Assembly: GCA_003215055.1 (NCBI GenBank)
Contig: QCKW01000002.1
Span: forward strand, 37,501-101,500
DNA length: 64,000 bases
Reading direction: 5' to 3'
Source of the DNA: Pelagibacteraceae bacterium AG-410-N23
Lineage (GTDB): Bacteria; Pseudomonadota; Alphaproteobacteria; Pelagibacterales; Pelagibacteraceae
In this document: positions 1 through 64,000 of the stretch, one piece after another
Layout: every line of letters begins with the position of its first letter
Numbering within the stretch: the stretch's first letter is position 1
Program-made: the position numbers and the translations under genes
The notes under the pieces: model-generated
What the model saw: the letters and a program-made list of their open reading frames with translations, nothing else
Database searches by the model: none
Told to the model about the DNA's origin: nothing

Positions 1-263
1 CTTTTTAAAAAGGGAGTGAATACCGATACCGCAGCGTTATTTACAAGAATATCAATTCTTTGTCTTTTATTTTTAAATTCATTAAATAATTTTTTCAATC
101 CATTTTCATCAGTAACGTCCTGTTTATAAAAAATAAAATTTTTATTTTTGATAAAAGGCTTAGATTTATCTAAACCAATTATTCTGTACTTTTTTTCTAG
201 AAGTTTTTTTGTTATAAATTGTCCAATTTCTCCTGAGCACCCAGTAATTAAAATAGTTTTCAT
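1..263 (-). CDS. SDR-family NAD(P)-dependent oxidoreductase, N-terminal part (truncated by window edge)
   Basis: Reverse strand reads MKTILITGCSGEIGQFITKKLLEKKYRIIGLDKS...DILVNNAAV; Rossmann TGxxxxIG and NNAA motifs. Confidence 0.8.
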   Translation of the reverse strand, partial: MKTILITGCSGEIGQFITKKLLEKKYRIIGLDKSKPFIKNKNFIFYKQDVTDENGLKKLFNEFKNKRQRIDILVNNAAVSVFTPFLK

Positions 264-297
264 TTTTTTTTATATCTAAAGGTTAAATTAATAATAT

Positions 298-2016
298 TCA
301 CTTTTCTATTATAAAATTCTCAAGAATTAAAACATCAATATTATATTTTTTAAAACATTTTATTGCATCTATAGAGTCATTAACAATTGGTTGTCCTTTT
401 ATATTAAAAGAGGTGTTTAAAATAACAGGTACGCCAGATTTTTGATAAAAATTATTTAATAATTTATAAAAGAAAGGATTTGTTTGATTTGTTAGCGTTT
501 GTACCCTGCATGAATTATCTACATGAACAACTGCAGAAATTTTATTTCTATTTTTCATTTTTGCTTTGCAGGCGATCAACATATGTGGACTCTCTTGATT
601 CAAATCGAAATATTCTTCTTTTTTTTCATTAAGTACCATGGGTGCAAAAGGTCTAAAAAATTCTCTAAATTTAACATTTTTATTAAGATGATCTTTCATT
701 CTTTCAGGGTATGGCTTTGAGATTATACTTCTATTTCCAAGAGCTCTTGGGCCAAATTCAGCTGGACCCCTAAATACTCCAATAATTTTTCCTTCTAAAA
801 GTTTTTTTGAAATTTCGTTATGTAACAACTTATTGTTAAGTTTTTTGAATTTGATTTTTCTTTTAATTAAATTTTTTTTAATAATCCTTTCACTTTCTCT
901 TGTACCTGTAAAAAAGTTATTTATTCTTTTGGTTTTTAATTTTTTTCTTTTAAGCGTTGAAACTAGACATGAGCCATAAGAAATACCAGCATCTCCACTA
1001 GCAGGTTGTATAAAAATGTTCTTAAATATTTTTTCTTTTTTAATTCTTCCATTTAATGAGCAATTTAAAGCTACACCACCAGCTAAACATAAATTTTCAA
1101 TTTTATAAATTTTTTTCAAATACTTTAGCTGCTTACAAACTACATATTCCAATCTATCTTGTAGAGCCTTTGCAATATTCATATGGTGTTTTGTTATTTT
1201 AGATGAATATTTTTTTGGTTTACCAAAAATTTTGATAAATTCTTTGCTAACCCAAACATCTCTTTTTATATGGTAAGCAATCCATTTTTTATTTATTTCA
1301 TATTGAAGCGGGTTATTTTTATTTAGACAAATAATATCTTTAAATAGATCATAGTAAGTTTTATTAGTTCCTTTAATTTTAGCTTGAGAATTTCCATAAG
1401 GTGCAAGTCCCATTATTATGCCTTCATCGCAAAAAGGCTTCCAACCCAAATAAAAAGTTATAGCCGAATATAAGAGTCCCAAAGAATTTGGGTACAAATT
1501 TTTATAATTCAAAACCTTAATTTTACCTTTATTTCCTATTGCAAAAGCGCCACTTTCACTTTCACCTAAACCGTCATAGGAAACTACTAGTGCTTTTTGA
1601 AAACCACTCGGAAAATATGCACTTGCAAGATGGCAGAGATGATGGTTATTAAATTCAATTTTTTTTTTTATCTTTAATTTATTTTGAATTTGTTTTTCAA
1701 GATTGTGCCATGATTTAATTCTTTCAATATCATTTATAAAAAAAGATAATCTATCATAATTTTCTATAGATGGTTTTAAATATAAATCTCTAATGAGTAT
1801 TTGTGGATCAAAACCTGAAGAGATTACATCAATATCGTTTATACTTAATTTAGAAATTTTTAAACAATCCTTTATGGCTTCCAAAGGGAAATTTCTTGAA
1901 TGTTTTATTTTGTCATATCTTTCTTGTTCACAAGCTGCAATTAATTTTCCATCTATCGTAATACAAGCCGATGTATCATGTCCTTCTGAATTTAAACCTA
2001 AAACTTTGAGACTCAT
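298..2016 (-). CDS. Carbamoyltransferase (NodU/CmcH family)
   Basis: N-term GLNSEGHDTSACI, HHLCHLASAYFPSGF, CLAGGVALNCSLNGRI, FRGPAEFGPRALGNRSI motifs. Confidence 0.9.
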   Translation of the reverse strand: MSLKVLGLNSEGHDTSACITIDGKLIAACEQERYDKIKHSRNFPLEAIKDCLKISKLSINDIDVISSGFDPQILIRDLYLKPSIENYDRLSFFINDIERIKSWHNLEKQIQNKLKIKKKIEFNNHHLCHLASAYFPSGFQKALVVSYDGLGESESGAFAIGNKGKIKVLNYKNLYPNSLGLLYSAITFYLGWKPFCDEGIIMGLAPYGNSQAKIKGTNKTYYDLFKDIICLNKNNPLQYEINKKWIAYHIKRDVWVSKEFIKIFGKPKKYSSKITKHHMNIAKALQDRLEYVVCKQLKYLKKIYKIENLCLAGGVALNCSLNGRIKKEKIFKNIFIQPASGDAGISYGSCLVSTLKRKKLKTKRINNFFTGTRESERIIKKNLIKRKIKFKKLNNKLLHNEISKKLLEGKIIGVFRGPAEFGPRALGNRSIISKPYPERMKDHLNKNVKFREFFRPFAPMVLNEKKEEYFDLNQESPHMLIACKAKMKNRNKISAVVHVDNSCRVQTLTNQTNPFFYKLLNNFYQKSGVPVILNTSFNIKGQPIVNDSIDAIKCFKKYNIDVLILENFIIEK

Positions 2017-3062
2017 AATTTATCTTTCTTTATTGTTTTTTTATATAAATTTGAAATTAGATTAAGATTATGTTTCACTTTTTTATGACTGATTATTCTT
2101 GCTTGAATTTTTTGAATTTTTTTTTCATATTTTTTATTTTTATAAATTTTATTAAATATGTTTATAAGTTTTACTGTAAATTTTTCATCATTAAAATTAA
2201 TATAATTAATTGCATTGGTTTTTGAAATTATTTTAGCATTAATTTCTTGATGTTTGTATTGTGGGATGCATATTATTTTTTTTTTATTCAAAATTGCATC
2301 AAATAAACTTAAACCACCAGCAATGATTGCTATATTAGATTCTACCAGTCTTATCGGGTATTTTTCAGGATTAAAGTAATTTATTTTATGTTTTGATTTT
2401 AAAATATTTATTTCCGATTTATAGGAAAAAGGTAAATTAATAATAAGTTTTAGGTCAATATTTTCTAACAATTTTAATATTTTTTTAGCAATCTTTTTAC
2501 TGTCAAAGCCTCCAAAAAAAATAAATATGTTTTTATAATTAAAATTTTTTTTGTTTTTTTTTACTTTCTCATTATTTAATATTTGATATTTAAAACCTAC
2601 TTTACAACCATGAAATTTTTTTACATTATGCATCAGTGGATTCAGACTCAAATCAAACATTTTCCTGTGATTTGAAGAATCATCGATAATAATTTTTTTT
2701 TTATAATTTTTATTAATACTATTTATGAATTCTTTTTTTATATTACCAAGTCGATCGATAACCAATAAATTAGCACAAAACTTACCAATTATTTTAGTCT
2801 CTAATTTTGAATAATCTTTAATTTCATGGTCAACACTTTTAATCGTGAATTTATGACGTTTTAAAATTTCTAAGCTTTTTTTAAATTTTTTTTTCGTTTT
2901 TACTAAAAATAAAATGTCTTTGGATTTTAATCTAAATTTTTTTTTAAGAAAATAAGCTATTATTAATGACCTATATAAATGTCCAGAACCTATCTCAGGC
3001 AACTCAGCCGCATCACATCTAAAAACAATGCTAAATTTTAAAAAATTGTTGTACTTTTTCAC
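2013..3062 (-). CDS. PseG-like UDP-sugar hydrolase / glycosyltransferase-fold protein
   Basis: FRCDAAELPEIGSGHLYRSL resembles the PseG RxDxxxxIGxGHxxR motif; next to a DegT aminotransferase. Confidence 0.7.
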   Translation of the reverse strand: MKKYNNFLKFSIVFRCDAAELPEIGSGHLYRSLIIAYFLKKKFRLKSKDILFLVKTKKKFKKSLEILKRHKFTIKSVDHEIKDYSKLETKIIGKFCANLLVIDRLGNIKKEFINSINKNYKKKIIIDDSSNHRKMFDLSLNPLMHNVKKFHGCKVGFKYQILNNEKVKKNKKNFNYKNIFIFFGGFDSKKIAKKILKLLENIDLKLIINLPFSYKSEINILKSKHKINYFNPEKYPIRLVESNIAIIAGGLSLFDAILNKKKIICIPQYKHQEINAKIISKTNAINYINFNDEKFTVKLINIFNKIYKNKKYEKKIQKIQARIISHKKVKHNLNLISNLYKKTIKKDKL

Positions 3063-4200
3063 AAATAAAATTTAAATCTTTAATTTTTAAATCAGGATAC
3101 AATGGTAAGCTGACAGTATTATCGCCCAAATATTTTGAGTTTTTACAAGTTTTATCGTTCCAACCAAGTTTTTTTTTAAATATACTCATGTCTGTGACGG
3201 TTCGATAATTTACTCCACACCCAATATTATTTTTTTTTAAAAATAACATTAAATCATCTCGATTTTTTTTTGTTTTGTTTTTGTCGATTATCACTAAAAA
3301 AAGATGATATGCATGACGTATATTTTTATTAGTAAAATTTTGTGTTTTTATTGGTAAGTGAGATAGTTTTTTTTTGTATAAATCGAAAATTTTTTTTCTT
3401 TTTTTCCATGAACTTTCAAGCTTTCCCAATTGAATTAATCCCATAGCAGCGTTAATATCAATCATATTGTATTTCATTCCTATTTCAGTGACATCATAAT
3501 GTTCGAATTTTTTTTTGTTTTTTACACTTTCAGGCAAATATCTTTTCCAAGCATCCTTTGACAAGCCATGGAGTCTTGCAACTCTTATTTTTTGAGATAT
3601 TTTTTTATTATTACAGACAACCATTCCTCCCTCTGCAGTAGTTAAATTTTTTGTAGAATAGAAACTAAAGCAACCAGCATCTCCAAAATTACCAACATGT
3701 CTGTTATTGTATTTACTCTCAATAGCATGGGCACAATCCTCAATTAGTTTAAGCTTATATTTTTTTGTTATTTTTAATATTTTTTCCATATCACATGGCA
3801 ACCCTGCAAAATGAACAATTAAAATTGCTTTTGTTTTTTTAGTAATTTTTTTTTCTATTTCCCCTGGGTCAATATTAAAAGTATTAGGATCAATATCAGC
3901 TAAAACAGGCTTTGCTCCGGTAAGTATTATTGAGTTAATTGTAGAAGCAAAAGTCATTGGAGTTGTAATAACTTCATCATTGTAACGAATTCCACAATAA
4001 ATTAATGATAGATGAAGTGCGGCAGTACAAGAATTAACAGAAAGTGCATATTTAGATTTTTTATATTTCTTAAATTTTCTCTCAAATTCCTCAGTTATAG
4101 GGCCACTACCTATCCATTTGGATCTTATAATCTTTGAAACAAATTGAATTTCTTGATTTCCTATATTCGGTTTACCAAATGGGATATAATTTTTTCTCAT
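3031..4200 (-). CDS. DegT/DnrJ/EryC1/StrS (PseC-like) sugar aminotransferase
   Basis: FGKPNIGNQEI, SVNSCTAALHLSL, EDCAHAIESKYNNRHVGNFGDAGCFSFYSTKNLTTAEGGMVV (PLP lysine). Confidence 0.9.
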   Translation of the reverse strand: MRKNYIPFGKPNIGNQEIQFVSKIIRSKWIGSGPITEEFERKFKKYKKSKYALSVNSCTAALHLSLIYCGIRYNDEVITTPMTFASTINSIILTGAKPVLADIDPNTFNIDPGEIEKKITKKTKAILIVHFAGLPCDMEKILKITKKYKLKLIEDCAHAIESKYNNRHVGNFGDAGCFSFYSTKNLTTAEGGMVVCNNKKISQKIRVARLHGLSKDAWKRYLPESVKNKKKFEHYDVTEIGMKYNMIDINAAMGLIQLGKLESSWKKRKKIFDLYKKKLSHLPIKTQNFTNKNIRHAYHLFLVIIDKNKTKKNRDDLMLFLKKNNIGCGVNYRTVTDMSIFKKKLGWNDKTCKNSKYLGDNTVSLPLYPDLKIKDLNFICEKVQQFFKI

Positions 4201-4204
4201 CTAA

Positions 4205-4312
4205 AAGTGTTATATTTTTAAATATTTTTCACAAAATTTTGACTGTAAGGTTGCAGGACAGCTAGTGAATTTCACACAGATTTCCCACCATGCATTTCAG
4301 CAAAAACACAAT
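4205..4312 (-). promoter_or_regulatory. Cobalamin-riboswitch-like leader RNA upstream of the DegT aminotransferase
   Basis: Minus strand reads GGTGGGAAATCTGTGTGAAATTCACTAGCTGTCCTGCAACCTTACAGTC, close to the conserved core GGGAA...GGUGaaAaUCC...GCUGUCCCGCAACuGUAA; possible degenerate B12 box AGTCAAAATTTTG. Confidence 0.5.
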
Positions 4313-4430
4313 TGTCTATTTAAGGACTATTGTCAAGATATTTATAAACTATACTTTTAAGTTTAATTATTATAAAAAAAACTTGAAAATTATTTATTTT
4401 AAGAATTAACTTAAATTTTAACAAATAAAA

Positions 4431-6548
4431 ATGAGAAAATTAAAAATATTATTATGTGATCCACGCCACTCTACAATAGGATCACATGTGACAAGCATAC
4501 CTATCGGTATCGGTTATATAGCTTCATACATCAAAAAAAAAATAAAAAACATTAAAGTAGATATAATACTAGAAGTTGATCCAGATAAAATAATATCAAA
4601 TATTAAAACTTTTAATCCCGACATAGTTGCGAGTTCAAATTATGTTTGGAACAGCCAAATTTCAAATTTTATTTGCTCAGAAGCTAAAAAAAATAATTTA
4701 AATACCCTTTGTCTCTTAGGAGGACCTGAGTTTCCCGCAGGAACAGGTGCTAGACAAATAGAAAATAATTATAAAGACAAAACATACGATAAATGTTTTG
4801 AATTTATGTTAAATAGACCCTTTGTAGATTATTTTTCTTATACCGATGGTGAAGTCTCAATGATAGAAATTATAAATAAGTTCATTGAAAGTAACCTCTT
4901 GGTAACAGAAATGAAAAAAAAAGATGTACCTATAAAAGGCTGGGTAAATATATCTAAAGATAAAAAAAAGCTTCTTGTTGGAGAATATATACCTCGAGTT
5001 GGTCTCGATGGATCGGTTAAAGCCTCAGGGCGTGATGAGATACCATCACCATATACCACTGGTTTATTAGATAAATTTTTAGATGGAACTTTGATACCAG
5101 CATTTGAAACTGCAAGAGGATGTCCTTTCCTTTGCACATTTTGTGATCAAGGATTAGATATGAGTAAAATTACTGCGTTTAGTGTTAATAGACTAATGGA
5201 AGAATTTTGGTATGTTGGTAAAAAAATGTCTCAAATCGAAGATGGAACTAAAACAGTAGATATCTTCGATTCAAACTGGGGAATATTTGAGAAAGATGTT
5301 GAGCTTGCATATAAAATTCTGGAAGTAATGAATGAATATGATTGGCCTCAGTATATTCAATGTTTAACTCCTAAAAGTAACAGAGAAAATTTACTAAAGA
5401 TTAATGACAAACTAAAGAATAGAGTTCAAGTTGGATTATCAATGCAATCTATTAACCCAATCACTTTAACAGATATCAAAAGAAAAAATTGGACAATTAA
5501 TCAATATCTAGAATATGTAGAAGAAATTAGAAAAAGAGGAAAAAATGTAAGTTCAGAGTTAATTATTCCGTTACCGGAAGAAACAAAAGAGACCTTCTTT
5601 GAAGGTGTAAATTTTTTACTAGATAATAATGTTTCACCAAATGTTTACACGCTGATGATGCTTTGTGGTGCAGAATTAGGTAGAGATTTAGCGATAAAAA
5701 AAAATAATATGAAATCAAAATATAGAATTTTACCAAAATCATTTGGAAAATATAAAGAAAAAATTGTAGTAGAAACTGAAAGAATTTGTGTGGGCACCAA
5801 TGCAATGAGTTTTCAAGATTATTTAGAATGTAGAAATTATAGTTTTATTTTAAGACTTATATCTCATCAATCATTTCTTCCAATTTATAAAATCGCAAAG
5901 GAGTTTGATATTGGTTGGTATGAATTATCAAAAAAATTGACTGAATTAATACAAAAAGAGGAATTTGAAGGAAAATTGAAGGATATATTTAATGAATTTT
6001 GTAAAGAGTCATTAAATGAATTGTTTGATAGCGAAAAAGAAGCAATAGATTTTTATTCAGATGAAAAAAATTATAAATTATTAAAAAGTGGTGATATTGG
6101 TGATAACCTAATTGGAAAATATACCGCAAAGGCACTATTAGAGATTAATGAAATTGTTCCTACAATATTTAAATTAATGAACAGTGAATTTAACATAAAA
6201 GAAAATGAAAATTTCAAAAAGGTATCATTAGCATCAGAAAAATGGTTAACTAATATCTTTATGATTGATAAAATTTTTAATGATAATTTCAATCATGAGA
6301 CTAAATATAATTTAAAAATTGATTTTGATCTTCCTCAATGGCTAGAAAGGGAAAAACAGCCAATTATTAATTTTTTTAAAGATTCACATTACGAGTTATC
6401 CTATGATAAAAACAAATTAAAGTATTTGCGTAATGAACTTAGAATATTGTCAGCTTCTACAAAAGAAATCGCATTAGGTAAATTATTAATGCAGCAAACT
6501 GGTAGAGATTTTAGTTCTTTTGAAAAAGAATATAGTAAAATTAATTAA
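4431..6548 (+). CDS. B12-binding-domain radical SAM protein
   Basis: N-term LLCDPRHSTIGSHVTSIPIGIGYIASYI (B12-binding-like fold); ETARGCPFLCTFCDQG is CxxxCxxC. Confidence 0.8.
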   Translation: MRKLKILLCDPRHSTIGSHVTSIPIGIGYIASYIKKKIKNIKVDIILEVDPDKIISNIKTFNPDIVASSNYVWNSQISNFICSEAKKNNLNTLCLLGGPEFPAGTGARQIENNYKDKTYDKCFEFMLNRPFVDYFSYTDGEVSMIEIINKFIESNLLVTEMKKKDVPIKGWVNISKDKKKLLVGEYIPRVGLDGSVKASGRDEIPSPYTTGLLDKFLDGTLIPAFETARGCPFLCTFCDQGLDMSKITAFSVNRLMEEFWYVGKKMSQIEDGTKTVDIFDSNWGIFEKDVELAYKILEVMNEYDWPQYIQCLTPKSNRENLLKINDKLKNRVQVGLSMQSINPITLTDIKRKNWTINQYLEYVEEIRKRGKNVSSELIIPLPEETKETFFEGVNFLLDNNVSPNVYTLMMLCGAELGRDLAIKKNNMKSKYRILPKSFGKYKEKIVVETERICVGTNAMSFQDYLECRNYSFILRLISHQSFLPIYKIAKEFDIGWYELSKKLTELIQKEEFEGKLKDIFNEFCKESLNELFDSEKEAIDFYSDEKNYKLLKSGDIGDNLIGKYTAKALLEINEIVPTIFKLMNSEFNIKENENFKKVSLASEKWLTNIFMIDKIFNDNFNHETKYNLKIDFDLPQWLEREKQPIINFFKDSHYELSYDKNKLKYLRNELRILSASTKEIALGKLLMQQTGRDFSSFEKEYSKIN

Positions 6549-7297
6549 ATTCTCACTTCAAAATTTTCGTTGTTAAGATACTGTTTTATTTTAATTATGT
6601 TATAGTCTGAGAAAGTTATTAGACTGCCAATTGCAATATTATTTATTTTATTCTCACAGCATTCTTTTAAATGGTCTAATTTCCCTATACCACCCTCAAA
6701 AATTATTGGGACACGTGCTTTTGCTAGTATTTTTTTTGAATACTCAATTTCCATACCTTTTCTTGATCCTTCGATATCAACATAGGTAATCTTAATTTCT
6801 CCAACCCCCCTATCCTCTAGTTCTTTGATATAATTGATAGGATCTATTCTTTTTGAATTATCTTCTGAAATAATAAAACTATTTTTATAATTAATTAAAT
6901 TTAATCCTGCAACGATAGCCTGACTTCCAAATATATAAGCAATTTCTTCTATTAATTTTTTATTTGATATAAACGCAGTATTAATAAAAACTTTATCAGC
7001 TCCATTCATGAGTATCTTTTTTGAAGCTTCAATATTTTCTACTCCTCCCCCAAATGTTAAAGGCGTACTTAATATTTCTGAAATTTTTTTTAAAGTTTCA
7101 ATATCAGGGTTTTTTCGTGATTTATAAGCATCAAGATCTATCAAGAATATTTCATCGGCTTTTTGACTATCAAGAGCTAATATTGTTGTAATAGGGTTTC
7201 CAGCATTTTTATAATTAGAAAAATTTTGACCTTTAACAAGTTTTTTTTTTGATAGAAGTAATGATGGAATTATTCTTATCAATTGTTCGGTTCCCAA
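6545..7297 (-). CDS. HisF-like cyclase-fold subunit of a sugar amidotransferase system
   Basis: RIIPSLLL...LVKGQNFSN, LTFGGGVENIE, GADKVFINTA, VPIIFEGGIGKLDH; catalytic Asp positions substituted; adjacent to HisH-like and PseA-like genes. Confidence 0.85.
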   Translation of the reverse strand: MGTEQLIRIIPSLLLSKKKLVKGQNFSNYKNAGNPITTILALDSQKADEIFLIDLDAYKSRKNPDIETLKKISEILSTPLTFGGGVENIEASKKILMNGADKVFINTAFISNKKLIEEIAYIFGSQAIVAGLNLINYKNSFIISEDNSKRIDPINYIKELEDRGVGEIKITYVDIEGSRKGMEIEYSKKILAKARVPIIFEGGIGKLDHLKECCENKINNIAIGSLITFSDYNIIKIKQYLNNENFEVRI

Positions 7298-7887
7298 TTT
7301 AAAAATTTCTCTATAAATTTATTACCTACAGTTTGACTTTTCTCTGGGTGAAACTGTGTTCCTATAAAATTTTGTTTAATTATTAAAGATGGTATTTCCT
7401 CTTGAGAATTTATTCTAGCTTTACAATATTTTTTATCATTGGCATTATTAAATTTTAACAAATATGAGTGACAAAAATAAAAACTTTTATTATTAAATTC
7501 AATCCAATTTTTATCATTTATTAAAATTTTTCTCCATCCAATATTTATTTTTTTATTCGGAAAAGATACCACATCTGCATCAATTAAATTAAAACCCGAT
7601 GATTTTCCGTGTTCAAATAAATTTTTTGAAAAAATTTGAAGGCCAAGACAAATTCCTAAAATTGGTTTTTCTTTTTTAAAAAATATTTCTACCTCAGAAA
7701 ATAAATCATTTTTTTTTAAATAATCTAAACAATTTTTTGCAGCTCCAACGCCTGGTATTATTAGTTTATCTATCGATTTTAATTCAGCTCTCTTTTCTAT
7801 AATTTTAGGATCGTAGCCTAATCTAAATATAGAATTATAAATTGATGCTAAATTACAAGCATTGTAATTTAAAATGCCAATTTTCAT
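7279..7887 (-). CDS. HisH-like glutamine amidotransferase subunit
   Basis: LIIPGVGAAKNC, GICLGLQIF (nucleophile Cys), GTQFHPEKSQ (His/Glu). Confidence 0.88.
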   Translation of the reverse strand: MKIGILNYNACNLASIYNSIFRLGYDPKIIEKRAELKSIDKLIIPGVGAAKNCLDYLKKNDLFSEVEIFFKKEKPILGICLGLQIFSKNLFEHGKSSGFNLIDADVVSFPNKKINIGWRKILINDKNWIEFNNKSFYFCHSYLLKFNNANDKKYCKARINSQEEIPSLIIKQNFIGTQFHPEKSQTVGNKFIEKFLNWEPNN

Positions 7888-7893
7888 TTTTTC

Positions 7894-9051
7894 TTAAAAT
7901 TTTTCAATCCAATCTTCCAAGTCTTTTGGTTTTATGTTTGATTTTCTTTTATTAAGTTCTTCTCTTGAAGGTGGTTGATGAGGAGAAACCACATGTTTTT
8001 CAACAATATCATGAAATTCATTATCAGTCATATTTGTTATTTTTAAAAAAAGTTCCAACGCTTTTGGTTTTTTTCCATCATATATTTTACACAATTCTAA
8101 AGCTTTATTTCTTTCCATACGCCCATTTCTTATGTCTATAGAGGTAAGATGTGCTGTTCTTCCAAATCCTCTTTTTATAAACTTTACATAATCCCTTACA
8201 CCTTGCATCATACATTCTATTTTTTCATAATCATAATCTGGGGGAATTCCCTCAACGATATCACCTTGCCAACCTATTTCAGATTTAATTATCTCTACTT
8301 GCTTTCTTACATCCCAAGGAATGTAATTACCTAAATATACAGCTTTAATTTTATTTTTATTTATTTCTCTTTGAGAGGGGAATATGTATGGCTCAATCTC
8401 TTTTTTGGAAATGTTTTCTTTAGGATATCTTTCTCTCAACATTTCAAGCATATCTTCAGCATTTATACCTAAATTTATTGCTTTATTAAATTTTTCAACA
8501 TTTAGTTCCTCGATATCTTCATATTTATAAAATGAGCTATATTCAGCAGATGGCTCCCCATAAAATAATAAAGGTATATTTTTTTGTATAGCTGTATTGA
8601 TAGGAAAAGCTGTAATTCCAACATGACAATGCCAACAAAAATCACCTCTTCTAATTAAACTTTCAATCATCATTTTTTTAACAATTGAAAAATTTGGTTT
8701 AAAATTTATAAAATCTACTCCAAGTTTATTTAAAGTCTTTTCAGTATTAAATTGAACAGTTTTTCTTAAGAAATTATGATCAAATCTAAGAACAAGCGGT
8801 TTTAATTTTTTTTTCTTTACTAAATACCATAATGCAAATACCGAGTCTTTTCCTCCAGAAAAAGGAACAATACAATCATAGTCATATTTATCTTTATAAA
8901 TAGAGATTAATTGATCTAGATCATTTTGTCTTTCATTCCAGTCAATTTTATTTTTATCCTCTATTTGATTGCAAACAGAACAAATATTTTTACTATTGAA
9001 TTCATGAGTTTCAGCAGTCTCAGGTGTTACACATTTAGAACAATACTTCAT
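7894..9051 (-). CDS. N-acetyl sugar amidotransferase (PseA/WbpG family)
   Basis: MKYCSKCVTPETAE, CSVCNQ, IVPFSGGKDSVFALW (PP-loop), GDFCWHCHVGITAFPI. Confidence 0.88.
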   Translation of the reverse strand: MKYCSKCVTPETAETHEFNSKNICSVCNQIEDKNKIDWNERQNDLDQLISIYKDKYDYDCIVPFSGGKDSVFALWYLVKKKKLKPLVLRFDHNFLRKTVQFNTEKTLNKLGVDFINFKPNFSIVKKMMIESLIRRGDFCWHCHVGITAFPINTAIQKNIPLLFYGEPSAEYSSFYKYEDIEELNVEKFNKAINLGINAEDMLEMLRERYPKENISKKEIEPYIFPSQREINKNKIKAVYLGNYIPWDVRKQVEIIKSEIGWQGDIVEGIPPDYDYEKIECMMQGVRDYVKFIKRGFGRTAHLTSIDIRNGRMERNKALELCKIYDGKKPKALELFLKITNMTDNEFHDIVEKHVVSPHQPPSREELNKRKSNIKPKDLEDWIEKF

Positions 9052-9059
9052 TAGTTTAA

Positions 9060-10058
9060 TTACTTCTTTAATCCTTTAGGGCCGTAGTTAATTTTTTTTT
9101 TAAATGCAGAGTCTAACTTAATAATTGGTGTATAAAATCTATTCCCATTTTTTAAATTTTTTAAAATATTATTTCCCTTTTTATCTAAAACACGTTCAAT
9201 TAATAGCATATTCTTGTCAGTTGTGGATACTACAAGCCAGTTTTTGTCATGCCTAGAAATTAAGCCTGACATAAAAGGATGATTTGGTGTGTCACCCGAG
9301 TGAAGTTGCACTTTTTTAATTACCACCTCTTTGTTGTTATAAAAAGTCTTAGCACCTGAATATGGATCATCGAATGCATTTATAAATCTGAATATATCTT
9401 CTGATGAACTATTCCAATTGATCCATCCTGAAATTTTAGTATTAAGTCTTGGATTATACCTGCCAAGATAGTTTGGTTGTTCAAAGAGATTAAAAGAACT
9501 TCCTTTTTTTACTTTATTAATAAATTTTTCGTAAAAAACTAAAAGTTTTTGATATCTATAATTTTCAAAATCATTTGGTATTTTGCAATATGAAGGAAAT
9601 AATGAACTTTCGTACATTATAATTTTACCCCCATCGATTTTAGGTTCAATTAAGTGAGCTAATTGAGTATTAATTCTATCATTCCTAAGTATTTGCCAAG
9701 AAAAACCACCACCTCCCGCATCATAAGGAAGTCTAGAAGGATGAAAATTTATTAAATTATTTTTAAAAAAACTTATATCATTTTTTTTAAAAATCCATCT
9801 ACATCCAAAACTGATAAATAATGTTTCATTAATATTTACTTTTTTTGATATGAAGCTTTTAAATTTTTTATTAAAATCATTAAATATGTAGACTTCTTTT
9901 TTCTCATCAATCAACTTTTTTTGATCACTTGTAGTCACTATTAAATCCCTAAGATTTAATGAATTATTTATTTTACGTAGATCTGAGAAATTTTTGGAAA
10001 TTCCTAAAAAAACTACAGTTTTCAATCTTTTAATTGAGAATTTATTTTTTCTTACCAT
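9060..10058 (-). CDS. Formyltransferase-fold protein (methionyl-tRNA/sugar formyltransferase-like)
   Basis: LINFHPSRLPYDAGGGGFSWQILRNDRINTQLAHLIEPKIDGGKII: HPS and downstream Asp motifs. Confidence 0.75.
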   Translation of the reverse strand: MVRKNKFSIKRLKTVVFLGISKNFSDLRKINNSLNLRDLIVTTSDQKKLIDEKKEVYIFNDFNKKFKSFISKKVNINETLFISFGCRWIFKKNDISFFKNNLINFHPSRLPYDAGGGGFSWQILRNDRINTQLAHLIEPKIDGGKIIMYESSLFPSYCKIPNDFENYRYQKLLVFYEKFINKVKKGSSFNLFEQPNYLGRYNPRLNTKISGWINWNSSSEDIFRFINAFDDPYSGAKTFYNNKEVVIKKVQLHSGDTPNHPFMSGLISRHDKNWLVVSTTDKNMLLIERVLDKKGNNILKNLKNGNRFYTPIIKLDSAFKKKINYGPKGLKK

Positions 10059-10253
10059 TCAAAAAATATTGATTAGTCTTAGTTACTCGTTAAAAATTAT
10101 GATCATTATCAACAGGTGTAGATATAGTATGTTTATCTTATAAACTCAATTAACAATAATTAAAGTAAAAAGGTATTTTTTTCTTTTTTTTATTATTTTC
10201 CGGCTTATTTTTATTATAAAAAGTTAAAATATATTATTAAATTTAATTAATTT

Positions 10254-12296
10254 ATGAAAAAAAAAATTACAGCTATAGTTCAGGCAAGAATTGGATCCTC
10301 AAGATTAAGGGGAAAAGTATTAAAAAAAATACTTAGAAAAGAGTCAATTATTCTTTTGCTTGAAAGGTTATCAAGAGCAAAACAAATAAGTAATATAGTA
10401 GTGGCAATTCCTAGAAATAAGGAAAATGATATTTTATATAAATTACTTAAAAAATATAAATATAATGTTTATCGAGGTAGTGAAAATGATGTTTTAAAAA
10501 GGTATTACGAATGTGCCAAAAAGTATAATGCTCAACATATTTTGAGAGTTACTGGTGATTGTCCTTTAGTTGACTCAAAATTGGTAGATGAAATTGCAAA
10601 TGTATATAAATTGAATAATTTTGATTATGTCTCTAATATCGAACAAAGAACTTATCCAGACGGAATGGATTTAGAATTTTTTAGTTTTAAAACTTTATCA
10701 AAAATCTATTCAAATGTTATTTCTAAAAATGATAAAGAACACGTCACAAAATATGTTTTAAGAACGAATATATTCAAAAAATATAATTATAAACTAAAAA
10801 ATGATGACTATTCTTTTTTAAGAATTACTCTGGATACAATTGATGATTTCCATTTAATTAAAAAGATATTTAAAAATTTTATAAATAATTCTTTTACCTT
10901 AAAAGATATAATTAATTTTTATAAAAAAAATAATAAAATATTTTTAAAAAACAAAAATAATTCAATCCAAAATGAAACTAGAAGTTTAATTGCAGGACAA
11001 AAACTTTGGTTAAGAGCAAAAAAATCAATTTCTGGAGGCAACATGCTTTTTTCTAAGAGGCCTGACTCTTTCTTGCCAAATAAATGGCCAAGTTATTTTA
11101 ATAAGGCTAAAGGATGCAATATTTATGATTTAGAGGGAAATAAATTTAATGATTTTAGCATAATGGGTATTGGCACTAATATTCTGGGTTATTCCAATAA
11201 ACTTGTAGATAAAGCTGTTTTAAAAAAGTTGTCTGATGGGAACATGTCCACATTAAATTGTCCAGAAGAGGTCGAGTTAGCAGAAAAATTGATACATATT
11301 CATCCATGGGCCGATCAAGTTAGATTTGCGAGATCAGGAGGAGAAGCAAATGCGATAGCAATTAGATTGGCTAGAGCATATTCTAAAAAAAGACAAAAAA
11401 TTGCATTTTGTGGTTATCATGGATGGCACGATTGGTATCTAGCTGCAAATTTACAAAGTAAAAAAAATTTAAATGAACATTTGTTGCCAGGTCTTAAAGC
11501 AGGAGGGGTCAATAAAGAATTAAAAAAAACTGTATTTCCATTTAGATATAATGATTTTAATGGTTTAAAAAAAATTATAGATAAAAATAAAGATATAGGC
11601 ATTATTAAAATGGAAGTAATAAGAAATGAAAAACCAAAAAATAATTTTTTAAAAAAAGTACGGAAACTCTCTTCTGATAAAAATATAGTTCTAATCTTTG
11701 ATGAATGTACTACTGGCTTTAGACAAAATTTTGGTGGTATACACAAACTTTTTAATGTTGAACCTGATATGATGATGTTAGGAAAAGCTTTAGGAAATGG
11801 ATATGCCATTACTGCTGTTTTAGGTAAAAAAAATATAATGGAAAGTATTAAAGATACATTTATTAGCAGTACTTTTTGGACTGAAAGAATTGGTCCCACG
11901 GCCGCATTAAAAACTTTAGAGGTTATGGAAAAATATAAGACCTGGAATTACATTACTTCACTTGGCAAATATGTAAAATATAATTGGAAAAAATTAGCAA
12001 AAAAACACAAGATTGATATTAAAGTTAATGGAATTGATGCTTTATGTTCATTTATTTTTTTAAGCTCAAATCATCAAGCTTATAAGACATTTATTACTCA
12101 AGAAATGTTGAAGCATAAAATATTAGCTACAACTACAATATATATTTCAATATCACATTCAAAACAAAAACTTAAAACTTATTTTTTAATACTAGATAGA
12201 TTATTTAAAATAATATCTAAATGTGAAAGAGGTGATGACATCTTCAGATATTTAGAAACAGATATTGCTGAGAGCAACTTTGCTAGATTAAATTAA
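10254..12296 (+). CDS. Fusion: SpsF-type cytidylyltransferase domain + glutamate-1-semialdehyde aminomutase-like class III aminotransferase domain
   Basis: N-term IVQARIGSSRLRGKVL...RVTGDCPLVDS; C-term YDLEGNKFNDFSIMGIG, ARSGGEANAIAIRLARA, FCGYHGWHDWY, FDECTTGFR, MMLGKALGNGYAITAVLG (PLP Lys). Confidence 0.88.
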   Translation: MKKKITAIVQARIGSSRLRGKVLKKILRKESIILLLERLSRAKQISNIVVAIPRNKENDILYKLLKKYKYNVYRGSENDVLKRYYECAKKYNAQHILRVTGDCPLVDSKLVDEIANVYKLNNFDYVSNIEQRTYPDGMDLEFFSFKTLSKIYSNVISKNDKEHVTKYVLRTNIFKKYNYKLKNDDYSFLRITLDTIDDFHLIKKIFKNFINNSFTLKDIINFYKKNNKIFLKNKNNSIQNETRSLIAGQKLWLRAKKSISGGNMLFSKRPDSFLPNKWPSYFNKAKGCNIYDLEGNKFNDFSIMGIGTNILGYSNKLVDKAVLKKLSDGNMSTLNCPEEVELAEKLIHIHPWADQVRFARSGGEANAIAIRLARAYSKKRQKIAFCGYHGWHDWYLAANLQSKKNLNEHLLPGLKAGGVNKELKKTVFPFRYNDFNGLKKIIDKNKDIGIIKMEVIRNEKPKNNFLKKVRKLSSDKNIVLIFDECTTGFRQNFGGIHKLFNVEPDMMMLGKALGNGYAITAVLGKKNIMESIKDTFISSTFWTERIGPTAALKTLEVMEKYKTWNYITSLGKYVKYNWKKLAKKHKIDIKVNGIDALCSFIFLSSNHQAYKTFITQEMLKHKILATTTIYISISHSKQKLKTYFLILDRLFKIISKCERGDDIFRYLETDIAESNFARLN

Positions 12297-12324
12297 ATGA
12301 TGTAGATAGTGTTACAAAACTTAA

Positions 12325-13698
12325 ATGAAACAATTTTTTTTAGTATCTAGATTTTCTGATGACATTTATAGTTACATAGTTAACCAATGTTACTTGGATA
12401 TAAAAAAAACAGACAAAAATATTATTGAAATAGAAAAGATAAAATTAAAAAGATTTCCAGATCTAAAATTTTTATTTTTTTGTCTTTTTTGTTTATTCAA
12501 AGGAGATTTTTTTAGAAAAGAAAAAATAATATTCTTAAAATTTCAAAATATTAATTTTGGGAAACATTTGCTATCATACACTTTTAGGAGTTATAAAAGT
12601 TACTTATCATCATTTACTTACTATTTCGCATTATTTAATAATATATATTTAGTTGCAAAATATTTTAAAACTGCTGATTATTATATTAATAACTATAAAT
12701 TTAAGTATGCATATTTAGATCATATAGAATATTTAAATGCAATTTTTTATCAAAAATTTGTAAATAAGAATATTAAAATTTACTCAAATAGATTTCCTAG
12801 GAGTATAATTAAAACTAAACAAAAAAATATTGAAAAACTTTTTGAGATAGAATTTAAGAAAAAATCCTATACAAAAAAACAATCTGATAAAATAATAAAA
12901 TCATCAAAAAAAATCTTTTCTTCTCTAAGAGATTATTTGCCCTGGATGTATTATACAAGATACAGCATTCTTAAAAATAAAGATTTAAAAAAATATGAAT
13001 ATATAATTTATGCACATTCTTTTACAGATAGTCAGCTGGAGCATAAATATGATGGGTTTATAAATACACTAGAGTGGCTTACTTTTACTGTAAATGAACT
13101 AAAAAAAAAAAATAAAAATTTTATAATTAAAGCTCACCCAAACTTTTATATGAAATCAAAAATTAAAGGAATATATGAGGTCGCTGCTTGGGATAAAAAA
13201 ATTTACGACAAGTTTATTAAGAACCTTGTTGATGATAAAAGAATACTAATACTTGATAAACCAATTTTAAATTATGATGTAGCCACAAGACTTAATAAAA
13301 AATGTATTGTGATAACTAAACACGGTAGTGCACAGCTTGAAATGGTTTACCACAATTTTAAAGTGATTACCTCAAAAAGTAATTTCATTAATTCTAAATA
13401 TTCTATTACAAATACGTGGAGTAATAAATTTGAGTATAAAGATTTATTGAAAAAGGATTGGGATGCATTGAAATTTGCAAAAAAAAAAAATTTCTATTCT
13501 GTAATGGAAAATCTATTTATGGATGAAAATAAAGCTTATGGAAAAAATCATTACTTAAATGCACTTAAAAGCTATATGTTCAAATTAAAATTGATCTCAA
13601 AAAATTCATCTTATGAAGAGATGATTTTTAAATTTAATAAAATAAAAAATAAAGACGATGTTTGGAAAAAAATTGATTTACCTATAAAGGAAGTTTAA
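12325..13698 (+). CDS. Putative surface-polysaccharide biosynthesis protein (capsule-type transferase-like)
   Basis: Long ORF; IIKAHPNFY and VITKHGSAQLEMVYHNFKVI resemble GT-B capsule/CDP-glycerol-type transferase motifs. Confidence 0.4.
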   Translation: MKQFFLVSRFSDDIYSYIVNQCYLDIKKTDKNIIEIEKIKLKRFPDLKFLFFCLFCLFKGDFFRKEKIIFLKFQNINFGKHLLSYTFRSYKSYLSSFTYYFALFNNIYLVAKYFKTADYYINNYKFKYAYLDHIEYLNAIFYQKFVNKNIKIYSNRFPRSIIKTKQKNIEKLFEIEFKKKSYTKKQSDKIIKSSKKIFSSLRDYLPWMYYTRYSILKNKDLKKYEYIIYAHSFTDSQLEHKYDGFINTLEWLTFTVNELKKKNKNFIIKAHPNFYMKSKIKGIYEVAAWDKKIYDKFIKNLVDDKRILILDKPILNYDVATRLNKKCIVITKHGSAQLEMVYHNFKVITSKSNFINSKYSITNTWSNKFEYKDLLKKDWDALKFAKKKNFYSVMENLFMDENKAYGKNHYLNALKSYMFKLKLISKNSSYEEMIFKFNKIKNKDDVWKKIDLPIKEV

Positions 13699-13709
13699 AT
13701 TTAATTTAT

Positions 13710-14651
13710 CTAATACGGCAACTTTTCTAAAAAAAAATACAATCTTCTAAGTTGGTGAATTCTAGGAATAATTAGTTTTTTTTTATTTTTTATTGAATAT
13801 ATGAGTTTTTTAATTCCTGGTTTAAATTTATTTAATCGATTTTCATTAATTAATAGTTTTTTTTTATTGTTTTTAAATTCATAGAGACATTCTAGTTTAT
13901 TAAAATAGTAATTTTTTTTACCAATCTTTATTTTAGATTCTATAAATCCAGAAACATCATATTCTAGTTTTATGAAATTAGATTTTCTATTTTTACTGAA
14001 ATAAAAGAAATATTGTTTATTTTTTTTTTGAAAACTCAAAATTTTCTTGTTAAATAAAAAAGAAAAAAAATCAATCCAGTGAGAAGTTAAATGAAATCTA
14101 ATATTTTTTTTTAATCTCTTATCGAAGTTTTTAATTAAAAAATTTTTCTTTTCAGGAATAAAAGTCTGAAATAAAGGTCTTTTGTTCTTTATCTTATTTT
14201 TTAAAAATTCTACAGATTGAAAATATCTCCTATTGTAAAGAACGTATACTTTTTTGTTAAATTTTTTTGAAAGTTTATAAATTTGATTTAATTTTTTTGA
14301 ACTTAGAGCAATAGGCTTCTCAACAAAGATAGGTCTTTTAGTTAATTTTATGATTTTAGAAATTTTCTTTTCTATGATGTTCCAAGGCAAAAAAACAAAA
14401 ACACAATTAAATTTTTTATCATTTAGTGCTTTCTCGATATCAATATAATGATTTTTAATTTTGTATTTATCTATTTTTTTTTGGTATTTATTTAAATTTC
14501 TAACACAGACACCTTCTATGTTGATGTTGTAATAATCCATTACTCTGGCATATTCTAAAGCCTGTGTTCCAAAACCAATAAATAAAGGTTTAATTTTAGT
14601 TTTAGCTTTTTTCGTAGAACTCACCCCATTTTTTTGCGAATTCATTTCCAC
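13710..14651 (-). CDS. Gfo/Idh/MocA family oxidoreductase
   Basis: PLFIGFGTQALEYARVM Rossmann motif, VFVEKPIALSSKKLNQI (EKP). Confidence 0.75.
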   Translation of the reverse strand: MEMNSQKNGVSSTKKAKTKIKPLFIGFGTQALEYARVMDYYNINIEGVCVRNLNKYQKKIDKYKIKNHYIDIEKALNDKKFNCVFVFLPWNIIEKKISKIIKLTKRPIFVEKPIALSSKKLNQIYKLSKKFNKKVYVLYNRRYFQSVEFLKNKIKNKRPLFQTFIPEKKNFLIKNFDKRLKKNIRFHLTSHWIDFFSFLFNKKILSFQKKNKQYFFYFSKNRKSNFIKLEYDVSGFIESKIKIGKKNYYFNKLECLYEFKNNKKKLLINENRLNKFKPGIKKLIYSIKNKKKLIIPRIHQLRRLYFFLEKLPY

Positions 14652-15495
14652 TTAAAAGACCATCAACATCACATTCGTTACATGGAGAATGAGATCTATC
14701 TCCTTTTAATAAACTTTTTCTTACCTCATGAAAAATTTTCTTTTCCCAAACATCTATTATTTTTTCCTTTTTTAAGTTTCCTACAACAAGTTTTTTTTTC
14801 CAATCATCTGGGCATATCAAACAATCACCATTATAGTCGACGAAAAGAGTATACATTGGATAGTTACAACTTCTTTTAAGCGGCAAACTTTTTTCTTGCT
14901 TAAGACCAAATCTTTCATAATCAACTGATCCAGCTCTATTGTTTATATTTAAACCAAAATTCATTTTTTTTCCTAAATTTCTTGGTCTTATTTTAAATTG
15001 ATCATCATTTAATTTTAAATCTTTTTTTAGATTTTCTAAATAATCATAAGTTCTTTTGTTTGTGTATAAACTCACAAATAAATAATCCAATCCATTATCA
15101 AAGATTTCTTTTGTATTTTCATTCTTCAGATAATCTCCATTTGTGATTATTTCACTTCTAGCTTTAGGAAGAGTATTTTTTATTTTTTTTATTATTTCAT
15201 TTATTTGACTATGCATAAATGGTTCACTAAAACCAGAAAATGCCAGTCTACCTGTGTAATCTAATTTTTTTAATTGCATTAAAATATTTTCAAAAAAATC
15301 CATTTCAAATTCCTCATCAAGATTTGGCCAAATTTCTTCATCAACTCTCGGGCAGAAAGCACATCGTCTACTGCAAGAACCGTGTAAATTAAATTCGATT
15401 ATTGAAAATAAAGGATATTTTGATTTCGCAAATTTTTTAATATATTGCTCATGAAATTTATCTACAGTTATTTTTTTTATTTCTACTTTTTCCAT
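14602..15495 (-). CDS. Radical SAM protein with SPASM-like C-terminal cysteine cluster
   Basis: GSCSRRCAFCPRVDEE (CxxxCxxC), LAFSGFSEPFMH; C-terminal CLICPDDW, SPCNECDVDG. Confidence 0.85.
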   Translation of the reverse strand: MEKVEIKKITVDKFHEQYIKKFAKSKYPLFSIIEFNLHGSCSRRCAFCPRVDEEIWPNLDEEFEMDFFENILMQLKKLDYTGRLAFSGFSEPFMHSQINEIIKKIKNTLPKARSEIITNGDYLKNENTKEIFDNGLDYLFVSLYTNKRTYDYLENLKKDLKLNDDQFKIRPRNLGKKMNFGLNINNRAGSVDYERFGLKQEKSLPLKRSCNYPMYTLFVDYNGDCLICPDDWKKKLVVGNLKKEKIIDVWEKKIFHEVRKSLLKGDRSHSPCNECDVDGLLSGNEFAKKWGEFYEKS

Positions 15496-15534
15496 GTGAT
15501 AAACTTAATTTTTAAATTCATTTTAATTTTCATA

Positions 15535-17385
15535 TCAATTTTTGAGTATTTGTGAAACCCATAATTCTGAAATTAATATCTGAAATAACAGATAGCTATT
15601 GAAATGTTGATCATATTTTAAGAAATTATTATAATAATTTATAATAGATTTCTTGCTAAAAATGCCTTGAGAATTAAATGAACTTGAATTTATTAAATCT
15701 AAGAAGATATTTTTAAGTGGACCTTTTAACCATTTAGATTGTGGATCAGCGATAGTTCTTTTATTTAAATAAAGAATTTTCTTATCAACATATTTTCTAA
15801 ATGGATATTTCATGATTATTCTTTGTTGACCTAATAAAAGTTTATGTTTTGATTGAATTTGTAAAGACTCTTCAACAACTTTGTGATCTAAAAATGGAAC
15901 TCTTGTTTCTATAGAATTATACATTGATGCTCTATCAGCATACTTAAGTGATCTAGGCAATTTTAAAAAAAATAAGTCAGCGTATTGGGAATTTCTTAGA
16001 TGACTTTTAAATGGTTTTAAAATTTTTAATTTTGAATCTAAATTTAGAAACTCTTTATTAAATAAAGCATTATTCTTATATTCACTACCATCAATAGTAG
16101 CCCCACCAGGATGCCTCATATAAGAAAAAGCACCCTTAATAAATTGATTATTGGTAATTGTTTCGTTTTTTATTTGGTCTAAATATCTGAAAAATTTATT
16201 TTTATTTTTTTTACATCTTTTTTCTTTTTGAAGGTCTAAATACCAAGGAATTATATGATAGCTATAACCAGCACCAATTTCATCTCCTCCAGATCCATCA
16301 AGAACAACTTTACAGTAATTTTTATAAGTATCATAAAGAAAATGTTGAGATAAAACTCTTAAAGAGGAGAAGGGTTCAAATTCTCTTTTTAAAACTTTTA
16401 ACAAATAATCTTCAATTTTACTTTCTTTTAAAATCGATGAATAATTATTTAAATTTGTGCTTTTTGAAATTAGTTTAGCATAATCCAATTCACTATATTT
16501 TTTATCTTCAAAATCGAAAGTAAATGAATCATATTTTTTTTTATTATAGTTACTAATTGCAGCTAGCACAGCAGAATCCACTCCCCCAGATAAGTGAATT
16601 CCAGCTCTTACATCGAACTGATTATGATCTTTGAATGAGTTCTGAAGTTTTGTTTTAAAATTTTTTACTTCATTATGGAAAGTATCTTTTTTATCCTCAT
16701 CGATAAAATTTTCGATATGGTAATATTTTTTCTCAACAATATTTCCATTTGAAAATTCAATAAAATGTGATGCTTTAACTTGATGAATATTTTCAAACCA
16801 TGTTTGATCATTTGAATTTACTAATCCTTGTGTAAAATATTTATGAGCTTCATTGATATTAATTTTTTTTTTATAATTTCCAGTCTTTACTAAAGGATTA
16901 AGCTCTGAACAAAAATAAATCTTTTTTAAATTTTTTTCATATCTAAAATACAAGGGTTTTATTCCAAATCTATCTCTAATAAGAAAAACTTTATTTAAGT
17001 TTTCATCTATTATACATATTGAAAACATACCTTTAATTTTATCTAAAAATTTTATTCCAAATTTTTCATATAGATGAATTAATACCTCTCCATCCCCATT
17101 AGACTTAAAATGAACATTCTTAAAGTAAGTTGTTTTCAGGTCTTTGTAGTTATAAATTTCACCGTTATATATTATTTGTATCTTTTTGTTTTTTGAAAAA
17201 AACGGCTGATTTGATTTTGAAGTTAGATCAATAATCTTTAGTCTGACAAAGCCAAATATCCCTATATCATTTTGAAAAGTTGTTCTTTGATCTGGTCCTC
17301 GGTGAATAATCTCATCCACCATATTTTCAATATCTTTTTTGTCGTTATCTTGATTAAATGGAACTATTCCAGCTATGCCACACAT
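15535..17385 (-). CDS. asnB: Asparagine synthase, glutamine-hydrolysing (AsnB family)
   Basis: MCGIAGIVPF (Cys2 nucleophile), HRGPDQRT, YNGEIYNY, HLSGGVDSAVLAAIS, LDGSGGDEIGAGY. Confidence 0.92.
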   Translation of the reverse strand: MCGIAGIVPFNQDNDKKDIENMVDEIIHRGPDQRTTFQNDIGIFGFVRLKIIDLTSKSNQPFFSKNKKIQIIYNGEIYNYKDLKTTYFKNVHFKSNGDGEVLIHLYEKFGIKFLDKIKGMFSICIIDENLNKVFLIRDRFGIKPLYFRYEKNLKKIYFCSELNPLVKTGNYKKKININEAHKYFTQGLVNSNDQTWFENIHQVKASHFIEFSNGNIVEKKYYHIENFIDEDKKDTFHNEVKNFKTKLQNSFKDHNQFDVRAGIHLSGGVDSAVLAAISNYNKKKYDSFTFDFEDKKYSELDYAKLISKSTNLNNYSSILKESKIEDYLLKVLKREFEPFSSLRVLSQHFLYDTYKNYCKVVLDGSGGDEIGAGYSYHIIPWYLDLQKEKRCKKNKNKFFRYLDQIKNETITNNQFIKGAFSYMRHPGGATIDGSEYKNNALFNKEFLNLDSKLKILKPFKSHLRNSQYADLFFLKLPRSLKYADRASMYNSIETRVPFLDHKVVEESLQIQSKHKLLLGQQRIIMKYPFRKYVDKKILYLNKRTIADPQSKWLKGPLKNIFLDLINSSSFNSQGIFSKKSIINYYNNFLKYDQHFNSYLLFQILISELWVSQILKN

Positions 17386-17394
17386 TAATTTTTT

Positions 17395-18252
17395 TTAATA
17401 AAATTCAAAACCTAATTTATTTAGTTTACCTAATTTTTTTTCAACCAAGCTAATAATAGTTATATCTCCATTTCTATCCCAATGATATTTGTATTTCCTT
17501 TTTAGATTGTTCTTCAAAAATCTCACATTGTTTACCCTTCCATCAACTAAAATCTTGGTACCAGGCAATAAAGTACTTTCTAAATAAATTATATCAGCTG
17601 AAATAGGTGTTCTTTCCAAACACCCAAAAGAAATATTATTTATATTTCCTGATGGATCCAATGGATGGGGTCCATCTAAGTAAATAAACTCAGGATTTAT
17701 ATCAGGGATATTTTTGTAAACATGACATACCTGATTGTTAATTAATTTGATTTCAACTTCACTGTGATGAAACTCAACAAATTCCTTTAAATAATCTGGT
17801 AAATTTTTTTTAGTTTCTTCAATCCATTTTTTGGATGCATCTACTGAGAAAACTTTAAACATTTTTGAATTTCTAATTTTGTCTGTATTATTTTTATTAA
17901 ATTCTTTTTTGTTATCATATAATGCTTTTGCAATAATAATTGTGCTATAGCCAACTCCAAATTCTAGTACAGTAAAAGGTTTGTTTTTATCTATTAAATC
18001 GTAAATTCTCGCAAGATCAATTATTTCTGGATTATACTTTTCTGTTAAATTTAAAACTGGGTCAAAAACTTTTTCATTTTTTATTTTTTTGTCCATATTA
18101 ATTTTAAGAAGTTCATATAAATTTTTTTTGACAAAAATATTTCTTAATCTTCTCTCAGTAAATATTTTATAAAAAAATAAAGAAATTTTTCTTATTAACC
18201 AGTATTTATCGTAGAAAACATAGTATAAAAAAGTTTTTATTTTAAAGTACAT
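17395..18252 (-). CDS. Putative class I SAM-dependent methyltransferase-fold protein
   Basis: VLEFGVGYSTIIIAKAL, FSVDASKKWIEE, PEFIYLDGPHPLD. Confidence 0.5.
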   Translation of the reverse strand: MYFKIKTFLYYVFYDKYWLIRKISLFFYKIFTERRLRNIFVKKNLYELLKINMDKKIKNEKVFDPVLNLTEKYNPEIIDLARIYDLIDKNKPFTVLEFGVGYSTIIIAKALYDNKKEFNKNNTDKIRNSKMFKVFSVDASKKWIEETKKNLPDYLKEFVEFHHSEVEIKLINNQVCHVYKNIPDINPEFIYLDGPHPLDPSGNINNISFGCLERTPISADIIYLESTLLPGTKILVDGRVNNVRFLKNNLKRKYKYHWDRNGDITIISLVEKKLGKLNKLGFEFY

Positions 18253-18319
18253 AATTAGTGCTAGACATTTAATATTTATTAAAATAATAACAGTTATATA
18301 ATTTCTTTCAAATATAACA

Positions 18320-19345
18320 ATGGAATTTGTAACTCTTAGAGAAGCTGAGCTTTTTGCAAAAAAAAAAATAAAAGATAAAACCTTTCAATGGCTTCAATCT
18401 GGTGCTGAAGATAATTACACATTGGATAAAAATTTTCTTGATTTGAGGAAAATAAAGATAAAGCCCAAACATCTCAATAAAGTGGGAAATTTAGATTTAT
18501 CTAAGAATTTTTTTGGAAAAAAAATTTCATCACCAGTTCTTCTCGCGCCAATGGGCCATCAAACTCAATTTCATAAAAATGGAGAAATTGAGACCGCCTT
18601 AGGTGTTGAGAAAGCAAAATCTATAGCTTTTTTTAGTACTCAAGGAAGAATTTCATTAAATGATATAAGAAAAAAAAATAAATCAACAAACTTAGGATGG
18701 ACTATTTTTCCATTTGGAGATGAAGATTGGATATTGAAAGAGATTAAATCAGCTGAAAAAAATAAATGCATTGCTTTGATTATTTGTATTGATGCTAATG
18801 TTAGGTCCTGGAGATACAATGACAGAGAAAGTAGATATGATGCAAGAAAATTTGGAAGAAGAACAAATCCTCTTCCACCAAATCCAAAAAAAGCATTGAG
18901 TTATGATTGGAAACTTATCAATTTTATAAAAAAAAATACTAAATTACCTATTATTTTAAAGGGCATTTTGACAAAGGAAGATGCAATAAAATGTATAAAA
19001 AAAAAAATTGATGCTGTTTGGATTTCAAATCATGGTGGGAGGATGTTTAATTCAGGAATTTCTGGAATTGATGCAATAAGAAATTTCGGTCCTTTATTAA
19101 AAAAATCAAAATTGAAAATAATAATTGATGGAGGCATAAGAAAAGGATCAGACATTATTAAGTATATGTGTCTAGGTGCAGATTTTGTTGCTGTAGGACG
19201 TCCAATTATTCATGGTCTAGTTTGCAATAATAGAAAAGGAGTTGAAAAAGTTTTTGAAATTTTATCCGATGAATTAAAAACTTCAATGATCAATGGCGGT
19301 TTTAGTAGTTATAAAGATTTAAAATCAAATAGATTATCATTTTAA
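18320..19345 (+). CDS. FMN-dependent alpha-hydroxy-acid dehydrogenase family protein
   Basis: LQSGAEDNYTL, SPVLLAPMGHQ, PIILKGILTKEDA, WISNHGGRMFNSG, IIIDGGIRKGSDIIKYMCLGADFVAVGRP. Confidence 0.88.
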   Translation: MEFVTLREAELFAKKKIKDKTFQWLQSGAEDNYTLDKNFLDLRKIKIKPKHLNKVGNLDLSKNFFGKKISSPVLLAPMGHQTQFHKNGEIETALGVEKAKSIAFFSTQGRISLNDIRKKNKSTNLGWTIFPFGDEDWILKEIKSAEKNKCIALIICIDANVRSWRYNDRESRYDARKFGRRTNPLPPNPKKALSYDWKLINFIKKNTKLPIILKGILTKEDAIKCIKKKIDAVWISNHGGRMFNSGISGIDAIRNFGPLLKKSKLKIIIDGGIRKGSDIIKYMCLGADFVAVGRPIIHGLVCNNRKGVEKVFEILSDELKTSMINGGFSSYKDLKSNRLSF

Positions 19346-20073
19346 TGAAAAAAAAATATAAAGTCATTTGTATTATACCTGCGAGAGGTGGGTCTAAAGG
19401 TATAAAATTAAAAAACCTACAAAAAGTAAATAAAAAACCATTAATTTATTATCCGATTAAAGCAGCTTTAAAAAGTGGGGTTTGTGACAAAGTTTGTGTC
19501 TCCACAGATTCTGAATTAATTGCAAAAGTATCAAAATATTATGGAGCTGAAGTTCCATTACTTAGAGAAAAAAAACACGCGAAGGATTATACAACAACTG
19601 AAGAGACTCTAAAAAATTCACTCCAACAGTTTGAAAATTATTATAAGATGAAATTTGATATTTGTGTTTTTTTAACATGTACAAATATATTTAGAAAAGT
19701 AAGCTGGATAAAAACATGTGTAAATTTTTTAAAAAATAATAAAAAATATGAAAGTGCATTTTCAGTCCATAAAATTTACAAACATTTTTGGCAAATTGAT
19801 AAAGGAAAAATGAGTAAAGTATCTAAATGGATGGAAAATTATACTTCAAGACAAATTGCTCCTAAATTATATAGGGAAGATACAGGACTAGCGTGTGCAT
19901 CAAGAGCTTTTTTGTGGAGAAAAGGTAAAAGAATTGGAAAAAAAGTAAAAATTATAGTTAATGAAGATTCATTTACAGGAATTGATATACATGATCATAA
20001 AGATTTGTATCTTGCAGATGCAGCAATGAAATATTTAATTAAGAATAAAAAAATTAAAGATATGATTTCATGA
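19345..20073 (+). CDS. Acylneuraminate-type CMP-sugar synthetase (cytidylyltransferase)
   Basis: CIIPARGGSKGIKLKNLQKVNKKPLIYYPI; TDSELIAKVSKYYGAEVP; TGIDIHDHKDLYLAD. Confidence 0.88.
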   Translation: MKKKYKVICIIPARGGSKGIKLKNLQKVNKKPLIYYPIKAALKSGVCDKVCVSTDSELIAKVSKYYGAEVPLLREKKHAKDYTTTEETLKNSLQQFENYYKMKFDICVFLTCTNIFRKVSWIKTCVNFLKNNKKYESAFSVHKIYKHFWQIDKGKMSKVSKWMENYTSRQIAPKLYREDTGLACASRAFLWRKGKRIGKKVKIIVNEDSFTGIDIHDHKDLYLADAAMKYLIKNKKIKDMIS

Positions 20074-20912
20074 TAAAAAATTTTGCAGACCTTGGCATAG
20101 GAATATTTGCCTATAATCGTCCATCACATCTTAGAAGAACATTAATTAGCTTAGAAAATAATAATATTAGACAAGCAACTATATTTTTAGACGGACCAAA
20201 AAATCATAACGATAAAGTTATTCAAGAGGAAATTTTATTTATGATTAGAAACAATCCATTTATAAAACTAAATCTTATAAAAAATAAAAAAAATATGGGT
20301 CTAGCAAAATCAATTTACAAAGGAGTGAATATTTTAGTTAAAAAGCATAAAAATACCATTATTATAGAGGACGATTGTGTTCCAAGAGCAGAATTCTTCG
20401 ATTTCATTTTAAAGATTACAAAGTCAAAATTATATAAAAAAAATCTAAATCCTATTTGTGGATATCAGTTTCCAGAAATACAAAGATTAAACAAAAAAAA
20501 TTTTTTTCCGATTTACTTAAACTATTTTATTCCATGGGGTTGGTGTATTAGCTCAAAGTATTGGGAACAATATAAAAAATTTTTATCAAACAAAACAAAG
20601 TTAAAATTTGAGGATAAAATTGTGAATAAAATAAATAAATTAGTTAAAAACAAAAATAAAAAAATTTGGTCAAAGAACTTTATTATATTTAATCTTGTTA
20701 ATAAAAAAAAAATTATATTTCCAAGTTTATCGTTAATTAAAAATATTGGTTTTGATGGTAGTGGTATAAATTCTAAAGTGACTAATAAGCTAAATACAGA
20801 ATATATAAAGCCAAAAAATAAACTTAAGGATATTGATTATATCAAAAATAATACTAATTTAGAAAGGGAACAAATAAAAGTTTTAGGCAACAGGGCTAAA
20901 TATTTTTTTTAA
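20070..20912 (+). CDS. Glycosyltransferase (GT2-like)
   Basis: IGIFAYNRPSHLRRTLISL, NMGLAKSIYKGVNIL, TIIIEDDCVPRAEFFDF, PWGWCISSKYWEQ. Confidence 0.75.
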   Translation: MIKNFADLGIGIFAYNRPSHLRRTLISLENNNIRQATIFLDGPKNHNDKVIQEEILFMIRNNPFIKLNLIKNKKNMGLAKSIYKGVNILVKKHKNTIIIEDDCVPRAEFFDFILKITKSKLYKKNLNPICGYQFPEIQRLNKKNFFPIYLNYFIPWGWCISSKYWEQYKKFLSNKTKLKFEDKIVNKINKLVKNKNKKIWSKNFIIFNLVNKKKIIFPSLSLIKNIGFDGSGINSKVTNKLNTEYIKPKNKLKDIDYIKNNTNLEREQIKVLGNRAKYFF

Positions 20913-21937
20913 TGAATGTTTTAATTATTGGATTTGGAACTGCTGGCAGATATTATCTAAAAATTTTAAAGTCATTTAAAAAGATAAAAAAAATTTTTAT
21001 TGTTGATGATTTAAAATTACCTAAATCAAATAAATATACACAAATACAATTTAACTCAAAAGAATTGAAAAAAAATTCTATAAAATATGCAATAATTTCA
21101 ACGCCATCTGGCTCGCATTATGATTATGCTTTAAAGTTGGTTAATAATTCAATTAATACTTTAATTGAAAAACCTTTTGTATTGAATTTATATGAAGCAA
21201 AGAATTTGATAAAAAAAAGTAAATCCAAAAAAATTAAGTGTTGGGTGGTTTTTCAGAATAGATATAATTTAGCATTAAAAAAATTGGTACAAGTAGTAAA
21301 TAAAAAAATATTAGGAAAAATCTTTCTGATTGATTGTAGTTTAATTTGGAAAAGAGATAAAAAATATTATAGTTCTCCCTGGAGAGGGAAATATAGATCA
21401 GATGGTGGAGTTCTTTCTAATCAAGCTATTCATTTATTAGATGCTGTAATACATGTTTTTGGAAAAGTTAAAAAATTTAGTTCAATTTTAAGTTATAATA
21501 AAAAGAAACTAGAGGCCGAAGATCTAGCTTTATTAAATCTAGTTCATGATAATAATACTCTTACAAGTTTTAAAGCCACAACTAGAGCTGACTCAAATTA
21601 TAGAAGTGCAATGGACGTTATAGGCGAAAAAGGAAGAGTTTTAGTTAAAGGGATTAGTTTAAACACTTTCCATTATTTAAAAGGAAATGATATAAAAAAT
21701 GATAAAAAAAATTCTGAAGAATTTGGTATTGGAGCAGGAACGATTGGAGCAATGGGAAATGGTCACTTAAAGATATTAAATGAATTTTTTTCTAAAAAAA
21801 TAAAAAACTCAAGCCAAAAATTAGAAATAAGAAACAATATGCATGTTTTAAGTTTATTGCACTCAATTTATAATTCAGAAAAATTGAAAATTTTAAATAA
21901 AGTTTTAGAAAAAGAAAGTGTTTTAGGGAAAAAATGA
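20912..21937 (+). CDS. Gfo/Idh/MocA family oxidoreductase
   Basis: MNVLIIGFGTAGRYYLKIL, NTLIEKPFVLNLYEAKNL, SDGGVLSNQAIHLLDAV. Confidence 0.85.
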   Translation: MNVLIIGFGTAGRYYLKILKSFKKIKKIFIVDDLKLPKSNKYTQIQFNSKELKKNSIKYAIISTPSGSHYDYALKLVNNSINTLIEKPFVLNLYEAKNLIKKSKSKKIKCWVVFQNRYNLALKKLVQVVNKKILGKIFLIDCSLIWKRDKKYYSSPWRGKYRSDGGVLSNQAIHLLDAVIHVFGKVKKFSSILSYNKKKLEAEDLALLNLVHDNNTLTSFKATTRADSNYRSAMDVIGEKGRVLVKGISLNTFHYLKGNDIKNDKKNSEEFGIGAGTIGAMGNGHLKILNEFFSKKIKNSSQKLEIRNNMHVLSLLHSIYNSEKLKILNKVLEKESVLGKK

Positions 21938-22830
21938 AAAATGTAAAAAAATTATCTAACAAAGAACCAACCAAAGATATTTCTAGAGATGATTTAAAAT
22001 CTAAAATTCCTTTATCAACTTCAAAAAAGAAAAGAATAGTAAAAATTTCAAAAAATTTATCTTTTGGAGGAGATAAATTACCAATAATAGCAGGACCAAA
22101 TGGCGTTGAAAGTAAAAAGCTTATGATCGATGTAGCAAAACAGCTTAAAAAAAATAATATTCACATTATAAGAGGACATGCATATAAACCTTTAACTTTT
22201 CCGTATAGATCAAAACAATATTCAGAAAGTAGAGATAAAGGAATGGATATTATGGATGAAATAAAAAAAGATTTTGGTCTATTAGTAGTGACGGAAGTTA
22301 CTGAATTAAGATTTCTAGAAAGAATAAATAAGACAGCAGATATTTTACAGATTGGATCCAGAAATATGCAAAACTTGGAACTTATAAAAAAAATTGCAAG
22401 TACAAATAAACCAATTATTCTTAAAAGACATTTTGGTTCAAGTATTAGAGATTTGCTAGGTGCAGCAGAACATATTTTGCTAGAGGGAAATTCAAACTTA
22501 ATTTTATGTGAAAGAGGAATGTCTATACCCCATACTCACAGATCTACATCAAGATTTGCCTTGGATATTCAAGCTATACCTGCGCTGAAAGAAATTTCGT
22601 GCTTACCCGTGATATCGGATCCTTCTCATGCATCATTTTGGGCACCATGGGTGCCAAGTTTGACCTATGCATCTATAGCGGCAGGATGTGACGGTTTAAT
22701 CATAGAAATTCATCCAAATCCAAAAAAGTCTCATGTAGATCCTCTTCAGCCATTAAATTTTAATCAATTTAAACAATTAATCACAAAGAGTAAAAAAATT
22801 TCAATTTTATTTAATAAAAAAATAATTTGA
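21934..22830 (+). CDS. Divergent DAHP-synthase-like (class I DAHPS/KDO8PS fold) enzyme
   Basis: PIIAGPNGVESKKLMIDVA, RGHAYKPLTFPYRS, DILQIGSRNMQNLELI, KPIILKRHFG, LILCERGM, VISDPSHASF, GLIIEIHPNP. Confidence 0.87.
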   Translation: MKNVKKLSNKEPTKDISRDDLKSKIPLSTSKKKRIVKISKNLSFGGDKLPIIAGPNGVESKKLMIDVAKQLKKNNIHIIRGHAYKPLTFPYRSKQYSESRDKGMDIMDEIKKDFGLLVVTEVTELRFLERINKTADILQIGSRNMQNLELIKKIASTNKPIILKRHFGSSIRDLLGAAEHILLEGNSNLILCERGMSIPHTHRSTSRFALDIQAIPALKEISCLPVISDPSHASFWAPWVPSLTYASIAAGCDGLIIEIHPNPKKSHVDPLQPLNFNQFKQLITKSKKISILFNKKII

Positions 22831-23606
22831 TGTTTTGTACAATAATTGGACATCCATTATTAAAGCCAAGATCTGTGAAGTTATGGGGAAACTTTTTTAA
22901 AAAAAAGAGGTTAAATATTAAAATGTTTTCAAAAGAAATAAAACCTGAAAATTTTGAAAGAGATTTTTCAAAACTTTTATCTAATAAAAATTTTTTAGCT
23001 TCCGCGGTAACAATGCCTTACAAAAAAAAAGTAATATCAAAGATAATTATCGAGGATAAGATTTCTAAATATTCAAAATCGATAAATTTTATAATAAAAA
23101 AAAATAAAAAAATTTTTGGTTATAATACAGATGTGTATGGTGCTTTAAAAACAATTAAAAATTTTAAAAAAAATAATATTTGTATTTATGGTTTTGGGGG
23201 ATCTGGAGAAGCTATAGCAAGAGTAATTTTAAAGATTTATAAAAAAACTAAAATAAAGATTATATCTTCAAAGAAAAAACCTTCAGATTTACCTAGTAAT
23301 AGAATAAAGTTTTTTGATAGAAAAAAAAAAATTAATCTATCAAATATAGACTTATTTATAAACTGTTCTCCATTAGGCTCAGACTTGAGAAAAGCATATT
23401 TAAATAAAAGTCCACTAAATTTAGATGAGTTAGAAAATGCAAATCAACAAATTAAAATTTTTGATATTGTATATAAACCAAAAAAAAACTTATTAAACAA
23501 GCTATGTAAGAAAAAAAAAATTTTTTACATAAATGGTATTTTTATGAATACTGTACAAGCTCAGATAGCTTTAGATAAAGTTTTTAAATATTATAAAAAA
23601 TTATAA
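22827..23606 (+). CDS. Shikimate-dehydrogenase-like (AroE-family) oxidoreductase
   Basis: IIGHPLLKPRSVKLWGNFF, AVTMPYKKKV, FGYNTDVYGALKTI, CIYGFGGSGEAIARVIL, NCSPLGSD. Confidence 0.85.
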   Translation: MMFCTIIGHPLLKPRSVKLWGNFFKKKRLNIKMFSKEIKPENFERDFSKLLSNKNFLASAVTMPYKKKVISKIIIEDKISKYSKSINFIIKKNKKIFGYNTDVYGALKTIKNFKKNNICIYGFGGSGEAIARVILKIYKKTKIKIISSKKKPSDLPSNRIKFFDRKKKINLSNIDLFINCSPLGSDLRKAYLNKSPLNLDELENANQQIKIFDIVYKPKKNLLNKLCKKKKIFYINGIFMNTVQAQIALDKVFKYYKKL

Positions 23607-24797
23607 CTTAAAAAAATTTTTTTTTAGTATTTTTATAATTTTTTTATTTGGATCTATATTTCCATCAACAACTAACCTAGATTTAATAAATTTATTATAA
23701 GCTTTTAACGATTGCTTGGTATGCTTATTGATTATTTTTTTACTTAAGATTACTTTCTCGTCAAGATTTATTGAGTATAAATTTAATTTTTCTACATATT
23801 TTTTATTCATTTCTAGTTGAAAATCACCTTGTAATTTTGAATAAAAATTGATTATTTTTTTTCTTTTTAAAACAGCATCTATTATTGCACCAGAAGCTGA
23901 GAAGACAACCAAACCTGCTCCATCAATCATTTCTCTAGTAGGTTTTGAAGCAACTTTAAAAGTATTTTGTAAGTATTTATTTTTGTATTTAGGATGCAAA
24001 GATATAACTATTTTTTTTTTATAAAGTTTAGATAAATTCTTCAAAAATGAAATTAAATTTTTATAAAAAATTTTTTCATCAAGTTTTGAATTACTTTCCT
24101 CAAAAATAAGTCTATCACCACTCATTATTGGACAATCAATAAATAAAATATAGGAGGATTTAATTTTTTTTCTTTTAAGAGTTGTTGATCTACTATTTAT
24201 TTTAATAAATTTCTTTACATAACTGATTTTAAAAAAAGGAAATATTTTATCAAAATTTTTTGTAAAGCTATTATTAAGTCTTTCAATCACCTCAATATTG
24301 CTATGAAAGGTGATTTCTATTTTAGGTAAAATATTTAAAATTGTTAGCATTCTGAAAAGAATATAAAAACCTCTATTATGAAAATTTTTCCAATTGATAA
24401 AACTCTTTTTGGAAAAATCTACAGTAGTTTGAACACCAATTTCACCAGTATTTAAAATATTTATTAATTTTACATTATTTTTTTTTAGGCAACGTAAAAC
24501 CCAAAAGTAGTCAGGATTTTTTCCTAAATTATTTATCGCTATTAAATTTTTGTTTTTAAGAAATAAAGTTAAATCGTTTAAATTCGAAAATCTTTTGTAT
24601 ATAAAATTTTTAGGAAATAAATTTTTTCCTATTTTTTTTTTACTTTTTTGCTTCTGAAAAAAAACTAGATCACTTAAGTCTATTACATAAAAATTGTTAA
24701 AATTTTTTGAGATTTCACTGAAAAGTTCCTTATAATATTTATATATTACCTCTAATGGTTGATTATCTATTACAATTCCAAAAATACTATTTTTCAT
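23601..24797 (-). CDS. Putative surface-glycan transferase-like protein
   Basis: KIVISLHPKYKNKYLQ and MIDGAGLVVFSASGAIIDAVLKRKKII: GT-B-like C-terminal pattern. Confidence 0.4.
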   Translation of the reverse strand: MKNSIFGIVIDNQPLEVIYKYYKELFSEISKNFNNFYVIDLSDLVFFQKQKSKKKIGKNLFPKNFIYKRFSNLNDLTLFLKNKNLIAINNLGKNPDYFWVLRCLKKNNVKLINILNTGEIGVQTTVDFSKKSFINWKNFHNRGFYILFRMLTILNILPKIEITFHSNIEVIERLNNSFTKNFDKIFPFFKISYVKKFIKINSRSTTLKRKKIKSSYILFIDCPIMSGDRLIFEESNSKLDEKIFYKNLISFLKNLSKLYKKKIVISLHPKYKNKYLQNTFKVASKPTREMIDGAGLVVFSASGAIIDAVLKRKKIINFYSKLQGDFQLEMNKKYVEKLNLYSINLDEKVILSKKIINKHTKQSLKAYNKFIKSRLVVDGNIDPNKKIIKILKKNFFKL

Positions 24798-24824
24798 AAA
24801 GAATAAGTTTTCTGTTTTTTTAAA

Positions 24825-24853
24825 TTGACGAGAAACACACTTATAAATTATAC
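24825..24853 (+). promoter_or_regulatory. Candidate sigma70-type promoter for the ABC transporter operon
   Basis: ttgacg (24825-24830), 17-nt spacer, ttatac (24848-24853), in the divergent intergenic region about 100 bp upstream of 24957. Confidence 0.35.
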
Positions 24854-24956
24854 GTATAATTCAATAATTTATATATACAACTAATTTACTTGCCTTATAA
24901 AAAACACATAATTTTTTGTAATTATATTATTTAAATTAAATTATAAACTAAAAACT

Positions 24957-26678
24957 TTGAAAAATTTAATTAAAAAAATTCTATATCCACTTCATAAAAA
25001 AGATATAAAAAATTTATCTTATATTTTCATTCTAACTGTTATAGCTGCGATATTTGAATTATTAGGTATAGGATTGATAATACCAATACTAAACATATTT
25101 ATTGGTAATGACTACCAAAGATACATTGTTTCCTTTGAATTTTTGGTTGACTTGGATAAAGAACAAATTTTAAATCTTCTTCTATTTTTTTTAGTTTTAA
25201 TTTATTTTGTAAAATTTTTTATTTTAAGAAATTTAATTTATCTACAAAACGATTTTGGCTATAAATTGTTCACTGATATTTCAAAAGAAATATTTCAAAA
25301 ATATTTACTAAAAGATTTTTCATTTCATTTGAATAAAAATTCATCAGAATTAATTAGAAATATCCAATCAGAAGCAAACCTTTTTAGTTTTGGTGTAGTT
25401 TTTCCAATAATTAGATTACTTTCTGAGATATTGATTTTTATTTCAATTTGCGTAGTTCTAATAATTTATGAATGGCAAGCTTCACTTATAACTATATTTT
25501 TTATGTCATTTGTTGGTTTTATTATATTAAGATTAACCAATAAAAGATTAAAAAAATGGGGAAGACAAAGATCATTCCATTCAGCTCTTGCATTAAAACA
25601 ATTACAACAAAGTTTTTCAAGTATAAGAGAGATAATTTTAAATAAACTAGAGTATATTTTTCTTAACAAATATCATCAACATAACTTAGAAAATGCTTAT
25701 GCAGGGAAACAAAGGGATACTATAACTCAATTACCAAGATTAATTATGGAACTAATTGGAGTTTCAGTATTTTTATTATTGATAATTTTTTTAACAAATA
25801 TCGGAAGAGAAATTTCAGAAATTTTTGTAATAATTGGTGTATTCTTTTTTGCATCTACGAGATTGCTTCCATCAATTTCTAAAATTGCGCAATCCATTCA
25901 GTCAATAAAATTTAACTCAGTAGTAGTCGATTTAATCTATAATGAATTAGCAACTAATGATGAAAGTAAAAAAAATGAAGATGTTGATCAGATTAAAGAC
26001 AATAATCTAATTTTTGATGAGATTAAATTTGAAAAAGTTGGTTTTTCATATTTACCTAAAGATAATAAAATTTTGTCTGATATTAATATCAAAATAGAGA
26101 AAAAAGACAAAATAGGAATAGTTGGAAAAACTGGATCTGGAAAATCAACTTTCATTAATTTATTTTGTGGTCTTCTAAGTCCACAAAAAGGAAAAATAAT
26201 TTTAAATAATAAAGATCTTAATTATCAAAAATATTCTTGGCAAAACATGATCGGATATGTACCACAAAATGTTTCAATAGTTGACGAGAGCATTTTATTT
26301 AATATTTGTTTAGAAGATGATAAAGAAAAAATTGACTTAAAAAAAGTTGAAGAAATTTTAAAAATCTTAGATCTCCATGATTATATTTTTAGATTACCAA
26401 AAAAATTAGATGAACTGGCAGGTGAAGGCGGCAAAAATCTTTCTGGTGGTCAATGTCAAAGAATAGGTATTGCGAGAGCATTGTATAAAAACCCTACAGT
26501 TTTATTGCTTGATGAAGCTACCAGCTCATTAGATGAGTCAACAGAGGGCAAAATATTAAATAAAGTTTTTGAAATTATGAAAGACAAAATTGTAATTTTT
26601 TCAACTCACAGAAAAAATGTGTTAAACTATTGTAATAAAACTTATGAAATTAAAGACAAAACTCTTACTCAAAAATAA
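24957..26678 (+). CDS. ABC transporter, fused permease and ATPase (MsbA/PglK-type exporter or flippase)
   Basis: N-terminal TM domain; GIVGKTGSGKSTFINLFCGLL Walker A; NLSGGQCQRIGIARALYKNPTVLLLDEATSSLD signature and Walker B. Track start is not ATG (TTG at 24957). Confidence 0.93.
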   Translation: MKNLIKKILYPLHKKDIKNLSYIFILTVIAAIFELLGIGLIIPILNIFIGNDYQRYIVSFEFLVDLDKEQILNLLLFFLVLIYFVKFFILRNLIYLQNDFGYKLFTDISKEIFQKYLLKDFSFHLNKNSSELIRNIQSEANLFSFGVVFPIIRLLSEILIFISICVVLIIYEWQASLITIFFMSFVGFIILRLTNKRLKKWGRQRSFHSALALKQLQQSFSSIREIILNKLEYIFLNKYHQHNLENAYAGKQRDTITQLPRLIMELIGVSVFLLLIIFLTNIGREISEIFVIIGVFFFASTRLLPSISKIAQSIQSIKFNSVVVDLIYNELATNDESKKNEDVDQIKDNNLIFDEIKFEKVGFSYLPKDNKILSDINIKIEKKDKIGIVGKTGSGKSTFINLFCGLLSPQKGKIILNNKDLNYQKYSWQNMIGYVPQNVSIVDESILFNICLEDDKEKIDLKKVEEILKILDLHDYIFRLPKKLDELAGEGGKNLSGGQCQRIGIARALYKNPTVLLLDEATSSLDESTEGKILNKVFEIMKDKIVIFSTHRKNVLNYCNKTYEIKDKTLTQK

Positions 26679-26686
26679 GATATCAA

Positions 26687-27562
26687 ATGGACTTTATTAA
26701 CAAAGATTTAAAAATAAGTAAATATTCTGATCCTTTTCCACATGTTATAATAGAAAATTTTTTAAATTTAGAATTTTATAGTGAAATTGAAAAAAATTTT
26801 CCCTTAGTAGATGAACTTAAAAACCAAAAAAATATAGTAAGTAGAATGAATTTTGACACAACCTTTGGTGATTTTGCTTATGAAAATTATTGTGAAAGAT
26901 CAAAAGAATTTAAGTTATTTCATGATTGGGTTTATAGTATAAATTTTATAGATTATTTTACAGGTTTGTTTAGAAAAGAGTTAGAAATCGAGCACAGAAA
27001 AAATTTTTTATCTGTAGATATTAACACGATACAAAAAAAAAATATTATTTTTGAAAAAGGAGCTGTTTTTAACTCAAAGAACTTAGAAATAAAAAAAGAA
27101 AAAGATACTTTTATTTTTCCAAGATTAGATGTTGGTGTAGGTATAAAAAATTATGGAATAGAAACGGGAGGCAAGGGACCTCATATCGATAATCCACAAA
27201 GACTTATTTCAATTTTATTTTATTGTGGAGGTTTTAAAAGAATCGAAGGAGGAGAGCATAGAATTTATGCAAAAAATGATAAATTGAATGATTTAAAAGT
27301 CGAAAAAAGCATTTTACCAACTAAAAATAAATTAATAGCAGCAGTACAAAACAATATTGCATTTCATGATGTTAATCCTGTAACAGATATAGAAGGACAA
27401 AGAAATGCATTTTATATGGCAATATCTGCAAATACAAAATTGTGGAAAAATCCAAAAAGAAATAAAATAAATAAAAGATATAATAAAAATAGGTATGAAA
27501 AAAATTTATTAGATTTAATTTTAGATAAGTTTAATAAAACATCAATATTTCAAAATAAATAA
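26687..27562 (+). CDS. 2-oxoglutarate/Fe(II)-dependent oxygenase-like protein
   Basis: YSDPFPHVIIENFL; GKGPHIDNPQRLISILFYCGG (HxD); EGGEHRIY; AFHDVNPV. Confidence 0.7.
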   Translation: MDFINKDLKISKYSDPFPHVIIENFLNLEFYSEIEKNFPLVDELKNQKNIVSRMNFDTTFGDFAYENYCERSKEFKLFHDWVYSINFIDYFTGLFRKELEIEHRKNFLSVDINTIQKKNIIFEKGAVFNSKNLEIKKEKDTFIFPRLDVGVGIKNYGIETGGKGPHIDNPQRLISILFYCGGFKRIEGGEHRIYAKNDKLNDLKVEKSILPTKNKLIAAVQNNIAFHDVNPVTDIEGQRNAFYMAISANTKLWKNPKRNKINKRYNKNRYEKNLLDLILDKFNKTSIFQNK

Positions 27563-27563
27563 A

Positions 27564-28391
27564 ATGGAATTCTTAAAAAAATATTTATTAAAAATTTTAA
27601 ATAAAAGATCGATTGATCAGATAAATAAGAATATTTCAATACTTACAATCAAAAAAATTTTAAGTGAGTATAGATTTCAAAATAAAAAAAATCTTTTAAA
27701 ATATGGTTATAAAGTATTTTCTCAACAAGATGAAGATGGAATAATTGATGAAATTTTTAACAGAATTGGATTTGGATCAAAAAAATTTATTGAGATGGGT
27801 CTTGAAACAGGAATAGAATGTAATACCACAAATCTTTTACTGCAAGATTGGACTGGATTATGGATTGAATCAAATCAAAAAAATGTTGAAATTATAAAAA
27901 AAAATTTTTCTAGATATCTTGAAAATTCATTACAGATTCATTCTGAAAAGATATCAATATCTAATGTAAATCAAATATTAACAAAATACTTTAAGCCTGG
28001 ATCTGAAATAGATTTACTATCTATTGATATTGGAGTGCATACATTTCATGTATTAGAAAAAATTGAAACAATAAATCCAAGAGTAATCGTAACAGAATAT
28101 AATGCAAAATATGGACCGTTAATAGATTGGACTGTTGAATATAATGAAAATGCAGAATGGGATAATTCTGATTATTTTGGTGCTTCATTACATTCATTTG
28201 AAAAAATGTTAAAAAAGAGGGATTATTTTTTAGTTGGTTGCAATGTCACTGGAGTAAATGCATTTTTTGTGAGAAAGGATTTATTAAATGAAAAATTTGA
28301 GGAGGACACCACAAGCAAACATCACTTCATTGAAGGAAGGTATTGGTTAAAAAATGCATTTGATAAAAATTATAAGATAAAAATTAAATAA
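27564..28391 (+). CDS. FkbM-like methyltransferase-fold protein
   Basis: YGYKVFSQQDEDGIIDEIFNRIG...KFIEMGLETGIECNTTNLLLQDWTGLWIESN, DLLSIDIG. Confidence 0.6.
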   Translation: MEFLKKYLLKILNKRSIDQINKNISILTIKKILSEYRFQNKKNLLKYGYKVFSQQDEDGIIDEIFNRIGFGSKKFIEMGLETGIECNTTNLLLQDWTGLWIESNQKNVEIIKKNFSRYLENSLQIHSEKISISNVNQILTKYFKPGSEIDLLSIDIGVHTFHVLEKIETINPRVIVTEYNAKYGPLIDWTVEYNENAEWDNSDYFGASLHSFEKMLKKRDYFLVGCNVTGVNAFFVRKDLLNEKFEEDTTSKHHFIEGRYWLKNAFDKNYKIKIK

Positions 28392-28405
28392 ATATCAAAT
28401 TATCA

Positions 28406-29455
28406 ATGATTTTAGATAATAGTTCAAAAAACAAATTACTTAACTTTTTAATCAAAAAAGAGATAAAATTTGAAAAAAATTTTGATTTAAAAAAAAAATC
28501 TTGGTTAAAAGCTGGTGGTATATTTGAGTATTTTATTGAACCCTCAACATATGAGCAAATAATTGATTTGGTGACGTTTTTTAGAGAAAATAATTTAGAT
28601 TATTATGTTGTTGGAAATTTATCTAATATCATTTTTAGAGATGGGAATATAGAGACACCAATTATAAATATAAAAAATTACAATGAAATAATCGTAGAAG
28701 ATGAGCCCAATAAATTTAAGGTCAACGCGTGCTGTGGAATTTCCATTTTTAAATTTGTAAGTTTTATTTCTCAAAAACTCAAAATCTCCGGTTTAGAAGG
28801 GTTAGTTGGTATACCTGGATCTTTAGGAGGTGGAATATATATGAATGCTTCATCGTACGATTCCTATATTTCAGAATATTTAAAAGAAATTAAGTATGTA
28901 AATTTTGATAGTGAAGAGATAATTATAAAAAAAGAAGATGCTAAACTGGAATGGAGATCCTCGATTTTTCATAATAAGAAAAACATAATAATATTAAATG
29001 CTGTATTTGAATTTCCAAAGAATAATTTAGCTGATACTGAAATAATCAATAGAAAAATTGAAAAAGTAAAAAAACATAGAATTACATTTCAAGAAAAAAA
29101 ATTTCCCAACTTAGGAAGTCTATTCGCAACAAAAGATTTATATAAAGATATATCATCTTCGAGCATTTTATTTAAGATATTATATTTTTTTAACATCATA
29201 ATTACAAAATTAATTAGAAAGTTTTTTAGTGAACATCACTTAATTAAATTTAGAAAATTTTTAGTAAGTATTTATTCTTATTTAATTGGAATAAATAAAA
29301 AAAGTTCATTTAGATTATCTGATAGAACTATAAATTGTATAATAAATAATAATTCAAAGAATGCAGATGAGGCAATTAAGATAATAAGAAATTATCAAAA
29401 AAAAATAAAATATTCACAAAGGTTAGAAAATATAATTTTAGAAGATATCTTATAA
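28406..29455 (+). CDS. MurB-like FAD-binding oxidoreductase with a hydrophobic insertion
   Basis: SWLKAGGIFEYFIEPSTYEQI, VVGNLSNIIFRDG, GLEGLVGIPGSLGGGIYMNASSYDSYIS, LEWRSSIF, PNLGSLF. Confidence 0.85.
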   Translation: MILDNSSKNKLLNFLIKKEIKFEKNFDLKKKSWLKAGGIFEYFIEPSTYEQIIDLVTFFRENNLDYYVVGNLSNIIFRDGNIETPIINIKNYNEIIVEDEPNKFKVNACCGISIFKFVSFISQKLKISGLEGLVGIPGSLGGGIYMNASSYDSYISEYLKEIKYVNFDSEEIIIKKEDAKLEWRSSIFHNKKNIIILNAVFEFPKNNLADTEIINRKIEKVKKHRITFQEKKFPNLGSLFATKDLYKDISSSSILFKILYFFNIIITKLIRKFFSEHHLIKFRKFLVSIYSYLIGINKKSSFRLSDRTINCIINNNSKNADEAIKIIRNYQKKIKYSQRLENIILEDIL

Positions 29456-30507
29456 TGAAAATAAATATAATAACCTTTCATTGGAGTAACAATCTTGGTG
29501 CTCTTGTGCAATCATTATGTTTAAAAAAATTTTTAGAGGAAAATTTTGAAAATTCTATTGAATTTAATTACTATTTACCAGAGCGTCTAATTAAAAGAGA
29601 GAGAAATAGTCAATTAAATTTAGAAAATTCCTCTTTTTTAACTCAAGTAATTCAAAAAAAAATTAATCTTTATTTTTGGAAAAAAAAGATTGCGAGACTT
29701 GTTGTCTCTAAAAAAAAACCAGTTTCTTTTAACAAAGACATATATATTTATGGAAGCGATGAAATATGGAACTATACAAATCCTTTTTTTGGATTTGATC
29801 CATATTTTTTTGGCGAATTAAATAATCAAAAAAAAATAGCATATGGATGTAGTATTGGAAATGCAGAGAATAAAATAGAATCAAATATGATATTAGAAAA
29901 AATTAAAAAAAATCTAGATACTTTTAAAGCTATTTCTGTAAGAGATCAAAATTCATTTAATTTTGTAGAAAATCTCTTAAGTTTGAAACCAAACATTGTT
30001 ATTGACCCATGTTTTTTATCAGACCCAGAAATATTTTTACCAGATAGATCAGTATATAAAGAGAAATTTAAAAAGAAGGATTATATACTTATTTATGGTG
30101 ATTATTTCGGCAAAAATGAAATTCAAGATATTTTGAATTTTTCCAAAAGTCAAAATCTTGAAATTATATCAGTTGGCTCCATTAATCGATGGGTAGATAA
30201 AAATATTATAAAAGTAAATCCGACAGATCTTATTTTTTTTATTCAAAACTCTAAATTTGTAATAACATCCATGTTTCATGGGATAATGTTATCATATAAA
30301 TTTAAAAAACAATTTTGGTATAGCGAAGATCCTTACAGAAAAAATAAGTTAGAATACTTTTTAGAAAAGCTCGATCTAAAAAAACAAAAAATAAACAACT
30401 TAGGTGTAAATCAGATTGAATACAAAAATAAAGAGGCTGAGTTTAATTCATGGAAAAAAAGTTCCTCTGATTTTCTGATAAATAATATAAATAAATTATC
30501 GAAATAA
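29455..30507 (+). CDS. Polysaccharide pyruvyltransferase family protein
   Basis: IITFHWSNNLGALVQSLCLKKFL, IYGSDEIWN, ISVRDQNSFNFV, VIDPCFL, VITSMFHGIMLSYKF. Confidence 0.85.
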   Translation: MKINIITFHWSNNLGALVQSLCLKKFLEENFENSIEFNYYLPERLIKRERNSQLNLENSSFLTQVIQKKINLYFWKKKIARLVVSKKKPVSFNKDIYIYGSDEIWNYTNPFFGFDPYFFGELNNQKKIAYGCSIGNAENKIESNMILEKIKKNLDTFKAISVRDQNSFNFVENLLSLKPNIVIDPCFLSDPEIFLPDRSVYKEKFKKKDYILIYGDYFGKNEIQDILNFSKSQNLEIISVGSINRWVDKNIIKVNPTDLIFFIQNSKFVITSMFHGIMLSYKFKKQFWYSEDPYRKNKLEYFLEKLDLKKQKINNLGVNQIEYKNKEAEFNSWKKSSSDFLINNINKLSK

Positions 30508-30526
30508 AAAATTCCTATATGAGAAT

Positions 30527-31423
30527 TTATCTAAATTTTTTTATTAATTTGTTTGTCCAAAATTTAATTGAACTTAAGACTATATTTATTTTTTTACTTA
30601 TAGAGATGTTCTTAAAAAAAATTTTTTCGATTAAGTTTGGAGTAGCAAAACCTAGATCTTTATTAAAAGCAATTGAAAAATAACAAAATTGTCTAATGTG
30701 TTCAGTTTTTTCTCTGGGTGAAACACCGTGAAGTGCATCAATTGAATTTAATGCTAATATAAATGTATTTTTTTTATATTTTAAAGTTTTTACTTCTTCA
30801 ACATGATCAAACATATTATCCCATTTTTCAGTAAAAATAATATTTTTTTTTCTGAAATTGCTATAACCACTTTTCCATTTATATAGAATAAGATCTCCAC
30901 CTTCAGATTTATCATCATCTAGTCTTAAATAATATAATCCAAAATTAATTTTATCAAAATGATCGATGTGAGGCCCTCTTACACTGCTAGAAGATTTCAC
31001 AGGTGTATTGTATGAATAAGTGGAGTTAAATTTCATACAATTTTCTTTTTTAAATTTTACACTTGTAAGACTAAAAATTTGTTTTTTTTTAATTAAGCTT
31101 CTTGTTGAATTTATCAAGTTTGGATAAGATTTATTTAACTCATCTTTAAAAATTGAAACAAATTCTTCGTAATATTTTTCAGAATTATGATAATTCAAGA
31201 AATCTAGAAATATTTTGTTTTCTGGTATATTTTCTAGTTGATCAAAATTAATATTTCCTCTTACATTATCTAACGATTTGTCAGGAATTAAATTACTTGG
31301 TGCCGCATCTTTCAATTTTTCATAAGTATCTTGAGGTAATGCATTGTGAATTATAACATGTGGATATGGATCAATGTAAAAATCCGATTTTTTAAAATTT
31401 TGTAAAAGAGATAAATTATCCAT
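30527..31423 (-). CDS. 2-oxoglutarate/Fe(II)-dependent oxygenase-like protein
   Basis: YIDPYPHVIIHNALP; VRGPHIDHFDKINFGLYYLRL (HxD); SEGGDLILYKWK; ALHGVSPR. Confidence 0.7.
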   Translation of the reverse strand: MDNLSLLQNFKKSDFYIDPYPHVIIHNALPQDTYEKLKDAAPSNLIPDKSLDNVRGNINFDQLENIPENKIFLDFLNYHNSEKYYEEFVSIFKDELNKSYPNLINSTRSLIKKKQIFSLTSVKFKKENCMKFNSTYSYNTPVKSSSSVRGPHIDHFDKINFGLYYLRLDDDKSEGGDLILYKWKSGYSNFRKKNIIFTEKWDNMFDHVEEVKTLKYKKNTFILALNSIDALHGVSPREKTEHIRQFCYFSIAFNKDLGFATPNLIEKIFFKNISISKKINIVLSSIKFWTNKLIKKFR

Positions 31424-31474
31424 AAAAATTAAATATCACTAATCATTAAAAATTAAAAGAAAAAGTGAAAAAAA

Positions 31475-32515
31475 CTAAATTTTATATCTATGCTCAACAA
31501 GATAATAGAATTTAATAAGTTGCTTTTTTAGAAATTTTAAAAATATAGGTGGCTTTTTAAAAAATAAATATTTTTTAAAAATATCTCTGGTATTATTTTT
31601 AGTAGTTGAAAAATCAAACGAAAAATAATCTTGATTAGAATCTAATTCATCACATATAGCGTCGTGAGTTTGATAACAAAATCTTAACATAATCCTCTCT
31701 TTTTCTTTACAAAAACCTCCTCTGTGAAAAGTAGAAAAACTATCAAGAAAAATTGCTTTACCACTTTTTCCTTTGAATTCTAAAATTTCATTGGCTTTGA
31801 ATTTTTTTTCAAAATTTTCAAGATTTACTTTATTTCTTTCTCCTGTTTTTTTAAAAAAATAATCGAATGATTTAAAAATACCTGCGTTTATTTTTTTTTC
31901 TAAACAATAAAATGGACCATTATTTTCATCAACATCTGTAACACACATAAAAAAATCTAGATTCTTAAATCCAAAACCATCTTTATGCCAAAACATTGCA
32001 CCTCTTAAAGGAGCTTCTTTTCTTGGGATATTGTAATATACTTGTACTCTAGTCAAAATTGGAAAAACTTTCATATACTCAGAAGCTGTGGTAACTAATT
32101 TTTCTGAACTAGCAAATTGTACTATTTCTTTCTTAAGATTATCACTCAATTTTTCATAAATACTTATTCTATAGGGTTTTTCTCCATCAGCTAAACTAGT
32201 TTTAGACATTTTTTCAGAATACTCTTTGCTTAATATTTCTTTTTTTGAATTTTCAATAAATAATTTTGTCTCTTCTAAAATTTTACTTGAAATTTTTTTG
32301 GACTCATCAGATGGATCAACAATTAATTTATCATTATTATTAAGGGAAAAAAATTCTTTATTTTTTAATGACCATAAAAAATATAAAAGTTTACCATTAA
32401 AATTAATAATATATGACCAGATAAAATGATAAATTGGATAAATTAGATAATCGATAACTATTAACCAGAATTTTGTTCTTTTGATGTGTTTAAGAATATT
32501 AATCACTACTTTCAC
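31475..32515 (-). CDS. Phytanoyl-CoA dioxygenase-like Fe(II)/2OG oxygenase
   Basis: GAMFWHKDGFGFKNLDFFMCVTDVDENNGPFYCLE (HxD), AIFLDSFSTFHRGGFCKEKERIMLRFCYQ. Confidence 0.7.
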   Translation of the reverse strand: MKVVINILKHIKRTKFWLIVIDYLIYPIYHFIWSYIINFNGKLLYFLWSLKNKEFFSLNNNDKLIVDPSDESKKISSKILEETKLFIENSKKEILSKEYSEKMSKTSLADGEKPYRISIYEKLSDNLKKEIVQFASSEKLVTTASEYMKVFPILTRVQVYYNIPRKEAPLRGAMFWHKDGFGFKNLDFFMCVTDVDENNGPFYCLEKKINAGIFKSFDYFFKKTGERNKVNLENFEKKFKANEILEFKGKSGKAIFLDSFSTFHRGGFCKEKERIMLRFCYQTHDAICDELDSNQDYFSFDFSTTKNNTRDIFKKYLFFKKPPIFLKFLKKQLIKFYYLVEHRYKI

Positions 32516-32615
32516 CTTATATCAAAATATTACAGATTTTAATATACTTCTGAGGCATGCGATCTACAATTTTTTTATGTAAATTATAATTATTTTGATT
32601 ATAAGAATATACCAA

Positions 32616-34466
32616 ATGATCAAAATCAAGATAATCGTAATATTAATAATTTTATTTAATACATTAAATGTTAATGCATTAGAAAATTGTAAGTGGGATA
32701 ACAGAAATGGCATACCATGCATTACAATCACTAAAACCCCAAACACCTCCTCTATAAATGATCAGTCAGTCAGTAAAAAAATTTTCACAAAACAAAATAT
32801 TTTAGACTCTGGGGCAAAGTCTACTATAGATTTGATAAAATATGTATCTGGTATTGATTATTATAGAAATGGACCAAGTGGACAAACAGGAGCAGTTTTT
32901 ATTAGAGGTGCAGAATCTAATCATACTTTAGTTTTGCTAAATGGGATTCCAATTAATGATCAATCAGCAACTAATGGCATGCATGATTTTGGTCAAGATT
33001 TTGTTCAAACTATTCAGCAAGTTGAAGTTTTCAAGGGGTCTAATGGCGTGCATTTCGGACCTGATGCGATAGGCGGAGCTATTAATTTAATAACAGATGT
33101 TGATTATCAAAACAGTTATAATATTGATGGATTTAATCTCAAAAATAATTCGTTCGATGGAAATTTAACTAAAATTTTTGAAAATGGCTGGCATGTAAAC
33201 ATAAAAGGTGCAGCAAATCAAAGTTTAACAAATAGCGCTATAGCAAAAGGTGGTGAGTCAGATGGTAGCAAAAATTATCAACTAAATTTAAATGCAAATA
33301 AATGGCTTAATGAAAAATTAAAATTAAAATCTGTTTTATATGTGCGAGATACTAAGTCTGATTATGATAAATCTGCTACTCAAGAGGAAAGTGTAACTTC
33401 AGATAATAAAATGCACGCAATTCAAACAAGCATAGAAAATAAAAATGAATTTTCATTCCATACATTAAACTTTCACTATCATAATTATGATCGGGTTTAT
33501 AAAGAGATAGGAAAATTGGACACTTATCAAAGTGAATCTATTGTTGCTAAATTTGAAAGTGATAGAAATATTTCAGATAAATTTTCATTAGGATTTGGAA
33601 CTGAATATAAATATGATTGGGGAGATTTTTCGACTACAACTTTTACTTCTCAAACTAAAGGTCATGTAAAAAATTTGGGTATATACGGAAATTTAGGTTA
33701 TGGACTTAATGAAAACCAATTACTCTCAATACATGCTAGAAATGATGATCATAAACAAACTGGTGGTAATAAGACTTACAAATATAGTTTTATTCAAAAA
33801 TTTAGTGATGCAAAATTTAGACTAACACACTCAACTGGCCTAAAAAATCCAAGCCTTTATGAGTTATATGGATCTTCTAGTTTTGGTCATACTGGTAATA
33901 CTGGAATAAATCCTGAGAAGAGTGAGACAAATGAGCTTTTTGGAGAATATCAATTTTCAGAAAACTTAATTTTTAATTCGACAGCATATAGAACTAGGAT
34001 GAAAGATAGAATTAAAGTAAATTCAAGTTTTACAGCATATGAAAACAAGATACCAGACACAACCCAAGAAGGTTTAGAAAGCGAGCTGATATATAAATTT
34101 TCTAATCAAAAAATTTCTTTTTTAACAGACTTTTCTAAAAGTAGAACAGACAGTAATGGGCCAAATTCAAGACGACCAGATTTATCATATGGCATAGATT
34201 ATAATGGAAAATTAGATACATTAAATTATGGAGTATTAAAATTAGGATTAAATTACAGGTATATAGGCGATCATATCGATTGGACTGGCTCAAAAAATGA
34301 ATTTGTTAAGAGCGTGGATTTAGTAAACGCCTTTATAAGTAAAGATTTTCTTGGGTTTAATATATCTTTAAACTTTTCAAATCTCTTAAATGAGAGATAT
34401 GAAAAGCCAGCTACATATAGTCAGGATGGTAGACGATTTCGTTTCAATTTAAGAAAGATTTATTAG
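32616..34466 (+). CDS. TonB-dependent outer-membrane receptor (BtuB-like)
   Basis: Signal-like MIKIKIIVILIILFNTLNVNALE; plug GAVFIRGAESNHTLVLLNGIPINDQ, VEVFKGSNGVHFGPDAIGGAINLIT; C-terminal NLLNERYEKPATYSQDGRRFRFNLRKIY. ATG at 32616 preferred to the TTG at 32595. Confidence 0.88.
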   Translation: MIKIKIIVILIILFNTLNVNALENCKWDNRNGIPCITITKTPNTSSINDQSVSKKIFTKQNILDSGAKSTIDLIKYVSGIDYYRNGPSGQTGAVFIRGAESNHTLVLLNGIPINDQSATNGMHDFGQDFVQTIQQVEVFKGSNGVHFGPDAIGGAINLITDVDYQNSYNIDGFNLKNNSFDGNLTKIFENGWHVNIKGAANQSLTNSAIAKGGESDGSKNYQLNLNANKWLNEKLKLKSVLYVRDTKSDYDKSATQEESVTSDNKMHAIQTSIENKNEFSFHTLNFHYHNYDRVYKEIGKLDTYQSESIVAKFESDRNISDKFSLGFGTEYKYDWGDFSTTTFTSQTKGHVKNLGIYGNLGYGLNENQLLSIHARNDDHKQTGGNKTYKYSFIQKFSDAKFRLTHSTGLKNPSLYELYGSSSFGHTGNTGINPEKSETNELFGEYQFSENLIFNSTAYRTRMKDRIKVNSSFTAYENKIPDTTQEGLESELIYKFSNQKISFLTDFSKSRTDSNGPNSRRPDLSYGIDYNGKLDTLNYGVLKLGLNYRYIGDHIDWTGSKNEFVKSVDLVNAFISKDFLGFNISLNFSNLLNERYEKPATYSQDGRRFRFNLRKIY

Positions 34467-34497
34467 TTGAGTTAACAAAGGTAATTAATATAATTAT

Positions 34498-34995
34498 TTG
34501 ATGTTCTATTTAAAATTAACAATAGGTATTTTTATTGCTTTTTTAGTAACCAGGTTGGTTCCTCATCCGCCAAATTTTACAAGTGTAATTGCATTGAGTT
34601 TTTATGTACCTTTAATTTTTGGATTTATGTCTATACCAATTGTTCTATTAAGTTTTGTAATTTCAGATCTCTTTATTGGATTTCATAATGTATTATTTTT
34701 TACCTGGGGAAGTGTTATTTTAATTGGATTATTTTCAAAATTTTTTACCTCTTTAAATTTAATATTAAGAATATTTGGCGTAACATCAGGTGCTTTAATA
34801 TTTTTTATAACTTCAAACTTTGGTGTTTGGCTTTCGGGCGGGTATGGTTATACTTATTCTGGTTTAATTGAATGTTATTTTCTAGCAATACCTTTTTTCT
34901 ACAATACGTTAATATCAACTATCATTTATGCATTTTTAATCGAATTCATTATTTTTATTTACCAAAAAAAGTTCCAATCACAAATAAATTTATAA
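34498..34995 (+). CDS. Small multi-pass membrane protein (DUF6580/ECF S-component-like)
   Basis: About 5-6 hydrophobic segments; RLVPHPPNFTSVIALSFY, VLLSFVISDLFIGFHN; directly after the TonB receptor. Confidence 0.6.
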   Translation: MMFYLKLTIGIFIAFLVTRLVPHPPNFTSVIALSFYVPLIFGFMSIPIVLLSFVISDLFIGFHNVLFFTWGSVILIGLFSKFFTSLNLILRIFGVTSGALIFFITSNFGVWLSGGYGYTYSGLIECYFLAIPFFYNTLISTIIYAFLIEFIIFIYQKKFQSQINL

Positions 34996-35022
34996 AGTTA
35001 ATTAAAATTTACTTATAATTAA

Positions 35023-35796
35023 TTATTTAAATAAGTTTTTTATTATTGAGTTAAAGAAAATTAGAGATAGAAAAAATAAATTTTGACCATTATGATATCT
35101 TATTTTTATTTCTTCCTTAAGATGATTTATAAAACTTATTTTACTTGAGTAACCTCCACTTTTCATAACTCCAATCAATTCATTTTTTTTTGTAGAAATT
35201 CCCTTAATTTTATTTTTTATAATTAATTTAAAATATAAATCATAATCTGCAGAAATTTTAAAGTAAGTATTAAAATAGCCCATTCTTTTAAAAATATTTT
35301 TTTTAATAAAAAATCCTGTTGAATGACTTGTTGCAAAATCAAAGTTGTATAAAAGTCTTTTTTCATTAAAACCGTATTTATAAATTGGACCTGTAGTATA
35401 ATGCCTTTTTACAGTTCCAAATATGAAACCAATATTCATGTTTTTTATAAATTTTTTTTTGATAATTTTAAGAGCATTTTTGGTTAATATATCTCCAGAG
35501 TTCACAAAGAGAATTACCTTACCGCTAGAAATTTTTGCTCCTTTGTTCATTGCAAAATAAATTCCTTTATCTTTTTCACTAATAAGAAAATTAATTTTTT
35601 TTTTAAAAATCATTATTTTTTTCAGGGTACTGTCAGACGACTTTCCATCAATAATTATATATTCAAAATCTTTCAATGATTGAGCGACAACACTTTTAAT
35701 AGTTTTACCTACATTAATCTCATCATTTTTAACTACAGTTATAATTGAGAAGAAGGGCTTGGTTTTTTTTGGTTTAATAATCTTATAATTTTTCAC
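35023..35796 (-). CDS. GT2 family glycosyltransferase
   Basis: FSIITVVKNDEINVGKTIKSVVAQSLKDFEYIIIDGKSSDST, FVNSGDIL. Confidence 0.9.
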   Translation of the reverse strand: MKNYKIIKPKKTKPFFSIITVVKNDEINVGKTIKSVVAQSLKDFEYIIIDGKSSDSTLKKIMIFKKKINFLISEKDKGIYFAMNKGAKISSGKVILFVNSGDILTKNALKIIKKKFIKNMNIGFIFGTVKRHYTTGPIYKYGFNEKRLLYNFDFATSHSTGFFIKKNIFKRMGYFNTYFKISADYDLYFKLIIKNKIKGISTKKNELIGVMKSGGYSSKISFINHLKEEIKIRYHNGQNLFFLSLIFFNSIIKNLFK

Positions 35797-35858
35797 AATT
35801 TTTTGTTTCGTTGTTATAATTTATAAATTAAATATGGAAAACATATTTTAATTAAAAA

Positions 35859-36674
35859 ATGAAAAAAATTAATATTGGCATAACTGGTGCAACGGGTAGT
35901 TTAGGCAAAGTCATTATTAAAAATAATAAAAAAATAAGCTTCATACATTTTAAAGGTGATATCAGAAATAGAAAAGCAGTATTTGATTGGTTCAAAAAAA
36001 GCAATTTTAATATTGTTTTACACTTAGCTGCAATAGTTCCTATTAAACAGGTCAATAGGAATATTACTAAAGCTCGTGAGGTTAATTATAATGGAACAAA
36101 AAATATAGTTGATGCATGTATTAAAAAAAAAATAGAATGGTTTTTCTTTTCATCTACCTCTCATGTTTATAAATCATCCCAAAATAAAATATCTGAAAAA
36201 TTTCAAAAAAAACCCGTATCGTATTATGGTCATACAAAGTTATGGGCTGAAGATTATATTATAAAAAGATTTAAGCTAGCAAAAATAAAATATTGTATTG
36301 GTAGAATTTTTAGCACAACAAACAAAAATCAAAAAAAAAATTATTTAGTTCCAGATTTAAAATATAAGATAAGAAAAACTAAAAAAAAACTGACTCTAAA
36401 AAATTTAAATCATTATCGTGATTTTATATCTATGGAAGATATATCTAAAATTATTTTTATTTTAATGAAAAAAAAGTTTTCTGGAATTTTGAACTTAGGA
36501 TCAGGAAAAGGAATATTCTTAAAAGACATTGCAAGAATAATTGCTAAAAAATATAATAAAAAAGTTGTTTTTTTGGATAACAAAAAACCAACATATTTAG
36601 TCGCCAATATAACTAAATTGTTGAGGATTTATAAGTTTAAAAAATCAAACAAAATTGAAAAAATAATTTTTTAA
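35859..36674 (+). CDS. NAD-dependent epimerase/dehydratase
   Basis: IGITGATGSLGKVII, VLHLAAIVP, FSSTSHVYK, YYGHTKLWAED. Confidence 0.88.
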   Translation: MKKINIGITGATGSLGKVIIKNNKKISFIHFKGDIRNRKAVFDWFKKSNFNIVLHLAAIVPIKQVNRNITKAREVNYNGTKNIVDACIKKKIEWFFFSSTSHVYKSSQNKISEKFQKKPVSYYGHTKLWAEDYIIKRFKLAKIKYCIGRIFSTTNKNQKKNYLVPDLKYKIRKTKKKLTLKNLNHYRDFISMEDISKIIFILMKKKFSGILNLGSGKGIFLKDIARIIAKKYNKKVVFLDNKKPTYLVANITKLLRIYKFKKSNKIEKIIF

Positions 36675-36675
36675 T

Positions 36676-37761
36676 ATGATCAAAGTACTTTTTGAAAGTA
36701 GTATTTTTTTGCATCAAAATGTGGGTGGTATTTCAAAATATATCACTGAATTAAACAAAAATCTTTTAAAGAATAATATTTCTTCTAGAATATTTTCTCC
36801 AATAGCGATTAACTATTATCTAGAGGAAAAAAAAAAGAGTAAAAATATAAATTTTTTAAAGATTAATCAAATCCCTAAATTTTGTAGAAAAATTTTTTTT
36901 TTTATAAATAATATTTTCACATTTGTTTATATAATAATTCATAAACCAAATATTTTACATTTTTCATATTATAATAAATCATTGTTAAAATATTTAAGTA
37001 TTCCATATGTAATAACAATATATGATTTAATTTATGAAAAAATGAATTTTTCTCAAAATGAATTTGAAAAAAAAGAACTTTTAGAAAAAGCAAAACATAT
37101 AATTTGCATATCCAAACAAACTAAAAAAGATTTAATTAAATTTTATAAACTGGATAAAAATAAAATATCAGTAGTATATTTGGGCACTAATAATCAAAAA
37201 TTCAAAAGTATTAAAAAAAGAAATAAGTATATTCTGTATGTAGGAAGTAGAAAAAGATATAAAAATTTTGAAAATTTTATATTAGCATTTAGCAAATCAA
37301 AATATTTAATAAAGAATTATAAGATAGTTTGTTTTGGTGGAGGAAATTTTCAAAAGGATGAGATCGAAAATTTTAAAAATTTAGGATTGGAGCACAATCT
37401 TAATTATATAAAAGGAAATGATTTAAAATTATCTTATCTCTATAGGAGAGCAAGTTTATATGTGTCACTTAGCATTTACGAGGGTTTTGGTTTAACTCTT
37501 CTAGAGGCAATGCAATCAAGGTGCCCTGTTCTTTGTAGCAATATTCCAGTTTTTAGAGAGATTTACAAAAATAGTTGTGAATTTGTTAATCCCAACAAAA
37601 TTTCGGATATTACAAAAGGTTTAAAGAGTGTCCTAAAATCTCCTAAAAAACAAAGAAAACTAATAACAAATAGTAAAAAAATAATTGAAAAATATACATG
37701 GGAAAATTGTGCGAAAGAAACTGCAAAAATTTATAGAAGCGTAAGTAATTATGAAAAATAA
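36676..37761 (+). CDS. GT4 family glycosyltransferase
   Basis: SSIFLHQNVGGISKYI, YVGSRKRYKNFENFILAF, VSLSIYEGFGLTLLEAMQSRCPVLCSNIPVFREI. Confidence 0.92.
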   Translation: MIKVLFESSIFLHQNVGGISKYITELNKNLLKNNISSRIFSPIAINYYLEEKKKSKNINFLKINQIPKFCRKIFFFINNIFTFVYIIIHKPNILHFSYYNKSLLKYLSIPYVITIYDLIYEKMNFSQNEFEKKELLEKAKHIICISKQTKKDLIKFYKLDKNKISVVYLGTNNQKFKSIKKRNKYILYVGSRKRYKNFENFILAFSKSKYLIKNYKIVCFGGGNFQKDEIENFKNLGLEHNLNYIKGNDLKLSYLYRRASLYVSLSIYEGFGLTLLEAMQSRCPVLCSNIPVFREIYKNSCEFVNPNKISDITKGLKSVLKSPKKQRKLITNSKKIIEKYTWENCAKETAKIYRSVSNYEK

Positions 37762-38524
37762 TCTTATTTCAATTTTAATAACTAATTATAATAAAGAACA
37801 TTTTTTAAAAAGATGTTTAGATAGTGTTTCAAAACAAAATTTTAAAAATTATGAAATAATAATGTTTGATGATTGCTCTAATGATGGTTCTCTTAAAATT
37901 GCAGAAAAATATAGGAAAATTAAAATAATAAGAAATAAAAAAAGATCAAATAAATCGCCTCCACTAAATCAGATAAATGGCTTAATCAAAGCTTTTAAAC
38001 AATCAAAAGGAGAGATAATTTGCTTATTAGATGGTGATGATTGTTTTAAAAAAAACAAATTAAAAAAGATTTTTAATTTCTTCTACAAAAATCAAAATCA
38101 GAATACTTTATATGATATTCCTCAAATAAAATCATCAAATTTTATTATAAAACAAAAAATGAGTAGTACGATTTGGCCAACAATATTTCCAACCAGTTGC
38201 ATTTCAGTAAGAAAAAAATTTTTCAAAATTTTTTTAAATAATATTTATAAGAATAATTTTTTTAATTTAGAGGTTGATGCAAGATTAGTTATATTTTCAA
38301 AATTTTATATGAATGAATATAATATACTTGATGAAAAATTAACTGATTATAATTTTGATCCGAACGGCATAACTGCTAAAATTAGCAAATTTTCTAAAAA
38401 GTGGTGGTTAAGAAGATCAGAAGCATTTTCATATTTAAAGAATGTGAAAAAAATGAAAAATGAGCCACTAAATTTGAGCTTTGATTTTATGATAACAAAA
38501 TTTGTGGTTTTTTTTATTAATTAA
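37751..38524 (+). CDS. GT2 family glycosyltransferase
   Basis: ISILITNYNKEHFLKRCLDSVSKQNFKNYEIIMFDDCSNDGS, CLLDGDDCF. Confidence 0.92.
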   Translation: MKNNLISILITNYNKEHFLKRCLDSVSKQNFKNYEIIMFDDCSNDGSLKIAEKYRKIKIIRNKKRSNKSPPLNQINGLIKAFKQSKGEIICLLDGDDCFKKNKLKKIFNFFYKNQNQNTLYDIPQIKSSNFIIKQKMSSTIWPTIFPTSCISVRKKFFKIFLNNIYKNNFFNLEVDARLVIFSKFYMNEYNILDEKLTDYNFDPNGITAKISKFSKKWWLRRSEAFSYLKNVKKMKNEPLNLSFDFMITKFVVFFIN

Positions 38525-38527
38525 ATT

Positions 38528-40144
38528 ATGATTCTTTTTTACTTTCCATTAATACTAGTATCTATTTTAGGATATGGTTTTTTTACCAGCAAAAAAATAA
38601 TTGGACTTAGAACTTCAAATTTAGGTTTTTTAGGTATAGTTGGTATTTTTTTTCTCTTACTAATTTCGTACATTAGCACTCAATTAATTGCGCACTCAAT
38701 ACAGTTTAATTCAATAGTAATTTTAATTGGATTAATTTTTTTTTTAATTTATGCAAGAGATTTTTATAAAGAAAAAAGTTTTAAATTATTATTTATTATT
38801 CTTTTTCTATCTTTAATTTTTATATTTGTCGGTAAGAATCACGATGATTTTCATTATTATCATTTTCCTTATATACTTATTTTAACAGAATATCCGCACC
38901 CTTTAGGTTTAGGAAATTTAAACCATGGTTTTAAAACACATTCATCAATTTTTTTACTCTCTTCTTTATTTTCCTTACCAGGTGCGAAATACAGTCTATT
39001 CAATCTAGCACCAGCATATATTTTTATTTTTTCAAATTTTATTATTCTGAAATTAATTTTTGATAAAAATATTCAAAAAAAATATCATTTTATTACTTTA
39101 TTAAGCCTTTCATCGTTTGTTTTTATAAATATCTTTTTTTATAGATTAGGTGAGCATGGCACTGATAGATCGGCGATGATATTAATTATTCTATTTGTCA
39201 TTTATTTACTTCTTTTTATAAATAACAATGAAAAAAAAATTGATCTTGATCATTTGAAAATCCTAATGATTATTTTTTCAATTATAGCTTCATTAAAAGC
39301 ATTTTATTTAATTTATTTAATAATTTTATTTCCGTTACTCAAATACATTATGAGAGATAAAAATTTAAAAGATTTCAAAATTTTTTTTAATAGAACTTTA
39401 TCGCTTTGTGTTTTATTGATAGGTTTTGTATTTTTGACCAATATATTTAACACCGGATGTTTTTTATTTCCGGAAAAAAAAACATGTTTTTTTCAACTAT
39501 CATGGTCACTATCTACTGAGACAGTTGAGTATTTAAGCCTTCATTATGAAAATTGGGCAAAAGCAGGATCAGGAGCTGGATACAGTATCCAAGAAGATGA
39601 AAAATTAATTTATATTTCCAATTTTAATTGGGTTGAAAATTGGATTGATAAATATTTCTTTAATAAAGTTTCAGATTTTATTTTATCTTTAGCTTTTATT
39701 TCTTTAATATTTTGGTTTACTTTTAAAGGATCAAAATTATCAAAAAAAAAGAATAGAAGTTTTAAGTTTTTAAGTTTTCTTTTACTGAGTATATTTGTAA
39801 TGTGGTTTTTGTATCATCCAACTTTAAGGTATGGTGGATATCACTTATTTTACTTTTTATTTTTTATACCTCTAAGTATAATTTTAGAAAAATATAGTGG
39901 AAAAATTTTTAACTTTAATAAAAAGATTCTAATTATTATAATTATAACAATAATTATTTTTTATGGTAGAAATATAGCTAGATTAGAAAAAGAATATAGA
40001 ATTTACGCTTATAATATTCTCCAAAATATAAATTACCCTTTAAATAAGACGTCTTTTAGATATCAATTAAGAATGAAAAATGAAATAAGTGAGAATAAGA
40101 CACAAAAACTTTATAAAAACCGATTTATCTTTTTTAAGAAGTAA
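38528..40144 (+). CDS. Polytopic membrane protein (possible GT-C-type glycosyltransferase)
   Basis: Many TM segments; NHDDFHYYHFPYILIL acidic loop motif near the start; among glycan genes. Confidence 0.55.
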   Translation: MILFYFPLILVSILGYGFFTSKKIIGLRTSNLGFLGIVGIFFLLLISYISTQLIAHSIQFNSIVILIGLIFFLIYARDFYKEKSFKLLFIILFLSLIFIFVGKNHDDFHYYHFPYILILTEYPHPLGLGNLNHGFKTHSSIFLLSSLFSLPGAKYSLFNLAPAYIFIFSNFIILKLIFDKNIQKKYHFITLLSLSSFVFINIFFYRLGEHGTDRSAMILIILFVIYLLLFINNNEKKIDLDHLKILMIIFSIIASLKAFYLIYLIILFPLLKYIMRDKNLKDFKIFFNRTLSLCVLLIGFVFLTNIFNTGCFLFPEKKTCFFQLSWSLSTETVEYLSLHYENWAKAGSGAGYSIQEDEKLIYISNFNWVENWIDKYFFNKVSDFILSLAFISLIFWFTFKGSKLSKKKNRSFKFLSFLLLSIFVMWFLYHPTLRYGGYHLFYFLFFIPLSIILEKYSGKIFNFNKKILIIIIITIIIFYGRNIARLEKEYRIYAYNILQNINYPLNKTSFRYQLRMKNEISENKTQKLYKNRFIFFKK

Positions 40145-40864
40145 ATGTATTTTTTTTTCAAATTAATCGATTTTTTTTATCAAAGAAAAAAATTGCTTTT
40201 TCTAAAAAAAAATATTCCAAATGACATTGATATCTTAATAGATGTTGGAGCTCATCATGGAGACACTATATCAGAATTTTTAAGAATCTTTTCGATAAAT
40301 AAAATATTTGCTTTTGAGCCAAGTAAAAAAAATTATTTCAAATTATCAAAAAAAGTTGCAAAACTTCAAAAAAATTTTAAAACCACTATTGATATTTTTC
40401 AGATGGGTCTAGGGAAAAAAAATGAAACTCTCAATCTCAAAGAGATTTCAGATAATGGAGCTTCAAATACTTTTAATAATTATAATATAGACTCAAATTA
40501 TCTTAAAAAAAAAAGATTTTTTACAACTTTTTTTGGAATTAAAAAATTTATAGACAATGAAGTTCCAACAGAAATTATTTCTTTAAAAAAATTTCTTGTA
40601 GATAGATATATTGAGAAAATTGACTTTATCAAAATTGATACTGAGGGGTTTGAATTTAATATCTTATTAGGACTAGGTGATTATATAAAAAATGTGCATT
40701 TTATATCGTTTGAACATCATTACGATAACATGATAATTAAAAATTATAATTTTAAAGATATTCATAAATTATTAATTGATAATGGATTTGAAAAAATCTT
40801 TAAAATAAAAATGCCTCTAAGAAAAAGCTTTGATTACATTTATCAAAAAAAAAATTTTATTTAA
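40145..40864 (+). CDS. FkbM family methyltransferase
   Basis: DILIDVGAHHGDTISEFLRIF, IFAFEPSKKNYFKL, IDFIKIDTEGFEFNILLGLG. Confidence 0.88.
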   Translation: MYFFFKLIDFFYQRKKLLFLKKNIPNDIDILIDVGAHHGDTISEFLRIFSINKIFAFEPSKKNYFKLSKKVAKLQKNFKTTIDIFQMGLGKKNETLNLKEISDNGASNTFNNYNIDSNYLKKKRFFTTFFGIKKFIDNEVPTEIISLKKFLVDRYIEKIDFIKIDTEGFEFNILLGLGDYIKNVHFISFEHHYDNMIIKNYNFKDIHKLLIDNGFEKIFKIKMPLRKSFDYIYQKKNFI

Positions 40865-40866
40865 TC

Positions 40867-41832
40867 TTAAAATCTTAAAAATTTTTTGTATGAATAAATC
40901 GACTCTTTAATATTTAAATTTTTTTTCCAATTGAATTTTTTTGTGATTTTATCAACTGATGAGTAAGTATCTTTATATTCTTTTTTAGACATTTTTGAAT
41001 ATTTAATGAATAAATTATTGTTATAATTTTTATTTATTAAATTAATTATTTGATCCAATGAAACTGTTTTACCACTTCCAACATTATAAATGTCGCAAAC
41101 TCTTTTTTTTTCACAGAATTTTAAAATTTTTTTTATTAAAAAAGTTAAATCTTTAATATCTAAAAAATCTCTTGATGGGAAAATATAATTTCCTGATTTT
41201 TTTGAAATATATCTAATTGTAATTGGTATTTTTTTTTTGATACTCCGAAAAAATTTAAATAGAAGTCTTTGACTTTTGAAATTATCAAATTCTTTTGCTT
41301 TAAAATTTTTTGTAAGACCAATAATATTAAACAATCTTAAAATAATTAAATTATCAAAACTTTTCTTATGTTGAAGTAAAAATTTCTCAATTTTGAGCTT
41401 TGTTTTACCATAAAAATTTTTTGGATTAGTAGAATGTTTTTCATAAAATTTTTTGATATCTTTTTTTTCAGAATAGACATTAGATGAAGACAAAAAGATA
41501 AAATTTTTTACATTATGTTTTTTTATATTTAAAATAAATTTTTTAGTTTTGGTAACATTATTATTAAAGTATTTTTTTTTATTTTTTTCAGCATCATTGA
41601 CATAGGCAAATGCCGCAGTATGAAGAATAAATGAAATTTTATATTTTTTAACTATCTTAGAAATTTTGTGATTATCTGATATACATGCTTTTATAAATTT
41701 TTTTTTATTATAAACATTTTCTTTGTAAGAGTATTTGAGATCATCTATCCCAATATAATTTTTTTTTGATTTTTCAAATTTTTTACAAATTTCTGATCCA
41801 ATATATCCAGCTGATCCTGTAATTAAAATCAT
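40867..41832 (-). CDS. NAD-dependent epimerase/dehydratase (GalE-like)
   Basis: MILITGSAGYIGSEICKKFE, ILHTAAFAYV, FLSSSNVYSE, FYGKTKLKIE. Confidence 0.9.
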   Translation of the reverse strand: MILITGSAGYIGSEICKKFEKSKKNYIGIDDLKYSYKENVYNKKKFIKACISDNHKISKIVKKYKISFILHTAAFAYVNDAEKNKKKYFNNNVTKTKKFILNIKKHNVKNFIFLSSSNVYSEKKDIKKFYEKHSTNPKNFYGKTKLKIEKFLLQHKKSFDNLIILRLFNIIGLTKNFKAKEFDNFKSQRLLFKFFRSIKKKIPITIRYISKKSGNYIFPSRDFLDIKDLTFLIKKILKFCEKKRVCDIYNVGSGKTVSLDQIINLINKNYNNNLFIKYSKMSKKEYKDTYSSVDKITKKFNWKKNLNIKESIYSYKKFLRF

Positions 41833-41884
41833 ATATAAATTGATTTATTTGTTTAGGTTTTATAAGTAAAGTATAAATTTAGAT

Positions 41885-43039
41885 ATGAAAAAATCCATTT
41901 ATTATTGGTCTCCATGTCTTGGTCCCATTGGCACTGTCAAATCCACAGTAAATTCCGCTATAGCCGCTTCAACTTACGGAAAAATAAAATACCAAGTATA
42001 TATTATAAATTCCTGTGGTGAATGGGATGATTATAAACATTTGTTTGAAAGCCATAATATTAAAATTATCAATTTTAAGTATAAATTTTTTCATAAATTA
42101 CCAAAGCGAGGTTTTCTTAAAAGTAGATTTTCATATCTTTTAATTTATATATTGTGTTTTTTTCCATTATTAAATTTATTAAAAAATTCTAGACCAGATT
42201 TTTTAATTTCACATTTGATAACCTCATTACCGCTTACGATAGTTCAATTGTTTAAGTTTAAAACTAAATTTATTTTAAGAATCTCAGGAATGCCGAAACT
42301 AAATTTTTTGAGAAAAATATTTTGGAAATTCGCTAATAAGAAACTTCACATTATTACGTGCCCAACAAAGGAATTGAAACTGAAATTATCTAAATCAGAA
42401 ATTTTTTCAAAAAACAAAATTCATTTATTATCTGATGCAATTATCGATATCAAAAAATTCAATCAAGACAAAAGAGAAACAGTAAAGAATTTTGAAAAAT
42501 TCGATAAAAAAAGGCTCATTTTTGCAGCAGGAAGGCTTACAAAACAAAAAAACTTTAGTTATCTGATAGAGGAATTTATAAGATTTTCAAAAAAAAATGA
42601 TGATTTTATTTTGATTATACTTGGAGAGGGTGAATTAAGAAAAAACTTAGAGAAGCTTATTATCCAAAAGGGTGCTTATAATAAGGTATATTTATACGGA
42701 TATGTAAAGAATATTTATAAATATTTTTCTAAAGGAGAGGTTTTTATATTAAGCTCTTTATGGGAAGAAGTTGGTTTTGTTATGGTTGAAGCAGCTCTAT
42801 CAAATCTTTTTATTATTTCAAGTAATTGTCCAAATGGACCAAGTGAATTTTTAAACAATGGTAAAAATGGAATACTATATGAAAATAACAAATTGGGTGA
42901 ATTAGAAAAAAGTTTAGATTTATTTTGTAGTTTTAAAAATACAAATAAAGATAAATTTGAGATAAAAAGAAATATATTTCCATTTACAAAATTTAGACAC
43001 TACTTAGCTCTAAATAGGATACTTTCATTAAATAATTAA
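41885..43039 (+). CDS. GT4 family glycosyltransferase
   Basis: IFAAGRLTKQKNFSYLIEEF, LIILGEGELRKNLE, VFILSSLWEEVGFVMVEAALSN. Confidence 0.92.
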   Translation: MKKSIYYWSPCLGPIGTVKSTVNSAIAASTYGKIKYQVYIINSCGEWDDYKHLFESHNIKIINFKYKFFHKLPKRGFLKSRFSYLLIYILCFFPLLNLLKNSRPDFLISHLITSLPLTIVQLFKFKTKFILRISGMPKLNFLRKIFWKFANKKLHIITCPTKELKLKLSKSEIFSKNKIHLLSDAIIDIKKFNQDKRETVKNFEKFDKKRLIFAAGRLTKQKNFSYLIEEFIRFSKKNDDFILIILGEGELRKNLEKLIIQKGAYNKVYLYGYVKNIYKYFSKGEVFILSSLWEEVGFVMVEAALSNLFIISSNCPNGPSEFLNNGKNGILYENNKLGELEKSLDLFCSFKNTNKDKFEIKRNIFPFTKFRHYLALNRILSLNN

Positions 43040-44146
43040 TTATAAGTATTTTTGAACTAATTTGAAATATTGATTGAGATTGAAATTATAATCAAATCTT
43101 TCCAATGCTTTGATTGAGGTTTTCAATTTTTTTTTACATATATTTTTATTTTTAAAATAATAAAAAATCTTTTTAGCTAATTGTTTATGATCTCCGATTT
43201 TGAATAGTAAACCTCCATTTTCATTCAAAAGAATTTCTTTGGGGCCAGTTGGACAATTAGTAGAAATGACAAATTTTTTAAGAGTTAATGCTTCTAATAA
43301 AACATTAGGTAATCCCTCATATTTTGAAGACAAGACAAATATATCAGCAGATTTTAAATAATTATAAACATTTTTATTAGGATCTTTAATTTGAATAATC
43401 TTTTTTAATTTATTTTGACTAATAAAATTTATTAAATTATCTTTTTCTTTTCCCCTACCAATTATAATGAGTTTAATTTTAAGTTTATTTTTTAAATTAT
43501 TTATAGCTCGCAAAATAGTAATTTGGTCTTTTTGTTCAGTCAATCTACCAATATTGATTATATTAAGATATTTCTTTTTAAAAAAATGATTTTTAAATTT
43601 TGAGGAACATTTTCTTTTGATTTCGTTTTTATTTAATGGATTATATATTTTTTTAACTTTGATTTTGAATCTTGTTTCCATCTGATTTTTAAATTGTATA
43701 CTATTTACAATTACTTCATCAGCTGTCGAGACAACTTTTCTATATATAAACTTTTTAATCTTATTATGATACCAGCCTTCTGGTGAAGAATTACTTCGAA
43801 TTATAATTTTAATATTAAATAATTTGCAAAGTAAAATACAATAAATATTTGCTTGAAATGAAATTACAACAAAGTTTCTATCTCTAATGAAAAGCTTAAA
43901 GAGCATGAATAAACAAATCAGGTATTTAATTCTTATATTTAAATTTTCAGGAATTTTTTTTTTAGGTGTAATAAATTTTACCTTTTTAACAAATTTATTT
44001 TTGTACTTTGTAGATGAAGTGCATATGCTAATATCTTTAACTTTCTTTGATAGAAAATTTGAAATTATGATTAAATTTTTTTCTACACCACCAATTCCTA
44101 TAAAGGGCATAAAAATTAGGACTTTTTTAAATTTTTTTTCATCCAT
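43040..44146 (-). CDS. GT4 family glycosyltransferase
   Basis: MPFIGIGGVEKNLIIISNFL, INIGRLTEQKDQITILRAI, VFVLSSKYEGLPNVLLEAL. Confidence 0.92.
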   Translation of the reverse strand: MDEKKFKKVLIFMPFIGIGGVEKNLIIISNFLSKKVKDISICTSSTKYKNKFVKKVKFITPKKKIPENLNIRIKYLICLFMLFKLFIRDRNFVVISFQANIYCILLCKLFNIKIIIRSNSSPEGWYHNKIKKFIYRKVVSTADEVIVNSIQFKNQMETRFKIKVKKIYNPLNKNEIKRKCSSKFKNHFFKKKYLNIINIGRLTEQKDQITILRAINNLKNKLKIKLIIIGRGKEKDNLINFISQNKLKKIIQIKDPNKNVYNYLKSADIFVLSSKYEGLPNVLLEALTLKKFVISTNCPTGPKEILLNENGGLLFKIGDHKQLAKKIFYYFKNKNICKKKLKTSIKALERFDYNFNLNQYFKLVQKYL

Positions 44147-44305
44147 AAATAATTTAAATTTTAATACAATTCTTTTATCACAAAGGTTATTTTAATAATT
44201 ATAAATTTTGAAATAGACTTAATCATTCATTCTAGATATGTTTATTTTTTGTCAATTTAAAAATAATTCTTAAAATCTAGGTATAATTAATATACTAATA
44301 AATTC

Positions 44306-44980
44306 ATGAGTAACTTAACCTTAATTATACCAGCAAAAAAAGAAGCAGAATCTTTACCTATCTTTTTGAAAGAATTGGAAAATTATGACTATGATAAAAT
44401 AATAGTATTACAGTCGGAGGATATCGAAACTATCGAAGCAATAAAAGAATTTAAAAATGTTAAAACATATGTTCAAAAAAATAGTGGGTATGGTAATGCA
44501 TTAAAAGAAGGTATCCTAAATACAGAGTCCAAGTTTTTTTGCATAATTAATGCAGATGGCTCAATGGATCCAAAATATTTGAAAGAAATGTTAGAGCTCT
44601 GTTCAGAGAAGGACTTAATTTTTGCTTCAAGATATTTAAAAAATGGTGGAAGTGATGATGATGATATAGTGACATTTATTGGTAATAAAATTTTTTCATT
44701 AATTGGCAATATATTATTTAACCTCAAATTATCTGATATTTTGTTTACGTATGTGCTTGGTAAAACTTCATCAGCTAAAAATTTGAATTTAAAATATAAT
44801 GATTTCAGGATTTGTGTTGAGTTACCTATAAAGGCAAAACTTAATGATCTTAAATATCAATCTATACCCAGTAAAGAAAGAAAAAGAATTGGAGGTTTTA
44901 AAAAAGTAAATGCTTTAAAAGATGGTTTTATGATTTTGACAGCAATCTTAACATTGTTTTTTAAAAGTATATTTAAATAA
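44306..44980 (+). CDS. GT2 / dolichol-phosphate-mannosyltransferase-like glycosyltransferase
   Basis: LTLIIPAKKEAESLPIFLKEL, SGYGNALKEGI, CIINADGSMDPKYL, FASRYLKNGGSDDD. Confidence 0.85.
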   Translation: MSNLTLIIPAKKEAESLPIFLKELENYDYDKIIVLQSEDIETIEAIKEFKNVKTYVQKNSGYGNALKEGILNTESKFFCIINADGSMDPKYLKEMLELCSEKDLIFASRYLKNGGSDDDDIVTFIGNKIFSLIGNILFNLKLSDILFTYVLGKTSSAKNLNLKYNDFRICVELPIKAKLNDLKYQSIPSKERKRIGGFKKVNALKDGFMILTAILTLFFKSIFK

Positions 44981-45016
44981 AAAACTGAATTTGAAATTGA
45001 AATAATTATTAAAAAA

Positions 45017-46276
45017 ATGTTAAATTATAAAAAAATAAGCCTTTATATATTGTTTGTTTTAAGTTTATTTTTAGGTTTTATATTACAAGAAAATTCAAGT
45101 GGAGGTGCAAAAATTGATCATGATTTTTTTCAAACTTATATAAATTTTTTCTATTTAGATTTTTATGATGGTCTTGAAAAATTTTTAGAAAATCCATCTA
45201 CTATAATTCAATTACCAGTATTTTATATAATTATAAGTTTTTTTTTAAAGATAATTGATAATTTAATTGCTGTAAAATCTGGTTATATCTTAATCTGTTC
45301 TTTTTTACCTTTAATTTTTTTTTTAATTTTGAAAAGAAAATTTAAATTTGAAAAAGAATTTTTATTTTATTTCAGTCTTTTAATTTTTCTATCACCTTAT
45401 TTCAGAACATCTTCTATATGGCTTTTGGGAGATAATCTAAGCTTGATTTTAATATCATTATCGATTTTATTTTTTTTAAAATTTCAAGATAAAAAAAAAA
45501 TATTTGATATATATTTGTGTTTTATCTTTTTAATTCTGTGCTCTTATATAAGACATTATTATTCTTTTTTTATAATATATTATTTATTTTATGTTTATAA
45601 AAATTTAAATTTAAAGCATTTACTTTATTTAATTATCTTATCTTTTATATTTTCTTTACCCGCGCTAATTTATTTAAAATACATTATTTTAAATTATAAT
45701 TTTATAGACACCATCTCCTCTTTTAGTAACACAAATTATTTAAGCTCAGGTTTCATAATTTTAACAATAATTTTGTTTTATTTAATTCCATTTATAATTA
45801 ATAGAGAATTTGTAATATTTAATTATTACAAAGAAAAAATTAAGATTTTATTTTTTATTACATTAATTACTTTTTTTATTTACATAATTGACGTATTTTT
45901 TTTTAAAAATTTGATTATTTTTCCAACAACTGGAGGTGGAGTATTTGTTAAATTAATCTACCAAGTGAGTCCAATTTTAAGAGAAACTTTACTATTTGTT
46001 GTTGTTTTAATCTCCTTTTTGGTAATAGACTTCATATTTCATAAAGATCGTGTTTCTAATTATTTGCTTTTAATTATATTGTTAATATCTCTACCTTTTG
46101 AAGTAATTTACCAAAAATATTTAGATCCTTTATTTTATTTATTGTTTTTTGGTCTTATAAATTCTAGCTACATTAAAGATATCTTTTTAAGAAAAGTTAT
46201 TAGCCTAAATTTTATTTTTATTTATTTTTCATTTTTCTATTTATTTTCATTTTTTTATTATTTAAATTTAACTTAA
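45017..46276 (+). CDS. Polytopic membrane protein, putative GT-C glycosyltransferase
   Basis: About 10 hydrophobic segments; KIDHDFFQTYINFFYL; follows a DPM-like GT2. Confidence 0.5.
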   Translation: MLNYKKISLYILFVLSLFLGFILQENSSGGAKIDHDFFQTYINFFYLDFYDGLEKFLENPSTIIQLPVFYIIISFFLKIIDNLIAVKSGYILICSFLPLIFFLILKRKFKFEKEFLFYFSLLIFLSPYFRTSSIWLLGDNLSLILISLSILFFLKFQDKKKIFDIYLCFIFLILCSYIRHYYSFFIIYYLFYVYKNLNLKHLLYLIILSFIFSLPALIYLKYIILNYNFIDTISSFSNTNYLSSGFIILTIILFYLIPFIINREFVIFNYYKEKIKILFFITLITFFIYIIDVFFFKNLIIFPTTGGGVFVKLIYQVSPILRETLLFVVVLISFLVIDFIFHKDRVSNYLLLIILLISLPFEVIYQKYLDPLFYLLFFGLINSSYIKDIFLRKVISLNFIFIYFSFFYLFSFFYYLNLT

Positions 46277-46291
46277 AACTAGATCAATATT

Positions 46292-47038
46292 ATGCCATTG
46301 GTAAGTATCATAATGCCTTATTATAAAAAGGACCTTTATGTAGAAAAAACAATTGAGTCTATAATAGATCAATCTCATAAAGAGCTCGAGATAATTATTA
46401 TCGATGATGAATTAAGCAAAAATAGTAATGAAGTTCTTAAAAAAATCCAAAAAAAAGATCAAAGAATTAAAATTTTTTTTAATGAACAAAACTTAGGAGC
46501 TGGAGAGTCAAGAAATAAAGGTATAAGTTTTGCCCAAGGTGAATATGTTGCTTTTTGTGATTGTGATGATTTGTGGAATAAATATAAATTAGAAGAACAA
46601 CTAAAGTTTATGAAAGATTTAAGAATAGATTTTAGTTATACATCTTATGAAATAATCGACAAAAATAGTAATATAATTGGTTTTAGGGATGCATCATATG
46701 ACACTTCTTTTAAAAGCCTTTTATTATCCTGTGATATAGGTTTATCTACAGTAGTTTTAAAAAAAAGATTTTTTGATAATCAAAATTATTTTTTTCCAAA
46801 AATAAAAACAAAAGAGGATTTTGTAGTTTGGCTTAAATTACTAAAAGATGGAGTGGAAATGAAAGGTCTTGATAAGAAACTTACTTCCTGGAGAAAATTA
46901 AATGACTCATTGTCATCATCTTCATTACAAAAAATTTTTGATGGTTATAAAGTATATAGATATTATTTAAAATTTAATATAATTAAATCATTTATGTATT
47001 TATTTCTATTATCAATTAATTATCTTATTAAAAGATAA
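46292..47038 (+). CDS. GT2 family glycosyltransferase
   Basis: VSIIMPYYKKDLYVEKTIESIIDQSHKELEIIIIDDELS, AFCDCDDLWNKYKLEEQ. Confidence 0.93.
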   Translation: MPLVSIIMPYYKKDLYVEKTIESIIDQSHKELEIIIIDDELSKNSNEVLKKIQKKDQRIKIFFNEQNLGAGESRNKGISFAQGEYVAFCDCDDLWNKYKLEEQLKFMKDLRIDFSYTSYEIIDKNSNIIGFRDASYDTSFKSLLLSCDIGLSTVVLKKRFFDNQNYFFPKIKTKEDFVVWLKLLKDGVEMKGLDKKLTSWRKLNDSLSSSSLQKIFDGYKVYRYYLKFNIIKSFMYLFLLSINYLIKR

Positions 47039-47040
47039 AC

Positions 47041-48063
47041 ATGAATTTTATTTTTTACTCTATATTGCTTTTTTTTTGTTTGTTTTTTTTAAATAAGTTT
47101 TTACTTAATAAAGATATACTTTTAAGTGAAACAGGAGATAATCATCAGAAATATGCATCAAAAAATAAGGTTCCTCTTACAGGTGGAATTTTAGTTTTTT
47201 TTTCTTTTCTATTTTTTTTAGAAGAAAATAATTTTAATTTAATTTTATTTTTTCTTTTAATTTTAATTTTAGGAATTCTTTCTGATTTGAAATTGATAAA
47301 ATCCGCATCTAAAAGACTTTTGTATCAAGCAATAATTGTAATATTTTTTGTGGTTTTACAAGACATTACAATTGAAAATACAAGAGTTAATTTATTAGAT
47401 AATTTTTTAGATTTTCAGATTTTTAATTATTTATTTGTTTGTTTTTGTATTTTAATTGTAATGAATGGTTCAAATTTTTTTGATGGTTTAAATACATTAA
47501 ATGTTGGGTATTATTTTTTGATTTGTTTGATATTGTTTTATTTGAATATAGACGAGCAGTTATTAACCGATCACCAATTAGAAAAAAACTTATTGGTAAC
47601 TTTAATTGGACTTTATTTTTTTAATTTATTTAATAAAGTTTTTATGGGTGACTCGGGCTCAATTTTATTAGGTTTCATATTTTCAACCTTTCTAATTCAA
47701 ATTTATTATTTAAATCAGTATTTATCCCCTTTTTTTATAATCCTTCTTTTATGGTATCCTAGTTTTGAAACATTGTTTTCCATGATAAGAAAATATGCTT
47801 TTGGAAAATCACCACTCAAACCAGACTCTAAACATTTACACCAATTAATTTTTTATTATGTAAAAAAAAAAATTATTAATAAAACAATTTATGCAAATAT
47901 ATTGACGGCCAATATATTAAATTTATATAATCTAGTTATTTTTTGTATTGCTTTAAATTTTAAAACTAATACACAAATACAGATTTTATTAATTTTATTG
48001 AATTTAATTGTTTATACAGTTATTTATTTAAAGATGTTTGAATTCAGATTTAAGAAAAAATGA
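47041..48063 (+). CDS. Undecaprenyl-phosphate sugar-1-phosphate transferase (WecA/MraY family)
   Basis: KVPLTGGILVFF, LILGILSDLKLIKSASKR, NGSNFFDGLNTLN, VFMGDSGSILLGF, HLHQLIFYY. Confidence 0.88.
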   Translation: MNFIFYSILLFFCLFFLNKFLLNKDILLSETGDNHQKYASKNKVPLTGGILVFFSFLFFLEENNFNLILFFLLILILGILSDLKLIKSASKRLLYQAIIVIFFVVLQDITIENTRVNLLDNFLDFQIFNYLFVCFCILIVMNGSNFFDGLNTLNVGYYFLICLILFYLNIDEQLLTDHQLEKNLLVTLIGLYFFNLFNKVFMGDSGSILLGFIFSTFLIQIYYLNQYLSPFFIILLLWYPSFETLFSMIRKYAFGKSPLKPDSKHLHQLIFYYVKKKIINKTIYANILTANILNLYNLVIFCIALNFKTNTQIQILLILLNLIVYTVIYLKMFEFRFKKK

Positions 48064-49106
48064 AAAAAAAAATTGCTTTAATTTTCGGTGTGACAGGTCA
48101 AGATGGATCTTATCTAGCAGAATTATTAATTAAAAAGGGATATTTTGTTCATGGGGTTAAAAGAAGATCATCATCATTTAATACAGGAAGAATAGACCAC
48201 ATTTATCAAGATCCTTTTGAAAATAAGAGAAATTTTTTTTTACATTATGGAGATATTACAGATGCAATTTCAGTATCAAGCTTAATAAAAAGAATAAAAC
48301 CTACAGAAATATATAATCTTGCTGCACAATCACATGTTTCTGTTTCTTTTGAAGTTCCTGAGTATACCGCAAATGCGGATGCAGTTGGTGCTCTGAGAAT
48401 TCTTGAAGCTATAAAATTTCACGGTTTTGAAAAAAAAACTAAATTTTATCAAGCTGGAACCTCAGAAATGTTTGGAAAAGTTAAAGAGACTCCTCAAAAC
48501 GAAAAAACACCATTTTATCCAAGAAGTCCTTATGGTGTAGCCAAAGTCTATGCACACTGGATTACTGTAAATTATAGAGAAGCATATAACATCTTTGCAT
48601 GTAATGGAATATTATTCAATCACGAAAGTCCTGTGAGAGGAGAAACATTTGTTACAAGAAAAATTGTTTTAGGTTTATGTAAAATTAAATTAAAAAAACA
48701 AAAAACTTTATATCTTGGAAACTTATATGCTAAAAGAGACTGGGGTCATGCTAAAGATTATGTTGAGGCAATGTGGAAAATGCTTCAAAAATCAAAACCT
48801 AATGATTATGTAATTTCTACTGGTAAACAATATACCGTAAAATATTTTATAAATTTGGTTTTAAAAGAATTGGATATTAAATTTTTTTGGAAAGGAAAAG
48901 GAATAAAAGAGAAATGTTTTGATGAGAGTGGTAAATGTATAATTGCATGTAGTAAAGAATATTTTAGACCTTTAGAGGTTGATACACTTTTAGGAGATTC
49001 AAAGAAAGCTAAAAAGGAATTAAATTGGAAGCCAAAAACATCAGTAAAATTATTAGTAAAAGAGATGGTAGATTTCGATTTGAATAACCTCATCAATGAT
49101 AAATAA
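48060..49106 (+). CDS. gmd: GDP-mannose 4,6-dehydratase
   Basis: ALIFGVTGQDGSYLAELLIKKGYFVHGVKRRSSSFNTGRIDHIY, YNLAAQSHVSVSFE, LFNHESPVRGETFVTRKI. Confidence 0.96.
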   Translation: MKKKIALIFGVTGQDGSYLAELLIKKGYFVHGVKRRSSSFNTGRIDHIYQDPFENKRNFFLHYGDITDAISVSSLIKRIKPTEIYNLAAQSHVSVSFEVPEYTANADAVGALRILEAIKFHGFEKKTKFYQAGTSEMFGKVKETPQNEKTPFYPRSPYGVAKVYAHWITVNYREAYNIFACNGILFNHESPVRGETFVTRKIVLGLCKIKLKKQKTLYLGNLYAKRDWGHAKDYVEAMWKMLQKSKPNDYVISTGKQYTVKYFINLVLKELDIKFFWKGKGIKEKCFDESGKCIIACSKEYFRPLEVDTLLGDSKKAKKELNWKPKTSVKLLVKEMVDFDLNNLINDK

Positions 49107-50034
49107 AAATTCGAAAATCTTTGTAGCTGGTCATAACGGATTAGTGGGCAGTGCAATAGTGAGGAAGTTGAAAAAAAAAGGTTATAGGAAAATTATAACA
49201 GTTAATAGATCAAAATTAGATTTAACAAATCAATCTAAAGTACTCAATTTTTTAAAATCAAAAAAACCAGATTTCATATTCATAGCAGCAGCAAAAGTAG
49301 GTGGTATATATTCAAACAATAAATATAAAGCAGAATTCATTTATAGCAATCTTTGCATACAAAATAATTTAATTCACTCTGCATATAAATGTAATATTAA
49401 AAATCTAATTTTTCTTGGTTCAAGTTGTGTTTACCCTAAATTTTGCAAACAACCCATAAAAGAAAAATACTTATTAAATGGTGAGTTAGAGAAAACTAAT
49501 GAACCTTACGCAATTGCTAAAATTGCAGGTATTAAGATGTGTGAAAGCTACAATTATCAATATAAGACAAACTACAAATGTTTGATGCCAACAAATACTT
49601 TTGGCCCAAATGATAATTATGATTTATTAAATTCTCATTTTTTTCCAGCACTGTTAAAAAAAATTCATCAAGCAAAAAAATACAAAAAAAAATCTGTTGA
49701 AGTTTGGGGTGATGGTTCCCCTAAAAGAGAATTAATCTATGTTGATGATGTTGCTGATGCTTGTGTTTATTTTATGAAAAAAAAGATAAAGGATACAATT
49801 ATTAATATTGGAACAGGTAAGGACTATTCAATAAAATTCTATGTAAGTTTAATTAATAATATAATTTTACCAAATAATAGAATAAGAATAAAATACGATA
49901 AAACTAAGCCCAATGGAACGCCAAGAAAAGTTTTGAGTGTAAATTTAGCTAAAAAATATGGGTGGGTAGCTAAGACAAATATCGAAAATGGTATAAGAAT
50001 TACTTATAAAGATTATTTGAAAAAAAAAAATTAA
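49096..50034 (+). CDS. fcl: GDP-L-fucose synthase
   Basis: IFVAGHNGLVGSAIVRKL, FIAAAKVGGIYSNN, FLGSSCVYPKFCKQPIKE, TNTFGPNDNYDLLNSHFFPALL. Confidence 0.95.
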   Translation: MINKNSKIFVAGHNGLVGSAIVRKLKKKGYRKIITVNRSKLDLTNQSKVLNFLKSKKPDFIFIAAAKVGGIYSNNKYKAEFIYSNLCIQNNLIHSAYKCNIKNLIFLGSSCVYPKFCKQPIKEKYLLNGELEKTNEPYAIAKIAGIKMCESYNYQYKTNYKCLMPTNTFGPNDNYDLLNSHFFPALLKKIHQAKKYKKKSVEVWGDGSPKRELIYVDDVADACVYFMKKKIKDTIINIGTGKDYSIKFYVSLINNIILPNNRIRIKYDKTKPNGTPRKVLSVNLAKKYGWVAKTNIENGIRITYKDYLKKKN

Positions 50035-50080
50035 TTACCTTTTAGCTTTACAACATTAAAATTATTGATATAAATCTTTC

Positions 50081-50194
50081 GCCGGTGATTATAGCGAAGG
50101 TGTTATACCCGATCCCATTCCGAACTCGGAAGTCAAGCCCTTCTGCGCTGATGGTACTTTGTCTTAAGGCATGGAAGAGTAAGTCGTTGCCGGC
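50081..50194 (+). rRNA. rrf: 5S ribosomal RNA
   Basis: gccggtgattatagcgaaggtgttatacccgatcccattccgaactcggaagtcaagccc...gttgccggc; conserved CCGAUCCCAUUCCGAACUCGGAAGU and complementary termini. Confidence 0.95.
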
Positions 50195-50204
50195 TTTAAA
50201 AATT

Positions 50205-50330
50205 ATGAAAATAAAAAGTTCTTTAAAATCCCTAAAAAAAAGAGATCTAAACTCAAAATTAGTTAGAAGAAGAGGTAGGGTATATATTATTAATAAAACT
50301 AATCCTAAATTTAAAGCAAGACAAAAGTAA
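50205..50330 (+). CDS. rpmJ: Ribosomal protein bL36
   Basis: [41 protein letters not shown] (41 aa); the track ORF 50085-50330 extends falsely through 5S. Confidence 0.93.
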
Positions 50331-50334
50331 TTTT

Positions 50335-50445
50335 ATGGATAATGAAAACCATAAAAATACCTGGAACAATTTTACTAAGTTTGTTCTGTGGGGAACTGTC
50401 GCTGTTGTATCTGTATTAGTTTTAATGGCAATTTTCTTATTGTAA
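50335..50445 (+). CDS. Small single-TM protein resembling aa3-type cytochrome c oxidase subunit IV
   Basis: MDNENHKNTWNNFTKFVLWGTVAVVSVLVLMAIFLL (36 aa); TWxNFTKxxxWGT pattern; directly upstream of pntA; absent from the ORF track. Confidence 0.75.
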   Translation: MDNENHKNTWNNFTKFVLWGTVAVVSVLVLMAIFLL

Positions 50446-50454
50446 AGTCCCCTA

Positions 50455-51543
50455 ATGAAAATCGGATCTATCTTAGAGAATCAATCAATTGAAAAAAGAA
50501 TAGCAATTACTCCTGAGGTAGTAAAAAAATATATCTCTTTAGGTTTTGAAATATGTTTAATTAAAAATTATGGAATTCACCTTGGAATAAATGATGAAAA
50601 TTATTTAAACGTAGGTGCAAAAATTTCAGAGGATGAAAAAGAAATATTAAAATCTTCAGATATAATAGTTCAACTTGGAATGCTATCTGACGAAAAAAGT
50701 TCTTTAATAAAAGAGAACCAAATAATAGTTGGAGTTTTAAATCCATATATTAATAAAGAAAAATTAGAAAACTTAGCTAAAAAAAAAATTAATCTTTTTT
50801 CATTAGAACTTCTTCCTAGAATAACTAGAGCGCAATCTATGGACATTTTATCGTCTCAAGCAAATTTGGCAGGGTATAAGGCGGTAATAGAGTCATTTGC
50901 GAACTTTGAGAAAGCAGTACCAATGATGATGACTGCAGCAGGAACAGTACCAGCTGCAAAAGTTTTAGTCGTTGGAGCTGGTGTTGCAGGATTACAAGCA
51001 ATCGCAACAGCTAAAAGAATGGGTGCAATTGTTTTTGCAACAGATGTGAGGATGGCATCTAAAGAACAAGTTGAGAGCTTAGGTGGAAAATTCCTTACTG
51101 TTGAAGGTTCAGAAAATCTTGAGACTGAGGGAGGTTATGCAAAAGAAGCTTCTGAAGATTTCAAAAAAAAACAAGAAGATCTATTGTCTGAAACTTTAAA
51201 AAAAATTGATATAGTAGTCTGTACAGCTCTTATTCCTGGAAAAAAAGCTCCATTAATTATTAAAGAAGAAATGATTAAAAATATGCAATCAGGTTCAATA
51301 ATTTATGACTTAGCAGCTGTACAAGGAGGCAATACTGCTTTTACGCAAGCAGATAAAATTATCGAAAAAAATGGAGTAAAAATAATGGGAGAGAGCAATA
51401 TTCTTAACAAATTGCCTATTTCTGCCTCTAGTCTATATGCAAAAAATATGTTTAATTTTGTTGATAATTTATACGATAAACAAAACAAAAAAATTAACAT
51501 TAAATTAGAAGATGAAATAATAGAAAAAACATTAATTAAATAA
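50455..51543 (+). CDS. pntA: NAD(P) transhydrogenase subunit alpha part 1
   Basis: ENQSIEKRIAITPEVVKKY, VLVVGAGVAGLQAIATAKRMGAIVFATDVR, GKKAPLIIKEEMIKNMQSGSIIYDLAAVQGGN. Confidence 0.95.
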   Translation: MKIGSILENQSIEKRIAITPEVVKKYISLGFEICLIKNYGIHLGINDENYLNVGAKISEDEKEILKSSDIIVQLGMLSDEKSSLIKENQIIVGVLNPYINKEKLENLAKKKINLFSLELLPRITRAQSMDILSSQANLAGYKAVIESFANFEKAVPMMMTAAGTVPAAKVLVVGAGVAGLQAIATAKRMGAIVFATDVRMASKEQVESLGGKFLTVEGSENLETEGGYAKEASEDFKKKQEDLLSETLKKIDIVVCTALIPGKKAPLIIKEEMIKNMQSGSIIYDLAAVQGGNTAFTQADKIIEKNGVKIMGESNILNKLPISASSLYAKNMFNFVDNLYDKQNKKINIKLEDEIIEKTLIK

Positions 51544-51547
51544 AATT

Positions 51548-51856
51548 ATGGAAATAGATCCTTTAATATTTAGATTAAGCATATTTATTCTTTCAATTTT
51601 TGTTGGATATTATGTTGTTTGGAGTGTTACCCCATCTCTCCACACTCCATTAATGTCTGTTACTAATGCAATCTCATCAGTTATTATTGTAGGAGCTATC
51701 ATCGCAGGATTATCAGGAAATTCTGAGACTATATTTAACACTTCAAGTATTTTTGGTTTTTTAGCTATAGCTTTAGCAGCAATTAATATTTTTGGAGGAT
51801 TTCTTGTTACTCAAAGAATGTTAGCAATGTACAAAAAAAAGAAAAAGGATAAATAA
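51548..51856 (+). CDS. pntAB: NAD(P) transhydrogenase subunit alpha part 2 (TM)
   Basis: VGYYVVWSVTPSLHTPLMSVTNAISSVIIVGAI. Confidence 0.95.
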   Translation: MEIDPLIFRLSIFILSIFVGYYVVWSVTPSLHTPLMSVTNAISSVIIVGAIIAGLSGNSETIFNTSSIFGFLAIALAAINIFGGFLVTQRMLAMYKKKKKDK

Positions 51857-53253
51857 TGATATCTTCAAATTTATCAGCAATTTTTTACTTAGTTTCAGGT
51901 GTTTTATTTATTCTTGCATTAAGAGGATTGTCTTCACCAGAAACATCAAGACAAGGCAATTTATTTGGAATTCTAGGGATGATAATTGCAATTACGGTAA
52001 CGTTTTTATCAATAGGCAATTTTTCTAGTGGTTTTATTTTTGTTTTAATATTTATATTAGTTGGGGGTTCAATAGGAGCATTTATAGCCTATAAAATACC
52101 AATGACAGCTATGCCAGAATTGGTTGCTGGATTCCATAGTTTAGTAGGGCTTGCAGCAGTCTTTGTTGCAATTTCTGCTTTTTTAAATCCTGAAGCATTT
52201 AATCTTGGAGTGTCAGGAAATATAAAACTTGGAAGTTTAATAGAAATGTCTATTGGAGCAGCAGTTGGGGCTATAACATTTTCTGGTTCTGTAATAGCTT
52301 TTTTAAAACTTCAAGGAATTATGTCTGGCTCACCAATTACATTTAAGGGCCAACATCCACTAAATGCAATAATTTTATTATCTATAATTGTTTTAATTTA
52401 TTTTCTATGCTCAACACAGTCTACAAATTTATTTTGGTTTTTATTAGCAACTTCATTTTTAATAGGTTTTCTTTTAATTATTCCAATTGGTGGGGCTGAT
52501 ATGCCAGTAGTAATTTCTATGCTTAATTCATATTCAGGTTGGGCAGCAGCAGGCATTGGTTTTACCTTGGAAAATACTGCTTTGATAATAACAGGTGCGC
52601 TTGTTGGTTCTTCTGGTGCAATTTTATCATATATAATGTGTAAAGGTATGAACCGTTCATTCTTTAATGTAATTTTAGGTGGGTTTGGAGCAACAGAAAA
52701 TACCTCAGGTTCTTCAACCAAAGAACAGAAACCAGTTAAAAGTGGAAATGCAGATGATGCGGCTTTTTTAATGAAAAATGCATCATCAGTTATAATTGTT
52801 CCAGGTTATGGAATGGCTGTGGCTCAAGCACAACACGCTTTAAGAGAAATGGTAGATACATTAAAGAAAAACGATATTAAAGTTTCTTATGCAATTCACC
52901 CGGTAGCTGGTAGAATGCCAGGTCACATGAATGTTTTATTGGCAGAAGCTAATGTTCCATATGATGAAGTATTTGAACTAGAGGAAATTAATAATGATTT
53001 TGCTAATGCTGATGTAGCTTTTGTAATTGGTGCAAATGATGTAACTAATCCTGTTGCAAAAACAGATCCTCAAAGTCCAATTTATGGTATGCCAGTTCTT
53101 GATGTTGAGAAATGCAAATCAGTGTTGTTTGTTAAAAGAAGTTTATCACCAGGGTATGCCGGTATTGATAATGATTTATTTTATAAAGAAAACACTTTAA
53201 TGTTATTCGCGGATGCAAAAAAAATGACTGAAGATATTACAAAGAATTTATAA
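51856..53253 (+). CDS. pntB: NAD(P) transhydrogenase subunit beta
   Basis: AMPELVAGFHSLVGLAAVFVA, GGADMPVVISMLNSYSGWAAA, PGYGMAVAQAQHALREM, HPVAGRMPGHMNVLLAEANVPYDEV. Confidence 0.97.
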   Translation: MISSNLSAIFYLVSGVLFILALRGLSSPETSRQGNLFGILGMIIAITVTFLSIGNFSSGFIFVLIFILVGGSIGAFIAYKIPMTAMPELVAGFHSLVGLAAVFVAISAFLNPEAFNLGVSGNIKLGSLIEMSIGAAVGAITFSGSVIAFLKLQGIMSGSPITFKGQHPLNAIILLSIIVLIYFLCSTQSTNLFWFLLATSFLIGFLLIIPIGGADMPVVISMLNSYSGWAAAGIGFTLENTALIITGALVGSSGAILSYIMCKGMNRSFFNVILGGFGATENTSGSSTKEQKPVKSGNADDAAFLMKNASSVIIVPGYGMAVAQAQHALREMVDTLKKNDIKVSYAIHPVAGRMPGHMNVLLAEANVPYDEVFELEEINNDFANADVAFVIGANDVTNPVAKTDPQSPIYGMPVLDVEKCKSVLFVKRSLSPGYAGIDNDLFYKENTLMLFADAKKMTEDITKNL

Positions 53254-53259
53254 ACCATA

Positions 53260-53958
53260 ATGAAAATAAAAATTTTTTGTGATATCGCTGATTTAAATCT
53301 AATTAAAAGATTTAACAAAAAAAAAATTGTTAAAGGATTTACTACAAATCCCTCATTAATGAGAAAGGCTGGGGCAAAAGACTACAAATTATATTCTAAA
53401 CAAATACTTAAAGTATGTCGCAAAAAGCCAGTTTCACTGGAGGTATTTGCAGATGATAATAATTCTATGATTAAACAAGGAGTGACAATAAATACCTGGG
53501 GTAAAAATGTCTATGTTAAAGTCCCAGTAGTTAATTCAAAAAATCAATTCACAGGAAAAGTGATTAAAAAATTAAATGATCAAAATATAAAATTAAATAT
53601 TACAGCAGTTTATACCGCAAAACAGACCCAGAAAATTTTAAAACAAATAAATAAAAAAACAAAAGTGATAATCTCTATTTTTGCTGGAAGAGCAGGGGAT
53701 GTGGGCAAAGATCCTGTGCCTGAGTTTTTAAAAAGTATAAAAATGGCTAAAAGATTTAAAAATGTTGAAATTTTATGGGCTAGTGTAAGAGAGCCTTATA
53801 ATTTTATCCAAGCGAAACAATTGGGGTGTCATATTATAACAATACCTCCGTCAATTATTGATAAAATCCAGAAGTTTGGAAAGTCTTTTAATCAACTGAC
53901 TACAGAAACTGTTAAAGCATTTTTAATTGATAGTAGAAAATCCAAATTTAGAATTTAA
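53260..53958 (+). CDS. tal: Transaldolase / fructose-6-phosphate aldolase family
   Basis: MKIKIFCDIADL, GFTTNPSLMRKAGAKDY, VSLEVFADD, VYVKVPVVNS, LNITAVYTAKQ, ISIFAGRAGDVG. Confidence 0.9.
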   Translation: MKIKIFCDIADLNLIKRFNKKKIVKGFTTNPSLMRKAGAKDYKLYSKQILKVCRKKPVSLEVFADDNNSMIKQGVTINTWGKNVYVKVPVVNSKNQFTGKVIKKLNDQNIKLNITAVYTAKQTQKILKQINKKTKVIISIFAGRAGDVGKDPVPEFLKSIKMAKRFKNVEILWASVREPYNFIQAKQLGCHIITIPPSIIDKIQKFGKSFNQLTTETVKAFLIDSRKSKFRI

Positions 53959-53965
53959 ATAATAT

Positions 53966-55525
53966 TTATTTTTGTTTAGAAATAAATTTCTCTACAAAAG
54001 GTTTAATTGTATTTTGAAATATATTTGATCTTCGCAGCATATCTTTGAGTCTTTGTTCCACAACAGACTCACTTTTTGACGTGAAAAAGCTTTTTATAGT
54101 TCTTAAAATTCTTTTTGGTCTTAAAATATATGATAGAGAGTATGAAATAATCATACCTAACATTCTATAAATATAAAGCTCATATCTACCAATAGATTCA
54201 TTATAAGAAATATTATTTGGGTATAAATTATAATGAGATAAACTTGCTAATGATAAAAAATATTCATCATTGACAACAATTTTTCCCTCTTTGTGTAACA
54301 TGTTGAACAATTCAGTTCCCGGGTAAGCATTAAAATAATAGGTTGGCACATCTTCAACTCCCATAATTGCAAATTTAATCTGTTGATAAAGAGTTTTATA
54401 TAGATCAATTCTTCTTTCGTTTGGAAAACCTATTATTAAGTTTGTTCTTACTGATATTCCCTGACTAATAGCATATTTAATTGACTGAGTCATATGAGAC
54501 AGTTTTATTTTTTTTTTTATTAGCTTTAAACTCTCCTTTGATCCACTTTCTGGAGCGTAAACTAAGTATTTTAAATTTGCTTGGGCCAAGGCTTTAAGAA
54601 CTTCTAAGTCCAATGCTTCACTCCTAGTTCCAGACGGTAAACTCCAATCTAAACTAATATTATTTTCTTTTAATTTTTTACAAAACTCTATAACCCAGTC
54701 CTTTCTTATAATTGCAGTCAGATCATAAAATTGTAATCCTGTTATTTTATATTTCATGATATAAAATTTAATTTGGTTTATTAAATCATCTATTTGTCTA
54801 AGATAATACCTTCTGCCATACATTAGTGGGTTAGAACAAAAAGTACATTCGTAAGGACAGCCTCTTGAAGCCATGATTGGCATATTTCTTCCTGAGCCTG
54901 GACCAAAGCTCACAGCATTATCTAAATAAGGTTCAATTTTAAAATTATCCCAGTCTGGCCAAGGCAGGTCATCGATGTGTTTTATTCTTTCTCTAAACTT
55001 ATTTTTTATAAATTTTCCATCTTTTAAGTAGGCAATACCATCTAAATCATCAATAGGCTCTTTATCTTTAATCTTAGAAATTATTTGTGACCATGTCTCC
55101 TCACCCTCTCCTGTAACTATATAGTCAATTCCTTTACAATCTTTTAAATTATATTCCGGAAGAGCAGTAGCATGTTCACCACCAACAATAATTTTAGCAT
55201 TTGGAAATCTTTCTTTTGTAGAGTTGATACAATCTCTAATGTATGGCCACTCATGAGAAAACATAGAAGAGATTCCAATTATTTCTGTTTGAGGATCAAT
55301 TAAGTTAAGCACCTCATTTAGTTCTAATCCATTTCCTTGTAATTTATATTCAGGAATTTTGAATGATTTATTTAAATTCATTCCTGAGGCATCTATTCCC
55401 GTAACAATCGCACCCCTTTTTTTTGCAACAGCAGATAAATAAGCAAGTCCAATAGGTGGAGTCGCTTCAGAGCCAATATCTCCTAGTGGAGCCACGAGAG
55501 CAAATCTAATTAAAGAAATATGCAT
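53966..55525 (-). CDS. B12-binding-domain radical SAM protein
   Basis: ATPPIGLAYLSAVAKKRG, IVGGEHATALPEYNL, IVTGEGEETW, ASRGCPYECTFCSNP (CxxxCxxC). Confidence 0.9.
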   Translation of the reverse strand: MHISLIRFALVAPLGDIGSEATPPIGLAYLSAVAKKRGAIVTGIDASGMNLNKSFKIPEYKLQGNGLELNEVLNLIDPQTEIIGISSMFSHEWPYIRDCINSTKERFPNAKIIVGGEHATALPEYNLKDCKGIDYIVTGEGEETWSQIISKIKDKEPIDDLDGIAYLKDGKFIKNKFRERIKHIDDLPWPDWDNFKIEPYLDNAVSFGPGSGRNMPIMASRGCPYECTFCSNPLMYGRRYYLRQIDDLINQIKFYIMKYKITGLQFYDLTAIIRKDWVIEFCKKLKENNISLDWSLPSGTRSEALDLEVLKALAQANLKYLVYAPESGSKESLKLIKKKIKLSHMTQSIKYAISQGISVRTNLIIGFPNERRIDLYKTLYQQIKFAIMGVEDVPTYYFNAYPGTELFNMLHKEGKIVVNDEYFLSLASLSHYNLYPNNISYNESIGRYELYIYRMLGMIISYSLSYILRPKRILRTIKSFFTSKSESVVEQRLKDMLRRSNIFQNTIKPFVEKFISKQK

Positions 55526-55609
55526 TTTAGCACTTTAACCCAAGAATAAAGAAAAAAAAATATTAAACAAAATTTTATTTAATAAGATAAGCAGTATTTC
55601 AAGGTAAAT

Positions 55610-55686
<77 letters not shown>

Positions 55687-55692
55687 TTATAA

Positions 55693-55899
55693 TTAAATTC
55701 TATTTTTTAGTTTATTTAATTTTTTAACTCTTTTAATATTTTCTTGTAGAATTCTTTTTTTCTTTTCAGACGGTTTTTCATAGGTATTTTTAAGTTTAAT
55801 AATTTTAAAAAAACCATCTCTTTGAAGTTTTCTTTTTAAAACTCTAAGAGCCTGTTCAACATTGTTATCTTTAACGTCTATTTTAATAAATACCTCCAA
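55693..55899 (-). CDS. rpsU: Ribosomal protein bS21
   Basis: NNVEQALRVLKRKLQRDGFFKIIKLKNTYEKPSEKKKRI. Confidence 0.93.
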   Translation of the reverse strand: MEVFIKIDVKDNNVEQALRVLKRKLQRDGFFKIIKLKNTYEKPSEKKKRILQENIKRVKKLNKLKNRI

Positions 55900-55960
55900 A
55901 AAAATGATTAGTTATCACCTTTATAATTTTATGTCTATAAATTTTATCCATAAGTACAAT

Positions 55961-56530
55961 TTATTTAATTTGATTTTGTTTTTCTCTCTCTTTTTTCTCT
56001 CTTTTAATTCTTCTTTCAGCTTTTTCAATTGCAGCAACAAGGTCCTTTTGAGTAAATAAATTTAATGCAACAGGATCTTTGGGGTTTAAATTATTGTAGT
56101 TCCAATAGCTCTTATTTCTTATTGCTGAAACGGAGTTTTTTGTAATACCAACTAGCTTTGCAATTTGGGAATCTTTAAGAATGTTATGTTGTTTAATCAG
56201 CCAAAGCGCCGAGTCAGGTTTGTCTTGTCTTTTGGATAAAGGAATATATCTTTTAATTTTTTTTTCTGAATGAGAGATTTCAATATCTGTTCCTTTTATC
56301 TTTAAAGCTCTATTGTGATCTTTCGAACATAATTCAATTTCCTCTCTAGAAAGTTGACCTGAAATTATCGGATTATAAGCTTTAATTCCTTTAGCAACCT
56401 CTCCATCAGCAATACCTTGAATTTCCACTTCATGGAGGTTACAAAAATTTGCAATTTGTTTAAAAGTCAACGTTGTATTTTCTACAAGCCAAACAGCTGT
56501 TGCCATTGGCATTAAAGGTGCGTTAGACAT
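55961..56530 (-). CDS. DUF1013 family protein (TrcR-like cell-cycle transcriptional regulator)
   Basis: MATAVWLVENTTLTFKQIANFCNLHEVEIQGIADGEVAKGIKAYNPIISGQLSREEI; RQDKPDSALWLIKQHNILKDSQIAKLVGITKNSVSAIRNKSYWN. Confidence 0.85.
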   Translation of the reverse strand: MSNAPLMPMATAVWLVENTTLTFKQIANFCNLHEVEIQGIADGEVAKGIKAYNPIISGQLSREEIELCSKDHNRALKIKGTDIEISHSEKKIKRYIPLSKRQDKPDSALWLIKQHNILKDSQIAKLVGITKNSVSAIRNKSYWNYNNLNPKDPVALNLFTQKDLVAAIEKAERRIKREKKEREKQNQIK

Positions 56531-56760
56531 TATTTATTCTTATTTGATTTAAAATTCTGAAATTTTTTATTGAACTTACTAATTCTACCCTTATCCATTA
56601 ATTTTTGTTTGCCGCCAGTCCATGCAGCATGTGATTTAGGATCAATTTCTAACTTTAACAAATCACCCTCAGAACCCCAAGTAGATTTAGTTTCAAAATG
56701 CGTACCATCTGTCATTTCTACTTTAATTTGATGGTAGTTAGGATGTATATTTTTTTTCAT
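56530..56760 (-). CDS. rpmE: Ribosomal protein bL31
   Basis: [29 protein letters not shown]...[28 protein letters not shown]. Confidence 0.95.
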
Positions 56761-56794
56761 GCGAGATTTATAGCAAAAGAATATTTTAAAACAA

Positions 56795-57535
56795 TTAAAA
56801 GTTATTAAGTTTTTCTAACATTTTTTCATTTATATCAGTGCTTGAAGCTATAACTTTTAAATTTTCATTGATTGAAAGGTCTATTCTATTAATTAATCCT
56901 CCAGCCTCTTTAATTAAAATAATTCCAGCAGCTATATCCCATAAATTTAAGTTATTTTGAAAATAACCATCGTATCTTCCTGATGCGACATAGGCCATAT
57001 CCAATGCTGCACATCCAGATTTTCTATAAGGAAGCTCAATTTCTCTATTTAATTTTCCACCAGTAACAAACAAACACTCATTAAGGTCATTTTTTTTTGA
57101 AACTCTTATTCGATGATTATTAAAAAAAGCACCATTATTTTTTTCTGCATAAAACATTTCATTTTTAATAGGATCAAAAATTAATCCTGAAATTATTTCA
57201 TTTTCTGATTTATGTGCAATTGAAATTGCAAAATGAGGTATTCCATGTAAAAAATTTACCGTTCCGTCTATTGGATCAATTATCCAAGTATTATTTTTGT
57301 CTTTATTAATCTTAATTCCATTCTCTTCAGTTATAAAAGAATAATTTGGTCTAGCTTTTTTAAGTTCTTCTATAATAATTTTTTCTACCTTAATGTCAGC
57401 ATTAGTTACAAAGTCAGTAGGCCCTTTCTTTTTAACTTGCAATTTTTCAATTTCACCAAAATCTCTTACAAGCACTTTAGATGCCTTTTCACTTGCTTTT
57501 ATCATAATATTTAAGTTTGCAGAAATTGAATTCAT
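56795..57535 (-). CDS. suhB: Inositol monophosphatase family protein
   Basis: [63 protein letters not shown]. Confidence 0.93.
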
Positions 57536-57539
57536 GAGT

Positions 57540-58100
57540 TCAGATTTTTTTTATATATTCTAAATTTCGAGTATCTATAATTACTTCATCATCCACCTCA
57601 ATGAATGGAGGCACTTGAATATTTAGTCCGTTATTTAAAGTTGCCGGCTTATATGATGATGATACTGTTTGCCCCTTCAATGCAACATCAGTCTCTTTTA
57701 TTTTACATGTGACTTGATTTGGTAAATCTACTGTAATGGGTGTATCATTATAAATACTTATAGTAACCTCTAAGTTTTCAGTAAGTAATTTACCCTTTTC
57801 TCCAATAATTGCTTTTTTTATTTCTATTTGTTCAAAAGATTTGGGCTCCATGAAAATATAATTATTTTCATCCTCAAATAAAAAATTATGTTTTATTTCA
57901 TCTAACGAGGCTTTTTCGACAGTTTCGTTAGATCGAAATCTTTCATTTAATTTTGTATTTTTGTTTACACTTTTCATTTCAACTTGTGCAAAGGCACCAC
58001 CTTTTCCAGGTTTTACATGTTGAGTCTTTATAACTTGCCATAAATCATCTTTGTATTCTAAAAGCATGCCAACTCTAATTTCACTAGCATTTATTTTCAT
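57540..58100 (-). CDS. efp: Elongation factor P
   Basis: MKINASEIRVGMLLEYKDDLWQVIKTQHVKPGKGGAFAQVEMKSV. Confidence 0.97.
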   Translation of the reverse strand: MKINASEIRVGMLLEYKDDLWQVIKTQHVKPGKGGAFAQVEMKSVNKNTKLNERFRSNETVEKASLDEIKHNFLFEDENNYIFMEPKSFEQIEIKKAIIGEKGKLLTENLEVTISIYNDTPITVDLPNQVTCKIKETDVALKGQTVSSSYKPATLNNGLNIQVPPFIEVDDEVIIDTRNLEYIKKI

Positions 58101-58711
58101 CTTAGTTTTTTAATTGCTTCTACTGGTTTAAGTTTTTTATTATTCCAAATGTAACCTGAGATAGCTAAAAAGTTCGCTTTATTCAATAGAAGTTTTTTAT
58201 AATTTTCAAAATTAACACCCCCAATAGCAACTATAGGAATTTTTGTGATCTTTCTGGCTTTTTTAAGTAGATTGATTGATGCTTTAAATTTTACTTTTTT
58301 GGTTTTTGAAGAATTGAAAGCTCCGAAGGCTAAATAATTAGCTTTATTTTTTATTGCAATTTTTGCTAATCTTAATGAGTTATGACAAGTAATACCTATT
58401 ATCTTATTTCCAATTAATTTTCTTGCTTTAATAATATTCATATCTTTTTGTCCTAAGTGACAGCCATCAGCATCCAATTTTTTTACAAGATAAACATCAT
58501 CATTAATTAAAAATTTAACATTAAACTTTTTACATATTTTTTTAACTTTTTTTCCAATTATCAATTTTTTTTTGAAAGAAATTTTTTTAAGCCTAAGTTG
58601 AAATAGACTAACCTTATTTTGTTTTAAAACTTTTATTAAATCACTAATAAAAGACTTGTTTATTTTGCTTGGCGAGATTAAATAAATAAATTTTTTTTTA
58701 TTAAATTTCAA
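58097..58711 (-). CDS. thiE: Thiamine-phosphate synthase
   Basis: LFQLRLKKISFKKKL, FLINDDVYLVKKLDADGCHLGQKDM, IIGITCHNSLRLAKIA, FGAFNSSKTKK, VAIGGV. Confidence 0.88.
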   Translation of the reverse strand: MKFNKKKFIYLISPSKINKSFISDLIKVLKQNKVSLFQLRLKKISFKKKLIIGKKVKKICKKFNVKFLINDDVYLVKKLDADGCHLGQKDMNIIKARKLIGNKIIGITCHNSLRLAKIAIKNKANYLAFGAFNSSKTKKVKFKASINLLKKARKITKIPIVAIGGVNFENYKKLLLNKANFLAISGYIWNNKKLKPVEAIKKLR

Positions 58712-59708
58712 GATCTTTAGACCATTTTCCTTGAGCAGCCAAGGTATTCATTTTTGCCCGATGGTTAAAAACCTTTTGAGTTCCTTCAATATTTTTAATG
58801 TCTTTTGACCAAAATTTTAAGGCACTTTGTTGGAGAGCTCTTCCATAAGAATAACTCATTATAAAATTAGTATCATTATGCTTATTAATTAAATTTAAGT
58901 TTTCTGTTGCTTCTATTTCAGATTGCCCACCAGATAAGAAAGCAATTCCAGGAACTTCTGAGGGAACAGAGTTTTTTAAACATTTTAATGTTAATTTTGC
59001 AACTTCTTCATTTGAAATTTTGTCTTCAGATTTATTTCCTGCCAAGATCATATTAGGCTTTAGTATAATTCCTCTTAAATCTACTTTATGTAAGATCAAT
59101 TCTTCAAAACATTTTTTGATTACTTCGGAGGTTTTTTCGTAACATTCCTTTGCAGAATGCTCACCATCCATCAAAACTTCAGGCTCTACTATAGGAACCA
59201 TGTTACATTCTTGAACTAGTGAAGAGTATCTTGCCAATGCATGAGCATTAGATTGTATCGACAACCTACTTGGAAAATTTTTTGTAATACTATAAACACC
59301 ACGCCATTTTGTAAATTTTGCCCCAAGCTTGAAGTATTCTTTTAATCTTTCTCTTAATCCATCTAAGCCCTCTGTAATTTTTTCATCTGGAGATCCAGCC
59401 AAAACTTTTGCACCAGTATCAACTTTTATACCTGGACAAGCACCTGTTTCTGAAATTAATTCTGGAATTTTATTTTTTTTTGAGGAAACTTGTTTGATTG
59501 TTTCATCATATAGTATTACTCCCCCAATACACTCAGTCATACTTGATGCACTGAAAAGAGTTTCTCTAAATAATAATCTATTTTCTGGAGTCGATGGAAC
59601 ATTAACACCGTCTAATCTCTTCGTCATTGTTCCAGTGCTTTCATCAGCGGCTAAAATTCCCTTTCCATTTTCGAGAATTTTTAATGCTATATTATTTAAT
59701 TCAGACAT
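58701..59708 (-). CDS. fba: Class I fructose-bisphosphate aldolase
   Basis: GKGILAADESTGTMTKRLDGVNVPSTPENRLLFRE, KFTKWRGVYSI, VPIVEPEVLMDGEHS, GIILKPNMILAGNKS, GIAFLSGGQSE. Confidence 0.95.
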   Translation of the reverse strand: MSELNNIALKILENGKGILAADESTGTMTKRLDGVNVPSTPENRLLFRETLFSASSMTECIGGVILYDETIKQVSSKKNKIPELISETGACPGIKVDTGAKVLAGSPDEKITEGLDGLRERLKEYFKLGAKFTKWRGVYSITKNFPSRLSIQSNAHALARYSSLVQECNMVPIVEPEVLMDGEHSAKECYEKTSEVIKKCFEELILHKVDLRGIILKPNMILAGNKSEDKISNEEVAKLTLKCLKNSVPSEVPGIAFLSGGQSEIEATENLNLINKHNDTNFIMSYSYGRALQQSALKFWSKDIKNIEGTQKVFNHRAKMNTLAAQGKWSKDLEI

Positions 59709-59709
59709 T

Positions 59710-60888
59710 TTAATTTAAGGCTTTTATACCAGGAAGCTCTTTTCCTTCAAGATATTCTAAAAATGCTCCACCAGCAGTTGAAACAAAGTCAAAATCTTTA
59801 ATTAGATTTATTTGGTTTATTAAAGCTATTGTGTCCCCACCACCTACAACAGAGTAGATTGAACCATCTCTATTTTTTTTTGTAATTGTTTTTGCAATTT
59901 CATAACTTCCATTAGCAAAATTTGGATTTTCGAAATAACCTGCTGGACCATTCCATAGAATTGTTTTACTTATTTTAATAATATCTTTGATTTTTTTAAT
60001 TGTTTTTGGGCCAATATCTAAGATTAAATCATCGTCTGTAATGTTACTTAATTCTTTGATTTTTGATTTATCGTTCATATTTTTTCCCACCAAAACATCC
60101 TCTGGGAAAATAAGTTTGCAAGAACTGTCCTCTAAAGTTTCAAAAATTTCTTTTATTTCATTTTTACAATTTTCTTCTTTAATTGATTTTCCTATATTAT
60201 TACCTTTATAGCTGATAATATTGTTAGCCATTCCACCAACAATTATAATGTTATCAAATTTTGGAATTAAATTTTTAATTATTCCAATTTTTGTTGAAAT
60301 CTTTGAGCCTCCAATAATACATGTAATTGGTTTTTCAATCTCTGTTGTTACTTTTTTTAGAGCATTTATTTCTGTTTTTAATTGTAAGCCAGCAAATGAA
60401 GGAAGAAATTCTGTTATTTTACATACAGATGCATGAGCTCTATGAGAGCAGGAAAATGCATCATTTACATAATAATCAGCAAAGCTAGCTAAATGTTTTG
60501 CAAAAGACTTATCATTTTCTTCCTCTTCTTTATAAAATCTGATGTTTTCTAAAAAGACTATTTGATCTAGAGGATTTTTAAATAAATCTTCTTTTTTTAA
60601 ATTAAAAATATTATCATTAAATAACTTAATTTTTTTTTTAATTTTTTTCTCTAAATTTTCGCAAATTGGTTTTAGTGAAAGAATTTTATTTATCTTGCCT
60701 TTTGGTCTTCCGACATGAGAGATAATTATAATTTTTGCTTTTTTTTTAATTAAAAAATTAATAATAGGTACAATCTTGTTAATTCTGGTCTCATCAGTGA
60801 TAAAACCATCTTTCAATGGAACATTTAAATCTAGTCTTAATAAAATTTTTTTTTGACTAAGATTTTCTTGATCTTTGATACTATTCAT
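59710..60888 (-). CDS. pgk: Phosphoglycerate kinase
   Basis: LLRLDLNVPLKDGFITDETRI, IIISHVGRPKGK, FLENIRFYKEEE, YVNDAFSCSHRAHAS, WNGPAGYFE. Confidence 0.97.
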   Translation of the reverse strand: MNSIKDQENLSQKKILLRLDLNVPLKDGFITDETRINKIVPIINFLIKKKAKIIIISHVGRPKGKINKILSLKPICENLEKKIKKKIKLFNDNIFNLKKEDLFKNPLDQIVFLENIRFYKEEEENDKSFAKHLASFADYYVNDAFSCSHRAHASVCKITEFLPSFAGLQLKTEINALKKVTTEIEKPITCIIGGSKISTKIGIIKNLIPKFDNIIIVGGMANNIISYKGNNIGKSIKEENCKNEIKEIFETLEDSSCKLIFPEDVLVGKNMNDKSKIKELSNITDDDLILDIGPKTIKKIKDIIKISKTILWNGPAGYFENPNFANGSYEIAKTITKKNRDGSIYSVVGGGDTIALINQINLIKDFDFVSTAGGAFLEYLEGKELPGIKALN

Positions 60889-61889
60889 TAAGAATTTTTA
60901 TGAAGATACTCAACTATATCACACATCCTATTAGAAAAACCCCATTCATTATCATACCAAGCTGAAATTTTACCCATATTTTTTCCAATTACATTTGTTA
61001 AACTCGCATCAACAATTGAAGAGGCAGGATTGTGATTAAAGTCTATGGATACAAGCTTTTCTTTGGTGATCTCAAGAATCTTATTTTTTTTACTATAGTT
61101 TTGAAATGCTGAATTAATTTTTTCAACACTTAAATCTTTTTTTGTACAAAAAATAAGCTCAACTAATGAAACATTTGGAGTAGGAACTCTCATCGCAACT
61201 CCTTCTAATTTTCCTTTAAGAGAAGGGATAATTTCACCAATCGCTTTGGAAGCACCAGTCGAAGTCGGTACTATTGATTGGCTAGCAGAACGAGCTCTTC
61301 TTGGATCTTTATGAGAATTATCCAAGATCCTTTGATCACTTGTAAACGCGTGGATTGTTGTCATAAAACCTTTTTCAATCTCAAAATTTTCATTCAAAAC
61401 ATGAGCAACTGGAGCAAGACAATTTGTTGTGCATGACGCAGCAGAAATTATTTTATCATTTTTTTTCAGTTCTGACTCATTTACCCCAAACACAATAGTT
61501 TTATCAGCATTTTTACAAGGAGCAGAAACAATAACTTTTTTTGCCCCGTTACTTAAGTGTGGTTCTAATTTTTCTTTAGCATTAAATTTGCCAGTGCATT
61601 CAAAAACATAATCAACATCGTATTTTTTCCAATTAATATTATTTAAATCCGTTTCTTGACTAAATGTGATTTTATTGTTGTTGATGATTAAATGGTTTTT
61701 ATCAAAGCCTATGTTTGCGTTGAATTTTCCATGAATTGAATCATATTTTAATAGAGTAGAACAAATTTCAGAATTTGTTCTATTATTAATATGTTTGATC
61801 TCAATATTTTTACTATTACCCTCTATTATGGAACGAATAACCATTCTTCCTATTCTACCCATTCCATTTATTCCAATTTTTATTTTCAT
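60888..61889 (-). CDS. gap: Glyceraldehyde-3-phosphate dehydrogenase
   Basis: [55 protein letters not shown]-like [34 protein letters not shown]. Confidence 0.97.
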
Positions 61890-63829
61890 AATTTTTCTTT
61901 AATTCTTTTAACTATATTTTCTGTATTCAATTCAAAGTAATTGTAAATTTCTTTATATGGTGCACTTTTTCCAAATTCGTTAATCCCAAAATTTAATCCA
62001 TTTGTACCGGTGTATTTTTTCCAAAAATTTGTTTCTGATGCTTCTATAGATACAACCAGGTCTGTTTCTTTTAAGATCTTATTTTTATAGTCTACGCTTT
62101 GTTGGTCAAATAATTCATGACAGGGCATTGATATTATTTTGGAATAAATGCCATCTGTGGCCAATTTATGACCTACTTCACTTGCTAAACTAGTTTCTGA
62201 TCCAGTGGCTAAAATTGTTACGCTTATATTCTCCCCAGTTCTTAAAATTTCATAAGCACCAAAAGAAGATTCATTTTTAGAAGAACTTGCAAGTCTCAAT
62301 GGATTAACTCCTTGTCTAGTTAAAGCGATAACACTAGGAGTTTCTTTACTTTCAAGTGCTATTTGCCAGCATTCGAAAGTTTCAATTGTATCCGAAGGTC
62401 TAAAAACATTTAAATTTGGAATAGATCTTAAACTTGTTAATTGTTCAATTGGTTGATGTGTTGGACCATCTTCACCTAACCCAATCGAGTCATGCGTAAA
62501 TACATATATAACTCTTTGTTTCATCATTGCTGCTAGTCTTATCGAAGGTTTACAGTAGTCACTGAATATTAAAAATGTACCACCATAGGGAATTAAATTA
62601 CTATGCAATGCTATACCATTCATTATTCCACACATTGCGTGTTCCCTAACTCCATAGTGAATATAGTTCCCAGAAAAATTACCAGGTTTAATAATTTTGT
62701 GACCTTTAGTTTTTGTATTATTTGATCCAGCCAGATCAGCTGAGCCACCAATTAAATTTGGAAGTTTTGCTACAATATTTAAAAACATTTCAGATGACTT
62801 TCTGGTTGCTATTGGTTTCGAATTTTTTAAATAGTCATTTTTTGTTTTTTCAATTAAATTCTTTAATGAGTTTAAACCTTTAATCTTAGACAGGATTTTT
62901 TTATATTTAACTTCATGTTTTTTTGCTTCTTGTGAAGCTTTTTCTCCGATTTTTTTCCATTCATTTAATAATTCGTCAGGAATCTTAAAAGGTTCATAAT
63001 TCCATTTAAGTTTTTTTCTTACTAATTTTATTTCATCTTCACCCAATGGGCTTCCATGCGATGAAGCTTTGCCGCTTTTATTTGGAGATCCATAACCAAT
63101 TGTTGTTTTACAAGAAATTGCAAAAGGTCTACTAGAATTTTGAGCTTTTTTAAGAGCTTTTGATATTTCTTTGTAATTATGACCATCAATCTTTAAATAA
63201 TTCCAACCGTAACTTTTAAACCTTTTTTCATGATTGTCCGAAACTGCTAAATTAGTTGGACCATCAATAGAGATAGAATTATTATCAAACAACAGAATAA
63301 GATTTTTTAATTTCAAATGTCCAGCCAAGCTTAGGGCTTCATGACTTATTCCTTCCATTAGGCAACCATCGCCAGCTAGAACATAGGTTTTATGATTTAT
63401 AATTTTTTTTCCAAATTTTTTTTTAAGAATTTCCTCTGCTAATGCAAATCCAACTGCATTAGATATTCCCTGTCCTAATGGTCCAGTAGTAGTTTCTATT
63501 CCTGAGCTAGGGTGAAATTCAGGATGTCCAGCACAAATTGAGTCTATCTGTCTAAATTTTTTAATATCATCTAGTGAAACACTTTTATATCCTGTTAGAT
63601 ATAAAAGCGAGTAAAGCAACATAGATCCGTGACCCGCTGATAGAACAAATCTGTCTCTATTTATCCAATCTGGATTTTTTGGATTAAATTTTAAAAAATC
63701 TTTAAAAAGTACTGTTGCAACATCTGCCATACCCATGGGCATTCCTGGATGTCCAGAATTGGCTTTCTGAACGGCATCAATAGACAAAAACCTAATGCAA
63801 TTAGTTAATTCTCTATATAGTTTACTCAA
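61886..63829 (-). CDS. tkt: Transketolase
   Basis: [83 protein letters not shown]. Confidence 0.97.
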
Positions 63830-63884
63830 AATTATCCTGTCTAGACTAAGAAGATTCTATTTAATAATATAGTCGTATATATAT

Positions 63885-64000
63885 ATGAATTCTCTGATCG
63901 AAAAAGAAAAAAAATTAACTATAGCATTAACTAAATTAAAAAATTTAAATCTAAAAAATCCAGATATTAAAAAGGATGTAGAAAATTTAAATAATCAAAA
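63885..64000 (+). CDS. Hypothetical coiled-coil-like protein, N-terminal part (truncated by window edge)
   Basis: ATG at 63885 opens MNSLIEKEKKLTIALTKLKNLNLKNPDIKKDVENLNNQ..., open to the window edge; divergent from tkt. Confidence 0.5.
   Translation, partial: MNSLIEKEKKLTIALTKLKNLNLKNPDIKKDVENLNNQ

Follow-up and report, generated by a model that had tools for sequence, protein, structure and literature searches.

Six adjacent genes in a Pelagibacteraceae (SAR11) draft genome probably serve as an accessory surface-glycan module: they would synthesize an acidic 3-deoxy-2-ulosonic-type sugar and activate it, with the help of neofunctionalized relatives of DAHP synthase (DAHPS) and shikimate dehydrogenase (AroE); we put the probability of this reading at roughly 0.7. 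The open reading frames lie on the + strand at positions 18320-23606 of the window, the 64,000-nucleotide stretch of DNA analysed here, and neighbouring frames overlap by 1-4 bases:

18320..19345, + strand: FMN-dependent alpha-hydroxyacid dehydrogenase-like protein, 341 aa (PF01070, FMN_dh, 3.8e-81)
19345..20073, + strand: NeuA/PseF-type cytidylyltransferase, 242 aa, a predicted CMP-ulosonate synthetase (PF02348, CTP_transf_3, 5.7e-27)
20070..20912, + strand: predicted GT-A fold glycosyltransferase, 280 aa, with an EDD motif (AlphaFold model and Foldseek)
20912..21937, + strand: Gfo/Idh/MocA NAD(P)-dependent oxidoreductase, 341 aa (PF01408, PF22725, PF02894)
21934..22830, + strand: DAHP-synthase-like protein, a predicted PEP aldolase, 298 aa (PF00793, DAHP_synth_1, 3.5e-51; alignment, tree and predicted fold)
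22827..23606, + strand: AroE-like dehydrogenase, 259 aa from TTG 22827 or 258 aa from ATG 22830 (Shikimate_dh_N, 1.1e-07; alignment and tree)

All six frames were found on the + strand, at the positions and with the overlaps of the original prediction, and the junctions were re-read in the sequence. The first and second genes meet at 19345 as ..TTTA followed by ATG, as do the third and fourth at 20912; the second and third (20070) and the fourth and fifth (21934) are joined by ATGA, and the fifth and sixth by TTGATG at 22827, where the AroE-like gene may start at either the TTG or the ATG. The overlaps suggest that the six genes form a translationally coupled operon.

The predicted identities of the proteins were likewise upheld, by Pfam domains for five of them (including a Gfo/Idh C-terminal domain in the fourth, 1.6e-18) and by predicted structure for the glycosyltransferase, while none of the six reached a curated NCBIfam equivalog cut-off. 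The cytidylyltransferase has an intact nucleotide (CTP-binding) motif, ARGGSKG..KN, and scores 124.2 bits against the PseF equivalog TIGR03584 (cut-off 205.7). The third gene has no Pfam match; its AlphaFold model (pLDDT 88) leads Foldseek to POMGNT1/GnT-I (E 2.7e-11, TMq about 0.55), and E100-D101-D102 is invariant in the alignment. The label of GT-A glycosyltransferase stands on this resemblance of the predicted structure to GT-A enzymes, the closest of which are UDP-GlcNAc enzymes and not known CMP-sugar transferases, a point that counts against our reading. The FMN enzyme retains the SNHGGR motif and the FMN-site Lys in the copies compared.

In the phylogenetic tree the DAHPS-like protein branches within the type I-beta DAHP synthases, and not with KdsA, in a clade of its own that is separate from the housekeeping enzymes with full support (100/100), and a structure search shows that its predicted fold resembles DAHPS. 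In Aro1A, PEP is bound by R60, K65, R120, K141 and R171; the Arg and Thr of the KPRT motif bind erythrose 4-phosphate (E4P), and a Cys is a metal ligand (PMC6362186). The PEP-binding residues are retained in 25/25 DAHPS-like proteins (R80, K85, R143, K164 and R194 in the window protein), and the alignment shows that the other metal ligands, His, Glu and Asp, are kept. The metal Cys is replaced by Asn in all 25 (AGPN motif; Asn56 in the window protein), a change that is the hallmark of non-metal Kdo8P synthases (PMC3052366). The same 25 proteins have KPL[T/S]F in place of the E4P-site KPRT, with Leu87 substituting for Arg in the window protein, and carry an HTH[R/K] insertion; GPC and KPRT are present in 15/15 of the true DAHP synthases used for comparison. 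Measured against a type I-beta DAHPS, these proteins have the PEP-binding set and lack both the full metal-ligand set and the E4P Arg-Thr pair, and the invariant loss of the E4P Arg and the metal Cys argues against a role as DAHP synthases. The window protein scores 252.3 bits against TIGR01361 (type I-beta DAHP synthase), below the cut-off of 267.75; the member in genome G122 reaches 289.8 bits, so this score alone cannot separate the DAHPS-like proteins from DAHPS. The tree, an identity to KdsA of ~25% and the lack of a KANRSS-type motif rule out that the protein is KdsA.

The AroE-like proteins also form a clade separate from housekeeping AroE with support of 100/100. K65, N86, D102, Y215 and Q244, which include the catalytic Lys65 and Asp102, are retained in 23/23 sequences. 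The carboxylate clamp of Ser14 and Ser16 is incomplete, with Ser16 retained and Ser14 replaced by Pro or Ala in 22/22. The window protein scores 98.6 bits against TIGR00507 (AroE), and cassette copies from other genomes score 127-171 bits (cut-off 200.2).

If these enzymes serve a glycan, separate housekeeping copies are expected, as the original prediction had it. A type II DAHP synthase, distinct from the cassette copy, is present in the same genome. The expectation for aroE was borne out in relatives, where a separate AroE occurs in 45/45 near-complete genomes of the family and in 10/10 other cassette-bearing genomes, and not in the organism's own 80%-complete draft, which yielded the cassette copy alone and two weak further matches that are SDR-type dehydrogenases; the argument for aroE therefore rests on the relatives. 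Given the incompleteness of the draft and the copies in all 45 relatives, we rejected the possibility that the cassette gene is the genome's only aroE. We give hardly any credence to the idea that the pair belong to aromatic biosynthesis, as spare copies or as lateral acquisitions, and were trapped in a variable island. Homology, the names that automatic pipelines would likely assign, the predicted DAHPS fold and the missing second aroE of the draft speak for it; against these stand the housekeeping copies, cassettes in which no other aromatic-pathway genes were found, the metal and E4P residues that are invariably missing in members from two classes, and the scores of the window proteins below both equivalog cut-offs.

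The cassette neighbourhood is not unique to one genome. The module was found again, with its gene order shuffled, on 14 independent single-cell or MAG contigs and in about ten further genomes spanning two classes, and because it recurs in this way the gene set is more than a chance association. In G505 and G122 the module genes are split over two sites, yet all are retained. Among 118 genomes of the family, the five with the DAHPS-like gene all fall within the six that have the AroE-like paralogue (3.4e-8, uncorrected for shared ancestry), and a relative of the cytidylyltransferase is present in 11/11 genomes with the DAHPS-like gene, unlinked cases included. The Gfo/Idh gene occurs at 22/24 loci of the first locus set. 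The FMN enzyme is a variable member, present at 11/15 close-clade loci, with three of the remaining loci ending at a contig edge, and it adjoins the cytidylyltransferase in G505, a genome of another class. Two further observations count against our reading: in G505 the DAHPS and AroE genes sit 63 kb from the cytidylyltransferase, and G478 has an orphan cassette-type cytidylyltransferase, for which no DAHPS or AroE relative was detected. Viral carriage was rejected, as no relative turned up in viral contigs searched at close-relative sensitivity. The nearest plasmid relatives are ordinary DAHP synthases, the one from Thermovirga lying within a full aromatic operon.

The original prediction noted that dehydroquinate synthase and dehydratase are missing from the operon, and this holds for every cassette locus: E. 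coli AroB and AroD gave no match in any of them at E<=1e-4. This result bears on a carbocyclic alternative, in which the DAHPS-like and AroE-like enzymes would open and close a path of shikimate or quinate type, in the aminoshikimate style, with housekeeping AroB and AroD acting between them and the product decorating a glycan. We consider it unlikely. The two genes usually lie near each other and co-occur, the AroE-like protein retains the residues that hold the shikimate ring hydroxyls, and aminoshikimate clusters are generally known to pair DAHPS and AroE paralogues in the same way; however, no dehydroquinate-synthase-type cyclase accompanies the cassette, the E4P Arg and metal Cys are gone from all 25 DAHPS-like proteins, and the strict company of the CMP-acid synthetase would be left unexplained.

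That company could also be read differently, with the cytidylyltransferase, Gfo/Idh and glycosyltransferase serving an ordinary NeuB-fed nonulosonic acid and the DAHPS-AroE pair being a separate unit that shares the island. NeuB genes lie elsewhere in 11/12 cassette genomes, so that a firm link to DAHPS cannot be drawn for each cytidylyltransferase; NeuB is close to the cassette in L007, L008, L009, L010, L017 and L026, and the DAHPS-AroE pair stands on its own in G505. We nevertheless regard this arrangement as very improbable, and NeuB as an unlikely partner, since several NeuB genes (L135, L137, L140, L008) adjoin a different cytidylyltransferase of their own. The motifs differ (SPLR-like with DID/NID in NeuB-linked copies, xFR with DIH/DIN in cassette copies), the cytidylyltransferase accompanies the DAHPS-like gene in all 11 genomes, and no NeuB was found in the organism's own 80%-complete draft.

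Taken together, the conserved and co-inherited gene content, the separate housekeeping enzymes, the monophyly of both paralogues and the invariant active-site replacements support the original proposal that aromatic-pathway paralogues have been repurposed for glycan building. The enzyme families suggest that the product would be a CMP-activated 3-deoxy-ulosonic acid. The DAHPS-like protein, as a PEP aldolase, would condense PEP with an aldehyde other than E4P to a 3-deoxy-2-keto acid, probably without need of a metal; the Gfo/Idh and AroE-like enzymes would alter the oxidation state or stereochemistry of the acid, the NeuA/PseF-type enzyme would join it to CMP, and the GT-A enzyme would be the glycosyltransferase of the module. 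The pyranose of a 3-deoxy-2-ulosonate presents the outline of quinate or shikimate (carboxylate carbon, CH2, CHOH, CHOH), and by this resemblance the position that AroE acts on in shikimate, C3, would correspond to C4 of the ulosonate. Action at C4 is one concrete, speculative guess; equally speculative are an unphosphorylated aldehyde substrate and a role for the FMN enzyme in the pathway. We advance only tentatively the fuller proposal of an undescribed class of CMP-activated acidic sugar in abundant marine bacteria: a metal-independent DAHPS branch would build it from an aldehyde that is not E4P and may be unphosphorylated, and an AroE-type enzyme would treat the sugar acid as a mimic of quinate.

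Several known systems resemble the module in part. In the Kdo pathway (KdsD-KdsA-KdsC-KdsB) a DAHPS-superfamily synthase likewise condenses PEP with an aldose before CMP activation, and E. coli KdsA also has Asn for the metal Cys; the cassette synthase, however, lies within DAHPS I-beta, no phosphatase, KdsC-type included, was seen among the recurrent cassette neighbours, and the AroE-like, Gfo/Idh and FMN enzymes are additional. Nonulosonic acid pathways (NeuB/PseI/LegI with NeuA/PseF/LegF) share the cytidylyltransferase family and the setting in surface-glycan islands, whereas the cassette has a DAHPS-like synthase and distinct cytidylyltransferase motifs. Type I-beta DAHPS and shikimate dehydrogenase are linked to the cassette proteins by direct ancestry, fold, PEP site and catalytic Lys/Asp, but the cassette copies have lost the E4P Arg, metal Cys and clamp Ser and are accessory genes in a glycan context. 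Aminoshikimate (rifamycin-type) clusters also draw DAHPS and AroE paralogues from aromatic metabolism, as is generally known; the cassette has a CMP-acid synthetase and glycosyltransferase in place of a DHQ-synthase homologue. The open-access literature yielded no paper on a glycan pathway that joins a DAHP synthase to CMP-sugar genes, which is weak evidence, and that on heptulosaric acid consisted of plant papers with nothing tied to the cassette.

CMP-activated 2-keto-3-deoxy acids such as Kdo, sialic, pseudaminic and legionaminic acids are key bacterial surface sugars, and to our knowledge their known synthases are of the KdsA or NeuB type. Automatic pipelines would name the cassette genes aroF and aroE, and the G122 member passes the DAHP-synthase cut-off, which flags a likely misannotation. 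The cassette points to a way of making an acidic cell-surface sugar that has not been described before; if this is true, a third synthase branch, derived from DAHPS, would bring a further class of sugar, and the SAR11-type bacteria, which count among the sea's most abundant, would offer a clear example of primary-metabolism enzymes redirected to glycan building.

The six open reading frames of the cassette lie where the original prediction placed them (18320-23606, + strand), with stop/start overlaps of 1-4 bases, and fall in gene order into FMN_dh, CTP_transf_3, no Pfam match, Gfo/Idh, DAHP_synth_1 and Shikimate_dh_N. By structure prediction (pLDDT 88) the third protein is a GT-A glycosyltransferase (GT), with POMGNT1/GnT-I nearest. 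None of the six reaches an NCBIfam equivalog cut-off: the DAHPS-like protein scores 252 bits against 267.75, the AroE-like protein 98.6 against 200.2, and the cytidylyltransferase 124 against 205.7 for PseF.

The predicted model of the DAHPS-like protein matches DAHPS structures (TMq ~0.8). The 25 cassette DAHPS-like sequences form a single clade (100/100, branch 1.18) in a 42-protein tree; it sits among the type I-beta DAHP synthases, away from KdsA. Every DAHP synthase described up to 2019 was a metalloenzyme; the type I-beta metal site is a Cys/His/Glu/Asp set, erythrose 4-phosphate is bound by the Arg and Thr of KPRT, and phosphoenolpyruvate (PEP) by R60, K65, R120, K141 and R171 (PMC6362186). 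The 25 cassette proteins all have AGPN and KPL[T/S]F, against GPC and KPRT in 15 true DAHP synthases, and all carry HTH[R/K] within an inserted loop. Since the PEP-binding residues are kept, these proteins should still be PEP aldolases. In Kdo8P synthases, replacement of the metal Cys by Asn is a sign of the non-metal form (PMC3052366), and AGPN likewise places Asn there. These residues point to an aldehyde substrate other than that of DAHPS, with the metal probably not used.

A 100/100 branch also separates 23 cassette AroE-like proteins from 22 others of the family (housekeeping AroE, YdiB and other paralogues), so that both trees proposed in the original prediction set the cassette proteins apart. 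All 23 retain Lys65, Asn86, Asp102, Tyr215 and Gln244 (E. coli numbering). The 22 sequences spanning the carboxylate-clamp region all have Pro or Ala in place of the clamp residue Ser14, followed by Arg at position 15. One copy (locus L069, ~10120-10866, genome G458) is without the N-terminal serine-clamp region and has one TAA inside the match; it is possibly decaying or misread.

Housekeeping counterparts had been expected. In the window's own draft genome (923 kb, 79.8% complete) the cassette gene is the only PF00793 match, and the aromatic pathway is served by a type II DAHP synthase encoded on a different contig (690 bits). For AroE the expectation held in 10/10 other cassette genomes, where a copy separate from the cassette is present (slightly below cut-off in G380 and G107, at 179-186 bits), and 45/45 near-complete family genomes have a match; none was found in the 79.8% complete own draft.

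The cassette cytidylyltransferase (CYTIDYLYLTRANSFERASE) has an intact nucleotide motif, and carries xFR and DIH/DIN versus S/T-P-x-R and DID/NID in four NeuB-linked copies, differences that fit another substrate. NeuB occurs in 11/12 cassette genomes, often adjoined by another cytidylyltransferase. Related fusions and an orphan were found at loci in other genomes:

L066 6102-7472, L027 7050-8480, L026 6784-8181, L067, L068, L069: broader-clade GT, a fusion of a GT2 domain with a second cytidylyltransferase-like domain
L066 7476-9248: fusion of a cassette-type cytidylyltransferase with an O-methyltransferase-like region (by Pfam)
L067 9996-11753: the same fusion (by sequence)
L134 7315-9051 (G478): orphan cassette-type cytidylyltransferase, similar in length to the two preceding fusions; no DAHPS or AroE partner was found in G478

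At L119 the GT2 and cytidylyltransferase-like genes are separate neighbours.

The recurrent cassette neighbours showed no phosphatase, and the DAHPS-like proteins have lost the phosphate-site Arg; an unphosphorylated aldehyde would fit both observations, and our guess is that this may be the substrate, as for NeuB. The AroE-like protein could act on a sugar acid if ulosonate C2-C3-C4-C5 is set against quinate C1-C2-C3-C4, a chemical argument rather than a result. Close to the DAHPS-like gene of G122 lies a transaldolase/fructose-6-phosphate-aldolase family gene (L028 4584-5354), which might supply an unusual aldose.

The cassette surroundings are AT-rich, with AsnB, ABC-transporter, radical-SAM, methyltransferase-like and polysaccharide pyruvyltransferase genes, from which we infer a surface-polysaccharide island:

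10254-12296, +: 680-aa protein that joins a CTP_transf_3 domain to a class III aminotransferase; whole-protein relatives in L016 and L066
15535-17385, -: AsnB-type glutamine amidotransferase, also near ten other cassette loci (11 in total)
28406-29455, +: FAD_binding_4 protein of the glycan island, MurB-like by eye
29455-30507, directly downstream of the preceding gene: polysaccharide pyruvyltransferase

Carboxylate amidation is a conceivable role for the AsnB-type genes.

A scan of genome contigs gave 14 further loci with 62-81% identity to the window DAHPS-like protein, whose nearest relatives are from Pelagibacteraceae single cells and MAGs. The other genes travel with it, as a conserved cassette would, in variable order. 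The AroE-like gene is last in the window, L011, L012, L014, L016 and L017, ahead of the FMN hydroxyacid dehydrogenase-like gene (FMN) in L007, L008 and L018, on the opposite strand in L010, and was not found in the region surrounding L009; L012 has no FMN, and L007, L009, L010 and L014 have either no GT or a different gene in its place. Contig ends do not cause these absences. X-rich translations at L133 (~1429-5106) and L138 (3130-3717) reflect N runs next to the genes in the genome records, either masked or assembly gaps. Deep scans, which covered Pseudomonadota, gave a broader DAHPS-like clade (~49-56% identity) in other SAR11 and unrelated Alphaproteobacteria, with one member from another class of the phylum (G505). 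The core in this broader clade is the cytidylyltransferase, Gfo/Idh, DAHPS-like and AroE-like genes, and the GT2-cytidylyltransferase fusion often takes the place of GT. In G505 ~63 kb separates the DAHPS and AroE pair from the cytidylyltransferase, FMN and Gfo/Idh group, and in G122 the DAHPS-like gene is on one contig and AroE, GT and cytidylyltransferase on another.

Among 118 family genomes the DAHPS-like gene occurs in five; a sixth match (28%) was discounted as it groups with KdsA in the tree. The cassette-type AroE paralogue occurs in six, including all five (hypergeometric 3.4e-8, with no correction for common ancestry); the sixth, G483, where a contig end cuts the locus, has the cytidylyltransferase, Gfo/Idh and AroE. 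The cassette-type cytidylyltransferase (E<=1e-50) is found in the same six and, as the orphan, in G478. That the cassette genes stay in the same genome despite rearrangement is the best evidence that they serve one pathway, which, judged from the protein families, probably makes a CMP-activated 3-deoxy-2-ulosonic-type surface acid.
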